From positions 1-64,000 of the forward strand of contig NVRK02000015.1 in NCBI GenBank assembly GCA_002400845.2: 64,000 bases of DNA. Direction: 5' to 3'. This document shows positions 1 through 64,000 of this stretch, piece after piece (within the stretch, counting starts at the first letter, position 1; the number at the start of each line of letters is the position of its first letter). Both the position numbers and the translations under genes were made by a program. The notes under the pieces were generated by a model. It was given only the letters and a program-made list of their open reading frames with translations. It was not told where the DNA came from and did not search any database. Source of the stretch: Hyphomicrobiales bacterium. GTDB taxonomy: Bacteria > Pseudomonadota > Alphaproteobacteria > Rhizobiales > Rhizobiaceae.

Positions 1-1304
1 ACCAAATCTGCACGTTTACCAACTTCAATAGAGCCAATTTCGCGGCTCATACCGTGGGCAATGGCAGGGTTGATTGTGTATTTCGCAATATAGCGACGCA
101 CGCGAAAATTATCATTATCGCCTGTTTCTTCTTTCAAGCGACCACGTTGCTTTTTCATTTTATCAGCCGTTTGCCAAGTACGAATAAGCACCTCGCCAAC
201 GCGCCCCATTGCTTGGCTATCAGACGCGATAATTGAGAACGCGCCAAGGTCATGCAAAATGTCTTCTGCGGCAATGGTCTCTTTACGAATACGGCTTTCT
301 GCAAAGGCGATGTCTTCTGGAATATTCGCATCTAAATGGTGACACACCATGAGCATATCGAGATGTTCTTCTAGCGTGTTTACGGTGTAAGGCCGTGTTG
401 GATTGGTAGAAGATGGAATGACATTTTGCTGTCCGCAAATTTTGATAATGTCTGGCGCATGACCGCCACCAGCACCCTCTGTATGAAAGGCATGAATGGT
501 ACGATTTTTAAATGCGCTTACAGTATTTTCCACAAAACCAGACTCGTTTAATGTGTCTGTGTGGATCATAACTTGCACGTCATAATCATCGGCAACGCTT
601 AGGCAGTTATCAATCGCGGCTGGCGTGGTTCCCCAATCTTCGTGCAGTTTAAGCGCACATGCGCCGCCCAAAATCATCTCTTCAAGCGGTGCGGCAACAG
701 AGGCATTGCCCTTGCCTGCAAAAGCCAAGTTCATCGGAAAAGCATCCGCAGCTTGAATCATGCGCCCAATGTGCCAAGGCCCCGGTGTGCACGTTGTGGC
801 AAGCGTGCCGTGTGCTGGCCCAGTGCCACCGCCAAGCATGGTGGTAACGCCGCTCATCAGCGCGTCTTCAATCTGCTGAGGGCAGATGTAATGAATGTGG
901 CTGTCAAACCCACCAGCGGTGATAATCTTACCTTCGCCAGCAATAATTTCTGTACCCGGCCCAATGATGATATCAACACCGTTCTGCGTATCAGGATTGC
1001 CAGCCTTGCCAATGGCATGAATGCGCCCATTTTTAAGGCCAATGTCGGCTTTGTATATTCCCGTGTGGTCAACAATCAGCGCATTGGTAATAACCGTATC
1101 AACGGCACCTGCCGCGCGAGTAATTTGGCTTTGGCCCATGCCATCGCGGATAACCTTGCCACCGCCAAATTTAACTTCCTCACCGTATGAGGTTAAGTCT
1201 TTTTCGACTTCGATAAACAATTCGGTATCTGCCAAACGCACTTTATCGCCAGTGGTTGGGCCAAACATATCTGCATAGGCTTGTCTTGATATTTTAGCTG
1301 GCAT
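1..1304 (-). CDS. ureC: Urease subunit alpha, partial (C-terminus beyond window start)
   Basis: Reverse complement from 1304 reads [36 protein letters not shown]...[37 protein letters not shown]...; classic UreC; open to the window edge so absent from the ORF track. Confidence 0.97.
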
Positions 1305-1621
1305 TACAACTTATCTCCTATTTGGCCCATTACTTTGCCATTAAACCCATATACTTCGCGCTTGCCACCAAGCGGAATAAGCGTCACATCGCGTTCCTGC
1401 CCCGGCTCAAAACGAACAGCAGTGCCCGGCGCAATATCAAGGCGCATGCCTTTTGTTCTATCTCGGTCAAAAACCAGCGCTTCATTGGTCTCGAAAAAAT
1501 GATAATGCGACCCCACTTGCACAGGACGGTCACCCGAATTGGCAATTTTTAGTGTTACAGTCTGCGCGCCCTCGTTTAAAACGATATCGCCTTTTGCGGT
1601 TATTACTTCACCTGGTATCAT
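1304..1621 (-). CDS. ureB: Urease subunit beta
   Basis: [18 protein letters not shown]...[14 protein letters not shown]...[16 protein letters not shown]; stop overlaps the ureC start. Confidence 0.97.
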
Positions 1622-1645
1622 AACTTTATCTCCCTATCTTACCAC

Positions 1646-1948
1646 TTAACGAATTGGCTCGTGAACAGTCACAAGCTTGGTGCCATCTGGAAACGTCGCT
1701 TCAACCTGCACATCGTGTATCATTTCGGCAATGCCATCCATCACTTGGCTCCGCTTTACCACATGCGCGCCAGCTTCCATTAAGTCGGCAACACTGCGCC
1801 CATCACGCGCGCCCTCCACCACAAAATCTGAGATGAGTGCAATCGATTCTGGATAGTTCAATTTCACGCCTCGCTCCAAGCGTTTGCGTGCAACAATTGC
1901 CGCCATTGCAATAAGCAATTTGTCTTTTTCTCTTGGCGTTAAATTCAT
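1646..1948 (-). CDS. ureA: Urease subunit gamma
   Basis: [53 protein letters not shown]; UreA. Confidence 0.97.
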
Positions 1949-1992
1949 TTAAATTCCCATCTTCTTGTAATCATAAAATCTCTTAATAGCGG

Positions 1993-2856
1993 TCATAGCG
2001 ACCAAACCTTTGGCAGGTCATTACCATCGTTTAATAAGGCAATAAGCGGTACTAATATTTTGCGCAATTCATAACTGTCTTTTGCAATTATTCTGGCGAG
2101 TAGTTTACCTGTTTCATTAACCTGCCAAAATGATGCACCACCATTATTGCCAATAATTTTCCGCGCCGCTTCAAGCTCCAATTCTGTCTTTTCATTGTGT
2201 GCAGAAATACTCAACAAAGTTGCCAGAGCAATATTGCCATTGGTAAAAGCTGGTGAATTTATTTGCTCATCAACATTATCAGAAATTCTAAAGTCCTCAG
2301 CGTGCACTAATTTGCCATCAACGCGCACGCGCCATCTATCATGTAGCGCACCAGACTTCACCACCTCTCCCATCGCTTTGCGTCCAAAAATAATGGATTC
2401 TAAAATCAACGCCTTAGCGCTTGTGGCTAAGTTAATATCTAGCTTTCGCTCTAACGCGCCTTGGTCAAACAATATTGTTTCTTGCGGTAGCCAGTTTAAG
2501 CTAGCACCCGCGCCCGCGTCTAACGAAACATGCATCACCGCCGCGCCACTGTTCGACTTATAAATACGCTCGCAGGCCTGCGTAGTAATGGTTAAATTGC
2601 AATTGTCCTGCGCCACGAATTCCCAATCCAAAACATCTCCACCCGTCATGCCACCTGACGAATTAATCATGATCGCTTCGCAAGTAGAGCCATAGGTTTT
2701 GGGCAATCGTATCTTCGCACAACCTTCTTGATACAGTGTGCGAATTTGAGGTGACTTATTTGCTATGTCACTTGAAGAAACACGCAACCTGCCCACACCG
2801 CGACTGCGCTGTAGAGAAACACTATTTTTATGAATTTCTGCATCAAAAGCGTTCAA
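1993..2856 (-). CDS. ureD: Urease accessory protein UreD
   Basis: Position upstream of ureA; INSSGGMTGGDVLDWEF, TTQACERIYKS, WLPQETILFDQGALER motifs. Confidence 0.93.
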   Translation of the reverse strand: MNAFDAEIHKNSVSLQRSRGVGRLRVSSSDIANKSPQIRTLYQEGCAKIRLPKTYGSTCEAIMINSSGGMTGGDVLDWEFVAQDNCNLTITTQACERIYKSNSGAAVMHVSLDAGAGASLNWLPQETILFDQGALERKLDINLATSAKALILESIIFGRKAMGEVVKSGALHDRWRVRVDGKLVHAEDFRISDNVDEQINSPAFTNGNIALATLLSISAHNEKTELELEAARKIIGNNGGASFWQVNETGKLLARIIAKDSYELRKILVPLIALLNDGNDLPKVWSL

Positions 2857-3193
2857 TCAAATCCCCAATTATGTGTTGCATATTGCTACCAAGCAAAGTT
2901 GGCACGGGGTAATTCTTATGTCTAGCAAAGGGCATGTTTTTTATGCGGTTTTAATGCTCAAATGTTAGGCACACTAATTGCCTAAACTATTTTTTGAAAT
3001 GAAAAGCGCTACGATACGTTTAAAGATTTGTATTCTTCACCAATGCAACTTAATGCTTCACTGTTCATGTTTTATTTGAAGATGATTTCAAAATGCCAAA
3101 AGGCATGTTTAACATCAGCATTAATGTGTAGATTTTTAAAAATTATTCTTGCAACTCACGCGCCTAAAATGCGCGTCTTCTTAGCACCAATGG

Positions 3194-4591
3194 TTATTTT
3201 TCGGTAAAAGCTTGCGAAAAGCTCTCCGTCAAGGGTGCTAGCAAATAGGACGCAAAGGTCCAAGATTCTCTTTGCAAAAACACATCACCGTTCATTCCTG
3301 AAGTAACCAAAGGGCTTCCTTTAGAGTTTTTCAAGACTTCATCGAACTTAACACTAACGTTAAAGTACTGCTGCAACGTGTTTGGATCAGTTGTCGTATC
3401 TGCTGCGATAAAAGTTACTTTGCCAGAAAGCGCATCAAAAATCCTAGGGTTAAGCGCAGTTATTTTTATATCAGCGTCTTGTCCAACCCAAACCTGTGAA
3501 ATATCTTGAGGCATTATGCGAACACGCATTTCTAACGCTGCACCATTGGGAACAATCTCAGCGATGATCTCACCTGGCTTTGCTACCCCCCCAACCGTAG
3601 TAAGGGCTGATCGTAACAATATGCCATCAGCAGGCGCTTTAATTTCAGAGTTTTCTACAGCAGCTTTTACAGCTTTGTATTGATCTCTTATTTCACCTAA
3701 CGCACCCAACACTTCTGTTAATCGGCTAGAAGTACTTTTTTCATCACTGTGCCTTACGCGGTCAAACTGAGCAATAACTTCATCAATCTCATTGTTTGTA
3801 GAATTATACTGCGCCCGCATAGAAGCAAGTTCGCTTTTGCTCGTAAGTAAGCGGGTTTCTATTTCCCAGCTTTGCTGACGCGCAATATGACCACCACGCG
3901 CAAGCGAACGCGCAGATGCATGTTGTTTTTGCAAAATAGAAACTTGCTTAGACACACTTACAATACGACGTTTCAAACCTTCTTGACGGTTTTCCAGTGC
4001 CATCGATCTTTGCGACAAAGCATCAAGCTCTGCTCTTATTGCTTGGCGTCCAGTTTCAAATTCACGTGCTTGTTCTTTTAAGACAGCATTGACGATATCA
4101 AAGCCTCCATCGACATTACTATGAAATCCAGCATTCTTTAAACTAGAAAAATGGCCACTTGTAACACCGCGTAATTGAAAACTAGGAATGCTATCTAATG
4201 GCTGGTCAAATGAATAATTCTTTTCCGCTTCAAGGCGCGTTTTCAACGCCAAAAGTGTAGACTGCTTTACACGTAATCTTGTTAGCTCCGCTTGATCTGT
4301 TGCAGGGTCAAGTTGAAACAAAACCTGTCCTGTTTTTACGCGGTCGCCTTCTCTTGCCATAATAGCCAACACCACACCGCCATTGCGATGTTGGATAACT
4401 TTATTCTTACCTATGGAAACAGCAACGCCTTGCGCAACTATTGCTGACCCCAATGGCGCAAGCACCGCCCAAGCCACAAAAAGTGCAGAAGCTCCGAAAA
4501 TAAATTTCTTACCTTTACCAACAAGGTCAACAGGATCAGTTTTAATTTCTGCAAACCATGACGGCTGATTATTATCAATTTTCTTTATCAT
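3194..4591 (-). CDS. HlyD-family type I secretion periplasmic adaptor subunit
   Basis: N-terminal TM, VIQHRNGGVVLAIMAREGDRVKTGQVLFQLD lipoyl-like domain, coiled coil, C-terminal AFTEK; 3 bp from the ABC gene. Confidence 0.93.
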   Translation of the reverse strand: MIKKIDNNQPSWFAEIKTDPVDLVGKGKKFIFGASALFVAWAVLAPLGSAIVAQGVAVSIGKNKVIQHRNGGVVLAIMAREGDRVKTGQVLFQLDPATDQAELTRLRVKQSTLLALKTRLEAEKNYSFDQPLDSIPSFQLRGVTSGHFSSLKNAGFHSNVDGGFDIVNAVLKEQAREFETGRQAIRAELDALSQRSMALENRQEGLKRRIVSVSKQVSILQKQHASARSLARGGHIARQQSWEIETRLLTSKSELASMRAQYNSTNNEIDEVIAQFDRVRHSDEKSTSSRLTEVLGALGEIRDQYKAVKAAVENSEIKAPADGILLRSALTTVGGVAKPGEIIAEIVPNGAALEMRVRIMPQDISQVWVGQDADIKITALNPRIFDALSGKVTFIAADTTTDPNTLQQYFNVSVKFDEVLKNSKGSPLVTSGMNGDVFLQRESWTFASYLLAPLTESFSQAFTEK

Positions 4592-4594
4592 TGC

Positions 4595-6334
4595 CTAAGC
4601 CGCCGATTCAGATGCTACAGAACGCTTTAGCCTGTTAGATTCAGCATCCATCTTTTGGCCCACCGCCAGCTGTCCTGCCTGCGTTGGACGTGCTGGCCTT
4701 TTGTTTCTATCCAAAAACTCTGCTTGCCCTTTGACAATTCGCATTGTTCTGTTCGCAATTTTTAAGATGGAGGTTCTTTGAGAAACAACAATCACCGCGG
4801 CGCCTTGCTTCTTTGCAGCGATCAGCGCGTTAAACAACATGCCTTCTCCATATTGGTCCAGATGTGCATTTGGCTCATCAAGAATGAGAACTTTCGGGGT
4901 GCCATATAAAGCGCGCGCAAGAGCAATGTTTTGCCTCTGTCCCATAGAAAGTTGAAATTCTCCCATACCAACGATTGATTGATACCCTTTTGGTAGGCCC
5001 AAAATCATCTCATGAACGCCTGCCGCTTTAGCCGCTTTATAAACTGTCTGCTCATCAAAATAAGCATCAAAGCGAGCGATGTTATCTGCGATAGTGCCTG
5101 GAAACAAATTAACCTCTTGGGCAACATAGCCAATATTTCGGCCCCACTGTTCCGTTGGCCATTGGTCATATTGAGCATTGTCCATCAACAATTCGCCTGC
5201 GCTGGGGCGAAGCGCACCAGCCAACATGCGAACAAATGTCGATTTACCTGCACCAGAAGCACCCACAACAACAACAATTTCGCCAGGTTTAAGCTGCAAA
5301 GAAATGTTGTTGATTATGCGCGTTCCAGGAGCCGCGCCTTTAGGGACATAAATAAGATTTTTAGCATGTAAATGGCCTACAGGTTCAGGCAACATCGCGC
5401 GTGCTGACAATGTTTTTTCTGGGCCCGTTAATTCTTCAACAGCTTTATAAGATGCATAAGATTTTGTTATTTGCTCCCAGCTACCAATGACTTGCTCAAT
5501 AGGACCAAGGGCTTTGCCAGATATCATGGACGCAAGAAAAATCTTGCCGCCAGACATATCGCCAGCTAATACAAGAAAAGCACCCCACCCCATAATAGAG
5601 ACCTGCAAAATTTGACGAAACGCTTTACTAAGCGAAAAGAAGATCGCTGACTTATCAGAAGCATCTTCTGCTGCAATCAACGCAGAGGCAGTTCTGTGCC
5701 CCCAAAGCGTAATAAAATTTGGCAACAAACCAAGTGTGCGCACATCTTCACCTCTAGAAAACGCAGCTTGAGCAAAGCCAATAGCCTCGCCATCCATATC
5801 ACGGCTCTTCGTTCGACTCTGCTCTGTCATCTTACCATTAAGATAACTAAACAACGCCATTACAAAAATACCGCCCAGTGTTACTAGAAAAATTGACCAA
5901 TGAACAAAAAACAGAAGCAATAGAAAGAATGGAATAAAGGGTAAATCAAAAAGACCAATGACTGTTCGACCAGATAAAAAGGTTCTAACAGTTCCGTAGT
6001 CACGTAAATATTTAGAAATCGCCATAGGTGATTGAGGAAAATTTGCGAAACGGGCAAATAACTTATCCGCCACACTAACCGTATATTTTGCAGCTAGACG
6101 CTGAGAAACCTTTGTTCTGATGGTTTCCGCGACACCATAAACAACCAAAGCAAAAATTGCGATCAAAGTAATGAAAAATAGTGTTGGCTTGCTTCCAGAG
6201 CTTAAAACCCGATCATATATTTGCAACATATGAAAAGATGGCGCCAAAATCATCAAATTGGTTATAATAGAGAATGCAAAAAGAGCACGCAAATGTGGTA
6301 GATATACTCTATAAAATGGCTCAGCCACAGGCAT
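4595..6334 (-). CDS. Type I secretion system permease/ATPase (PrsD-like ABC transporter)
   Basis: Walker A GASGAGKST, Walker B VLILDEPNAHLD, signature LSMGQRQNIALARAL, N-terminal TM domain. Confidence 0.94.
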   Translation of the reverse strand: MPVAEPFYRVYLPHLRALFAFSIITNLMILAPSFHMLQIYDRVLSSGSKPTLFFITLIAIFALVVYGVAETIRTKVSQRLAAKYTVSVADKLFARFANFPQSPMAISKYLRDYGTVRTFLSGRTVIGLFDLPFIPFFLLLLFFVHWSIFLVTLGGIFVMALFSYLNGKMTEQSRTKSRDMDGEAIGFAQAAFSRGEDVRTLGLLPNFITLWGHRTASALIAAEDASDKSAIFFSLSKAFRQILQVSIMGWGAFLVLAGDMSGGKIFLASMISGKALGPIEQVIGSWEQITKSYASYKAVEELTGPEKTLSARAMLPEPVGHLHAKNLIYVPKGAAPGTRIINNISLQLKPGEIVVVVGASGAGKSTFVRMLAGALRPSAGELLMDNAQYDQWPTEQWGRNIGYVAQEVNLFPGTIADNIARFDAYFDEQTVYKAAKAAGVHEMILGLPKGYQSIVGMGEFQLSMGQRQNIALARALYGTPKVLILDEPNAHLDQYGEGMLFNALIAAKKQGAAVIVVSQRTSILKIANRTMRIVKGQAEFLDRNKRPARPTQAGQLAVGQKMDAESNRLKRSVASESAA

Positions 6335-6806
6335 ACTAAACTCCGAATAAATTTAAAACACTCTCCACACCTTTCTAACTATTTGCATGAATATAGTTAA
6401 CATCGGGTTATCAAGGTCGTTAGAGAAGATATACTTAAGGTTGAACATCAGTCGACCGGATTGTTAAAAAGCACACAAATTTGCTTGAACCGATGTGTAA
6501 ATTAATTAAGGCGAAGTTATCCTAATATTTCAGCTAAAAATTAGAATAGTTAAAAACGGACGCGAATACACACCAGAACATATTTTGAACAAAGAGTATA
6601 ATTACATGCTCGCTATTCTAAAATTCGAAAAAGAATTTTGTAAATGTGGGTTTGTCACTACTGGCAATCTGCACATAAAAGGGTGTTATGAAATTTAATG
6701 CCGAGTTTAGAAATCGTATAATTACAACCAAACTATGTTTATTTCTTCACGAAATAACACATCAAACTATGAAAAGTGGATACCAAAAAAAATCATCACT
6801 CTCGTA

Positions 6807-6828
6807 CCTAGTCTTCATCAAGACTAGG
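6807..6828. promoter_or_regulatory. Perfect 9-bp inverted repeat CCTAGTCTT-CATC-AAGACTAGG in the leader of the 6940 small secreted ORF
   Basis: Read directly; no T-tract on either side. Confidence 0.6.
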
Positions 6829-6939
6829 AAAAAGTGCGCGATAGCTAATCTTAATAGTTTTTCAATCGAACCAAATTACAAAAGAGTGAATGGATTTCAT
6901 CAATATCCCATTCACCTTATTATCAGGACAGAATACAAA

Positions 6940-7212
6940 ATGAGCAATCTAACAAACTCAAATACCCAACATCATAAATCTAAATTTAATTCAATCATCA
7001 TGCTAATGGCTGCCGCGTCACTTTTGACAACGGTTTCTGTTTCGAATGCAAAAAATTCAAAACTTGTAATTAAATATAATTCGACAACACAAAATGCCAA
7101 AGCCAATAAACGTAGCATTCGAAAAATCTATTTAGGGAGTGCTCCATATATTTGTTCCCCAAGTGGATTTGGCAGAACATCAAGTTGCAAGTTGCGCACC
7201 CGCATCAATTAA
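6940..7212 (+). CDS. Small secreted basic protein (90 aa), hypothetical
   Basis: ATG at 6940 gives MSNLTNSNTQHHKSKFNSIIMLMAAASLLTTVSVSNA|KNSK (signal-peptide-like), AGGACA upstream; 6688 start in the ORF track gives a less credible N-terminus. Confidence 0.5.
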   Translation: MSNLTNSNTQHHKSKFNSIIMLMAAASLLTTVSVSNAKNSKLVIKYNSTTQNAKANKRSIRKIYLGSAPYICSPSGFGRTSSCKLRTRIN

Positions 7213-7240
7213 GCAATCGATTACTTTAGGTATCTGGCTT

Positions 7241-7819
7241 TCATCTTTTAAAGATACAAGTGAGAAATTCTGAAAATGATTGTTTTGATCGACAGCTATT
7301 TTCTAAGCGGCGCGATTTGATATAACGGTAATTTCTGGCGTAGTTCAAGCTAATGAGATCCGCCTGCTTTAGTTTACCAAATTCGTCAGAATATCTCACT
7401 GGGGTATGTTTAAAAACGTACCAATCGCCATCTGGAAGTTTGCGTTGGTATACATGTTTACCGTCAGTTTTATGTGCAAAGCAGGTCAGCTTTACCACTT
7501 TCCATTCAACTGCTGTCCATATGGCATTAAAACAGGCTTTCCCACCGCCGGGTAGAAACCAAATACCCTTTGCAATGGAGCTTTTTTCTTCACGCCCTAC
7601 CCAAGCTGTAAACTCTCTTTTGGAGACACGGAAATAGCCGCCGCCATCATTCCACATCCAAGAGCGTCCATCATAGATACCGTGTAGTTCTTGCCTTGTC
7701 AGATTTTTAGCGCCATCAACATTGTTAACGTAGTCACTCAATGAAGCTGTTGGGCTTGCAAAAATCATAGCCGATGTGACTAATATTATCGCAAGAGGTT
7801 TGTTTGTCGACTTATACAT
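7241..7819 (-). CDS. DUF995-like exported protein
   Basis: Signal peptide; HGIYDGRSWMWNDGGGYFRVSKREFTAWVG...GIWFLPGGGKACFNAIW pattern. Confidence 0.7.
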   Translation of the reverse strand: MYKSTNKPLAIILVTSAMIFASPTASLSDYVNNVDGAKNLTRQELHGIYDGRSWMWNDGGGYFRVSKREFTAWVGREEKSSIAKGIWFLPGGGKACFNAIWTAVEWKVVKLTCFAHKTDGKHVYQRKLPDGDWYVFKHTPVRYSDEFGKLKQADLISLNYARNYRYIKSRRLENSCRSKQSFSEFLTCIFKR

Positions 7820-7847
7820 ATTCAGACCTTTCTAAAATTTGAGGAAC

Positions 7848-8822
7848 CTACGGCCTAACCCGGTAGTTTGAAAGATTTCTAACAACCCGCCAATCTGGAA
7901 GACCAAGATTATACGGCCAAGGATAAACCTCTTTATCGTTAAAATAGACAACGGCTTTTAGTTCTGGAAATTCGGGGTAGTTCAACGTGACAGTCTTTAA
8001 CCAATCAATCACATATTTGTCGCCGCCCTCATAACCAAGCTCTGCAACCCAAATGGGTCTGCCAAATTCAACGGTTAAATTATAACCTTGAGTGAGTGCT
8101 TCTTTGAATGAACGTGGTTTACCGTATTCAATTTCATCATATTGCTGAAGACCAAAAATTGAGAGACCAATAATATCTACATACTCTGGTCCAGGATAAT
8201 AATCCTGAAGGTTTTTCTCGCCCTTTGGTGACCACATAATGCGCGTATTAGGACTAACCTCACGCACAATTTTCATCATTCGACTATAGGCTGTAATGTA
8301 GTCCTTTGGTTGCCAATTGGCCCATGAAAAACGCCCCGATTTATTTTCCATTTCCTGCCCCCAGCGCACAATTACTGGGCTTTTTAGTTTGGCGAAAATC
8401 ACAGCAATGGCACGCATATTTGCATCATAAGTACCGTTAAGAATACGGGCGCGAAGTTGGTCAGATGTTACGCGCCAATCCCTATCCCACGACCACGGTT
8501 CAACAGTCACAAGCAAACTACGCCCACGAGAATTAGCGTATTCATCTGCCACATAAAGATCGTTCAGTTCAACATCTTCCCATGGAAGAAAAAGATGTTC
8601 TGTCGAAACATTTTTTTGTGCGCTAAAGTCACCATGCGGATCATAGGCACCAAATTTGGTGGCATCCTGATGAACAATCGGCCGCTTATCAAGCGCTACA
8701 TTTATAGCGCGATCACCCTCCTGAGCAAAAACACTTATTGAAGTTCCAACGACGGCCAATAAAAAGACGGCTGTCTTCAATCTATTCAAACCAGGTTTAG
8801 TTTGACTGTTATCTATTTTCAT
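7848..8822 (-). CDS. Secreted glycoside hydrolase-like protein (GH26-like/ApsH1-like), polysaccharide cluster
   Basis: Signal peptide from MKIDNSQ at 8822 (ORF track 8852); VIVRWGQEMENKSGRFSWANW, NTRIMWSPKG, EFGRPIWVAELGYEGG active-site-like motifs. Confidence 0.75.
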   Translation of the reverse strand: MKIDNSQTKPGLNRLKTAVFLLAVVGTSISVFAQEGDRAINVALDKRPIVHQDATKFGAYDPHGDFSAQKNVSTEHLFLPWEDVELNDLYVADEYANSRGRSLLVTVEPWSWDRDWRVTSDQLRARILNGTYDANMRAIAVIFAKLKSPVIVRWGQEMENKSGRFSWANWQPKDYITAYSRMMKIVREVSPNTRIMWSPKGEKNLQDYYPGPEYVDIIGLSIFGLQQYDEIEYGKPRSFKEALTQGYNLTVEFGRPIWVAELGYEGGDKYVIDWLKTVTLNYPEFPELKAVVYFNDKEVYPWPYNLGLPDWRVVRNLSNYRVRP

Positions 8823-8826
8823 TACG

Positions 8827-10710
8827 TCATCCTTCCATCTTTGTTTGGACAATTAAATTTAAGTTTTCTTCAAGTATCTGGCGCTCCTGCGTATTGTTCC
8901 AACGCGGCAGTAGACGAATTATTGGTTGCCTCACGCGTCCCTTTCCAGCTCCAGATATTCTGTGGCTGGTTTTAGTAAGGGTGAAAGCGGTAATCCCAAT
9001 ATTAAAAGCCTTAAGACCCGCAGGGCATCGCACTTCGCATGCGGCAATAGGCATTATCAGTACTGCGGACAAAATGATCGCCTGCAAGCCACCAACCAGT
9101 GTGAATGGAAATATCTTGAGGGCATTTTCATGCGCATGTTGGATTGTTATTTGAGCTAAAAGCGTTCCGTAAATTAGCGCATTTATTATTAGAAAAAGAT
9201 AAAAACCAGACGCAGTTCCAGCATCCGTAATATAAAAAGCGAAAAGGCTAGACGCCAAAGAAAGAAAAGCATAGGGCGCCAAAAAACGATAAGGTAAGTA
9301 TTCTGATTTTGCCGAACCTTTGCGCGTAATACGAAAATCAACAAAAGATCCAGCTATTTGATCGCGGATCGCCGCCATACTCCCAATCAACGACCATGGC
9401 CATCTAGCAAACAGAAATGCCAGAGATTCCCAACTAATAATTTTTGCATCATTGGGACGATATGTTCCAGTAGACCTCCACCAATAGGCTAGCAGAATTA
9501 GAACAACAGATATTGGCAAAATATGGATAAAGAAATTAAAATAGGTGACATTTACAAAATGGATGCCGCTCGATAATGCGATAATAGGCAGTAAAAACAT
9601 CACCAACATAATGATGGAAAACATCGGATACCACAATTGAGAAAATAGAAATTGAAATCTCATACGCCAGCTTAATGTGGGAAAATAGATTGAAGAATGT
9701 TCCAGCATGATGGTCACAAGACTACGAGACCATTGGAATTCTTGAATTGCAAAATCTGAAAATGTAGCAGGACCTTCACCATGTGCAATTGCATTCAGCG
9801 CATGAACCCCCTTCCATCCGCCAGAATTCATTAACAAGGTCGTCGAATGGTCTTCTGCCAATTCTGGCCCAAGCCCCCCTATGTGTTTAAGAGCAGAGGT
9901 ACGCACAGCATAATGAGAACCTATGCATAGGGGGGCCCAACCGTTATTGTACCCCGTCTGTAAAGCGCCATGCATGCTTGCTTCAACATATAGACGACCA
10001 CGAGCAGACCAACTATTCTGCGCATTCTTATCGCAAATACTAGGGGCAGAAACATACCCAACTGAAGGGTCAGCAAACGGCCTCAATATTTCAATTAGAT
10101 AATTATGGTCAGGAACATGGTCCGCATCAAATTGTGATACAAAATCGTATTCCTTATACCCATGTCGGTCATAAAAATAAGCTAGATTGCCTTCTTTGCA
10201 GCGCGTTCTACGAGGCCATATTTTTCTGTGATACGCTTCTACACCATATCTACTCGAAATTTTAACACCACGCTTTTCACACCAGTTTATGGTTTCAAGA
10301 GAAGGATATTCATCCGCAAGCCAAGTATCGTGGCTATAGCCCTTTTGTTTTAGCAAGGCATTTAGAGTTTTTTTGACAATGGAAAATGGTTCAGACGGTG
10401 CCTTGGTAACCACCATCGCAATACGACCCGTAATCGTTTTCTTTAATTTTTTGGGCACTTTTCCCTTTGCAAATATGAATATAAAATATGCAGGGATCAA
10501 CGTTGCCCACATCAATAGAAAACTAACCAACGCAAACCTTGGTATTGAAAATACATGTTCTGGCGAAAGCCACCAAATCCAAAAAACCAAAAGAGTAATC
10601 AACCAAGCAGCGATACCGACATAATTAATCCACTTATCTCTGCCGCCAAAAATTGGTGCAAGATGAACGGTTGCCGAAGTTTTCTTATAGTTTTTTGGTT
10701 TTAAATTCAT
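8827..10710 (-). CDS. Processive family 2 glycosyltransferase (cellulose-synthase-like; ApsS-like)
   Basis: Multiple TMs; QFDADHVPD (DxD), AEDHSTTLLM, QEFQWSRSL (QxxRW-like). Confidence 0.88.
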   Translation of the reverse strand: MNLKPKNYKKTSATVHLAPIFGGRDKWINYVGIAAWLITLLVFWIWWLSPEHVFSIPRFALVSFLLMWATLIPAYFIFIFAKGKVPKKLKKTITGRIAMVVTKAPSEPFSIVKKTLNALLKQKGYSHDTWLADEYPSLETINWCEKRGVKISSRYGVEAYHRKIWPRRTRCKEGNLAYFYDRHGYKEYDFVSQFDADHVPDHNYLIEILRPFADPSVGYVSAPSICDKNAQNSWSARGRLYVEASMHGALQTGYNNGWAPLCIGSHYAVRTSALKHIGGLGPELAEDHSTTLLMNSGGWKGVHALNAIAHGEGPATFSDFAIQEFQWSRSLVTIMLEHSSIYFPTLSWRMRFQFLFSQLWYPMFSIIMLVMFLLPIIALSSGIHFVNVTYFNFFIHILPISVVLILLAYWWRSTGTYRPNDAKIISWESLAFLFARWPWSLIGSMAAIRDQIAGSFVDFRITRKGSAKSEYLPYRFLAPYAFLSLASSLFAFYITDAGTASGFYLFLIINALIYGTLLAQITIQHAHENALKIFPFTLVGGLQAIILSAVLIMPIAACEVRCPAGLKAFNIGITAFTLTKTSHRISGAGKGRVRQPIIRLLPRWNNTQERQILEENLNLIVQTKMEG

Positions 10711-11708
10711 TAGCGCACCCCAAATCCAAAATTAGGTGCAGCAGTACCAATGATAGATTCGATGTTTGAATATTTGGTTTTAAACCCAAGCAACGAATTG
10801 GCAAGTTTTGTATTCGCATATAATTCCGGTGGATCTCCGTACCTGCGTTTTGCAATTGAAACTGGTACTTTACACCCAGTAATAGTTTCAACCGCTTGAA
10901 GTATTTGCTTAACCGATATACCGCGACCTGAGCCCAGATTAACCGCCAAATTTTTTCCGCCGGAAGTTAAATATTCAAGCGCAGATATGTGCCCATTCGC
11001 CAAATCGCACACATGAATATAATCGCGAATGCAGGTACCATCCTTTGTATTATAGTCACTACCAAACACTTTCAAAACTGGAATATGCCCAGCGGCGGCA
11101 AGCAAGGCTCTAGGTATTAAGTGGGTCTCTGGGTCATGCTGTTCAACCAACTCACTATCAATATCTGCACCAGCAGCATTGAAATATCTAAGCGTTACAA
11201 AATGCAAATCATGTACTCTAGAAAAATCTTCCAGTGCATGCTCAATAATCAACTTTGTGCGACCATATGGATTGGTTGGATATTGAGGGCAGTTCTCATC
11301 AATTGGCAATTTTTCAGGGATGCCATATGTTGCACAACTGCTGGAGAATATGAAATTTTTCACGCCAGCATTTACGCAACATTCAAGTAATTGAAGACTG
11401 CCAACCACATTATTGAGATAATATTTTTCTGGTTTCGAAACAGACTCGCCTACATAAGCAGAGCCCGCAAAGTGGATCACCGCCAAAGGCTTATAGACAT
11501 CCAATGTTTTTGAAATGAGCGATTTATCTCCAATATCCCCCTCAACCAATGGCCCCCAACGAACATTATTTTTATGACCTGTGATAAGATTATCAACCAC
11601 CACAGGATGATACCCTCTCAGCGCAAGGCGCTTACAAGTATGGCTTCCAATAAAGCCAGCCCCCCCCGTTACAATCACAGTCTTGTTCATAAACTTCATG
11701 CCTTCCAA
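10710..11708 (-). CDS. NAD-dependent UDP-sugar 4-epimerase (GalE family; possibly UDP-xylose 4-epimerase)
   Basis: TGGAGFIGSHTCKRLA, SSSCATYG, YGRTKLIIE; GalE-like; operon context with a UXS-like gene. Confidence 0.9.
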   Translation of the reverse strand: MEGMKFMNKTVIVTGGAGFIGSHTCKRLALRGYHPVVVDNLITGHKNNVRWGPLVEGDIGDKSLISKTLDVYKPLAVIHFAGSAYVGESVSKPEKYYLNNVVGSLQLLECCVNAGVKNFIFSSSCATYGIPEKLPIDENCPQYPTNPYGRTKLIIEHALEDFSRVHDLHFVTLRYFNAAGADIDSELVEQHDPETHLIPRALLAAAGHIPVLKVFGSDYNTKDGTCIRDYIHVCDLANGHISALEYLTSGGKNLAVNLGSGRGISVKQILQAVETITGCKVPVSIAKRRYGDPPELYANTKLANSLLGFKTKYSNIESIIGTAAPNFGFGVR

Positions 11709-11754
11709 TTGGAAATCAAGATGAGTTTGATCTTCCTAACATTTTCGTTTCGTT

Positions 11755-12786
11755 CTAAATTTCTAATTCTGCTGCTAAGCCGTGTATGAATTTTCGACTT
11801 TTTTTGTCTCGCCTTTTTTCTGCTGATAGAAGCTTATCAAAATGCGCAATGGTTATTTTAAGACCTTTTTCTAGAGTTACGACAGGTTTCCAACCTAGCT
11901 TCTCACGTGCCTTATCAATATTTGGACAGCGACAGCGTGGGTCATCAACTGGTTTTTCTAAATAAATAATTTTTGATTTAGAACCAGTGAGTTTTATGAC
12001 GGTTTCCGCCAGTTCTTGGATAGAGAACTCTTCTGGGTTACCCAAATTATATGGCCCCGGGTCATTGCTCTTAGAATACATCAACCGCATGAAACCTTCG
12101 ATCAAGTCGTCCACGTAACAAAATGATCGCGTTTGTTGTCCATCTCCATAAATGGTGATGTCTTCATCTTGAAGTGCTTCCATAATAAAATTAGAGATTA
12201 CGCGACCATCGTCAGGCTGCATGCCGCCGCCATAGGTATTGAATATACGTGCAATTTTAATATTAGCATTGGCTTTGCGCCGATGATCGAAGAATAAGGA
12301 TTCCGCGCAGCGTTTTCCAACGTCATAGCAAGCTCTTGGGCCTATGGGGTTTACGTTTCCCCAATAGCTCTCTTTTTGTGGATGTTCCAGTGGGTCGCCA
12401 TAAGCTTCAGAAGTTGATGCTTGTAGAATACGAGCATTATTTCTAATGGCCAGGCGCAACATATTATAAGCGCCTACTACCGAAGTCATAGTAGTACCAA
12501 TGGGATCTGCTTGATAAGCTGGCGGAGAGGCAGGACAGGCAAGGTTAAATATTCGTTTTACTTTGAAATATTCGCAATCACGGATATCAGATTGATGAAA
12601 CACAAATTTAGGATGTTTTAAAAGCCCAACAATATTTTTCTTAGTACCAGTAAGCAGGTTATCCAGACAAATAACACTGTGTCCATCTTTAAGGAGCCTA
12701 TTGCATAAATGTGTGCCTAAAAACCCTGCACCACCTGTAACCAATATTGGTAAGTTAGATGCCGCTTTCTGTCGCCAGTATTTCAT
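11755..12786 (-). CDS. UDP-glucuronate decarboxylase (UDP-xylose synthase, UXS-like)
   Basis: [81 protein letters not shown] hallmarks. Confidence 0.9.
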
Positions 12787-13263
12787 CAGGAACTACTCCA
12801 TACTTAAGTTCGCCGAAGACTCCCTATCCTCAGAGGTTATATTGTGTCCCTTAAGTCCCAATAAAAGTGTGAACGAGATTGAAAAACAATCCAAAATTCA
12901 ATCTGGCAAGCTACCAAATTAGCAAGAATTTAAATCGTCACATATCTTAAAGGCTTCCACTAAAATGTGTCTAGAGTATGATGAATGAAATTTATATACA
13001 GTAAAATCAATGCATAACGCATTATTTAAGACACAACAGATGTGTTCAAACCTGTAGTTAAGTACAGGCTCGGTGGCTTTTAATGCTGCTTTAGATGAAA
13101 GCACAAATAATAATTATTTGAACTGAATTAAAATCTAATATTACAGTTAAACCTGCCAGTAAATCAGCAATCAAAAAATATCTATGATGGAGGAGAGAGA
13201 TAATTAAAATCGCACGTGGATCAAGGCAAGGCCGACTGATACGCAAGATTTAAATCAACAAAA

Positions 13264-13340
13264 TGGTGGGCCCGGAGGGACTTGAACCCCCGACCAGACC
13301 GTTATGAGCGGTCGGCTCTAACCAACTGAGCTACAGGCCC
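13264..13340 (-). tRNA. tRNA with CAT anticodon (elongator Met or Ile2/lysidine)
   Basis: Reverse complement GGGCCTGTAGCTCAGTTGGTTAGAGCCGACCGCTCATAACGGTCTGGTCGGGGGTTCAAGTCCCTCCGGGCCCACCA folds as a cloverleaf; loop CTCATAA; encoded CCA. Confidence 0.96.
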
Positions 13341-13618
13341 CACGCTAATTTGAAAATCATCAAGATAAAATCAAATGAACGGCCCTCACCTAACCTTTTT
13401 GGCGAGGCTAAACAAGCCCTTGTTTCTACGAATTTGTAGGAAACATAAAAAACTTACATTTACTCAACCCTCGCCCCATACTGGCCAGATTTCAGCTTTA
13501 TTGCCAGCGTATAAGTATGCATATAAATATGTTCTAGAACATGCGTAAGAATAATTGAAATTTAGAGCACCAAACTAATTTAATTTTGAAACTTTAATTT
13601 AGATCGAAAGAAACTCCC

Positions 13619-14368
13619 ATGAAAAAAACGTTACACTCTTTCTTACTTGCCCTTGCGATCACAGCACCGCTTGCAATATCAACATCTTCTGCATTTGCAC
13701 ATGAGGTAAAAGTTGAACGCTCAATCATAAGCGTCTCTGGCACCTCAAAAACCAGTGTTGCACCAGACTTAGCAATCTTGAATTTGGGCGTATTACGCCA
13801 AGCCAAAACAGCGCGCGCAGCACTAGATGCAAACAATGCGGCAATGAAAGAAGTGTTAGCCGCAATGAAAAAGGTTGGCATTGAAGATCGAGATTTACAA
13901 ACTTCTAACTTTTCAATTAGACCGCGCTACGATCATCACCGCCCTAAAAAAGGTGAAATACAAAAACCACCACGTATTGTAGGTTACAATGTTTCGAACA
14001 ATTTAACTGTTCGTCTTCGCGACCTTTCTAAAATTGGCGAACTCTTAGACGTAAGCGTTACACTTGGCGTAAACAATGGTGGCAATATTAACTTCACCAA
14101 TGAAGACCCAAAGGCTGCGATTTCTATCGCAAGAGCCAAAGCCATGAAAGATGCACTGACAAAAGCAACCATATTAACCGATGCAGCTGGCGTTCAACTA
14201 GGTGATATCATTTCTATTAATGAAAACTTTTCAGCCCCGCGCCCAATTTCCATGGCACGTGGAAAAATGATGATGGCAGAAGCAATGGTGGCTGATTCTG
14301 TTCCAATTTCTGCAGGTGAAAACACCTACTCAGTAACGGTAAACGTACAGTGGGAAATAAAACAATAA
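13619..14368 (+). CDS. SIMPL-domain (DUF541) periplasmic protein
   Basis: Signal peptide; ISVSGTSKTSVAPDLAILNLGV, NFSIRPRY, VGYNVSNNLTVRLRDL. Confidence 0.88.
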   Translation: MKKTLHSFLLALAITAPLAISTSSAFAHEVKVERSIISVSGTSKTSVAPDLAILNLGVLRQAKTARAALDANNAAMKEVLAAMKKVGIEDRDLQTSNFSIRPRYDHHRPKKGEIQKPPRIVGYNVSNNLTVRLRDLSKIGELLDVSVTLGVNNGGNINFTNEDPKAAISIARAKAMKDALTKATILTDAAGVQLGDIISINENFSAPRPISMARGKMMMAEAMVADSVPISAGENTYSVTVNVQWEIKQ

Positions 14369-14415
14369 TAAATAAATCAATAATTTCAATAACTTAAAAT
14401 AGAATATTGAATCAA

Positions 14416-14450
14416 AAAATAGCGCAACCTTATAAGGGCTGCGCTATTTT
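14416..14450. terminator. Bidirectional intrinsic terminator between convergent genes
   Basis: AAAATAGCGCA ... TGCGCTATTTT 11-bp perfect stem. Confidence 0.8.
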
Positions 14451-14480
14451 ATTCTCATACTCATTTAAGCTTGATGGCTA

Positions 14481-14951
14481 TTAGTGATGACCTCTGTGTT
14501 TACGATTACGTTTATGAGCATGTCTGTCATATCTGCCACCATATCCATGACCTTGGTCATAATATGAGCCACCATAATAAATTGGCGTGCGATCTACCCA
14601 AGCAATGTTACAACGACGTCCACGACGCTCAAAAGCAACCTTTACCATAGAGCCACGTTTGCGACCTTTAACAATTACAAACCGGCGTCCAACGCGCTCT
14701 ACATGCGCATTTCTAACGCCAATGTCTCTTGCTTTGCGGATTGCTTTACGAGGTTTGCAAATCGATACATGTTTACGTTTTTTCTGCTTATAATGACCGT
14801 TACCACGTCTACCATTATCAATGGTCAGCGATCCATGCTTGCCATTAAAAGTGAAAGACACATTGCCGCCAGCTTGAGCAGGAGCAGCTAGAGAAAGACC
14901 AGCTGCAAAAATAACAGCCGCTAATCCAGTTGGAATAATTTTATTTAACAT
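14481..14951 (-). CDS. Exported Arg/Gly/His-rich basic hypothetical protein
   Basis: MLNKIIPTGLAAVIFAAGLSLAAPAQA signal peptide; GGAGAAC ribosome-binding site upstream of 14951. Confidence 0.7.
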   Translation of the reverse strand: MLNKIIPTGLAAVIFAAGLSLAAPAQAGGNVSFTFNGKHGSLTIDNGRRGNGHYKQKKRKHVSICKPRKAIRKARDIGVRNAHVERVGRRFVIVKGRKRGSMVKVAFERRGRRCNIAWVDRTPIYYGGSYYDQGHGYGGRYDRHAHKRNRKHRGHH

Positions 14952-15103
14952 TGGGTTCTCCTTAGGTTTTTCTTTGGCTAACACTTGTTTTTGCGCTGCC
15001 TTGAAAACATAGATACCCCATGCTGGCTGAACCATTTTGGAATCAGGCATTCATATTCAGTTCATATTCAGATTATGTTGCGTTAAGAAAATGCTTATAA
15101 ATT

Positions 15104-15523
15104 TTACGCGCTAATATGTGCAACCACTTGCCTGTCGTGCGGTGCATCACGATGCTCAAACAAATAGATACCTTGCCAAGTACCAAGTGCTAAACGCCCC
15201 TCAACAATGGGAATAGAAATTGAAACTTGCGTTAAAGCAGATTTGATATGTGCCGGCATATCATCTTCGCCCTCATAGGTATGCGTGATGTAGGCCATTG
15301 ACGGATCGCTGGTTGGCGGCACAAGCTTACTAAAAAAGTTTTTTAAATCCGTTTTCACTTCTGGGTCGGCATTTTCTTGAATGGTCACCGCGCAAGACGT
15401 GTGACGTACAAACAACGTCAACAGCCCTATTCGAACGTCTTCATTAGTGACAAATGAGTTCACCTCGCGCGTAAATTCGTAAAGGCCCTGCCCGTGTGTT
15501 TGAATAGAAAATGAAGTTTGCAT
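15104..15523 (-). CDS. YjbQ/UPF0047 family protein
   Basis: VRHTSCAVTIQENADPEVKTDL, GTWQGIYLFEHRD. Confidence 0.93.
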   Translation of the reverse strand: MQTSFSIQTHGQGLYEFTREVNSFVTNEDVRIGLLTLFVRHTSCAVTIQENADPEVKTDLKNFFSKLVPPTSDPSMAYITHTYEGEDDMPAHIKSALTQVSISIPIVEGRLALGTWQGIYLFEHRDAPHDRQVVAHISA

Positions 15524-15549
15524 AATTTTTCCGTTACATAAATTTCAAA

Positions 15550-15828
15550 CTAACCAAAAATACGATTGCCTTGCTCGTCAATCACTTGCTTGGCTTTTCT
15601 AATTGTCATCTCATTTGCCTGTTCTAAAGAAGGCAAAGTATCTGCACGAATAAGCGTGTGTTCTTTATTTTCGCCATTTATTACTTTGGTAATTTTACCG
15701 CAAATACGAAACTGCCCACCATCACGCATCGGTGTTGGCACAATAAAGCAATTTTTATATTCAATCGGCTCGATTGTAACCTTTGTTTCACGACTGCCGC
15801 CGCCAAATAGCTTTTTCAAAAAAGACAT
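15550..15828 (-). CDS. HlyU-family protein
   Basis: MSFLKKLFGG...IEYKNCFIVPTPMRDGGQFRICGKI. Confidence 0.8.
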   Translation of the reverse strand: MSFLKKLFGGGSRETKVTIEPIEYKNCFIVPTPMRDGGQFRICGKITKVINGENKEHTLIRADTLPSLEQANEMTIRKAKQVIDEQGNRIFG

Positions 15829-15993
15829 ATAGTTCTCCTAAATTCGTTACGCAGCTTTTAGCATTAGCCAGCTTGCGAGCCAAGCGATTGATCTATTAGA
15901 ATATTGACTCTTAGGTAACTTTCAAAAGTTATAAACACACGAGTCCTCAAGCAAAATAAGTTGACTCAAACGTAAACTGAAAACGCCAAAAAC

Positions 15994-16395
15994 CTATATT
16001 GAGATTCGTTTTACAACAACACTTGCCTTATCAAAGCTAATTCGTGCTTTATCTATTGCAGGCATGCTTTTTTGAGCCCACCCAATAAGCCCCATAATCG
16101 GTTGAAGCAACGACGCCCCCATTGGCGTTAGTGTATATTCAACGCTTGGTGGTTTTGTTGGAAACACTTCGCGCGATACCAAACCATCGCGCTCTAAGTC
16201 TCGTAATGATTGCGTTAGCATTCTTTTAGAAATATCAGGCAATGCCCTGCCCAATGCATTAAAACGTTTTGGCCCATCATCTAATTGCAATAATATTAAA
16301 GTCGTCCATTTTGCGGCTATATGGTCAAGCACATTGCGAACAGGGCATTTGCTTAACTGAATGTCTTCTATTCTCTTTTCTATATTTCCTGTCAT
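15994..16395 (-). CDS. HxlR-family transcriptional regulator (QorR/YtfH-like)
   Basis: [57 protein letters not shown]. Confidence 0.93.
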
Positions 16396-16478
16396 CTCAC
16401 ACCTTTAAATATCTGCATACTTATCTTCTCTCTAAAACAAAGCTCTCTACATAAGTTTCCTGCTTAGGTTCCTTACAA

Positions 16479-16538
16479 GTAACCTTGTTACAAATTAGTG
16501 CCTCCTTTTCTCATACACAGAAGGTCTCTATATGAGAC
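16479..16538. promoter_or_regulatory. Divergent promoter region with two palindromes (GTAAC-CTT-GTTAC and GTCTC-TATAT-GAGAC)
   Basis: Perfect inverted repeats at 16479-16491 and 16524-16538 between HxlR and NmrA/QorB-like genes. Confidence 0.5.
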
Positions 16539-16588
16539 TTATAAACTAAAACGAACCTAGTTAATAGGCTTAACAAAAGGAAAATACT

Positions 16589-17449
16589 ATGACAAACACT
16601 CCCACTTATTTAGTAACGGGCGCATCTGGACAGCTTGGCACACTTGTAATCGAACATTTAAAAACACTAGTTCCAGCTAAACAAATAATTGCGTTGGTTC
16701 GAAATGATGAAGCTAAAAAACTTTATGAAAAGCAAAACATTGCAACCAGAATTGGTGACTATGACGATATTGAAAGTTTGAACCAAGCATTTGTTGGCGT
16801 CACAAACCTTTTGCTTATTTCATCTAATGCAATTGGTCAGCGTTCAACGCACCACACCAATGTTATAAAAGCGGCTGAAAAAGCCAACGTTACCTTCATT
16901 GCCTATACCTCTTTAATCAATGGCACTAAGTCAGACCTAAACCTAGCGGACGAACATATTGTGACAGAAGCCCTATTGAACGATAGTAAAATAGCTTCAT
17001 CAATTTTGCGCAATGGTTGGTATATCGAAAACTTCCTTCCAGCATTACCTTCAGAAATTGAAGGTGGCACTGTTTATGGTGCATCAGGTGATGGTAAATA
17101 CTCTGCAGCAACCAGAAGCGACTTAGCTAAAGCGGCCGCAATCGTACTTAGCGGCAAAGGCCATGAAGGTAAGGTCTATGAGTTAGGCGGCAATGCATTC
17201 TCGCGTGGTGATTACGCCCAAACAATTTCAAAAATCACTGGCAAAAAAGTCAACTTCCAAAACCTTGCGCAAGATGCCTACAAAAGCGCTTTGATCGAAC
17301 ACGGTCTACCCGATGCATTTGCAGATATTATTGCAGATTCAGAAGCAAAAGCCGCAAAGGGTTCATTAGAAAACCCATCAACAGATTTAGCAATGCTCAT
17401 TGGCCATCCAACCACTTCGCTTGAAGATAGCATTAAAGCAGTTTTATAG
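16589..17449 (+). CDS. NmrA/QorB-like NAD(P)-binding oxidoreductase
   Basis: YLVTGASGQLGTLVIEHLKTLVPAKQIIALVRN; divergent from HxlR gene as in ytfG/ytfH. Confidence 0.9.
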   Translation: MTNTPTYLVTGASGQLGTLVIEHLKTLVPAKQIIALVRNDEAKKLYEKQNIATRIGDYDDIESLNQAFVGVTNLLLISSNAIGQRSTHHTNVIKAAEKANVTFIAYTSLINGTKSDLNLADEHIVTEALLNDSKIASSILRNGWYIENFLPALPSEIEGGTVYGASGDGKYSAATRSDLAKAAAIVLSGKGHEGKVYELGGNAFSRGDYAQTISKITGKKVNFQNLAQDAYKSALIEHGLPDAFADIIADSEAKAAKGSLENPSTDLAMLIGHPTTSLEDSIKAVL

Positions 17450-17480
17450 AGCTATATAACAGGCCAAAAAAAGGCAAGAA

Positions 17481-17512
17481 AAAAAGGGCTACGCGATTTG
17501 CACAGCCCTTTT
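17481..17512. terminator. Bidirectional intrinsic terminator (copy 1 of a near-identical pair)
   Basis: AAAAAGGGCTACGCGATTTGCACAGCCCTTTT. Confidence 0.8.
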
Positions 17513-17588
17513 AACACCTATCTAAAAGCAATTGCCACACGCGTAAATTAATTTAGACCAGCCCCTCTATTGAGTTACGTTTTAAAAA

Positions 17589-17999
17589 TCACCAATGTTT
17601 TTTGTATTTATTCCATCGATACAATAGAATAGCAAAACCATTATAAAATAAGCGCGTTACAGGAAGCATCACAAAATTACCTGTCATCGCTGATACTCTT
17701 TTTTGCCAATCGAATTTACTCGGTGTTATCGCCCATAATGCAAGCGCCACATCTGCCCCCACTAACAAATTAGCGTTGTCATCTAAGGCATAAAGTTTTT
17801 TACGAATATCTTCTAAGCCCACATCAAATTTAGCCAACGCATCAGGTTCCAAATTGATATCTCGAAACTCAACCTTTCCAGATTTAACCAGCGCTATCAG
17901 TTTATTCTGCTGATAATTTATACCAGCATCACACACAGGACACTTTGTATTATAATACACAATAAGCATAAGCACTTTCCTTTCACTTATTTTTTTCAA
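17589..17999 (-). CDS. DCC-family (DUF393) thiol-disulfide oxidoreductase-like protein
   Basis: YYNTKCPVCDAGINYQQN N-terminal CxxC. Confidence 0.8.
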   Translation of the reverse strand: MKKISERKVLMLIVYYNTKCPVCDAGINYQQNKLIALVKSGKVEFRDINLEPDALAKFDVGLEDIRKKLYALDDNANLLVGADVALALWAITPSKFDWQKRVSAMTGNFVMLPVTRLFYNGFAILLYRWNKYKKHW

Positions 18000-18012
18000 C
18001 CTTGGCTCTTTT

Positions 18013-18777
18013 TCAGGCCCCCTCTAGCTCAACTAAAAATCGCTCTGTTTCGTCATCAAATGGAAAGAACAATTCTAACCGATATTCAGACAATGCCAAA
18101 TCTTCTGCAGAACCAAATTGTGCGATGGTTGAAAACAAAGAAATGTTTTGACCATTTAGGCAAAACTTCATTGGCAAAACAGGAAGAAGAGCGCTGTCAT
18201 CATCATCATTTGTGAATTCTGGCTGTATATTAACTAAAGCTTCAATTGCCTTTATCAAAACATCATCACCGCCAAGATAGTCATTTTCTATTCTCAAACG
18301 ACTGAGTAAAAACCGATGAACTTGAGGCCAATTTTTAATTAGATTTCGTAGCCCATTAGGGTTCACAGTTGCCTCCAACAAACTGTCACCCAATCCAATC
18401 TCCAACTGATTAAGCATTATGCGTCCCACTTTATTGGCATCAACAACGTTCCAATGTCGATCCAGTAACAGTGCTGGAAAAGGTGAATGATTTTCCATGG
18501 TGCGTGTAATTGCATTGCGAAATGGTAGCATTTGGGCTTCAGACAAATTTCGTTTTTGATATTGGTTAGTAAAACCAGCCGCAGCAAGTAAATGATTTTG
18601 ATCCCCAAACGGCATGTTCAAAACAGTTGCTAAACGCAAGACCATCTCCCGACTTGGCTTAGCTCTTTCCGTTTCAAGAAAAGATATATGCCTTGCCGAA
18701 ACATCTGCTTTCAACCCCATATCCAATTGACTAAGCCGCCTTTTAGAACGCCACTGTTTTAATAAGTCTCCAAACAT
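18013..18777 (-). CDS. XRE-family regulator with MmyB-like ligand-binding domain
   Basis: LLKQWRSKRRLSQLDMGLKADVSARHISFLETERAKPSREMVLRLA; C-terminal PALLLDRHWNVVDANKVGRIML. Confidence 0.92.
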   Translation of the reverse strand: MFGDLLKQWRSKRRLSQLDMGLKADVSARHISFLETERAKPSREMVLRLATVLNMPFGDQNHLLAAAGFTNQYQKRNLSEAQMLPFRNAITRTMENHSPFPALLLDRHWNVVDANKVGRIMLNQLEIGLGDSLLEATVNPNGLRNLIKNWPQVHRFLLSRLRIENDYLGGDDVLIKAIEALVNIQPEFTNDDDDSALLPVLPMKFCLNGQNISLFSTIAQFGSAEDLALSEYRLELFFPFDDETERFLVELEGA

Positions 18778-18912
18778 TAAATCACTCCGTTTAATAACTT
18801 ATATATATCAATTTTAAGCGGGGTTCACTTACCTCTAAGGTAATTGTTTTCAAATTCACATTCTGATTTCAATCAAAACTACAAAGATAAATCATTTAAG
18901 TGGAACAGTATT

Positions 18913-19347
18913 ATGAATATACAAACAATTTCATTTCAGCTAAAATTCGCTTCAGCAGTTGTAATCGTCTTTGGCGTAATGTGCTTATTGGCTGCATTTC
19001 CCATCACACGCTTTGCGCTAACGCTAACAGCTGATATTATTTTTTGGCCGCCTGGAAATATGTCAGACATCAACTTTGCGCCCGAAGCAATCCTTCTTTC
19101 CACAATTTTAGGCGGCGTGATGATTGGATGGGGAGCAATGTTTTGGATGATAACCACTCACCTACTTCCAAAAGAACCATTATTGGCAAAGAGCTTGATG
19201 TTAAAATCAATATTAATCTGGTTTACCTTTGATACAATTGGGTCGCTATTAGGCCCAGCACCAATGAATGCCCTCTTCAACATTCTCTTTCTTGTCATAT
19301 TTTTAGTTCCATTATTGCAAATACGAATGCAACAAAAAACAACATAA
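18913..19347 (+). CDS. Hypothetical integral membrane protein
   Basis: Several hydrophobic spans from MNIQTISFQLKF; divergent to XRE regulator. Confidence 0.6.
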   Translation: MNIQTISFQLKFASAVVIVFGVMCLLAAFPITRFALTLTADIIFWPPGNMSDINFAPEAILLSTILGGVMIGWGAMFWMITTHLLPKEPLLAKSLMLKSILIWFTFDTIGSLLGPAPMNALFNILFLVIFLVPLLQIRMQQKTT

Positions 19348-19357
19348 GCCACAAACG

Positions 19358-19389
19358 AAAAAGGGCTGCGCGAATTGCACAGCCCTTTA
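19358..19389. terminator. Bidirectional intrinsic terminator (copy 2 of the pair at 17481)
   Basis: AAAAAGGGCTGCGCGAATTGCACAGCCCTTTA. Confidence 0.8.
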
Positions 19390-19413
19390 AAATTCTAAAT
19401 TAGACGCAGCATT

Positions 19414-21468
19414 CTAACTATCCAAGAAGCTTCTTAGCTTACGGCTACGGCTTGGGTGCTTAAGCTTGCGAAGTGCTTTGGCCTCAATTTGACGAATACG
19501 CTCACGCGTCACGCTAAACTGTTGGCCAACTTCTTCCAACGTATGGTCGGTATTCATACCAATACCAAAACGCATTCTTAATACGCGTTCTTCACGCGGT
19601 GTAAGCGATGCAAGCACGCGTGTTGTTGTTTCGCGAAGGTTCGCCTGAATTGCCGCATCAATTGGCAGCAATGCATTTTTATCTTCGATGAAATCACCAA
19701 GATGCGAATCTTCTTCATCACCAATTGGCGTTTCAAGAGAAATAGGCTCTTTAGCAATTTTAAGAACTTTGCGAACTTTTTCCAAAGGCATTGCTAATTT
19801 TTCAGCAAGTTCTTCTGGTGTTGGCTCGCGGCCAATTTCGTGAAGCATTTGGCGTGATGTACGAACAATTTTATTAATCGTCTCAATCATGTGTACCGGA
19901 ATACGAATGGTACGTGCTTGGTCGGCAATCGAGCGAGTAATCGCCTGACGTATCCACCATGTTGCATAAGTCGAGAACTTATAACCACGACGATATTCAA
20001 ATTTATCAACCGCTTTCATCAAGCCAATATTACCTTCTTGAATCAAATCCAAGAATTGCAAACCACGGTTTGTGTACTTTTTAGCAATAGAAATTACGAG
20101 ACGTAGATTTGCCTCTACCATTTCTTTTTTCGCTTGGCGTGCTTCGCGCTCACCTTTTTGTACTTTATGAACAATACGACGGAAAGCAGAAGGTTCTAGA
20201 CCAGTTTCAGCGGCAAGCGTTTGAATCTCACCCCTAATCTCTCTAATCGTTCTACCATCATGCTTATTATACTCTTTCCAGCCCTTCCCAGAAAGATTTG
20301 AAATTCTGCGTATCCAATTAGGGTCAAGCTCAGAGCCGTAATATTCTTCCAAGAAGTTTTCGCGCGAAACACCGTGCGATTCGGCAAGGCGTAAAAGCTT
20401 ACCTTCTAGGCTAACAAGGTTTTTGTTAATCGCATAAAGTTGTTCAACCAACGCATCAATGCGGTTTTGGTTTAGCGATAACGATTTTACTGATTTCACA
20501 ATAACTTCGTGAAGTTCTTTATAACGACGCTCTTGTGCAGGTGACAAAGTTTTATTGTCTAAAGCTTTTTCAACAAGCTGATCTTGCAAGCGACGAAGCT
20601 TCTTATACGTATCAGCGATCGTATCAAATGTTTCTAAAACCTGCGGTTTTAGCTCTGCTTCCATAGCAGCAAGAGACAAAGCATTTTCATCTTCATCTTC
20701 ATCATCGTCTCTCTCATTGGTCGCATCAGATCCATCAGATGCACCTTCGCCAGTTTCTTTCGCGCGTTTTTTCTGAGCTTCTTGCTCTTTCAAAATCGCG
20801 GCACCAGCGTGTGGCGCAGGAACAGCAGGCGCAACTTTTGCTTCAGGGCCAGCATAAGTGGCCTCAAGGTCGATAATATCGCGCAGAAGAATATTACCTT
20901 CGTTCAGCTCATCACGCCAAATAATAATCGCTTGGAATGTTAGTGGGCTTTCACAAAGCCCAGCAATCATTGTTTCACGGCCAGCTTCAATACGCTTGGC
21001 TATTGCGATTTCGCCTTCGCGAGAAAGCAATTCAACAGTACCCATTTCACGCAAATACATGCGCACAGGATCATCGGTTCTGTCAGAAGGTTCTTTTTTC
21101 TTAGCCGTTGCAACACTGGTACCCGTAGATGTTGCTACTTCAGTGCTTTCTGCCTCAGTGTCTTCTTCTTCAACAACGTTAATGCCCATTTCAGAAAGCA
21201 TCGCCATAACGTCTTCAATTTTCTCCGAAGAAACTTCGTCAGATGGTAGTACTGCATTGAGTTCATCAACAGTCACATAGCCGCGTTTTTTAGCAGCCTT
21301 AATCATCTTTTTGACAGTAGTTTTCGTTAGATCAAGAACGGTACCTTCTTGAGCCTCTCCACTGTCATTATCTTTAGATTTTGCTTTAACTGCTTTAGCC
21401 TTTTTAGGTTCGGCTTTTGCAGCTTTAGTAGTTTTAGCTTTTTTAGGCGCTTTAGTGTCAGTTGCCAT
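19414..21468 (-). CDS. rpoD: RNA polymerase sigma factor RpoD
   Basis: [77 protein letters not shown]. Confidence 0.98.
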
Positions 21469-21925
21469 TAAAAGTTACTCTCCAGTCAATGCGGTTCCAA
21501 CTAATATAAGTACGAAGTAGAAAACTACACGCTTATGTCAGAATAAAAGATAGTTACTCTATAAAAAAGTCTAATTTTACAATTAGAGCTCAATTACAAA
21601 ACAACTTAATTACATTAGTGCACGCCGTTAAGCGAATCACTTAAATTAGGTATCGACTATCTAGCTACACGAAAATGCGTTAACTATAGCTTAAGCCATT
21701 GTGAAATTTAGATTTTTAGCCGCCAAAACAAACATCTGCTTCCAAATATTTTGATGCGAACCAGCTAAAAGTCTAATTCCCCTACAATTATACTCCTCTG
21801 ATTCCCGTTCCTGCATAAAACGTCAAGGGAAAAATGATTTTTTAACAAAAAAAATTTCATAAAAAATATGAAATTAGTGAAAAAAGTCAAGAATTTATCA
21901 AAAATTGCTGAATCAAATTATCAGA

Positions 21926-23917
21926 CTAAAAGCTTTTGCTTGGTCGTCCAGAAGACACGCCAAATCCATCGATCAATGCTTCGGTTCCCTCTTCACGGGC
22001 AATTTCATTTTTCACTTGTAACAAACGATCAAAATTTTCTTGATTATTTTCACGCTCCAATTCGCGCTCTGCCAGATCTAACTCTTTGTGCAATGTATGA
22101 TTTTTCAAATGCATGGCATAGGATTGGTACCACCCATCAATCGCATCTTCAAACCCTGCATCTATTCCTGTTTGCCAAATTCTACTGTGGCGCATTTGTT
22201 CCTGCATTTTATTCAGCACATCAGCAAAGCCAAATTCGTCTAATTCTTTTCTCAACGCCTCGGCGCCAAGTTGTTCCGCATCTTGCGGATGCATAGCATA
22301 AATATCGACTACCATCTGCCGAACTCTTTCGGCCTCACCAGATTTTAACGGTAATGTTGAGAACTCTTCAAAAAAGCGACCCAATATTGCTGGGTGATTT
22401 ACAACGCCAATAATCAGGCAAGCCTCGCGCATAGACAATCGAACGCCGCCCTTCTTCATCATAGAACTGTTAAGCAAAGACGGACTTACCCCCAATTTTC
22501 CTGAGCCCGCAGTACTTGTACCTTTTTTGCCCCAAGTTTTGTTAAATGAATTTTTGCCAGAGGCGAAGTTACCACCACTTTGGTTTTGCCCACCACTTTG
22601 GTTATAATTGTTAAAATTTGATCGATTCTGTCGACCTGAACCAAAATAATTAGCAAGCCTATCGCGCATATTTTGATCGTAATGGCGCTTAACAGCTTCA
22701 TCTTTAATCAGGTTCACTACACCGCGAATACGTACTTCTAATTCTGCACGTTGCTCAGGCGTTTCATAAATACCACTGGTTTCGCGGTTCCATATCATTT
22801 GTACCAAAGGCAACGCATTATTCAACACATCACGCATGGCCTGCGGTCCTTCTTGGCGCAACAAATCATCAGGGTCTAAACCTTCTGGCAACATAGCAAA
22901 CCTAACAGAACGGCCAGCTTGAAGCCCAGGCAAAACCATTTCAATTGCCCGATATGCAGCTTTTATACCAGCGCCATCACCATCAAAACATAAAATAGGC
23001 TCTGAGTGTAGTCGCCATAACAATGCCATTTGACGCTCTGTTAAGGCAGTACCAAGCGGTGCAACAACGTTTTCAAAACCGCTGGCATGCATGGCAATAA
23101 CGTCCATATAGCCTTCAGTCGCTATGACTTGTTTTTTATCATAAGCAACTTTGCGAGCTTTTAAAAAATTATATAGTACATTCGACTTATGAAACAACTC
23201 AGTCTCAGGTGAGTTTAAATATTTAGCCAATGCATCAGGATTTAATGCCCTGCCGCCATAGGCGATGGTTCGACCTCGAGAATCTGGAATAGGAAACATA
23301 ATGCGATCACGAAACCTATCATAAGACACAGCAATATCTGGGCCGTTAATCAACAGTCCACATGCAATCATTTGGTCTTGTGAGATATTTTTTGAGGACA
23401 AAAATTCTTTTAAGGCATTTCGACTTTCAGGCGCATAGCCCAAATCAAACTCACTTTGTGTCGCTGTACTTAATCCACGATCACGCAAATAAGCTCTGGC
23501 TTTAGCACCTATAGGAGACTGTAATTGGCTTTTAAAAAAACCAGTTGTCAGCTCCATAACTTCAAACAAAGTTGCTCGCTTTTGTTCACGTACTTGCTCT
23601 TGCTTATCCATGATTGGCATTGGAAGACCAGCTTGATCTGCAAGCCGCTCTACAGATTCAGGAAAACTCAAGCCATCTAATTCAACTAGAAACCTAAAAT
23701 GGTCTCCGCTAACACCACAACCAAAACAGTGGTAACGTCCTTTGCGATCTTCGCAATGAAAGCTAGGTGTTTTTTCTCCGTGAAACGGACAACAGCCCCA
23801 AAAGTCACCACGCCCACGGTTTGTTTTCTTTTTGTCAAATGCAACACGAGCACCAACAACTTCCGAAATCGGAAGTCTATCTCTTATCTCATCTAAAAAG
23901 CCGTCTGAAAATCGCAT
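21926..23917 (-). CDS. dnaG: DNA primase
   Basis: Zinc finger CPFHGEKTPSFHCEDRKGRYHCFGCGVSGD; ATEGYMDVIAMHASGFENVVAPLGTALT TOPRIM. Confidence 0.98.
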   Translation of the reverse strand: MRFSDGFLDEIRDRLPISEVVGARVAFDKKKTNRGRGDFWGCCPFHGEKTPSFHCEDRKGRYHCFGCGVSGDHFRFLVELDGLSFPESVERLADQAGLPMPIMDKQEQVREQKRATLFEVMELTTGFFKSQLQSPIGAKARAYLRDRGLSTATQSEFDLGYAPESRNALKEFLSSKNISQDQMIACGLLINGPDIAVSYDRFRDRIMFPIPDSRGRTIAYGGRALNPDALAKYLNSPETELFHKSNVLYNFLKARKVAYDKKQVIATEGYMDVIAMHASGFENVVAPLGTALTERQMALLWRLHSEPILCFDGDGAGIKAAYRAIEMVLPGLQAGRSVRFAMLPEGLDPDDLLRQEGPQAMRDVLNNALPLVQMIWNRETSGIYETPEQRAELEVRIRGVVNLIKDEAVKRHYDQNMRDRLANYFGSGRQNRSNFNNYNQSGGQNQSGGNFASGKNSFNKTWGKKGTSTAGSGKLGVSPSLLNSSMMKKGGVRLSMREACLIIGVVNHPAILGRFFEEFSTLPLKSGEAERVRQMVVDIYAMHPQDAEQLGAEALRKELDEFGFADVLNKMQEQMRHSRIWQTGIDAGFEDAIDGWYQSYAMHLKNHTLHKELDLAERELERENNQENFDRLLQVKNEIAREEGTEALIDGFGVSSGRPSKSF

Positions 23918-24246
23918 CTATAAACAATCTATCGTGTACATATTTTTACTAAAATTATTATAGACCGAGCTACGAATAAAATCACCTGTAATATTTTCCA
24001 AATCCGCTCCGTATAAGTCACTTCAAATATCTGTTATTTGCAGAATTCTCTTATACAAGTTGTCTTTTTAAAAAAGTAACATCAAAAATTGCATCCGATT
24101 GCACTATTCTATTTAACGGTGTAAAAGCATAATACTACAACAAGCAATTAAATGGGGACGCCTACACTTTTTGTGAGGTTACTTAAATTATAATAAATAC
24201 TTTTTAGAATGGATTCAAATTGATTTTTTAATTTGAATTAAACCAT

Positions 24247-24990
24247 ATGCAAATTAAAATATTAAATAAAAAATCAGGTAGGTTACTGCTTGATAAAATA
24301 AAAACACAAGAGTCGCTCACCGAAATTATAAGACTTATACAATACAGCGGTGACTACAAAAACGTTGCCTATTTCATGTCTCCAAATGCACCAACGTCAA
24401 ACAAAATGCCATTTTTCCATTCGACCTACCAAAAAAGGTGGATAGAACGTTATTTACGAATGGAATATGGCAACATAGATCCAATTTTATATTACGGATT
24501 AGACAAAGACATCAAAAATAAGGAAAGACACTATTTTTGGGACGATATTGAAGGTCTAAACGATCAGCAAAAAGATTTTTTCAAAGATTCAGTATCTTAT
24601 GAAATCGGAAAAAGAGGCGTCACCTTCCCCATTTCTATACTTCAAAACGCGACTGCGACCTTCTCTTTAACCAGCGACTTAGAGCTGGACGATTGGCGTC
24701 ACAAAATTACAGCTGAAAAAGAAATTCTTGGTGAAATTGCCCATGAGCTCCACGTAAAAGCGATTTTAGAAGTCTACAGTTCTGAAGAGATGCCAAGCCT
24801 ATCTAGAAGAGAAGTTGAGTGCCTTAATCTAATAGCAAAAGGCAAAGAAAGCCCAGTAATTGCAATCGAATTGGGAATTTCAGAACATACAGTTCGTGAT
24901 TACTTGAAGTCTGTTCGTAAAAAATTAGGTTGCAAAACTTTGGCACAAGCGGTGTTTAAAGCAACAAAAATGAGAATTATTGGAATTTAA
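24247..24990 (+). CDS. LuxR-family regulator with autoinducer-binding domain (LuxR solo in this window)
   Basis: WIERY...NIDPI...YFWDD...RGVTFPI in N-domain (W, Y, DP, W, G AHL-pocket pattern); HTH LSRREVECLNLIAKGKESPVIAIELGISEHTVRDYLKSVRKKL. Confidence 0.92.
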   Translation: MQIKILNKKSGRLLLDKIKTQESLTEIIRLIQYSGDYKNVAYFMSPNAPTSNKMPFFHSTYQKRWIERYLRMEYGNIDPILYYGLDKDIKNKERHYFWDDIEGLNDQQKDFFKDSVSYEIGKRGVTFPISILQNATATFSLTSDLELDDWRHKITAEKEILGEIAHELHVKAILEVYSSEEMPSLSRREVECLNLIAKGKESPVIAIELGISEHTVRDYLKSVRKKLGCKTLAQAVFKATKMRIIGI

Positions 24991-25062
24991 TGATTTCTTG
25001 CAACTTTGAAATCGCTTGATAAGTATCAGGAATTTCAGATTTTAAAAACACAACCTTAAATA

Positions 25063-25078
25063 CCCCCCATATGGGGGG
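25063..25078. promoter_or_regulatory. Perfect 16-bp palindrome CCCCCCATATGGGGGG, candidate LuxR-type operator
   Basis: Read directly; about 70 bp downstream of the luxR-type stop codon. Confidence 0.55.
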
Positions 25079-25111
25079 ATTGCGATTTTCCGTTAAATTA
25101 GAAAAAAGAAC

Positions 25112-25208
25112 ATGTGGTGTAAACTTCTATTGTTCGGAGTGGGTTCGGAAAATAGGGCTGCCGCTTTAGCTGTCCAGGATCAGTGGGTTGGTTCTGGACA
25201 GTTTTATT
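25112..25208 (+). ncRNA. Candidate short transcript (sRNA, or mRNA of a 53-codon ORF at 25112-25273) ending in an intrinsic terminator
   Basis: Terminator CTGTCCAG...CTGGACAG + TTTTATTT at 25170-25208, downstream of the palindrome; no annotated gene in between. Confidence 0.35.
25168..25208 (+). terminator. Intrinsic terminator
   Basis: AGCTGTCCAGGAT...GGTTCTGGACAGTTTTATT; about 13 bp stem counting G-U pairs, then U-rich tail. Confidence 0.65.
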
Positions 25209-25276
25209 TAGCAACTTTATTTAACGAGCATCCCATACATTCTAGTTATTACGCATTCATTTCAATACGCTAAAAC

Positions 25277-25729
25277 TTATCCAGTCAGTTGCGATTTAAT
25301 CAGAGCACCTGCTTTTCCCATATCAATTTGACCGCGATACCGCGTTTTTAAGATACCCATAATCTTCCCCATATCGCGAAGCGATTCGGCGCCCGTCTCT
25401 GTAATCAACTCACCTACAATTTTGTTTGTTTCTTCTTGGGACAATTGTTTTGGCAAAAATTCCTGAATAATTACAATTTCTTCTAACTCTTGCGCCTCTA
25501 ACTCAGCCCTACCAGCTTGTTTGTACATTTTAACAGACTCATCGCGCTGTTTGACCATTTTAGCCAATATATCCAGCACTTCCTCATCATCTGCTTTCTC
25601 TTTCCCTTTGCCACGTAACGCAATATCACGATCATTAATCGCAGCATTCATAAGCCTAAGCGTTGCAACTCGCCGCTTATTTAGTTCTTTTTGCGCACTA
25701 ATAAGTGCTTTAGAAATTGCATTACGCAT
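25277..25729 (-). CDS. yqeY: GatB/YqeY domain protein
   Basis: MRNAISKALISAQKELNKRRVATLRLMNAAINDRDIALRGKGK; MGKIMGILKTRYRGQIDMGKAGALIKSQL. Confidence 0.93.
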   Translation of the reverse strand: MRNAISKALISAQKELNKRRVATLRLMNAAINDRDIALRGKGKEKADDEEVLDILAKMVKQRDESVKMYKQAGRAELEAQELEEIVIIQEFLPKQLSQEETNKIVGELITETGAESLRDMGKIMGILKTRYRGQIDMGKAGALIKSQLTG

Positions 25730-26002
25730 TAGGCATTCCTTTTTGATAAAATTTTGCCGAATATTACATAATAAATTAGGAATGCACATAAAAAATTCTA
25801 AGCTATTGAAATAATTCTGTTTAATTTACATTCAATGGTGTTGATCTTTTGCCCACCTTACAATAGTTTGCCGTTTCAGCTGACACATTTCAAAGCAACC
25901 GAATCTACGGCCAAAATCAAGAATTTTGTTCAAAGATAAAGCCTCGAATTGCGCGCTACTAAAATGCTAGCATTGCCCATAAAGCCTATACGGAGCTAAA
26001 AC

Positions 26003-27256
26003 GTGACTACTGAAAACAGCCAAACCACACCTCAAAATAGTGACACAAAAATAAAAGTCCTAAATAAAAAATGGGAACAAAAATTAGTTACGGCATTATT
26101 GGTTCTGGCTGATGGCACTGTGGTTGAAGGATATGGCGCAGGGGCGCAAGGAACAGCCGAAGCTGAAGTTTGCTTCAACACTGCAATCACTGGTTACCAA
26201 GAAATTTTAACCGATCCTTCTTACGCTGGGCAAATTGTTACATTCACATTCCCGCATATCGGCAACATTGGTTGCAATGACGAAGACATCGAAACCCTAA
26301 ACATGACGACAAGCTCTGGTGTTGTTGGCGCAGTATTCAAAGCGGCCATCACAGCCCCTTCAAATTACCGCTCAGCAGATCATTTCGACAAATGGTTAGT
26401 TTCACGCAACATCATTGCAATTAGCGGCATTGATACAAGAGCGCTAACGTCTTTAATCCGCGAAAAAGGCATGGCAAATGCTGTGATCGCTCATAATAAA
26501 GACGGTAAATTTGATGTTGAAGCGCTTAAAAAACAAGCGGCAAACTGGCATGGACTAGAAGGCTTAGACCTTGCAAAGACCGTAAGCAGCAAGCAAACAG
26601 GCACTTGGAACGAAGCACCTTGGGAATGGGACAAATCATTTAGCGAACGCACAGAAGATGCGTTTCACGTCGTTGTTGTTGATTTCGGCGTTAAAAGAAA
26701 TATCCTACGCCTACTTGCTGGCTTGAATTGTAAGCTTACAATCTTGCCTGCAACAGCTACTGCAAATGATATTAAAAGCCACAATCCAGATGGCATATTC
26801 CTTTCCAATGGTCCGGGCGATCCGGCCGCAACAGGCAAATATTCTGTTGAAGCAATTCAAGGTGCAATGAAACTTGGCAAGCCTGTATTTGGCATTTGCT
26901 TAGGCCATCAAATGTTGGCATTGGCCCTTGGCGCAAAAACAGCGAAAATGCACCAAGGTCACCATGGCGCTAACCACCCTGTTATGGATCACACAACTGG
27001 CAAAGTTGAGATCGTTTCTATGAACCACGGCTTTGCGGTTGATAGCGCTTCACTACCAGATGGCATTGAAGAGACGCATGTGTCTCTGTTCGACAATACA
27101 AATTGCGGCCTAGCGGTTACTGGCAAACCAATCTTTTCTGTACAACACCACCCAGAAGCTTCCCCTGGCCCACAAGATAGCCACTATCTGTTCCAGCGTT
27201 TTGTAAATTTGATGCGTGTTGAAAAAGGCTTAGAAAAAGTAGCTGAAAACGCTTAA
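26003..27256 (+). CDS. carA: Carbamoyl-phosphate synthase small subunit
   Basis: GTG start; LSNGPGDPAATG, FGICLGHQMLALALGAKT, VSMNHGFAVD. Confidence 0.97.
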   Translation: MTTENSQTTPQNSDTKIKVLNKKWEQKLVTALLVLADGTVVEGYGAGAQGTAEAEVCFNTAITGYQEILTDPSYAGQIVTFTFPHIGNIGCNDEDIETLNMTTSSGVVGAVFKAAITAPSNYRSADHFDKWLVSRNIIAISGIDTRALTSLIREKGMANAVIAHNKDGKFDVEALKKQAANWHGLEGLDLAKTVSSKQTGTWNEAPWEWDKSFSERTEDAFHVVVVDFGVKRNILRLLAGLNCKLTILPATATANDIKSHNPDGIFLSNGPGDPAATGKYSVEAIQGAMKLGKPVFGICLGHQMLALALGAKTAKMHQGHHGANHPVMDHTTGKVEIVSMNHGFAVDSASLPDGIEETHVSLFDNTNCGLAVTGKPIFSVQHHPEASPGPQDSHYLFQRFVNLMRVEKGLEKVAENA

Positions 27257-27316
27257 ACTCATTTTGCAGAAAAATTTTTGCTTGATTAAACGATAGTCAG
27301 TTCTATTTTTTAGACA

Positions 27317-28108
27317 TTATTTTTTTGATCTGGGCCGTAGCTGTACGACTTTACCGTCTGGGGCTACTTCGCCATATATTTTTTGCCTAAACTGCATTGC
27401 ATCAGCATGACGCTCATCGACTGCCGCCAGCAAAGGCTTGTTTTCTTTATTGATAGAACCATCACTTAACAGCTCATCATCTAAAAGATTATCATAGGAA
27501 GTAAGGTCGCCATACCCTGTAGGACTTGAGGCGGCGACTTGAGCCACCAAGACTTTATCAGATTTACTTGCCGCTCTCTTACCAAGCACGGCGTTCTTCT
27601 TAGTTTGCTTTCCACTACTTAAGCCAGCACGCCTCCAGCCACCAATACCCAATTGAGCAAGCAACATGGCAAAAAAAGCACCCACGCCGCCCCATAAAGC
27701 GCTCTCTTTATTGAGCGGTATTGCTGGTTGATAAATAGACCACGCGCCTTTTACTAATTCCATATCGGGATTTTGCAAAACATGAACAGGCTGCATATAG
27801 GCGTTAGCAGCGTTCATATTAATTTGTTGGGTTTCAAGCTCTGTAAATCTGCCAATTGTTTTGGCCATCGAGTTCCCTCGATCTTGAACAAATTGCTCTG
27901 AGGAACCCTGCAACTTATTCAAAGCATCATCACGGGTAAGTAAAGCGTTTTTAGCGTTCGTATCGAAATCACCAACAACAACACCCAATTCTTGAACAGC
28001 GCCACCAAGACGCTGCTTATATTGTTGTGCAAACTCAGGCGCCTGACTAAATGAAGATAGCCCAACCAAACCAGCAACCAGTGTTACAAGTTTTGATTTA
28101 ATCCCCAT
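27317..28108 (-). CDS. DUF2937-family membrane protein
   Basis: SQAPEFAQQYKQRLGGAVQELG...LTRDDAL; C-terminal TM and basic tail. Confidence 0.75.
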   Translation of the reverse strand: MGIKSKLVTLVAGLVGLSSFSQAPEFAQQYKQRLGGAVQELGVVVGDFDTNAKNALLTRDDALNKLQGSSEQFVQDRGNSMAKTIGRFTELETQQINMNAANAYMQPVHVLQNPDMELVKGAWSIYQPAIPLNKESALWGGVGAFFAMLLAQLGIGGWRRAGLSSGKQTKKNAVLGKRAASKSDKVLVAQVAASSPTGYGDLTSYDNLLDDELLSDGSINKENKPLLAAVDERHADAMQFRQKIYGEVAPDGKVVQLRPRSKK

Positions 28109-28159
28109 AAAGCCTCCAATAAGGTTGGTAACAAGCGACTATAGCACCGCCCTAACAGT

Positions 28160-28182
28160 AAAAGGGCGACTATCGCCCTTTT
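28160..28182. terminator. Intrinsic terminator (AAAAGGGCGA-CTA-TCGCCCTTTT)
   Basis: 10-bp perfect stem downstream of the minus-strand metallopeptidase gene. Confidence 0.75.
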
Positions 28183-28249
28183 CAAATTCATACCGTAAAT
28201 ATCAATAATCGTTAGATTAAGACAAGCCCTAAAAAACTAAACGCTTACT

Positions 28250-29209
28250 TTATAAACTAGATGCTTTGAATGTATCGCAAGATTCAATCCGCCCAGATTC
28301 AAACCCACGCCCAAACCAACGCTTACGTTGTGCTGATGTTCCGTGATTAAATGATTCTGGAACAACATAGCCCTGCGTCTTTCTCTGAATTGCATCATCG
28401 CCAATTTGGTTAGCGGCAACCAATGCCTCTTCCAAATCACCACGATCAAGCCAACCTTGTTGCTCAACATAATGGCCCCATACGCCAGCAAAGCAATCTG
28501 CTTGCAATTCAACTTTAACAGAAGTTTTATTCACTTCCAATTTACCCATGCTACGACGCATGCGGTTAAACTCTGGCAATACGCCAATGATGTTTTGAAC
28601 ATGGTGTCCAACTTCATGGGCTAAAACATAAGCCTGCGCAAAGTCACCCTTCGCGCCAAATTGACGAGAAAGCGTTTGGTAGAATGAAAGATCAATATAA
28701 ACTTGGCTATCACCTGGGCAATAAAATGGTCCAGATGCTGCAGTTGCCGTTCCACATGCCGAACGCACTTGGCCCGTAAACAAGTTCAATTGCGTTAATG
28801 GATATTCTTTGCCGTAGCCTTTAAATATTTGTGTCCAAATTTCTTCGGTAGAGCCCATAATAACCGACATGAATTCTTTCATCTCGTCATTTTTACCAGC
28901 TGTACCCGTTTGGCGATTAACCTGCGGCGCACTTTGTGTTGAAACAGATGGGCCACCAGTCAATCCGCCTGCAAATCCGCCAAGCAATTGCAGTGGGTTT
29001 AACCCAAGTGCATACATGATAAGACCGATAACAATCATCGTGCCACAGCCCATGCCGCCAGAACGCGCTGGCCGAACTGTGCCGCCAGAAGGAATGCGGA
29101 ACATGCCGCCTCTTCCACCAAATCCACCAATACCACCGCCAGAACGCCCTCGCGAACTGCCTCTGGCATCATTTACATTGCTACTTTTGCGTCGACCCTT
29201 CCAGTCCAT
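28250..29209 (-). CDS. Neutral zinc metallopeptidase (YpfJ family)
   Basis: MDWKGRRKSSNVNDARG; AYVLAHEVGHHVQNIIGV; ELQADCFAGVWGHY. Confidence 0.94.
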   Translation of the reverse strand: MDWKGRRKSSNVNDARGSSRGRSGGGIGGFGGRGGMFRIPSGGTVRPARSGGMGCGTMIVIGLIMYALGLNPLQLLGGFAGGLTGGPSVSTQSAPQVNRQTGTAGKNDEMKEFMSVIMGSTEEIWTQIFKGYGKEYPLTQLNLFTGQVRSACGTATAASGPFYCPGDSQVYIDLSFYQTLSRQFGAKGDFAQAYVLAHEVGHHVQNIIGVLPEFNRMRRSMGKLEVNKTSVKVELQADCFAGVWGHYVEQQGWLDRGDLEEALVAANQIGDDAIQRKTQGYVVPESFNHGTSAQRKRWFGRGFESGRIESCDTFKASSL

Positions 29210-29339
29210 AAGACTGTACTCCCGTAAAATAATTAGCTCACATGCTTCTTAGCATTACGAATTGGGTGCGAAAAGTTATTTTTCACCTAATATCATTTAA
29301 CAAACAATAAACTCGCTTTCAGCAGTAACAAATTTAATT

Positions 29340-29903
29340 TTAACGCAGGCGATCGATTATCACTTTTCGGTTTAAACTAAGCACCACCAATACCGCCAAA
29401 ATCAATGGCACAACCAATACCACAAACCAGCTAGCAACACTTATACCAGTTGAAACACCTAGTTTTGAAGCATTCAAATACGCCTCAAAGGGATCAATTG
29501 CTACTTGATGCATAATTCTACCGGGCAAAAATGTTAACCCACCAGCAATCAACATAGCGCCAACATAAGTAAGCTTCATTGTTCTTTGGTGAAGGCTTAT
29601 ATTACCTGCCCGCACATACTTTATCGCCATGTATAGCGAGACAAGCGCGAAGACCGAAATTAAATGAATTGGACTAAACAAGCCAACCAACCTTATTTCA
29701 TTAATGAAAAATGATGTGAGCGCTGTGCCTGCCATAGTAAGCACCCAAAACTTACCCCAGCGCCTATGACTGGTATTTCCTTTTCTGCGCCAAAAAATCA
29801 TAATCCCCACAAAGAAGGAAATAATAGCAAAACCCACATGCAACTGAATGGCAAACGACGCATCCAATAAGGGTTGCAAATTCAATAAAGCATACATTGT
29901 CAA
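29340..29903 (-). CDS. DUF2306-like integral membrane protein
   Basis: Multiple TMs, H-rich LQPLLDASFAIQLHVGFA..., GKFWVLTMAGTALTSFFI. Confidence 0.75.
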   Translation of the reverse strand: MTMYALLNLQPLLDASFAIQLHVGFAIISFFVGIMIFWRRKGNTSHRRWGKFWVLTMAGTALTSFFINEIRLVGLFSPIHLISVFALVSLYMAIKYVRAGNISLHQRTMKLTYVGAMLIAGGLTFLPGRIMHQVAIDPFEAYLNASKLGVSTGISVASWFVVLVVPLILAVLVVLSLNRKVIIDRLR

Positions 29904-29990
29904 AAACTTCCTATGATGATTAGATAGCCAGACATTATTTTTTATATTTTTTAATTCTATCGATATTACGTAAATTAGGACTTTTACTTC

Positions 29991-30791
29991 GTGAACGAAC
30001 CAATATTGCAGATCGCGCTTCGTGAAATGAGTAAAACCATTTCTTCTTACAAATTTTGGCTCTGTTTATTTAGCATTATTTGTATATTGGCATTGTCAGC
30101 CCCATTTGGTTCAAACGAAATTTATAACTTGATACAACGGTTTTTTTATTGGGGTGCGATTACACTTACCACTTGTTTTATTGGTTTTTTTGTTAACATC
30201 ACGATCTCCACTTATTTCACGCGAAAAACCAACAAACTTATGTTTTCAAGAGCAGTTTCAGCCATTTCGACAGGCATAGTCGTTTCCATTTGGGTCTATT
30301 TAATCAACGCTTATGTAATTGGTATCATTCCAGCTTCATGGCCTAACTTTCTGTTTTTCGCCCTAATGTGCACCATAGTAACAGTTGCAATTTCTACATT
30401 AATGTTCGCGCTATACGACACAATTGAAGACTTAGAACAAAGAGCGCTCCAATTTAATGAAAAAACCTCAATTGCAAGGTCTACTTTTTATCATAGATTA
30501 CCAAGAAAGCTTGGCACAGATATCATCAGTCTCAACGCGCAAGATCACTATGTGGAAGTTACAACCACCAAAGGGCGCGAACTTATACTGATAAGATTAA
30601 GCGATGCGATATCAGAATTAGAAGAAATAGCAGGCCAGCAAATTCATCGTTCTTGGTGGGTTACAAAAAAGCACATCGCAAATACCAAACGCAAAAATGG
30701 CCGCTTGAACATTGTCTTATCCAACGAAAATGAAATTGCGGTAAGTCGCTCTTATTTAGAGCAAACCAAGCTGTATTTAGACATCAAATAA
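29991..30791 (+). CDS. Membrane-anchored LytTR-domain DNA-binding regulator
   Basis: About four TM spans, then IISLNAQDHYVEVTTTKGRELILIRLSDAISEL...QIHRSWWV. Confidence 0.9.
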   Translation: MNEPILQIALREMSKTISSYKFWLCLFSIICILALSAPFGSNEIYNLIQRFFYWGAITLTTCFIGFFVNITISTYFTRKTNKLMFSRAVSAISTGIVVSIWVYLINAYVIGIIPASWPNFLFFALMCTIVTVAISTLMFALYDTIEDLEQRALQFNEKTSIARSTFYHRLPRKLGTDIISLNAQDHYVEVTTTKGRELILIRLSDAISELEEIAGQQIHRSWWVTKKHIANTKRKNGRLNIVLSNENEIAVSRSYLEQTKLYLDIK

Positions 30792-31045
30792 TCTAGTTCA
30801 ACAAAGCTTCAATTAAGCCCTCAACTTTGTCCCCAATTTTGTATCAGATAGTTGATAAAAACATCACATTTGGGGTTACAAAACGCACAACACTTGCCTA
30901 TAAGACACTCTTAGCCATACAATTTGTTTTATGAACCGGTCAGTTTATTCTGCCCGGAATTTTACGTATAAAATTGACTTTAGTTTTGCCTCTCATAGCA
31001 AACCTTCAGCCACTCATTTCGCCCAGAAGCATTACGGAAGCACAT

Positions 31046-34000
31046 ATGCCTAAACGTACCGACATCAACTCAATCCTCATCATCGGCGCAGGCCCAATCA
31101 TTATTGGTCAAGCATGTGAGTTTGACTACTCTGGAACACAAGCCTGTAAAGCACTAAAAGCTGAAGGCTATCGCATCATTTTGGTAAACTCTAATCCAGC
31201 GACCATTATGACGGACCCCGATTTAGCTGATGCCACCTACATCGAACCAATTACACCCGAGATCGTTGAAAAGATCATTATCAAAGAGCGTACCGAGCGC
31301 CCTGACGATAAGCTTGTTCTTTTGCCAACAATGGGCGGCCAAACTGCTTTAAATTGCGCATTGTCACTAAAACAAATGGGTACGCTTGATAAGTGGGATA
31401 TCGAGATGATTGGCGCAGATGCAGCCGCCATCGACAAAGCAGAAGACCGCAAATTATTCCGCGATGCTATGGATAAAATTGGCCTAGACACTCCCTTGTC
31501 GCGCTTAGCCAATGCAACCGAAGTTAAAGACAAAGATCGCAAATTCTACAACGAAAAAATTACCGAACTTGAAAAAGCCAATTCTGGGAAAGACAGCGAA
31601 GAAGCAGTAGACGCATTCAAAAAAGAATGGGCGAACACTGAACATGAGCGCAAAGAGCGTTACATCGCACACGGTCTTGCCATCGCATCTGATGCATTAA
31701 GCGATGTTGGCCTACCAGCCATCATTCGCCCGTCTTTCACAATGGGCGGCACAGGCGGCGGTATTGCTTATAACAAGTCTGAATTCTTTGAGATCGTTGA
31801 AGGTGGCCTAGACGCTTCACCGACCACAGAAGTTTTGATTGAAGAATCAGTCCTTGGTTGGAAAGAATATGAAATGGAAGTTGTGCGCGATAAAGCGGAC
31901 AATTGCATCATTATTTGTTCAATCGAAAACTTTGACCCAATGGGCGTTCATACAGGCGATTCAATCACCGTTGCCCCTGCCCTAACGCTTTCCGACAAAG
32001 AATACCAAATCATGCGCAACGCATCGATTGCAGTATTACGCGAAATTGGTGTTGAAACAGGCGGCTCAAATGTTCAGTTCGCGGTAAACCCAAAAGATGG
32101 TCGTTTGATCGTTATTGAAATGAACCCGCGCGTATCACGTTCATCTGCATTGGCTTCAAAAGCAACGGGCTTCCCAATTGCAAAAGTTGCCGCACGTTTG
32201 GCAGTAGGCTACACACTAGACGAATTAGCCAACGACATTACAGGCGGCGCAACGCCAGCATCATTTGAACCATCAATCGATTATGTCGTAACAAAAATTC
32301 CACGCTTTACGTTTGAAAAATTCCCAGGCGCAGAACCAACATTAACAACAGCAATGAAATCTGTTGGTGAGGTTATGGCGATTGGTCGTACCTTCCAAGA
32401 ATCATTGCAAAAAGCCCTTCGCGGATTAGAGACTGACCTTACAGGCTTAGATGAAATCGAGATTCCCGGTCTTGGTGAAGGCGATGATAAAAACGCAATT
32501 TCAGCGGCTATTGGCACACCAACACCAGACCGCATTCGTATGGTTGCGCAAGCCTTCCGCGAAGGCTGGTCCGTCGATCTGGTTCACCAAGCTTGCGAAA
32601 TCGATCCTTGGTTCCTAGAGCAAATGCAAGAAATCATCCAAATGGAAGAGCGTGTTCGCGAGCATGGCCTACCAGATGATGAAGAAAATCTTCGCATGCT
32701 AAAAGGCATGGGCTTTTCTGATGCGCGTCTTGGCTCACTTACAGGCACAGATGCGGCGACAATTTCTGCAAAACGCGACGCGCTAGATGTGCATCCAGTT
32801 TACAAACGCATAGACACGTGTGCCGCAGAATTTGCATCACCTACTGCCTATATGTACTCAACATATGAGACCCCATTTGCTGGTAGCTTACGCTGTGAAG
32901 CAGAAATTTCAGACCGCAAAAAAATCATCATACTTGGTGGTGGACCAAACCGTATTGGTCAAGGCATCGAATTTGATTATTGTTGCTGTCATGCGGCCTT
33001 TGCGCTGACTGATGCAGGCTATGAAACTATCATGGTGAACTGTAATCCAGAAACAGTTTCAACAGATTACGACACTTCTGATCGTTTGTATTTTGAATCC
33101 CTAACGGTTGAAGACACGTTAGAGATTTTAAAACTTGAGCAATCAAAAGGCACGCTTCATGGGGTCGTTGTTCAGTTTGGTGGACAAACTCCGCTCAAGC
33201 TTGCAGCCGCAATTGAAGCCGCTGGCATTCCTATTCTTGGCACATCACCAGACGCGATTGACCTTGCAGAAGACCGCGACCGTTTCCAAAAACTTCTTGT
33301 GAAAATTGGCTTATCACAACCACGCAATGGCATTGCATATTCTGTTGAGCAAGCAAGAATCATTGCAGAAGAACTTGGTTTCCCATTGGTTGTGCGTCCA
33401 TCTTATGTTTTGGGTGGCCGAGCCATGCAGATCATTCACGACGAGCCTACCCTTTCAACCTATTTGTTAGATACGGTTACCGAGCTTGTTCCAGAAGAAA
33501 TTAAAGCGCGCTATCCAAATGACAAAACAGGCCAAATCAATACATTGCTTGGCACCAACCCATTGTTGTTTGATCGCTATTTGCAAAACGCGATTGAGCT
33601 TGATGTTGATTGCCTAAGCGATGGTACCCATTCTTGGGTTCCAGGAATTATGGAACACATCGAAGAAGCAGGCATTCACTCTGGCGACAGCGCCTGCTCT
33701 CTACCCGTTCATTCCTTGTCAGAAGAAACACTGGACGAATTAGAACGCCAAACCAAATTGCTTGCAAAAGAGCTCAAAGTTGTTGGCTTAATGAACGTGC
33801 AATACGCCATCATGGATGGTGAAATTTATATCATCGAAGTTAATCCACGCGCATCACGCACAGTGCCATTTGTTGCAAAGACACTTGGGTGTCCAATCGC
33901 TAAAATCGCAGCGCGCATTATGGCCGGTGAAAAACTAGATGACGCTATTGCCGCTTATGGCGACAAACCTGATTCACGTAAGTTAAAACACATTGCCGTT

Positions 34001-34549
34001 AAAGAAGCTGTATTCCCATTCTCTCGTTTCCCAGGCGTTGATACATTGCTTGGACCAGAAATGCGCTCAACAGGCGAAGTTATGGGACTTGATACAAGTT
34101 TCCCAATGGCCTTTGCAAAAGCGCAATTGGGTGCTGGTACAGATTTGCCAACCAAAGGCACAATTTTCTTCTCTATGAAGGGTGATGATAAAGCGCGTAT
34201 TTTAGAATCTGCTAAAAAACTTGATAAAGCAGGCTATCATATTTTAGCCACTGGTGGCACTGCCAAATACTTGGCTGACAATGGTGTTGAAGTTGAACGC
34301 ATCAACAAGGTGCTTCAAGGCAGACCGCATATTGAAGATGCTATTCGTAACCGTCAGGTACATTTAGTTATTAATACAACGGGAGGTCAAAAAACCATCT
34401 CGGATTCAAAATCGATTCGCCGTGCGGCTCTAATGATGAAAACACCTTATTTCACCACCGTTAATGGTGCCAATGCGGCGGCAGATGCATGTTTAGCGCT
34501 AAAAGATGGCTCTTTAGAAGTTAAACCACTTCAAAGCTATTTTGCCTAA
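31046..34549 (+). CDS. carB: Carbamoyl-phosphate synthase large subunit
   Basis: [37 protein letters not shown]; start corrected from 30974. Confidence 0.98.
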
Positions 34550-34662
34550 AACATTGTTATTTTAAGGTCTTTTTAAAAACTGTATCAGGGCTTTTCTAAA
34601 ACTTTAAAAAAACTGGAATAACTAGCCTTAATTGTGCTATAAAGAGGTAATTATATGGCGAG

Positions 34663-34700
34663 CGACCTTGAGACATCCGTCTGAGGGTCGTTTTCTTTTT
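34663..34700 (+). terminator. Intrinsic terminator between carB and greA
   Basis: CGACCTTGAGAC-ATCC-GTCTGAGGGTCG (12-bp stem with one mismatch) followed by TTTTCTTTTT. Confidence 0.8.
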
Positions 34701-34756
34701 GTCTTTAGATTTACTAAAAGACAAATCTATGAGCGCCAAACAAGAAAGAATTTAAC

Positions 34757-35230
34757 ATGGAAAAAGTACCAATGACCCCTGTTGGTTATGATGCATTGGT
34801 GGCGGAATTAAAAAAACGCCAAAGCAAAGACCGCCCAGCAATCGTGCAGGCTATTGCTGAAGCAAGAGCGCATGGCGACTTGTCAGAAAACGCTGAATAT
34901 CATTCTGCAAAAGAAAGCCAAAGCTTGAACGAAGGTCGCATAACAGAATTAGAATCTGTCATTGGCCGTTCAGAAATCATCGACCCTAAAAAAATGTCTG
35001 GTGACACTGTCAAATTTGGCGCGACTGTTAAATTGGTTGACGAAGACACCGACGAAGAAAAAAATTATCAAATTGTTGGCGATCAAGAAGCCGATATCGC
35101 ACTTGGTAAAATTTCAATTTCTTCTCCAATAGCCCGTGCATTAATTGCCAAAAGCGAAGGCGATTCTGTAGAATTTGCTGCACCCGGCGGTACGCGTGGC
35201 TATGAAATTTTGGAAATAAAATACATTTAG
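34757..35230 (+). CDS. greA: Transcription elongation factor GreA
   Basis: [22 protein letters not shown]...[14 protein letters not shown]. Confidence 0.97.
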
Positions 35231-35286
35231 TACTCAAGGATTTCTTAAGTAGTTGCCAGTAGGTAAAGGCTGTTGTGTGAATCAAT

Positions 35287-36366
35287 ATGGTCAATTTTGA
35301 AAACTCAAAAATCAGTTCAAAAGTCAGTTCAAAAGTCAGTGTGGTTGCTCCAAATCTAAACAGAAGATTATCTGGAGTAACCTCAACCATCGTTCGGCTT
35401 GTACCCTTACAAGCCGAGAAACTGGGCATTGTTTCTTTTGGGGTTGGCCTGCCTGATTTCGTCCCAAAATTAAGCTTTACTCAATTGTTAAAGCTTAGCA
35501 AAAAACCAGCAGAACATAAATATCGCGTGTGGCACGCAAGACGCAATAACGAAATGCTACTTGGTCTAGTGCTTACCAAAATTTTGCGTCACCCCTACAA
35601 ATTGCTTTTCACTTCTGCCTCACAGCGCGCCCACACTTGGTACTCTAAATTCTTAATCAAAAATATGGATCATGTTGTAGCAACCTCAAATGCAGGCCAC
35701 GCCTATTTAAAAGTGCCAGCCGATGTTGTGTATCACGGCATAGATACAACAAAATTTACGCCCGCTAAAAATACTGCCGCTATAAAAAAACGTCTTGGCC
35801 TACCAAATGGCAAACTTATTGGCTGTATTGGTCGCATCAGATCACAAAAAGGCACAGACGTTTTTGTAGATACAATGATTAAGCTACTGCCTGAAAATCC
35901 AGAATGGTATGGGGTTGTTTTGGGCCGGGCAACTGCAAGCCATCAAGGGTTCTTAAACGAATTAAAAGATAAAGTAATTACCGCAGGTCTGGAAAAACGT
36001 ATAATCTTTGCAGATGAAGTGCCAGTCCACGAAGTGGCTTCTTGGTATCAAGCATTGTCGCTATTCATAGCGCCGCAAAGATGGGAAGGCTTTGGCCTTA
36101 CCCCATTAGAAGCAATGGCATGCGGCGTGCCCGTTGTTGCCACAAAAGTGGGTGCTTTTCCAGAGTTATTGATTGACGGAAAAACGGGTTACCTAACGAA
36201 TATTGGTGACGTTGAACAAATGGCAACAGTCACAGCTCCCTTATTGAGCAATGACAAATTACGCAACAAATTTGCCAAGGCATCTAGAACGCACATGGTG
36301 AAGAATTTTGACATTAATGTGGAAGCAAACAGGCTTATAGAAATCTATCGCGCTCTATTGAATTAG
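35287..36366 (+). CDS. lpsB: Family 4 glycosyltransferase, LpsB-like LPS core glycosyltransferase
   Basis: RRLSGVTSTIVRLVPLQ, YHGIDTTKFTP, GRIRSQKGTDVFV, APQRWEGFGLTPLEAMACGVPVVAT; neighbourhood greA-trxB-lsrB. Confidence 0.82.
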   Translation: MVNFENSKISSKVSSKVSVVAPNLNRRLSGVTSTIVRLVPLQAEKLGIVSFGVGLPDFVPKLSFTQLLKLSKKPAEHKYRVWHARRNNEMLLGLVLTKILRHPYKLLFTSASQRAHTWYSKFLIKNMDHVVATSNAGHAYLKVPADVVYHGIDTTKFTPAKNTAAIKKRLGLPNGKLIGCIGRIRSQKGTDVFVDTMIKLLPENPEWYGVVLGRATASHQGFLNELKDKVITAGLEKRIIFADEVPVHEVASWYQALSLFIAPQRWEGFGLTPLEAMACGVPVVATKVGAFPELLIDGKTGYLTNIGDVEQMATVTAPLLSNDKLRNKFAKASRTHMVKNFDINVEANRLIEIYRALLN

Positions 36367-36504
36367 AATAAATGCCTAGATTCACACAAAGTTGAGCAAA
36401 ACCCCAAATCAATTGGCATTTAGCCCTTGTAATATAAGGCCTGTAATAGTTATTTGGGTGTAACGAATACATCTCTATTTGATAGAAAATAACGGTTTAA
36501 AAAC

Positions 36505-37479
36505 ATGAGCGACGTAAAAGAAAAACATTCTAAAGTTCTTATCATAGGTTCTGGCCCAGCAGGTTATACCGCTGCAATTTACGCATCACGTGCATTGCTT
36601 AAACCAACTTTGATTGCTGGTATGGAGCAAGGTGGCCAGTTGATGATTACAACGGATGTTGAAAATTATCCAGGCTACCAAGATCCTGTACAAGGCCCGT
36701 GGATGATGGAACAAATGCTTAACCAAGCCAAAAATGTTGGCGCTAATATCGTGAACGATTATGTGACAAATGTTGATATGGATCAGCGACCATTTGTTGT
36801 GAGCTGCGATTCTGGAGATGTTTACACAGCAGATACTTTAGTTATTTGCACGGGGGCAAAAGCCAAATGGTTAGGCCTACCATCTGAACAAACCTTTATG
36901 GGGTTTGGTGTTTCTGCATGTGCTACTTGCGACGGTTTTTTCTACCGTGACAAACATGTAATGGTTGTTGGCGGCGGCAACTCTGCTGTTGAAGAAGCGC
37001 TTTATCTTTCCAACATTGCTTCTAAAGTAACCGTTGTTCACAGACGTGACAGTTTCCGTTCAGAAAAAATACTTGCCCAGCGCCTGCTTAAAAAGGATAA
37101 TGTAGAAGTATTATGGCACCACACACTCGAAGAAATCACGGGTAAAAAATCCATTCCAGCAGCTGTAACAGGCACTATTTTGAAAAACGTAACGACAGGC
37201 GAAATTGTTCCTGTTGAAGTTGATGGCGTATTCATTGCGATTGGTCACGCACCACAAACAGAATTATTTGAAGGTAAGTTGAAAAAGAAAGCGTCTGGGT
37301 ATCTTTGGACAGCACCAGATTCAACCGCAACTGAAGTGCCTGGAGTTTATGCAGCTGGCGACATTACTGATGACACATACCGCCAAGCGGTTACAGCAGC
37401 TGGCATGGGTTGCATGGCATCCCTTGAAGCTGAAAAATACTTGGCAGAACTTGAATCGCAAGTAGAAGCGGCTGAATAA
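36505..37479 (+). CDS. trxB: Thioredoxin-disulfide reductase
   Basis: IIGSGPAGYTAAIYASRA, CATCDGFFY, GGGNSAVEEALYLS. Confidence 0.97.
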   Translation: MSDVKEKHSKVLIIGSGPAGYTAAIYASRALLKPTLIAGMEQGGQLMITTDVENYPGYQDPVQGPWMMEQMLNQAKNVGANIVNDYVTNVDMDQRPFVVSCDSGDVYTADTLVICTGAKAKWLGLPSEQTFMGFGVSACATCDGFFYRDKHVMVVGGGNSAVEEALYLSNIASKVTVVHRRDSFRSEKILAQRLLKKDNVEVLWHHTLEEITGKKSIPAAVTGTILKNVTTGEIVPVEVDGVFIAIGHAPQTELFEGKLKKKASGYLWTAPDSTATEVPGVYAAGDITDDTYRQAVTAAGMGCMASLEAEKYLAELESQVEAAE

Positions 37480-37511
37480 ATTTACAACGCTTGTACTAAG
37501 GAGACAGTTTT

Positions 37512-38402
37512 ATGGATTGGGATAAGCTTAGAATATTTCACAGCGTTGCAGATGCTGGTAGTTTTACCAACGCTGCAAATGCACTCAATTTAAGCCAGTC
37601 TGCCATCTCACGGCAGGTCAGCGCGCTTGAGCACGATTTATCAGTACCCCTCTTCTCGCGCCATGCACGTGGCCTAATTCTAACCGAGCAAGGCGAAACA
37701 CTGTATCATACAGTGCATGACGTTCTGCTAAAACTCGATGCGGTTAAAAACAAGCTTACAGAATCTACAGAGCGCCCTGAAGGCAAACTAAAGATCACAA
37801 CAACTGTAGGTCTTGGCACAGGCTGGCTAACCAATCGTATTCACGAATTTTTAGAATTGTACCCAGATGTGCAACTCAACATTAGCCTTGTGAATGAAGA
37901 GCTTGATTTAGCAACGCGCCAAGCCGATTGCGCCATAAGGTTGCGCCAACCAACCCAAGCTGAAATCATTCAGCGTAAATTGTTCACGGTGCATTTTCAT
38001 ATTTATGCTTCGCCAGAATACATAAAGCGCAATGGCCAACTAAAGAGCATTGAAGATTTAGATTCGCATAGAATTTTAGCATTTGGTGACAACAGTCCAA
38101 GCTATTTATCTGGCATGAATTGGCTAAAAACCGTAGGCCGCACAGACCATAAACCGCGCACTGCCGTTTGCGAGGTCGATAACCTAATTGCACTTCGTAA
38201 AGTATGCGAAGGCGGTGCTGGCATCGCAGTTTTACCTGACTATATTGTTGAGAGCAAACACACTCTCGTGCAATTATTGCAAAATGCAGAAGTGCCAAGC
38301 ATGGACACTTATTTTTGCTACCCTCAATCCATGCGTGGCTCAGCAAAGCTACTTGCATTTAGAGACTTCTTAATCTCGAAATCTCGGCAATGGGAATTTT
38401 AG
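37512..38402 (+). CDS. lsrB: LysR-family regulator, LsrB/VtlR type
   Basis: MDWDKLRIFHSVADAGSFTNAANALNLSQSAISRQVSALEHDL...; adjacent to trxB as in Rhizobiales. Confidence 0.85.
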   Translation: MDWDKLRIFHSVADAGSFTNAANALNLSQSAISRQVSALEHDLSVPLFSRHARGLILTEQGETLYHTVHDVLLKLDAVKNKLTESTERPEGKLKITTTVGLGTGWLTNRIHEFLELYPDVQLNISLVNEELDLATRQADCAIRLRQPTQAEIIQRKLFTVHFHIYASPEYIKRNGQLKSIEDLDSHRILAFGDNSPSYLSGMNWLKTVGRTDHKPRTAVCEVDNLIALRKVCEGGAGIAVLPDYIVESKHTLVQLLQNAEVPSMDTYFCYPQSMRGSAKLLAFRDFLISKSRQWEF

Positions 38403-38470
38403 GCGGGAATTTTGACAGGCAGTTTTAAGCGGAAATTTTAACGCGCAGTTTTAACGGCAGAATTTTAATA
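38391..38470 (+). repeat. Degenerate 12-14-nt tandem repeat, about six units of (G)GSNRDTTTTAA-like sequence
   Basis: GGGAATTTTAGGC GGGAATTTTGACAG GCAGTTTTAAGC GGAAATTTTAACGC GCAGTTTTAACG GCAGAATTTTAA, starting in the last codons of the LysR gene. Confidence 0.6.
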
Positions 38471-38482
38471 ATTTTTCACTAG

Positions 38483-38707
38483 AGTGCCGGAAGGGTTATT
38501 TTTAAGAAAACTGGAAGGTTTATTGGTAAAAAAGTTCTTGGCGCTAAAAACATTGGAATGGCTTCAGCTATTGATCTTACAATTGGATGCACGTTGGGAA
38601 AATCAGGCCTTGATATAAGCCTAACAAAAACGGGCATGCAGACAATTGGGTTTACATTATGTAAATTAGGTAGCCATATAGAAGAACTTTTAAGTTACCT
38701 GCAATAA
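38483..38707 (+). pseudogene. Orphan C-terminal ORF fragment (74 codons without an upstream ATG; 49 aa from ATG 38558)
   Basis: SAGRVIFKKTGRFIGKKVLGAKNIGMASAIDLTIGCTLGKSGLDISLTKTGMQTIGFTLCKLGSHIEELLSYLQ*. Confidence 0.35.
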
Positions 38708-38725
38708 ATTTTATTATAAAATTTG

Positions 38726-39035
38726 GAGTTCTTACATGGATGATTTGGAATACAAATATCCTAGGCTAGTATTATTGCATCCTTTTTATAGACAAATCTG
38801 GCTGGTTAAAGTAGTTGATTCTATTTTATTTTTTTTCAAAGGTGGTTTTATAAGCATCTTTTGGGGCGTAGTTTTATATATTATTGTTGTAGCCTCGTTT
38901 GCTCTTTACGAATTTTTTATTAGAGAAAACAAATCAAAATTCAAGAAAAAGCGTAAGAGTATTTCGATATTTTTGACATTAAACATCCCCTTTCTTACAA
39001 TTCCAATTCAGCTTTACTATAATTAAATTTGCTTG
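38726..39035 (+). repeat. Direct repeat copy A (about 310 bp), carrying a small membrane-protein gene
   Basis: Near-identical to 40143-40452, with matching flanks GTTCTTACATGGATGAT ... TAAATTTGCTTG. Confidence 0.85.
38736..39026 (+). CDS. Small membrane protein, copy A (96 aa)
   Basis: TTGGAG ribosome-binding site 8 nt upstream; MDDLEYKYPRLVLLHPFYRQIWLVKVVDSILFFF...; paralog at 40153. Confidence 0.75.
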   Translation: MDDLEYKYPRLVLLHPFYRQIWLVKVVDSILFFFKGGFISIFWGVVLYIIVVASFALYEFFIRENKSKFKKKRKSISIFLTLNIPFLTIPIQLYYN

Positions 39036-39072
39036 CTGGCATGAATGTTATCTACACAACATTAACCTGAAG

Positions 39073-39432
39073 ATGAATATATTAAACGAGGTTGTTAGAA
39101 TGTGCGATTTGTTAGAGCCTTTTGGTATAGATAAAAGAGAAATTAAATTTATTAGCAGTGCTGAGTTAGAGGCTAAAATACCACAGGGCAATATCTCAGA
39201 AATTACATGCATTGATGAAAAGTTTGAAAAAACGTATTTTGATTTGATATGTTGTGACAACAGTATTTTAAAAAAAATAGAAATTAAAAATTGTGTATTT
39301 AAACGAAATACTATTGGTGGAAAAAGCAGATTTAATAACTGTATTTTTGATAATTGCGATATTGAAAACTGTTTTCTTGATGGTGAAGTTGTTGGGGATT
39401 TAAATTCAATTCCTTTTCCGATGAAGCGTTAA
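39073..39432 (+). CDS. Hypothetical protein with pentapeptide-repeat-like C-terminus
   Basis: IKNCVFKRNTIGGKSRFNNCIFDNCDIENCFLDG periodicity; start 39073 or 39100. Confidence 0.55.
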   Translation: MNILNEVVRMCDLLEPFGIDKREIKFISSAELEAKIPQGNISEITCIDEKFEKTYFDLICCDNSILKKIEIKNCVFKRNTIGGKSRFNNCIFDNCDIENCFLDGEVVGDLNSIPFPMKR

Positions 39433-39507
39433 TGCGGTTTTCTAATCACTATGCAGATGAAAAAATCGTAAGCTTTATAAAATAGAAAGTAATTATTCCC
39501 TCTTTAA

Positions 39508-39962
39508 TATCAACCACTCGATGCTGAAAAGTATCCAATTTCAGATCAGTATTATGCAGCGACAAAACTTACTAAGGCAGAAAATTTGATGAGTGGAAAG
39601 TTTGGCGACTTTTACACGAAGGACATGAATTGGGTGATCCAAGGGCCAGTTATGCAATCGCAAGCTGGTATGAACGAGGCCACTCTCCCGTCGTTAATAG
39701 AAAAAATTTCAAAAAGGCGGTGAGGTTTTTAATCCCCGCAGTAGAAGCAAAAGTAGCTTATGCGGTTTTTGATTATGCAATTTCATTAGAACTTGGACAA
39801 GGAGTAGAAAAAAATGAAAATGCAGCATTGTGCTATTATATTTTAGCTTTGTCGTTGGGTTGCACAGAAGCTTTGAAAGAAATTGCTAGGATGCATTATT
39901 ATGGTATAGTTCTTCCTAAGGACCGTAAATTAGCAGGTATTTTGTTTGAATGGGATGAGTAA
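39508..39962 (+). pseudogene. Sel1/TPR-like repeat protein, apparently frameshifted and truncated
   Basis: Frame 1 reads YQPLDAEKYPISDQYYAATKLTKAEN; continuation KFDEWKVWRLLHEGHELGDPRASYAIASWYERG... lies in another frame; shift between about 39576 and 39600. Confidence 0.5.
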
Positions 39963-40142
39963 TCATTGTTTACTAAACAGTATAAATAAAACCAGAATAG
40001 TTGCAGAAAGTTTCTTTCAATTGTCTATCTAACTTATTGTGGTATTTGTACTTATAATATAGCGGCGGTTTAGTGGCTTGGCTTAGTTAAAATCGTTCCA
40101 GTATACGAAATACGAATATTAGATTTATGGATAAGAAGTGTG

Positions 40143-40452
40143 GCGTTCTTACATGGATGATTTAGAATACAAATATCCTAGGCTAGCATTATTGCTTCCT
40201 TTTTATAGACAAATCTGGCTGGTTAAAGTAGTTGATTCGGTTTTAATTTTTTTCAAAGATGGTTTTATAAGCATCTTTTGGGGCGTAGTTTTATATATTA
40301 TTGTTGTAGTTTCATTTGCTCTATACGAATTTTTTATCAGAGAAAATAAATCAAAACTCAAGACAAAGCGTAAGAGTATTTTGGCATTTTTGGTATTAAA
40401 CATCCCCTTTCTTACAATTCCAATTCAGCTTTTCTATAATTAAATTTGCTTG
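40143..40452 (+). repeat. Direct repeat copy B (about 310 bp)
   Basis: See copy A at 38726-39035. Confidence 0.85.
40153..40443 (+). CDS. Small membrane protein, copy B (96 aa from ATG 40153; ORF track start GTG 40138)
   Basis: MDDLEYKYPRLALLLPFYRQIWLVKVVDSVLIFF...; about 12 substitutions in 96 aa relative to copy A. Confidence 0.7.
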   Translation: MDDLEYKYPRLALLLPFYRQIWLVKVVDSVLIFFKDGFISIFWGVVLYIIVVVSFALYEFFIRENKSKLKTKRKSILAFLVLNIPFLTIPIQLFYN

Positions 40453-40712
40453 ATCGAATTTAGTTTATCGTCTTGTTTAAATTAGTTTATCCACACCCTT
40501 GGGGATAAGTTGAATCGATCAAGACTCTCACCCCTTTAGATTGTATAGTCTATAAATTAACGTGGAATGAGAATTCACCATCCCCTAATAATTCAAGACA
40601 TAACAACCCACCTTTGTAAAAGTTGTTCAACGCTTAAAATACAAGCCAGCCTTGTCATTAACAATATCGCCGCTTAAACTTCATGATATATATTGAATTG
40701 CGGGAGAATATC

Positions 40713-41894
40713 ATGCGTCTTGTTACTCTATCTAAAGCTGCTTTTTTTAGCGTAGTGCTTTTACTATCGATTTTCACTTACATCCCAACAAGCAACGCGC
40801 AACTCACAATACAATTGGGAGGCGATGAAGGCCAATTACACGCATTATTGACAAGTCGCGGTTACGACAGAATTGAAACAGTTAAATTACGTATCACCCA
40901 TTCTAGGTTTAATGCCTGTAAAGACGGCAACAGATATCACCTTGATATTAAATGGACAGGCGTGATTGACAAAAAAATAACCGGGAAATGTCGTTCTCAG
41001 GTAACCATAGATACTATTGCTAAAAAATTAGAAAAGCGCGGCTACCAGCGTGTAAATGTTCAGCAGAGCCAGGGACAATACACAGCGATTGCCTGCGCTA
41101 GAGGCAACAGATACAGAATTAATATCAGCGTTGTTGGTGATATTAAGAATGAAAGCCGTATTGGTAGATGTAATAATAGATTAAATTCGTCAGATTTTAT
41201 CACTAAATTACAAGCGCAAAACTACAATCGTATTGAGTTTACAGATTTAAACCCGCCTCGAATTAGAGCGACTGCTTGTAAAGGCAGAACGAAGTATAAA
41301 CTAACAATGAACCAATTTGGTGAGATTAGACGCCGTCATGAAATTGGAAATTGCCGCTCACACATTAACGGCAAAGACATTGTAAAAACGCTTGTAAAAA
41401 CACTAAAAGACAACGGATTTACACAAATTCAAGTCATCGACAAAAAGCCGCCTAATTACAGAGCATTTGCCTGTAAAGAAGACCGCCGCCTAAAAGTGAC
41501 CCTTAATAAATATGGTCAAGTTACTGACGAAATTTATGAAGGCTATTGTGAAAAACCATACAGCGCTAATGAAATTCGTGAGGCTATGTTAGACCAAGGC
41601 TACACAAAAATTAACATCACAAAAAACAAAGACAAAACCTTCACAGCACGCGGTTGTATTCAAGGTCGCCTAACAGATGTTGAACTAACCCAATACGGAA
41701 AATTCATCAGCCGGAAAGATCGTGGTTCTTGCAACACCATTCGCGTCAACGAATTAGCTGACATATTGCGCAAACGTGGCTTGAAAAATTTAGAATTCAG
41801 TGTTGTTGGATGTAGAAAAGGCAAGTTGGAAAAAATAATTTTCGATGAATATGCCAACCGCATTGATACTGACTATATGGGGAAATGCCGTTAG
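40713..41894 (+). CDS. Secreted protein with six degenerate ~60-aa Cys-pair repeats
   Basis: GGGAG ribosome-binding site; signal peptide MRLVTLSKAAFFSVVLLLSIFTYIPTSNA; repeated L..RGY.RI......F.A.AC..G.RY.L.I...G.I....G.CR pattern. Confidence 0.75.
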   Translation: MRLVTLSKAAFFSVVLLLSIFTYIPTSNAQLTIQLGGDEGQLHALLTSRGYDRIETVKLRITHSRFNACKDGNRYHLDIKWTGVIDKKITGKCRSQVTIDTIAKKLEKRGYQRVNVQQSQGQYTAIACARGNRYRINISVVGDIKNESRIGRCNNRLNSSDFITKLQAQNYNRIEFTDLNPPRIRATACKGRTKYKLTMNQFGEIRRRHEIGNCRSHINGKDIVKTLVKTLKDNGFTQIQVIDKKPPNYRAFACKEDRRLKVTLNKYGQVTDEIYEGYCEKPYSANEIREAMLDQGYTKINITKNKDKTFTARGCIQGRLTDVELTQYGKFISRKDRGSCNTIRVNELADILRKRGLKNLEFSVVGCRKGKLEKIIFDEYANRIDTDYMGKCR

Positions 41895-41994
41895 TAGGGT
41901 AACACCCTTATAGCAAATTCAAAATGCCAATTAAAAGCGCAATTTTACCAGTCATTAATATTTCAATTAAGAATTTATAGCTGGTCTATTGGCT

Positions 41995-42942
41995 CTACTT
42001 AACAGTGTTTTCGCTGTCATCACCATTTTTTGAAATTTCAGCACCATAACTGCGAAGCGTATCTCTATCAGAGCATAGATTAGTTGTCGTAGACGTTTCA
42101 TAGCCATTCCAGCTTTCATGCCCATTTTGCGTATCACCACACTGTGTTAAACTGGCCAAGTTACGCGGAATTCTAATGATAGGATCAGACTGGCGATCAC
42201 GCTCGATTAAAGATTTTCCAGCGCTACTGCCGAAGGAATAACGAATACCGCCCCAAACCGCATCATAATCGTCTTCGCCAATTTCAGCTTCGCCATACAC
42301 ACTCCAACCATTGTTAGAAGGTGCATATTCAAACGCTATATTGGCAACATGACCACGTGAAATAAGACGATGCCCGATTGAGCCTTTTAAATTGTCGGTA
42401 AAGTAATAAGCTAAATCAACTTCATCAACAAACTCAGTTAAGAAATGTTGTCCGAACTGAACACCAGCCATAGCTTCTAAAGACCATCGGTCTTGATAGG
42501 TTGAAATTTCTAAACCAACCCGTCCGCCATGCTCATTTTCAACATAGCCCCAGTCACCATAAATGCCGACCAAACCTTTATTGGGGTCACGATAGAAAAT
42601 ATGAAGTCCACTTGCGGCACTGATAAACTCTTTGCGATATTTACCAATGCCAAGATCTAACTGTATACCAAAACTAGGCATTAGCGGCATAGGCAAAGCA
42701 ACCGAGCCAACAAACATATGGTTGTGGTTACCACCAATCACACCAGAAATTACGCCAGCCTTAAAGTTCAAACCATCTACCGCTGGCTGTTGAAAAGCAA
42801 CCGGTGTTGGGTCCACCATGTTGATGGAATTGTTTTGTGATGGCACATCAAGTAAAGGAGCATCCGCAGAAAATGCGAAGTTTGCACCCAATGCTATATT
42901 AAGGCTAAGAGCTGATAAAACTGATGCAATTACAGTTTTCAT
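41995..42942 (-). CDS. Exported hypothetical protein, probable outer-membrane beta-barrel
   Basis: Signal peptide MKTVIASVLSALSLNIALGANFAFSADAP; alternating aromatic segments (DLGIGKYRKEFISAASGLHIFYRDP..., IRYSFGSSAGK). Confidence 0.55.
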   Translation of the reverse strand: MKTVIASVLSALSLNIALGANFAFSADAPLLDVPSQNNSINMVDPTPVAFQQPAVDGLNFKAGVISGVIGGNHNHMFVGSVALPMPLMPSFGIQLDLGIGKYRKEFISAASGLHIFYRDPNKGLVGIYGDWGYVENEHGGRVGLEISTYQDRWSLEAMAGVQFGQHFLTEFVDEVDLAYYFTDNLKGSIGHRLISRGHVANIAFEYAPSNNGWSVYGEAEIGEDDYDAVWGGIRYSFGSSAGKSLIERDRQSDPIIRIPRNLASLTQCGDTQNGHESWNGYETSTTTNLCSDRDTLRSYGAEISKNGDDSENTVK

Positions 42943-43201
42943 TTTATATGACTGATGCTTTTGCAACACTACAACCCATCTCAAATCCAATACTTAAAGG
43001 TGCAATTTAATACCTCAAACCAAACAAAATCTCAATCATACATGAATAAGCATAGTGTCAGGAAAGCATAAATAAGGCAGAAACCATGCGTATTACTTCA
43101 ACCGAAGCAAATAAGTCACAGTTTCCCACGTTAAAGACCTTAGATTAACCTTATAAATTAATAATTCTAACTATAGAGCGGCAAGATTGCCACTAATTAA
43201 G

Positions 43202-44443
<1,242 letters not shown>

Positions 44444-44591
44444 TTAGGACTCAAATGACACAAAAGCAAGCACTTTGATGCCACGCCTTACTTCTGTCAC
44501 AACATTTGTCCGTTCTGGTCACTTTTCCTCCCAAACATGAACAAATTTACAGGGCAAATAGACTGAATAATTACTTCAAAGGAATTTTAAA

Positions 44592-44807
44592 ATGCATACA
44601 TTTACCCATACTCAAAATTCAAATTTAAAACAAATTGACATGGCACAAATTGCTAGACAAAGCTCAGATGCTATTTTGGCATTTAACGCTAATGGGCACA
44701 CTCAAATTGGATTTAAAAAAACGCAACACAAAATTCAAAATTTGACAAACCATGTATTATTCTCTGGCATTGCAACGTTTGCGTTTATAGCAACTCTGGC
44801 CATGTAA
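44592..44807 (+). CDS. Small protein with C-terminal TM (71 aa), hypothetical
   Basis: AAAGGAA ribosome-binding site upstream; hydrophobic HVLFSGIATFAFIATLAM end. Confidence 0.45.
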   Translation: MHTFTHTQNSNLKQIDMAQIARQSSDAILAFNANGHTQIGFKKTQHKIQNLTNHVLFSGIATFAFIATLAM

Positions 44808-44828
44808 TTAAAAAAAAGCCAATTGCAC

Positions 44829-45407
44829 TTAAAGCCTCAAAGATAAGTATTCTTCTTTAGCGCTACTGGGATCAAAAATATCGGCAATGGCTATTTTTGT
44901 ACCTGTAGTAAGTTGAATAATAATTGTACCACCGCCAAACAATCTTCCAGCAATCCCTTTTTTCACTCTTAATGAGGATATCAATTCGTAAGGCACTTCA
45001 ACAGAAGCATCTTCTGGCCAGCCTTTATGATAGCGTAGTTGCCTGTCCATCAATTGTAAGCGCACAGTACTATAGCGTAAAAATGCATGTGCAGTGAGCA
45101 ATGGCACGCCTACACCAAGCACAATGGCCCCAAGTCTAAACAATGCACTAGAAGACATGTCCATCATATAAAGCGCATAAAGCCCCGATGTATAGGAAAT
45201 GAAAATTACAATTGTCGGAAGAAATATTTGCCAATGGGCGTGGTAAGTTGGCCTACCCATTTTATCTGCAACTTCTAACTCAGTACTGTCTTCAACTTCT
45301 AAGACTCGCGGCACATCAGCCAACTCACCATTTGTATTAGTGGTTGTATTAGTGCTTATATTAGCTTGTTCTCCAGCCATATTATCTTTTGTATATCTTG
45401 TGTTCAT
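44829..45407 (-). CDS. Bacterial PH-domain-like membrane protein
   Basis: Two TMs followed by LMDRQLRYHKGWPEDASVEVPYELISSLRVKKGIAGRLFGGGTIII. Confidence 0.6.
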   Translation of the reverse strand: MNTRYTKDNMAGEQANISTNTTTNTNGELADVPRVLEVEDSTELEVADKMGRPTYHAHWQIFLPTIVIFISYTSGLYALYMMDMSSSALFRLGAIVLGVGVPLLTAHAFLRYSTVRLQLMDRQLRYHKGWPEDASVEVPYELISSLRVKKGIAGRLFGGGTIIIQLTTGTKIAIADIFDPSSAKEEYLSLRL

Positions 45408-45581
45408 TAGCCTTGGCTCTTCACATTCTCTAAATGTAATTTAAGTGTATAAAGTACAAAACCGAATCAATTACCGCCCACAAGTTGAGTGTTGCTGATA
45501 TTTTCAAAATTATCAAAGCTCATATTTTACCCATGTGGATTAAATCTAACACTCAAAAAATATGAATTTCAGGATACATAA

Positions 45582-46088
45582 ATGAACATTATAAAATATC
45601 TGTCAATCGCTTCGCTTTGCTTGGTACTTTTAATTGCTCTTTATGGCCCCAGTAAATTTTTAGAACAATTTTGGGGAAATCCAGACATGGGATATATTGA
45701 GATCAAAACCTTAGCCCCAACTAACAAACCAAACACTGCGCTCGCCTGCCCTTTAAATTATTGCACGCAACGCAAGCCAGATATAATTACCAGCACTTAT
45801 TCGATTTCATCTGAAATACTACGCGATAAAATTATTGACTATTTTAACAACGATACAAATGCCAAATATATAAGTGCCCCTGAAGATAAATTATCACTTC
45901 GCTTCATAACGTATTCTCCAACATTGCGTTTTCCAGATACTATTCAAGTCCAACTCATAAAATCTAGCCAGAGCACTTCAACATTAGCCATTTTTGCACG
46001 TGCTAAAATTGGCCACTCCGATTTCGGCGCAAACAAAGCCCGCGTAAAAGAAATATTGGCCGCGTTAAAGCCGTTTGAGAAACACTAA
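45582..46088 (+). CDS. DUF1499-like protein
   Basis: N-terminal TM; NTALACPLNYC...ISAPEDKLSLRFITYSPTLRFPDTIQVQL. Confidence 0.65.
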   Translation: MNIIKYLSIASLCLVLLIALYGPSKFLEQFWGNPDMGYIEIKTLAPTNKPNTALACPLNYCTQRKPDIITSTYSISSEILRDKIIDYFNNDTNAKYISAPEDKLSLRFITYSPTLRFPDTIQVQLIKSSQSTSTLAIFARAKIGHSDFGANKARVKEILAALKPFEKH

Positions 46089-46093
46089 ATTAT

Positions 46094-46693
46094 TTACTTA
46101 ATTGGCCACACCAAAGGCCATTCATCATCGACCCCATCACAGTTTTCTTTGCTTTTCTGTTCGATTAAAACAAAGGCAGCTATGAAGCTGTTTTTCTCCC
46201 ATTCCCAAACAAATGAAGAACCGCAATCACCAAGACCTCGCCCTTTATAATATGAAATTAATTGCTGTTTTTTTGTGTCCCAGCTAGCATTGAGTAAGAC
46301 ATCTTGTGTGGTCGGCCCTCTATTTCCGATAATGGGCAATGAAGCAATTTTAGCTAGATTGCCTTTAGGGTAATAAACAATTCCAATAGCAGTCGCATTA
46401 TATGCAGCGGGCGAACCACACGGCAGCAAATAAAACCTTACAGAAGAATTATATTTGCTAACTTCGCTAACAGCAACTTCAGTTCCTCCAAAAGTTTTGA
46501 TTAAATCCCCGTCAAACGTCATGCATTCTTCATTGCTTCTACCCCATATTTTTCTAACCACTATTGGTAAATCGGCCTCAGACAATAGCGCTTGAGCAAT
46601 TAAGTCATTGTCTTTTCCAAAAGCAGCACTTGTCGACAAAAGACAGATCAATGGCATTGCCACAGATAAGATGTTACCCACACATTTTAACAT
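46094..46693 (-). CDS. Exported hypothetical protein
   Basis: Signal peptide MLKCVGNILSVAMPLICLLSTSAAFG. Confidence 0.6.
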   Translation of the reverse strand: MLKCVGNILSVAMPLICLLSTSAAFGKDNDLIAQALLSEADLPIVVRKIWGRSNEECMTFDGDLIKTFGGTEVAVSEVSKYNSSVRFYLLPCGSPAAYNATAIGIVYYPKGNLAKIASLPIIGNRGPTTQDVLLNASWDTKKQQLISYYKGRGLGDCGSSFVWEWEKNSFIAAFVLIEQKSKENCDGVDDEWPLVWPIK

Positions 46694-46735
46694 TCAAATT
46701 TATCTCCCTACAAAATAAATCACCACGATATAAAA

Positions 46736-46773
46736 AAGGCACACTCAGTCCAATTAAGAACTAAGTGTGCCTT
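46736..46773 (-). terminator. Intrinsic terminator of the 46812-47186 gene
   Basis: AAGGCACACT...AGTGTGCCTT with T-run on the minus strand. Confidence 0.75.
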
Positions 46774-46811
46774 CAATCAATATACAGTCCATAAGACTTC
46801 ACTAAGTCAAT

Positions 46812-47174
46812 CTAATATCCTGAACGACATTGACGACGTGGGCCATGAAACGGCTGAAATGTATTGCTTGGATAATGATACGATCTATATTTACTGCCAC
46901 AGTAATTATAGTGTGCTTGGCTATAACCGCCGTGATAAACAGGCGCGGGTTGCACATATATTGGACGTGGCTGCACATAAACTGGCGGCGCTGGTTGATG
47001 TCTTGGTCTTGTTAGGCGGTTTACAATGCCTAGTCCAACACCAACACCCGTCGCAACGCCGTTACCGAAACGCTTCCATGTTTTACTGCCAGCATCTGCA
47101 TTTGAAACAGAAACAGCCAAAGGCGCTACTGCTAGCAAAGAAATCGCTAATATACTTGTTAAAATCTTTTTCAT
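46812..47174 (-). CDS. Small exported Pro/Tyr-rich protein
   Basis: MKKILTSILAISLLAVAPLAVSVSNADA signal peptide; PAPPVYVQPRPIYVQPAPVYHGGYSQ. Confidence 0.65.
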   Translation of the reverse strand: MKKILTSILAISLLAVAPLAVSVSNADAGSKTWKRFGNGVATGVGVGLGIVNRLTRPRHQPAPPVYVQPRPIYVQPAPVYHGGYSQAHYNYCGSKYRSYHYPSNTFQPFHGPRRQCRSGY

Positions 47175-47358
47175 AATAACCTCCAAATATTCAATTTATA
47201 GTCTTCATTACTATATTAATCGTGTCAATACTTACTAAGTAACAATTAATATTGTTTCTGAAGCTAAAGTAACAACAAAATAGAGAGGTCGCTGTGTATT
47301 TCATCACACATGAAAATGAGCGTATTTTTTACAACAAAAAAATTAGTCTCTTAAAGTT

Positions 47359-48000
47359 CTATTTTAAAAATGGATTATTCAAACGTTCTTGGCCAATTGT
47401 ACTGCCCTCGCCATGTCCACAAATAAACGAAACATCATCGCCCAATGGTAACACTTTTGTTTTGATTGAATTAATCAGTGCGTCGTGGTCTCCACCCGGC
47501 AAATCGGTTCTACCAATAGAGTTTTGAAATAAAACATCTCCCACATGTGCAAATTTTGCTTCTCTATTAAACAAAATCACATGGCCTGGCGCGTGGCCTG
47601 GGCAATGATATATTTCAAATACATGTTCGCCAAACTCAACCGTATCGCCTTCTTCTAACCATTCATCTGGATAGGCATTTCTAAACGCGCCCTCCAACCC
47701 AAACATTTCACCTTGTTTTTCAATTTTTTCTAACAAGGGCTTATCATCTTTATGAGGCCCAATAATTTTGACTTTAAGCTTAGATTTTAATTCTTCAGCA
47801 CCGCCTGCATGGTCGATATGACCATGGGTCAAAACAATTTGTTTGATTTTAAGACCCAATTCATTAATAGCGTCTTCAACACGATCGATATCACCGCCAG
47901 GATCTACAACAATGCCCTCTTTAGTTTCTTCATCATACATCAAAGTGCAGTTTTGTTGAAACGGTGTTACAGGTACAATTGCGATTGCTAACTTAGCCAT
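47359..48000 (-). CDS. MBL-fold hydrolase (glyoxalase II-like)
   Basis: Start MAKLAIAIVPVTPFQQNC; LTHGHIDHAGG, CPGHAPGHV, CGHGEGSTIGQE. Confidence 0.93.
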   Translation of the reverse strand: MAKLAIAIVPVTPFQQNCTLMYDEETKEGIVVDPGGDIDRVEDAINELGLKIKQIVLTHGHIDHAGGAEELKSKLKVKIIGPHKDDKPLLEKIEKQGEMFGLEGAFRNAYPDEWLEEGDTVEFGEHVFEIYHCPGHAPGHVILFNREAKFAHVGDVLFQNSIGRTDLPGGDHDALINSIKTKVLPLGDDVSFICGHGEGSTIGQERLNNPFLK

Positions 48001-48096
48001 TGGTGTTTCCCATTTTAAATTTTGGATTAAATATCGATTACCACAACAAGGCAAATCCACAACTAACAATTTACAAACCAAGGCGTGCTTAAGACA

Positions 48097-48128
48097 CAAA
48101 AAAACGGGCATCCGTTAAGACGCCCGTT
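48097..48128 (-). terminator. Intrinsic terminator of the 48185-48511 gene
   Basis: AACGGGC...GCCCGTT with T7 on the minus strand. Confidence 0.75.
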
Positions 48129-48184
48129 AATTCAAATACTAAGTTTTTAAAACTAAGTTTTTAAACAAAGATTTTATAAAATTC

Positions 48185-48511
48185 TTATTTCATAAATTTG
48201 TTTAGCAACATGCCGCCAATGCCAGAAATAGCACCACCACCAACAGCACCGCCAGCAAGATTGCCAACGATTGCGCCCATGTCCATGCCACCAGCAACAT
48301 CGCCACCAGACATCATGCCTGTAAGTCCGCCTAGCATTCCGCCTAGAGGACCAGCACCTGTAGCTGCTGCGCCACCTAATAGGCCGCCAGCACCGCCAAG
48401 TAAAACTTTGCGTAGCATGCTGCCACCAACTGATTTAACAAGACCGCCGATAACGCCGCCGCCTACTACACCAGATACAACTTGCAAGATAATTGGTATT
48501 AAAGCTTCCAT
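48185..48511 (-). CDS. Glycine-zipper-rich small protein
   Basis: VVGGGVIGGLVKSVGGSMLRKVLLGGAGGLLGGAAATGAGPLGGMLGG. Confidence 0.65.
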   Translation of the reverse strand: MEALIPIILQVVSGVVGGGVIGGLVKSVGGSMLRKVLLGGAGGLLGGAAATGAGPLGGMLGGLTGMMSGGDVAGGMDMGAIVGNLAGGAVGGGAISGIGGMLLNKFMK

Positions 48512-48692
48512 GATAATTCTCCAAATTAAAGAAGAGCTTCGCTCTTCTGTCCCCTTTTGTGCGCATCATTAAGATTGCGTTTGCACAACTTATACGTCTG
48601 CGACAATAAATTCAAAGATAATTTTAACTAATGGTTAACTATGAAGAGTTTTACAGAGAAAAAACCCAGATTATTTGGAAGAATCGTTAAAA

Positions 48693-49586
48693 TCAGCTCA
48701 CTTTAATAGCAGGACGCCCTCTAACTTCCGATTCGTAGTCTTCCATAAGTGTTTTTGTAATCTCACTTGGGGCAAACATTCTACCAGCAATCTCTGATAC
48801 TGGTGTCACTTCGGCGGCAGAACCTGTAAGAAAACACTCGCTAAAGCTCTCCAATTCGTCCAACTCAATATGACGCTCAACAACTTCTATGTTTCTACGC
48901 TTAGCTAGCTCAATTACAGTTTGACGGGTTAATCCATTCAAAAAGCAATCTGGCGTAGGCGTATGTAAAACACCTTCTTTTACGAAAAATACATTCGCAC
49001 CAGTCGCCTCTGCTATTAGGCCACGATAATCGAGCATTAAACTATCCGTAAAGCCTTTAGCTTCAGCCGCGTGTTTAGATAAAGTACAGATCATATAAAG
49101 ACCTGCCGCTTTTGCATGGCTTGGAATGGTTTTTTCGTCGGGGCGACGCCAATCAGATAAATCAAGACGAATGCCTTTTAGCTTTTCTTCTGGATTAAAA
49201 TAACTAGGCCAATTCCACGCGGCAATAGCAACATGAATGGTATTCTTTTGAGCTGATATAGCCATCATCTCACTACCGCGCCAAGCAACAGGACGAAGAT
49301 AACCTTCCACTAGCCCCTGCTTTTCAAGCGTATCAATACAAGCTTGGTTAATTGCATCTTGCGAATAAGGAATTTCAAACCCCAAATATTCAGCCGACTT
49401 AAAAAACCGCTCAGTGTGTTTTTCTAATTTAAAAATTTCACCGCCATAAGCGCGCTCACCTTCAAAAACTGAACTGGCATAGTGCAAGCCATGATTAAGC
49501 ACATGAACCTTGGCATCTTCCCATTTTACGAATTTTCCATCGAACCAAATGTGACCATCCATACGGTCAAAAGATACGCCTGCCAT
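48693..49586 (-). CDS. ilvE: Branched-chain amino acid aminotransferase
   Basis: HIWFDGKFVKWEDAKVHVLNHGLHYASSVFEGERAYGG; TGSAAEVTPVSEI. Confidence 0.93.
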   Translation of the reverse strand: MAGVSFDRMDGHIWFDGKFVKWEDAKVHVLNHGLHYASSVFEGERAYGGEIFKLEKHTERFFKSAEYLGFEIPYSQDAINQACIDTLEKQGLVEGYLRPVAWRGSEMMAISAQKNTIHVAIAAWNWPSYFNPEEKLKGIRLDLSDWRRPDEKTIPSHAKAAGLYMICTLSKHAAEAKGFTDSLMLDYRGLIAEATGANVFFVKEGVLHTPTPDCFLNGLTRQTVIELAKRRNIEVVERHIELDELESFSECFLTGSAAEVTPVSEIAGRMFAPSEITKTLMEDYESEVRGRPAIKVS

Positions 49587-49852
49587 TTTATGTACTCCTG
49601 CGCTAAGGCATTATTGTCGTTAGACATTAAAAACTGAAAATTGATACCATATTTACCATAATTAATCGTAATATTATGCAATCTAAATACCAAACATTTG
49701 AAGCAAATTAGACCTAAAATAAAATATGTCAACAGTGCTGACATATTTATTAAGATGTGCTAATAAACCTATAGTTTTAAATATAAATATTAAGCTTGAA
49801 CGTTTCATTCGAGTACAATTTTTAAAATACGAAAAACATAGCGGGCCTTGTA

Positions 49853-50341
49853 ATGAATAAAGATTTACCAGACACATTATTATCCCAAACCGACATTACC
49901 AACGTTGAGCTACCCGACAATATTGACTTCGATTTTCTTGAAGCCTTCTTCTTAGCCTATCGTGATTTTGTTGGCGATGCTGACAAAACGCTGGAAGAAA
50001 TGGGGTTTGGTCGCGCGCATCACCGCGTCTTATTTTTTGTAAATAAAAACCACGGCCTAACCGTTGCAGAATTATTAGATATTTTAGGCATAACCAAACA
50101 AAGCCTATCGCGCGTATTGCGCCAATTATTAGACAGTCAGCACATAACCCAAAAAACAGGCCGTGATGATCGCAGGCAAAGAATGCTTTATCCTACCTTA
50201 AAAGGGCGCGAGTTAATCTTACAATTATCAACCCCTCAATCTCGCCGCATCAACACTGCATTACAAAATGCAGAATTAAGTGATCCACAAGCTGTGCTAA
50301 AGTTCTTGACCAACATGACAAATGCTAGTCAAAAAGGTTAG
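49853..50341 (+). CDS. petP: MarR-family regulator (PetP-like)
   Basis: VAELLDILGITKQSLSRVLRQLLDSQHITQKTGRDDRRQRMLYPT; directly upstream of an OmpR-type gene. Confidence 0.82.
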   Translation: MNKDLPDTLLSQTDITNVELPDNIDFDFLEAFFLAYRDFVGDADKTLEEMGFGRAHHRVLFFVNKNHGLTVAELLDILGITKQSLSRVLRQLLDSQHITQKTGRDDRRQRMLYPTLKGRELILQLSTPQSRRINTALQNAELSDPQAVLKFLTNMTNASQKG

Positions 50342-50441
50342 ACTGATCTTTACAAGTAAATAGCTCATGCTGTTTTGCGAATAGATAGATTCAATATGAG
50401 GGTATTTGCCTCAATAATTATTTAAGATTTGGAGTTGCCAA

Positions 50442-51182
50442 TTGGCCAATCAAAACAACGAGAATAATGACGCAAATAAGAACACGCACTCAATCAAGAT
50501 TGAAGATGATGCCGCTCACCTTTTGGTAGTTGACGATGACAGCCGCATACGTGAACTGATTAAACGTTACCTTGGCGAGCATGGGTTTAGGGTAACCGTT
50601 GCAGGAGATGCGGCAGAGGCCAGAAAGCAACTTAGTGGATTAGAATTCGACCTTTTAATTGTTGATGTAATGATGCCAGGTGAAACTGGCATTGAGTTTA
50701 CCAAATCAATTTCTGGCGAAAATGAAGTTCCAATCTTAATGCTAACCGCACTTGCCGAAACTGACGATCGCATTAACGGATTAGAAGCTGGCGCTGATGA
50801 TTATCTTTCAAAACCATTTGAACCGCGTGAATTGCTTTTACGAATCAATAATATTCTAAAACGCCTTAAAAAGCCTGACGAACCAATTATTGAGCAAATT
50901 AGTTTTGGCCCCTATCATTTCTCTGTAAAAAAACGCGAATTGAAAAAAGAGGGTGAAGTTGTGAAACTCACTGACCGCGAAAAAGAGATCATGGTCATAT
51001 TTGCAACAAGTGCTGGAAGTGATGTAGCAAGAACAGATTTATTAGGTGAGTATACCGAAGCTGGTGAACGAAAAATTGATGTACAAATAAACAGACTGCG
51101 CCGTAAAATAGAAGATGATCCAGGCGATCCAAAATGGTTGCAAACTGTACGTGGTATCGGCTACCGTTTATTCGTAAATTAG
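50442..51182 (+). CDS. petR: OmpR-family response regulator (PetR-like)
   Basis: HLLVVDDDSRIRELIKRYLGEHGFRV, LIVDVMMPGETGIE, winged helix C-terminus. Confidence 0.9.
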   Translation: MANQNNENNDANKNTHSIKIEDDAAHLLVVDDDSRIRELIKRYLGEHGFRVTVAGDAAEARKQLSGLEFDLLIVDVMMPGETGIEFTKSISGENEVPILMLTALAETDDRINGLEAGADDYLSKPFEPRELLLRINNILKRLKKPDEPIIEQISFGPYHFSVKKRELKKEGEVVKLTDREKEIMVIFATSAGSDVARTDLLGEYTEAGERKIDVQINRLRRKIEDDPGDPKWLQTVRGIGYRLFVN

Positions 51183-51265
51183 ATTAAAGTGCAAACCGAC
51201 ACACCGTCTTTTTAAATTATTACGCAATATGAAAATCTAGTAGGCAATTCCAGTAGGCAATAAAA

Positions 51266-52678
51266 GTGGCAGTAAAACCAGTAGATATAGAGCCGACAAA
51301 TGTAGAGGAGCTCTCTTTGTGGCAAAAAATTCGTAGGAATCCAATCTTACGCTTTTTTCGCTGGCTAGGTCAGCAGATGCCTAAAGGCCTTTATGCACGT
51401 TCGCTGCTTATTATCATTATGCCAATGCTCATTTTACAATCGGTTATTGCTTATGTCTTTATGGAAAGACACTGGCAAACCGTTACACAGCGTTTGTCCA
51501 AAGCAGTAACGGCAGATATTTCTGCAATAATCGACATCATAGAAACGTATCCGCAAGAAAAAGAATATGCCGAGATCATTCGCATATCGCGAGAACGCTT
51601 GAAATTAAACATAACAATTATGCCACCGGACCCCTTTCCGCCAGCAAACAACAAACCGTTTTTTTCAATTCTCGATGACATTCTGCGCGAAGAAATTACA
51701 AGTCAAATCAGCAGGCCCTTTTGGATTGACACAGTCGGCGATTCTGACCTGTTAGAAATTCGCATTAGACTTGAAAACCCAGATAAAGTTTTGCGCGTTT
51801 ATGCAAAACGAAATCAAGCTTACGCCTCAAACTCTCATATATTTTTATTATGGATGGTTGGAACATCACTTTTCTTAATCGGCATTTCTATACTATTTTT
51901 ACGAAATCAAATTCGCCCGATTCAAAAATTGGCTGAGGCAGCAGAATTGTATGGTAAAGGTCGAGACCTGCCAATTGATTTTAAAATTCGTGGCGCACGA
52001 GAGGTTAGAACTGCTGGTCTTGCTTTTGTTAAGATGCGCGAACGTATTGACAGGCAAATTCAACAAAGAACAGCGATGTTAACAGGCGTAAGCCATGATT
52101 TGCGTACAATTCTTACACGTTTCAAATTACAAGTTGCACTCGTGGGAGACACTAAAGATACTCAAGAATTGCAAGACGACATCAACGAAATGCAAAACAT
52201 GTTGCAGGGTTATTTAGATTTTGCAAAAGGAGAATCTGGCGAAGAAATCGAACAAGTGATTTTAGTTAAATTGCTAGAGCGTCATGCAAAAGAAGCAAAA
52301 ATTAAAAACATAAAATACGAGGTTAAATGCGCTCCTAATCTTAAAATTAGAGTACGTCCAAATGCAATTGCAAGATTGATTGCAAATCTGGTCACCAATG
52401 CTTTTAGATATGCAAACACGGTCAAAGTAACTGTGATTGATGGCGCAAGCGGCACATTAATTACCATTGATGATAATGGCACTGGCATTCCTGCCCACTT
52501 GAGAGAAGATGCATTTCGCCCATTCATGCGATTAGATGAAGCACGCAACCAAGATGAAAGCGGAACAGGTCTTGGTCTTTCCATTGCTCAAGACATTGCG
52601 CACTTACATGGCGGAAACATTAACCTGCATGACAGCCCTCTTGGTGGCTTGCGTGCAATTGTGAAACTGCCTCACTAA
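51266..52678 (+). CDS. EnvZ-like sensor histidine kinase
   Basis: HAMP; LTGVSHDLRTILTRFKLQ H-box; GTGLGLSIAQDIAHLHGG. Confidence 0.93.
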   Translation: MAVKPVDIEPTNVEELSLWQKIRRNPILRFFRWLGQQMPKGLYARSLLIIIMPMLILQSVIAYVFMERHWQTVTQRLSKAVTADISAIIDIIETYPQEKEYAEIIRISRERLKLNITIMPPDPFPPANNKPFFSILDDILREEITSQISRPFWIDTVGDSDLLEIRIRLENPDKVLRVYAKRNQAYASNSHIFLLWMVGTSLFLIGISILFLRNQIRPIQKLAEAAELYGKGRDLPIDFKIRGAREVRTAGLAFVKMRERIDRQIQQRTAMLTGVSHDLRTILTRFKLQVALVGDTKDTQELQDDINEMQNMLQGYLDFAKGESGEEIEQVILVKLLERHAKEAKIKNIKYEVKCAPNLKIRVRPNAIARLIANLVTNAFRYANTVKVTVIDGASGTLITIDDNGTGIPAHLREDAFRPFMRLDEARNQDESGTGLGLSIAQDIAHLHGGNINLHDSPLGGLRAIVKLPH

Positions 52679-52696
52679 ACACAAAACTAAATTTAG

Positions 52697-53041
52697 TTAG
52701 TGTAAACGTCCGCCATTTGGCACTTTAAGGTCAGGCGATGCTAAAACAATTGCACCTTCTTCATCTGAAAAGCCAAGGATCAAAACTTCTGACATGAAGG
52801 GACCAATTTGGCGTGGTGGAAAATTCACCACCGCCATTACTTGCTTACCCACTAATTGTTCAGATGTATAATGCTGTGTAATTTGGGCAGAACTTTTTTT
52901 AACGCCAATATCCTCTCCAAAATCAATCTTCAATTTATAAGCAGGCTTTCGCGCTTGCGGAAACGGATCAACTTGAACAATCGTTCCAACTCTTATGTCG
53001 ACACTTAAAAAATCGTCAATGCTAATAGGATTATCTGGCAT
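52697..53041 (-). CDS. csaA: CsaA-like tRNA-binding domain protein
   Basis: FLSVDIRVGTIVQVDPFPQARKPAYKLKIDFG; VVNFPPRQIGPFMSEVLILGF. Confidence 0.93.
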   Translation of the reverse strand: MPDNPISIDDFLSVDIRVGTIVQVDPFPQARKPAYKLKIDFGEDIGVKKSSAQITQHYTSEQLVGKQVMAVVNFPPRQIGPFMSEVLILGFSDEEGAIVLASPDLKVPNGGRLH

Positions 53042-53066
53042 GGTCGTTTTCCAAAATTTAATTGAA

Positions 53067-53876
53067 CTAAGAAAGTTCTTCTGAGCGTTTTTTAGCGGCC
53101 ATAATAGCTTGTGATACTAGGCTCTGCATTTTTTGCTCGTTCATAAATACATCTAGCGCGGCCGCTGTTGTGCCATTTGGCGAAGTAACATTTTTTCGTA
53201 ATTGTGCAGAACTGTCTTCTAATTGAGATAACATCTCTCCAGCACCAGCAATGGTCTCACGCGCCAACATTTCTGCCACGGCTTCAGGCAGTCCAGCTTC
53301 AACGCCTGCTTTCGCCATGCACTCAGCTAAATGAAAAACATATGCAGGCCCACTGCCTGAGACTGCCGTTACAGCATCAATTTGTGATTCATTTTCAACC
53401 CAAACAACTTTGCCAATTGCGCTAAGTAAATGCGTAACCTGTTCAACTTGGCTTGCCACAGTGCGTCCATTCGCAAAACAACCTGTCATGCCACGACGCA
53501 TTAAAGAAGGTGTATTTGGCATTGCACGCACAATTGCCACATCACCAGCATGCTTACCAATTGTCGAAATTGTTGTACCAGCAGCAACAGAAACGACGAC
53601 TGTGTTCTCGCCAATCATATTGGTTAAAGATGGCAATACTTTTTGAATAATTTGAGGCTTAACCGCTACTATTAGAACATCAGAGATGGGAGCGTCAGTT
53701 GCCGAAGTAAAATGGTCCACGCCAGTCTCTGCGAAAATAGCCACCATTTTTTCGGACGGCACTGGGTCAACAACATTTATACGCTCAGTAGAAATGCCAC
53801 TTTCCAACCAGCCAGCCAACATTGCGCCACCCATATTACCAGCGCCAATAAGACAAATTGAAAAATCACTATTCAT
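53067..53876 (-). CDS. proC: Pyrroline-5-carboxylate reductase
   Basis: LIGAGNMGGAMLAGWLESG; AVSGSGPAYVFHLAE; VTSPNGTTAAALD. Confidence 0.96.
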   Translation of the reverse strand: MNSDFSICLIGAGNMGGAMLAGWLESGISTERINVVDPVPSEKMVAIFAETGVDHFTSATDAPISDVLIVAVKPQIIQKVLPSLTNMIGENTVVVSVAAGTTISTIGKHAGDVAIVRAMPNTPSLMRRGMTGCFANGRTVASQVEQVTHLLSAIGKVVWVENESQIDAVTAVSGSGPAYVFHLAECMAKAGVEAGLPEAVAEMLARETIAGAGEMLSQLEDSSAQLRKNVTSPNGTTAAALDVFMNEQKMQSLVSQAIMAAKKRSEELS

Positions 53877-54008
53877 ACCAATCTTGACCCCTTATAAGAA
53901 TCTTGTATTTGAAACTTCAAAGCTAATGATTGCCATGCTTGGCAATTCTACTCAAGCCTTCCTCGCCAAATCTGGCGATATTAAAACATTCATCAAAGGA
54001 AATTCAAC

Positions 54009-54656
54009 ATGTTGCCGCCTAAACTCATTATATTCGACTGCGATGGTGTCTTGGTGAATTCTGAGCGCTTAGCAAATGGTTTGATTGCAAAAGAACTCAC
54101 AAAACATGGTGTACCAATGACCACCGACCAAGCAATGGAATTGTTTGTTGGCGGCACAATGAAAAATGTTTTCAAAACAGGCCGCGAAAAAGGTGCCGAT
54201 CTTCCAGATAATTGGATTGATATATTCTACGAAGAACTTTACGAACTTTTGCGGAAAGGCGTTGAGCCAATTAATGGTATTGCGCAACTTTTAGAATTGC
54301 TTTCGCAAAAAAATATAGCAATATGCGTCGCTTCAAATGGCAGTGAAGAAAAAATGCAGATTACACTGGGAAGCAATGGCCTAATGAAACATTTTCCAAA
54401 TGCAATATTTTCAGCCCATACGGTAGGCCTTGCCAAACCAGAACCAGGCTTGTTTTTACACGCGGCAAAAACAATGGGCTTTGCGCCAAAAGACTGTGTT
54501 GTCATTGAAGACAGCGTAAGTGGTGTAAAGGCTGCAAAAGCAGCAAACATTAAATGCTTCGCCTATTGCGAAGAAAGTGATCCAGAAACATTAAAGGCAG
54601 AAGATGCGATACCGTTTTTCGATATGCATGCCCTGCCTGATCTTCTTAACTTATAA
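54009..54656 (+). CDS. HAD-family phosphatase
   Basis: LIIFDCDGVLVNSERLA; VVIEDSVSGVKAAKAAN. Confidence 0.93.
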   Translation: MLPPKLIIFDCDGVLVNSERLANGLIAKELTKHGVPMTTDQAMELFVGGTMKNVFKTGREKGADLPDNWIDIFYEELYELLRKGVEPINGIAQLLELLSQKNIAICVASNGSEEKMQITLGSNGLMKHFPNAIFSAHTVGLAKPEPGLFLHAAKTMGFAPKDCVVIEDSVSGVKAAKAANIKCFAYCEESDPETLKAEDAIPFFDMHALPDLLNL

Positions 54657-54737
54657 AATAGTTACACTCAATTTTCACATTAGGGGCGTTCCATCTTCGC
54701 AAGCCCCAACTCAAAGCCCCACTTAAGCTAAACTGCC

Positions 54738-55235
54738 TTAGGCCGTGCCTACAGTTTCAAATAAAACTGCGTCCAGCGCTTCTTTAACAGACTTACCTGC
54801 CCACACTACATATTGGAACGCTTGGTAGTAACGTTCACAAGCCTCAAGCCCACTTCCTAAAAGACATTCTAATTGCTCTGATGTTGCTTCTGCACCACCG
54901 TTTAGCATTAAGGCTTGCCTAAACATGACAACACCATCATTGCTCCACAGATCAAAGTGACCAATAAGCATTTGTTCGTTGATTTTCGAAATTAGATTCA
55001 CCGTTTCTTGAATACGATTTTCTGGAACTTTTAGATCAAATGCGCATGCTAAATGTAGAGCTTCAAAATCTTCCATCCAAGACAAAGACACATCGTAATC
55101 AGACCAGACGCCAGAAACGCTCATACTGATTTCATCATCAGTGCGTTCAAATTCCCACTGATTAATTGAGGCCACTTGCTCAACCATATCTACAGGATTG
55201 GAATTACGTTCAAAATCTATTTCGTTTAGGCTCAT
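54738..55235 (-). CDS. YbjN-domain protein
   Basis: MSLNEIDFERNSNPVDMVEQVASINQWEFERTDDEISMSVSGVWSDYDVSLSWMEDFEALHLACAFDL. Confidence 0.88.
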   Translation of the reverse strand: MSLNEIDFERNSNPVDMVEQVASINQWEFERTDDEISMSVSGVWSDYDVSLSWMEDFEALHLACAFDLKVPENRIQETVNLISKINEQMLIGHFDLWSNDGVVMFRQALMLNGGAEATSEQLECLLGSGLEACERYYQAFQYVVWAGKSVKEALDAVLFETVGTA

Positions 55236-55598
55236 TGCCTATGCTCCAGTGTATTTGTGTCTTTCACAACTTTAACCAAAATCGCTAAGACAAGACCGCC
55301 TTGTTTGAAGCATGTACTAGAAGGAAGTCGAATGTAAAATATCCGACTTCCTTCGACTTACTAAGTCTCCTGAGCCACTTTGCTTTCGCATTTTCATAGT
55401 GCCCAAGTCCGCCACGAATCAAACTATGCACTCAATTTAACTGGAGTTTGCTTCAGTAACAGACAAATTTTTAATAAGCCTCACCGAATCTGTGGAGAAG
55501 AGATGAATCAAAATGTTCAAGATATCAGCTAAAGGATTCTGTTGATTCAGCTTTTTATAATTGCAGCCTTGTGGATAACTTTTCAAAATAATTTTGAG

Positions 55599-55946
55599 TT
55601 ACGACTTAGAAGCAGACTTTTTGCTGGCAACTTTTTTAGTTGGGGCTTTCTTTGGCGAGGTCTTTACTGGAAGTTTTGCACCTTCAAGTTTTTCAAGACG
55701 TGCTTCAAGCGTTTTAATTTGCACTGACAAACGATCATTTTCTTCACGCGCATTTATTGCCATCTCACGAACAGCATCAAATTCGTCTCGCTTAATAAGG
55801 TCGAGCCCATTAAGCGCACGTTCGGCCTGTGCCTTAAATGCAGTTTCTGCCTCGACTTTAACGCCTTGCGCCACACCAGCGGCATCTGTCATCAACTTTG
55901 CCAGCTCATCAAATATACGGTTAGGTCCTGTAGATCCTGTATTCAT
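55599..55946 (-). CDS. ubiK: UbiK/BMFP accessory factor
   Basis: RIFDELAKLMTDAAGVAQGVKVEAETAFKAQAERALNGLDLIKRDEFDAVREMA; Lys/Ala-rich tail. Confidence 0.85.
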   Translation of the reverse strand: MNTGSTGPNRIFDELAKLMTDAAGVAQGVKVEAETAFKAQAERALNGLDLIKRDEFDAVREMAINAREENDRLSVQIKTLEARLEKLEGAKLPVKTSPKKAPTKKVASKKSASKS

Positions 55947-56145
55947 GGCTCAATCCTTAATTCAGATATGTATAGTGCAGTAACTAATAGCATTGAGTTA
56001 GTTACTTTTGAGTGTTCATTCAAGCCATTTTATTGCCGCATCCATTTACTACCAACGCTATAATATACAATTCGTATTTTTAAATTGGGTTGCGACTACA
56101 CCGATGCTTCGCTAGGAAAAGATACTTTAAAAATGGAAACAATTT

Positions 56146-56985
56146 ATGACCCCTTCTGTATTTGCAGCTTTTGCCTTTCCTAACATCGATCCTGTCCTAC
56201 TTCAGCTAGGACCGTTAAAAGTACATTGGTACGGCATGGCTTATGTTGTGGGCATATTAACAGGCTGGTGGTATGCAGGTAAATTAGTCTCCAATCCAAA
56301 ACTTTGGAACCAAACATCACCAATAACAAAAGCCCATCTTGAAGACTTTTTAATGTGGCTCGTCGCGGGTGTTATTTTAGGGGGGCGCATTGGATATGTT
56401 TTATTCTACAATCTCGACAAATATCTTGCCCAGCCATTAGACATCATAAAAGTTTGGGATGGTGGAATGAGCTTCCATGGCGGCTTAACGGGCGTTGTAA
56501 TTGCTATGATATTGTTTTCGCGATCAAGAGGCTTTTCGCCTTTCAGTCTGTTCGACATTATTGGCCCTGCATCTTGCATCGCTATCTTTTTTGGTAGATG
56601 TGCAAATTTCATCAATCAAGAGTTATTTGGAAAAGTTACTGACGCATCATGGGGCGTTATATTTCCAATCACACAAGATGGCTTAGCAAGACACCCAAGC
56701 CAATTATACGAGGCCGCACTTGAGGGTGTTGTGTTATTCATAGTGCTTCGTATTTTCACCCACACTTTCTTAAAGCTAAAATCACCTGGTTTTATCGCTG
56801 GTGTCTATGTTGCTGGTTATGCGATCGCACGTATTTTGGTAGAATTTGTTCGTGTGCCAGATACTCAAATTGGATATCTATTTGGCGGCTGGCTTACTAT
56901 GGGCATGGTGCTTTCCATTCCAATTATACTTATTGGCTTGTGGAGCATTCTAACAAGTAAATCTAGAATGATATCTGCACAATAA
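56146..56985 (+). CDS. lgt: Prolipoprotein diacylglyceryl transferase
   Basis: LKVHWYGMAYVVGILTGWWY; FFGRCANFINQELFG; HPSQLYEA. Confidence 0.96.
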   Translation: MTPSVFAAFAFPNIDPVLLQLGPLKVHWYGMAYVVGILTGWWYAGKLVSNPKLWNQTSPITKAHLEDFLMWLVAGVILGGRIGYVLFYNLDKYLAQPLDIIKVWDGGMSFHGGLTGVVIAMILFSRSRGFSPFSLFDIIGPASCIAIFFGRCANFINQELFGKVTDASWGVIFPITQDGLARHPSQLYEAALEGVVLFIVLRIFTHTFLKLKSPGFIAGVYVAGYAIARILVEFVRVPDTQIGYLFGGWLTMGMVLSIPIILIGLWSILTSKSRMISAQ

Positions 56986-56986
56986 A

Positions 56987-58075
56987 ATGACCGAACATAA
57001 AATGACAAAATTGGCAGAAAAATTAAAACGTGGCATCTCTGTTTCTGGTCCAATTAGTTTGGCAGAATACATGCACATATGCATGGCTGATCCACAATAT
57101 GGTTATTATAAAAACCAAATAGCCATTGGCGCAAAGGGTGATTTTATAACCGCACCAGAAGTAAGCCAAATGTTTGGCGAACTCATTGGCATATGGTGCA
57201 TTGATATTTGGCAAAAACTTGGCGCTCCAAACCAGTTTTGCTTGGCAGAGCTTGGCCCCGGTAAAGGCACTTTAATGAGTGACCTATTACGCGCGGCAAA
57301 TATTGTTCCAGAATTTTTGTCTGCCGCTAATATAGTCATGGTAGAAACCAGCGACTTAATGCGGCAAGCTCAAAAAGAGCGTTTGCAAGATATTGATAAA
57401 AACATCACATGGGTTAGCGAAGTAAACGACCTGCCGCAAATGCCTACCATCGTTGTGGCGAATGAGTTTCTAGATGTATTGCCCGTTCACCAATATGTAA
57501 AATCTGGCGACAAGTGGTCAGAGCGTGGTGTGAGCGTTGATGATAAAGACCAATTGCACGATGTATTATTGGCAGGAACAATTGAAGAAGCTTTATTGCC
57601 AAAAGGTGCGGCTGATGAGCCACAAGGGTCTGTTTATGAAACATCCCCTGCCCGTGAAGCAATTATTGAAATGTTAAGTGCGACTTTCTTAGAACACCAA
57701 GGCGCAGCATTGTTCATAGATTATGGACATGCGATTTCTAGCTTTGGCGATACATTTCAAGCATTACGTTCTCATGGTATTGCTGATCCGTTAGCAGAAC
57801 CTGGTCTTGCAGATTTAACCTCACATGTAGATTTTGAAAGACTTGCCAAATGCGCCAGCAGACTAAACATTGAACCACGCATCAGTACACAGGCCGAGTT
57901 TTTGCTGGCAATGGGTTTGATAGAACGCGCAGGCAGTTTGGGCCAAATGGGCGATGCGCAATCGCAGACACAAATTTCAAATGCTGTTGAACGCCTTGCG
58001 TCCGATTCCCAAATGGGTAGTCTGTTTAAGGTGCTATCCTTAACGAGCAATGGAATTTTACCCAGCGGGCTTTAA
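56987..58075 (+). CDS. SAM-dependent methyltransferase (MidA/NDUFAF7-like)
   Basis: GDFITAPEVSQMFGELIGIW; LAELGPGKGTLMSDLLRA; ANEFLDVLPVHQYV. Confidence 0.93.
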   Translation: MTEHKMTKLAEKLKRGISVSGPISLAEYMHICMADPQYGYYKNQIAIGAKGDFITAPEVSQMFGELIGIWCIDIWQKLGAPNQFCLAELGPGKGTLMSDLLRAANIVPEFLSAANIVMVETSDLMRQAQKERLQDIDKNITWVSEVNDLPQMPTIVVANEFLDVLPVHQYVKSGDKWSERGVSVDDKDQLHDVLLAGTIEEALLPKGAADEPQGSVYETSPAREAIIEMLSATFLEHQGAALFIDYGHAISSFGDTFQALRSHGIADPLAEPGLADLTSHVDFERLAKCASRLNIEPRISTQAEFLLAMGLIERAGSLGQMGDAQSQTQISNAVERLASDSQMGSLFKVLSLTSNGILPSGL

Positions 58076-58183
58076 CACGACTTTAAAATCAGACCTGTAA
58101 TTATATTTTTATGATAAGCGCTTGTTAACGAGTAGTAACTAGAACAAATGCAATTATTTAACTTCTAACTGAAAGTTAAGAAT

Positions 58184-58948
58184 ATGCTTAAGCCTATTAC
58201 ATGCAACGCTTTAAAATTAGACGGCATCAATCATGCTTTTTTCACCCGACACGGTGGGGCTTCAAAAGGCATTTATAAAGGCTTAAATGTTGGTATTGGT
58301 TCAAACGATGACCAAGAAGTAGTTACAAAGAACCGCGCATTAGCATCAGCGCATTTAAACGTTCCTAAAACCCACTTAGCAACCCCCTATCAAATTCACT
58401 CAGCAATTGCCGTTGTGGTTAGCGAACCCATGACGATTAAAAAGCCAAAAGCAGATGCGCTCGTTACTAAAACAAAAGGCTTAATGGTTGGGGTTTTAAC
58501 TGCAGATTGCGGCCCAGTATTATTTGCAGATGAAAAAGCAGGCATTGTTGCAACGGCACATGCTGGCTGGAAAGGCGCGACATCTGGCATTCTTGAAAAT
58601 ACCATACAAACAATGTGCAACCTTGGTGCGACACCAAAAAACATCATTGCTATTCTTGGGCCTACCATTAGCCAAGAAAATTATGAAGTTGGACCAGAAT
58701 TTGCCGATAATCTTATTTCGCTTGATAAAAACAACGATGCTTATCTTATAAATTCAGAACAAAAAACACATTTCATGTTTGACCTGCCTCAATATATTGT
58801 TGATCGATTGAGCAATCTTGATGTGCAGGCTAATTGGACAGGACAATGCACCTATTCAAACGAAGATGCTCTTTTCTCATATCGCAGATCAACCCATAGA
58901 AAAGAGCCCGACTACGGCCGCCAACTAAGCGCCATTTGCTTGATATAA
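58184..58948 (+). CDS. pgeF: Purine nucleoside phosphorylase/laccase-domain YfiH
   Basis: HAFFTRHGGASKGIYKGLNVG; LTADCGPVLFAD; TAHAGWKGATSGI. Confidence 0.94.
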   Translation: MLKPITCNALKLDGINHAFFTRHGGASKGIYKGLNVGIGSNDDQEVVTKNRALASAHLNVPKTHLATPYQIHSAIAVVVSEPMTIKKPKADALVTKTKGLMVGVLTADCGPVLFADEKAGIVATAHAGWKGATSGILENTIQTMCNLGATPKNIIAILGPTISQENYEVGPEFADNLISLDKNNDAYLINSEQKTHFMFDLPQYIVDRLSNLDVQANWTGQCTYSNEDALFSYRRSTHRKEPDYGRQLSAICLI

Positions 58949-59060
58949 ACCGATTTTTTTCAGGCCAGCCATAAACCAGCCACAAAATTGACCTTATAAC
59001 CCATTAGGCATTCTCAATTAAGCATCCCCATTTAGGCGCAAGGTTGTATAAGTATAAAAA

Positions 59061-59073
59061 AATGATTCTCATT
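59061..59073. promoter_or_regulatory. AATGA-TTC-TCATT palindrome (Fur-like half-site pair) upstream of lipoprotein gene
   Basis: Perfect inverted repeat about 85 bp upstream of 59158. Confidence 0.3.
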
Positions 59074-59157
59074 AGTTTATAAGCATAGGCTTTATTAAGA
59101 TTTGTAATTTAGGCTCTGCACAACTCAGTAATATGAGCAAAAACACAGGTAGATTAG

Positions 59158-59751
59158 ATGCAATTTAACATTTCAAATTCTATTTTCAAACTTAGAACAC
59201 TTGTTCAATTTATTTGCATTTCTGTTTTATTTGCATTTTTAACTGCCTGCCAAGGCAGTTCACTTAGTGAGGGCCTTCAAAGCGTTAATACGCCAAATCC
59301 GCAACAAACAGTCGCCCCACAAACACCTACGGTTCCAACAAGTCAAAATGGCCTTCAAAACGGCACACAAACAGCAAGCCTGCCTGCAACAAAATCTGTA
59401 GTATTTTTGCCAGTTTCAAACGCACCACAATCTGCAGTGTCGTCCCTATCATCTTCTATCAGAAGCGCGGCAACACAAAACCAAGTTAAAATCGTAAACT
59501 CCATTCAAGATGGCGCAACCTACCAAGTAAAAGGCTACTTTTCAGCCCTAGAAGATGGCGCAGGCACATTGCTAGTTTATGTTTGGGACGTATTGGATAA
59601 AAACAATAAGCGTGTTTACAGAATTTCGGGCCAAGAACGCACAAATAAAAAGTCAGCTGATCCATGGGCCGCTGTTAACGACCAAATGATTTCAAAAGTT
59701 GCAAATAATAGCCTTGCACAACTCAAATCATGGCTATCTACGCGCGGCTAA
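59158..59751 (+). CDS. Lipoprotein, hypothetical
   Basis: FLTACQGSS lipobox. Confidence 0.75.
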   Translation: MQFNISNSIFKLRTLVQFICISVLFAFLTACQGSSLSEGLQSVNTPNPQQTVAPQTPTVPTSQNGLQNGTQTASLPATKSVVFLPVSNAPQSAVSSLSSSIRSAATQNQVKIVNSIQDGATYQVKGYFSALEDGAGTLLVYVWDVLDKNNKRVYRISGQERTNKKSADPWAAVNDQMISKVANNSLAQLKSWLSTRG

Positions 59752-59891
59752 CGAACATTTACACAATTTAATCGATATTAATTTCAAAGAAACTGCTCTC
59801 AATGCCGAATCACCATTGATGCATGCGTTACAGTATTCTATAGAACGCGCATATTTATACGATCCACACCAATGATCTATGGCATTTTATT

Positions 59892-60824
59892 ATGAAACTC
59901 TTCGCAGGCAATTCAAACCGTCATCTTGCAGAGCGGATTTGTAAATACATCGACATTCCTCTGGGCAACGCAAATGTTCGCCGATTTGCAGATCAAGAAG
60001 TCTTTGTAGAAATTCTAGAAAATGTGCGCGGCGAAGATTGCTACGTTCTGCAATCAACAGCCTACCCAGCAAATGACCACTTGATGGAATTGCTGATTAT
60101 GATCGATGCCCTGCGTAGAGCTTCCGCAAGACGTATTACTGCTGTTATTCCTTATTTCGGCTATGCTCGCCAAGACAGAAAGCCTGGGCCTCGCACCCCA
60201 ATTTCTGCCAAGTTAGTTGCCAACATGATAACCACTGCTGGTGCTGATCGCGTATTAACGCTTGATCTGCACGCTGCACAAATTCAAGGCTTCTTTGATA
60301 TTCCAACAGACAATTTGTTTGCTGTGCCTGTGCTAGCCCGCGATATAAAAGAAAACTATAACACCGAAAACACGATGGTTGTTTCACCAGATGTTGGCGG
60401 CGTAATACGCGCCCGCGCTTTGGCAAAACGCATCGATTCACTTTTATCCATCGTTGATAAACGCCGCGACAAGCCCGGTGAATCAGAAGTGATGAACGTT
60501 ATTGGTGACGTGAGCGGCAAAGATTGTTTGTTAATTGATGATATCATCGATTCAGGTGGCACATTATGCAACGCTGCCGAAGCATTGTTAAACAGCGGAG
60601 CAACCAGCGTAACTGCCTATATTACCCATGGTGTATTGTCTGGCGGAGCCGTTGCGCGTATCGCCTCTTCAAAATTGAAAGAACTGGTGATTACCGATTC
60701 CATTCAGCCAACTGCAGCGATTGAAACAGCACATAACATCCGTGTTGTATCGATTGCCGATTTGGTAGGCGAAGCAGTTAAGCGTACATCGCTAGAAGCC
60801 TCTGTTTCCAGTCTGTTTGATTAA
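59892..60824 (+). CDS. prs: Ribose-phosphate pyrophosphokinase
   Basis: [46 protein letters not shown]. Confidence 0.97.
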
Positions 60825-60876
60825 GCCTGTTTGATTAAGGCTGGTTGATTAGTACCAGTTGATAGAACCAAATCTA

Positions 60877-62214
60877 CTAAACACCAAACAACGTAATAGC
60901 TATTCCAGCGATTGTTGCTGTTCCCAATATTGGGAACAGACCTATTTTACGCCATGCCAATATTCCGCATACTATTGCGATGAGTAATGCTCGCCAATCA
61001 AGTGAGAGCAACTCAGGAATTTCTGCTGAAATTATGCCGCTTGAATATGAATTTACGCGCGTAAAAAGCACATGAATTGCAAACCATACAGATAGATTCG
61101 CGATCACCCCAACAACAGCGGCAGTAATTGCCGCCAATGCACCTGATAATTTTTGGTTTCCGCGCAACGCCTCCACAAAAGGTGCGCCTAAAAATATCCA
61201 TACGAAACACGGAACGAAGGTGACCCATACAGTTATCAGTGCGCCAAGCGTTCCTGCAAAAATGGGGTCTATCCCTGCAATTGCGACAGCATCACGAAAC
61301 GCCCCCACAAAACCAACAAAAACAAGTACCAACACCAAGGGTCCAGGCGTTGTTTCTGCAAGACCTAATCCCGTTAGCATTTCATCTGGCTTTAACCAGC
61401 CATAAACTTCAACAGCCTGTTGGCCCACATATGCAAGCACAGCATACGCGCCACCAAAGGTAACGAGTGACGCTTTTGAAAAGAACGCCGCCTCTTGAAC
61501 ATAGACAGAATCGCTTCCCAACCACATAGTTAGAAACATGACTGGAAGCACCCATAACACAATTGCCCAAGATAAAGTTTTAACTATATGTTTCAATGGA
61601 TTAACGCTTAAACTAGACTCATTTTTATGAGTGCCTAAAGTGAAAAATCGGGGGTATAAAAATCCGATAAATCCCGCCGCAAAAATTACCAACGGAAACG
61701 GCAAATTTAAAAACGCTAATGCGATAAAACCAGCAATCGCCACCCCATAACTGTGCCAACCTTTTAAGGCGCGCTTGGCAACTTTTACCAAGGCTTGCAA
61801 CACAATTACCAGCACTGCCGCCTTAAGCCCAAACAGCAAACCTTCAACAATTGGTACATGGCCCAAAGTTACATACAGCGTAGATAAGCCAAGCAAAACC
61901 AACAGGCCCGGCAAGATGAATAAAAGCCCTGCGATCAAGCCACCCTTAACGCCATGCAACAACCAACCACAGTAAGTTGCCAACTGCATTGCTTCTGGCC
62001 CCGGCAACAACATGCAAAAGTTTAAGGCATGCAGAAATTGTTTTTCCTCAAGCCACTTTTTTTCATCCACAATTAGGCGGTGCATCAACGCAATTTGCCC
62101 AGCAGGACCGCCAAATGATAAAAGACCAATTTTAGCGTAAGTCTTTGTGGCTTCGCCTAACGTTACATCTTGTGTTACACCTGTCTTTAATTCATGCGCC
62201 ATACGCTTTGCCAA
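60877..62214 (-). CDS. chrA: Chromate transporter ChrA (two-domain)
   Basis: IGLLSFGGPAGQIALMHR; LPGPEAMQLATYCGWLLHG; AETTPGPLVLVLVFVGFVGAFR. Confidence 0.95.
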   Translation of the reverse strand: MAKRMAHELKTGVTQDVTLGEATKTYAKIGLLSFGGPAGQIALMHRLIVDEKKWLEEKQFLHALNFCMLLPGPEAMQLATYCGWLLHGVKGGLIAGLLFILPGLLVLLGLSTLYVTLGHVPIVEGLLFGLKAAVLVIVLQALVKVAKRALKGWHSYGVAIAGFIALAFLNLPFPLVIFAAGFIGFLYPRFFTLGTHKNESSLSVNPLKHIVKTLSWAIVLWVLPVMFLTMWLGSDSVYVQEAAFFSKASLVTFGGAYAVLAYVGQQAVEVYGWLKPDEMLTGLGLAETTPGPLVLVLVFVGFVGAFRDAVAIAGIDPIFAGTLGALITVWVTFVPCFVWIFLGAPFVEALRGNQKLSGALAAITAAVVGVIANLSVWFAIHVLFTRVNSYSSGIISAEIPELLSLDWRALLIAIVCGILAWRKIGLFPILGTATIAGIAITLFGV

Positions 62215-62353
62215 CCTAACTTTCCAATGTTATGTTCATAGCAGAAAGACGAACTTTAAGCCCGTTTGTCAACGCAATAAACTAGTATTTGAACAAGGCT
62301 TGAAAAGCTTAAACTACTTGCACTTAAGCCCTACTTACCCTATACAGCCCCTG

Positions 62354-62397
62354 CCCGTGCAGACACCCTTGGAGGCAGTGCGGGTTTGTTGTTTTCT
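62354..62397 (+). terminator. Terminator-like hairpin in the rplY upstream region
   Basis: CCCGTGC...GTGCGGG followed by TTTGTTGTTTT. Confidence 0.55.
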
Positions 62398-62560
62398 AAA
62401 TAGATTTATCAAAATAGAAGTCAGCAATTTTTAGTGCATAATTGCATTAAAAAAGCCTTTGATAAGGCAAGTTCTGGAAAACGTAATAAGACGTATATCC
62501 AACTGAATTTGCATTTCTAATAAGTCAAAAGTCATATCTTTTGACACGAAAGGAAATACC

Positions 62561-63220
62561 ATGAGCGACTCAATTGAGCTCAAGGCACAAACTCGCGACA
62601 GACTTGGCAAGGGGGCCTCACGCGAACTTAGACGTAACAATCTAGTGCCTGCTGTAATTTACGGCGACAATAAAGATCCCCTAGCGATTGCTGTTCCAAT
62701 TAAAGAACTGACAATGCTAATCCACTCAGGTGGCTTCCAAAACACAATTCTTGAAGTAAACGTTGATGGTGCCAAACACCGCGTTCTTCCTAAAGACTAT
62801 CAGCAAGACCCAGTGCGTGATTTCTTCACACACGTTGATTTTCTACGTGTTGGTAAGAAAACTAAAGTTAATGTTGAGATTCCTGTTCATTACATCAATG
62901 AAGAAGAATGCCCAGGCATGAAAATCGGCGGCGTACTTAACGTTGTTCGTCACACACTTGAAGTTAAGTGTCTTGCAGATTCAATTCCTGAAAACTTTGA
63001 AATCGACCTTACTGGCCTACAGATCGAAGACGTGGTTCACGCTTCTAAAATTGATCTTCCAAATGGTGTTGAGCTTACAGTTGATGACCGCGATCCGACA
63101 ATGTGTTCTATCGCTGCTCCAACTATACCAACGACAGAAGAAGATGAAGACACTGCAGCGCCAGAGGCTGTTGAAGTTCCTAGCGATCAGAAATCTGAAG
63201 GCGAAGAAGGCGAAGAGTAA
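62561..63220 (+). CDS. rplY: 50S ribosomal protein L25/general stress protein Ctc
   Basis: ELKAQTRDRLGKGASRELRRNNLVPAVIYGDNKDPLAI; acidic tail. Confidence 0.97.
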   Translation: MSDSIELKAQTRDRLGKGASRELRRNNLVPAVIYGDNKDPLAIAVPIKELTMLIHSGGFQNTILEVNVDGAKHRVLPKDYQQDPVRDFFTHVDFLRVGKKTKVNVEIPVHYINEEECPGMKIGGVLNVVRHTLEVKCLADSIPENFEIDLTGLQIEDVVHASKIDLPNGVELTVDDRDPTMCSIAAPTIPTTEEDEDTAAPEAVEVPSDQKSEGEEGEE

Positions 63221-63282
63221 TTTTCAATTTCTTTAGTGTTTCTGGCTAAGTTTTCCAACTAGTTTGTTAAGGAGTTCTCCAA

Positions 63283-64000
63283 ATGCGCATGATAGTGGGC
63301 CTTGGTAATCCCGGAACAAAACACGCCAGACAACGCCATAATATTGGTTTTATGGCGGTGGATGCAATAATCCGCCGCCATTCCTTTTCCCTAATGCGGA
63401 AAAAATTTAAAGGTGAAATCGCAGATGGCGAAATTGCCGGCGAAAAAGTACTATTGGTAAAACCGCAAACCTTTATGAACCTGTCTGGCGAAGCCGTGGG
63501 TGAGGCAATGCGCTTTTACAAAATTAAACCAACTGATATTTATGTATTTTACGACGAACTAGATTTAGCCGCTGGTAAAGTACGCATTAAAACGGGCGGC
63601 GGCCATGGCGGTCATAACGGCATTAAATCTCTTGATGCACATTGCGGTAAAGACTACAAACGCATTCGCTTAGGCATAGATCATCCAGGCCATAAAGAAC
63701 GCGTCACAGGCCATGTGCTAGGCGATTTTTCAAAGGCAGACTACAAATGGGTAGACCCATTGTTAAATGCCATTGGCGACAACATAGACATGCTGATTGA
63801 AGGCAAAGATTCTAGCTTTATGAACAAGCTTGCTTTAGTGCTTGGTAACGAAGCGCCTGTAGATAAAAAACAACAGAAAAAGTCTAATCCCAACAAAGCG
63901 TCATCTGCTAATGGCGACAAAAAAAATAGCAGCCATATTCATCAGGCGCGCAACGCCGCGCCCAAAATAAATAAAGTCACTTCCCAGCAAAGGCCCCAAA
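63283..64000 (+). CDS. pth: Peptidyl-tRNA hydrolase, partial at right edge
   Basis: MRMIVGLGNPGTKHARQRHNIGFMAVDAI...KPQTFMNLSGEAV...GGGHGGHNGIKSL; no stop before window end. Confidence 0.96.
   Translation, partial: MRMIVGLGNPGTKHARQRHNIGFMAVDAIIRRHSFSLMRKKFKGEIADGEIAGEKVLLVKPQTFMNLSGEAVGEAMRFYKIKPTDIYVFYDELDLAAGKVRIKTGGGHGGHNGIKSLDAHCGKDYKRIRLGIDHPGHKERVTGHVLGDFSKADYKWVDPLLNAIGDNIDMLIEGKDSSFMNKLALVLGNEAPVDKKQQKKSNPNKASSANGDKKNSSHIHQARNAAPKINKVTSQQRPQ

Follow-up and report, generated by a model that had tools for sequence, protein, structure and literature searches.

Many receptors of the LuxR type have no neighbouring luxI gene, and for most of them the output is unknown. Which gene such a receptor controls is the question raised by a locus in the window, the 64,000-nucleotide stretch analysed here, which is part of a 2.9-Mb genome of the family Rhizobiaceae, 91.5% complete. 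A luxR-type gene (+ strand) lies between dnaG (- strand) and yqeY (- strand), with carA past yqeY. A preliminary description had listed a GC palindrome, a strong terminator, GTTCGG direct repeats and a 53-codon open reading frame in the interval downstream of luxR, and had proposed a LuxR-controlled small RNA or peptide. All of the listed elements were found there. Comparison with related genomes makes it very probable that the interval comprises both promoter and gene for a trans-acting small RNA (sRNA) of ~100 nt that is controlled by the LuxR encoded upstream. The features are as follows.

24247-24990, + strand: luxR-type regulator gene, 247 aa (Pfam domains, TraR/RhlR profile match)
25063-25078, no strand assigned: predicted lux box, a CCCC-N8-GGGG dyad and perfect 16-bp palindrome (same box in relatives)
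25080-25085, + strand: predicted -35 element TTGCGA, one base past the box (aligned promoters of nine sRNA loci)
25109-25209, + strand: predicted small RNA gene of ~100 nt, 5' end approximate (covariance models R1/R2, nine genomes in two genera)
25127-25155, + strand: hairpin 1, loop AGUGGGU at 25138-25144 (unconstrained minimum-energy fold of 25109-25210)
25170-25209, + strand: hairpin 2 plus U-tract, an intrinsic terminator with loop AGUGGGU at 25182-25188 (terminator scan)
25277-25789, - strand: yqeY, neighbour of the sRNA interval

The receptor and the conserved RNA behind its gene

The luxR-type product carries an autoinducer-binding domain (PF03472, E 9e-18) and a GerE DNA-binding domain (PF00196, E 1.5e-15), both above the Pfam cut-off, and a structure-profile search matched it to the TraR and RhlR structures. 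The AHL-pocket residues W65, Y69, D78, P79, W98 and G124 are invariant in five orthologs and align to a TraR structure; the corresponding TraR positions are W57, Y61, D70, P71, W85 and G113. By its domains and pocket residues the protein is a LuxR-type AHL receptor, with ligand binding predicted. Its same-genus orthologs (G001, G004, G005 and G006) are 38-42% identical. No luxI above the cut-off was found in the window genome at its 91.5% completeness. A 240-aa acyltransferase-like protein (L127, G000:C103:28609-28956) gives a weak LuxI-family match of 21.6 bits, below the cut-off; it is dissimilar to true LuxIs and has a relative in G074 (L291, 35% identical).

Reading 3' from luxR, the palindrome is followed by TTGCGA and an AT-rich spacer of ~40 nt, and then by hairpin 1 and the terminator hairpin with its T-tract. 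A terminator scan recovered the strong terminator previously noted at 25168-25208, calling a hairpin at 25168-25203 with its stem at 25170-25201, followed by TTTTATTT. The unconstrained minimum-energy fold of 25109-25210 consists of hairpin 1 and the terminator hairpin, and a 109-nt stretch folds at -37.7 kcal/mol against -25.0 kcal/mol in shuffles, none of the 200 being as low (z = -4.0). The GTTCGG elements, first listed as direct repeats, form the arms of hairpin 1, which pair with G-U wobbles around AGUGGGU. Rfam 15 contains no credible match to this RNA at the gathering score or the E-value threshold. Elsewhere in the window of this alphaproteobacterial host, the Rfam family 5_ureB_sRNA (RF02514) matches 863-1148 on the + strand with 120 bits; this match possibly reflects conserved urease-coding DNA and no RNA gene.

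The palindrome-hairpin pair beside an orthologous luxR gene, which the preliminary description had suggested seeking in relatives, is present in four other species of the genus (G001, G004, G005 and G006), where dnaG, luxR, a palindrome-like dyad, TTGC, two AGUGGGU hairpins and yqeY follow one another in the same order. A nucleotide search of the interval within the genus returned only short chance matches. Elsewhere in the interval the DNA has diverged beyond the reach of such a search, and the conservation is therefore selective. A covariance model was built from five copies, and the search, covering 398 family genomes, recovered the RNA from 6 of the 7 genomes of this genus and from 3 of the 6 genomes of a second one. 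The same-genus exception, G002 (77% complete), yielded neither luxR nor the RNA. At the dnaG-yqeY locus of G003 the RNA persists, but luxR has been lost there and the box is eroded. Among the second-genus genomes, G365 and G164 carry luxR beside dnaG and the RNA elsewhere, near yqeY, and the RNA went undetected in three of the six. G074 (88% complete) has the RNA and no ortholog of this LuxR.

The loop of hairpin 1, AGUGGGU, is identical in all six RNA-bearing genomes of the genus. The three second-genus RNAs retain the terminator loop GUGGGU and differ in the loop of hairpin 1. Matches of model R1 in three other genera (L138-L141) and of model R2 in other families (L174, L175) have no GUGGGU loop; they were classed as ordinary terminators and rejected. 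When 398 genomes of the order were scanned with a strict box-plus-GTGGGT pattern, only the window matched; the RNA therefore seems restricted to two genera, although divergent copies may escape this pattern.

The base pairs of the RNA also covary. In the model-fitted alignment of the nine RNAs, which is biased towards the structure, two-sided changes occur in 20 of 28 pairs, compared with 8.8 for shuffles and no more than 8 for slid controls. A structure-free alignment of the terminator hairpin from the nine genomes gave standard pairs in 100% of pair cells and compensatory changes in 7 of 11 pairs, whereas slid controls reached at most one compensatory pair and at most 52% pairing. Every one of the nine RNAs has GUGGG as the core of its terminator loop, while the stems vary. 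Coordinated change in the stems beside an unchanging loop is the hallmark of a functional RNA, and the proposal of an sRNA is strongly supported by a conserved, co-varying two-hairpin RNA in relatives. In the receptor tree, the LuxRs linked to it group to one side of a branch whose support is moderate (66/86); some of the branches are long. At the level of sequence, the gene, its structure, the box and the tie to this LuxR clade are conserved.

Could the hairpins merely be the luxR 3' UTR and its terminator, between convergent luxR and yqeY, with no separate RNA gene? The site at 25170-25209 is the sole terminator-like site 3' of luxR on that strand, and transcripts reading through from luxR would stop there. 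We nevertheless judge this explanation improbable, as the RNA and a (degraded) box remain at the G003 locus without luxR, and both remain in the second genus with luxR elsewhere in the genome. Furthermore, a lux-box-like dyad and R-TTG lie directly 5' of the RNA in nine genomes, and a plain terminator has no need of two hairpins with the same loop.

The predicted lux box and the RNA promoter

The palindrome, CCCCCCATATGGGGGG, lies at 25063-25078, 72 bp past the luxR stop (24990), in agreement with the roughly 70 bp first reported. Its 14-bp core is unique within the window, matches with up to two mismatches arose in 6 of 100 shuffles, and the exact palindrome has a single copy in the 2.9-Mb assembly. 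Chance is excluded mainly because of conservation in related genomes. When the promoters were aligned, a lux-box-like dyad plus R-TTG was found immediately 5' of the sRNA in 9/9 genomes. The window's sRNA promoter has no clear -10 hexamer; transcription may start near 25105-25120.

The same dyad accompanies luxI genes. In five relatives (L049-L053) it lies within the gap of a luxR-luxI pair, for example as CCCCCTAAATTTGGGGG. In G004 and G001, luxI (L126 and L128, respectively) is unlinked, has no close luxR ortholog or other luxR adjoining it, and stands behind a CCCC-N8-GGGG box (CCCCTAGATATAGGGGGTTG and CCCCAATATCTGGGGGGTTG) whose spacing to TTG is as at the sRNA. The products of L126 and L128 are probable signal synthases for this receptor. 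With this box preceding an unlinked luxI in at least two species of the genus, LuxR there is probably a receptor of the cell's own signal and not only an eavesdropper. Across ten genomes, the pattern YCCC-N8-GGGG-R-TTG gave 14 matches (7 sRNA promoters, 2 luxI promoters and 5 seemingly due to chance) versus none for the reversed control.

Where luxR and the RNA lie apart, in the second genus, the box accompanies the RNA. No box was found beside luxR at the second-genus luxR loci, and we therefore assign it to the promoter and not to luxR. It was also looked for upstream of the second-genus luxI genes and not found. The reading consistent with these comparisons is that the palindrome serves this LuxR clade as its lux box, adjoining a predicted -35 element.

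Two further observations concern luxR-luxI pairs. The luxI leaders of L050 (about 4728-4760), L049, L052 and L053 contain complementary stretches around the Shine-Dalgarno sequence, e.g. GCATCATCACAATTGAGGAGGTGATGC, possibly forming a hairpin that controls luxI translation. L051 and L054 are Rhizobiales-like pairs on MAG contigs labelled Kaiparowitsia (a cyanobacterium) and Ferruginibacter, and these labels probably reflect binning contamination.

It is unlikelier still than the 3' UTR explanation that the palindrome is bound by some other regulator, or is a yqeY terminator on the opposite strand, with its link to luxR incidental. Read on the minus strand, the palindrome does form a GC stem-loop followed by UAUUU. 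The same dyad, however, occupies luxR-luxI gaps without yqeY and precedes the unlinked luxI genes, and the same-genus boxes lose the perfect stem pairing that a terminator would require. As for a LuxR-controlled peptide, the 53-codon frame is indeed open from 25112 to 25273, but the proposal finds no support and is highly implausible: the frame has no Pfam match, in relatives it is interrupted by stop codons and shifted where the two loops differ in length by one base, no start codon is shared, and the changes track base pairing, not codons.

Possible action of the small RNA

For an sRNA under LuxR control we propose the following mechanism. LuxR, probably with an acyl-homoserine-lactone ligand supplied by an unlinked LuxI or by neighbouring cells, would bind the CCCC-N8-GGGG box adjoining the -35 element and thereby control transcription of the RNA, as it may for luxI in relatives. 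The transcript would form two hairpins with identical G-rich loops (AGUGGGU), and hairpin 2 would double as the terminator. The loops probably act as seeds that pair with C-rich, ACCCAC-like stretches in target mRNAs, possibly assisted by Hfq. Cell-to-cell signalling thus probably controls a regulatory RNA at this locus.

Simple searches for targets gave no candidate. In the window genome, AACCCACT shows no enrichment relative to the control in the 22 nt ahead of ATG, and the AACCCACT seed-match search found no orthologous genes in common among the 80 regions examined, which take in part of the window-genome hits. Nothing consistent emerged from pairing the RNA with luxI or luxR leaders; for luxI leaders, the pairing energies were mostly no better than those of shuffles, the best case having 4 of 60 shuffles as low. 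As seed searches pointed to no target, the loops may serve in protein binding. We tentatively suggest, with distinctly less confidence than for the RNA gene itself, that the main local output of the receptor could be a dedicated regulatory RNA with a duplicated AGUGGGU loop, not luxI, acting on a regulon or sequestering a protein. If so, the loop motif would be new among known sRNA families.

Comparison with known LuxR-controlled RNAs

The open-access literature yielded no alphaproteobacterial LuxR-controlled sRNA, subscription papers being outside the scope, and no sRNA arm of AHL quorum sensing in Rhizobiaceae was found in the literature searched. One review of LuxR solos does not mention sRNA output. 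The receptor resembles such solos in its intact autoinducer domain and in having no adjacent luxI, but differs in that luxI is present, unlinked and behind the same box, in at least two species of the genus.

Two described systems are similar. In the YenR-YenS system of Yersinia enterocolitica, with a similar RNA in Pantoea stewartii, a LuxR homolog controls an sRNA of 105/165 nt (PMC3493969). YenS represses the luxI-type gene yenI and is made at low signal (PMC3493969). Both there and, by prediction, here, LuxR-type control acts on an sRNA in a quorum-sensing circuit. In contrast to YenS, the window RNA belongs to an alphaproteobacterium, has two hairpins with identical loops and no Rfam match, and gave no consistent match to a luxI leader. 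RhlS of Pseudomonas aeruginosa is a quorum-sensing-controlled sRNA from the rhlI 5' UTR with its own terminator (PMC6786874). The window RNA is likewise predicted to be under quorum-sensing control and has its own terminator; whereas RhlS sits inside the leader of a luxI-type gene, however, the window RNA has no luxI after it and occupies the place of luxI, beside yqeY.

Judged by comparison only, a non-coding RNA gene with its own terminator at a luxR locus is of the YenS and RhlS kind. The window RNA would function like these LuxR-controlled sRNAs, the likeness being one of function, homology aside. The box motif can be used for mapping the LuxR regulon. LuxR-controlled sRNAs are thus already known from YenS and RhlS, and the window locus adds another variant, in which comparative evidence assigns a receptor without a neighbouring luxI a concrete, testable candidate for its direct output, namely an sRNA that is conserved and preceded by the predicted operator of the receptor itself.
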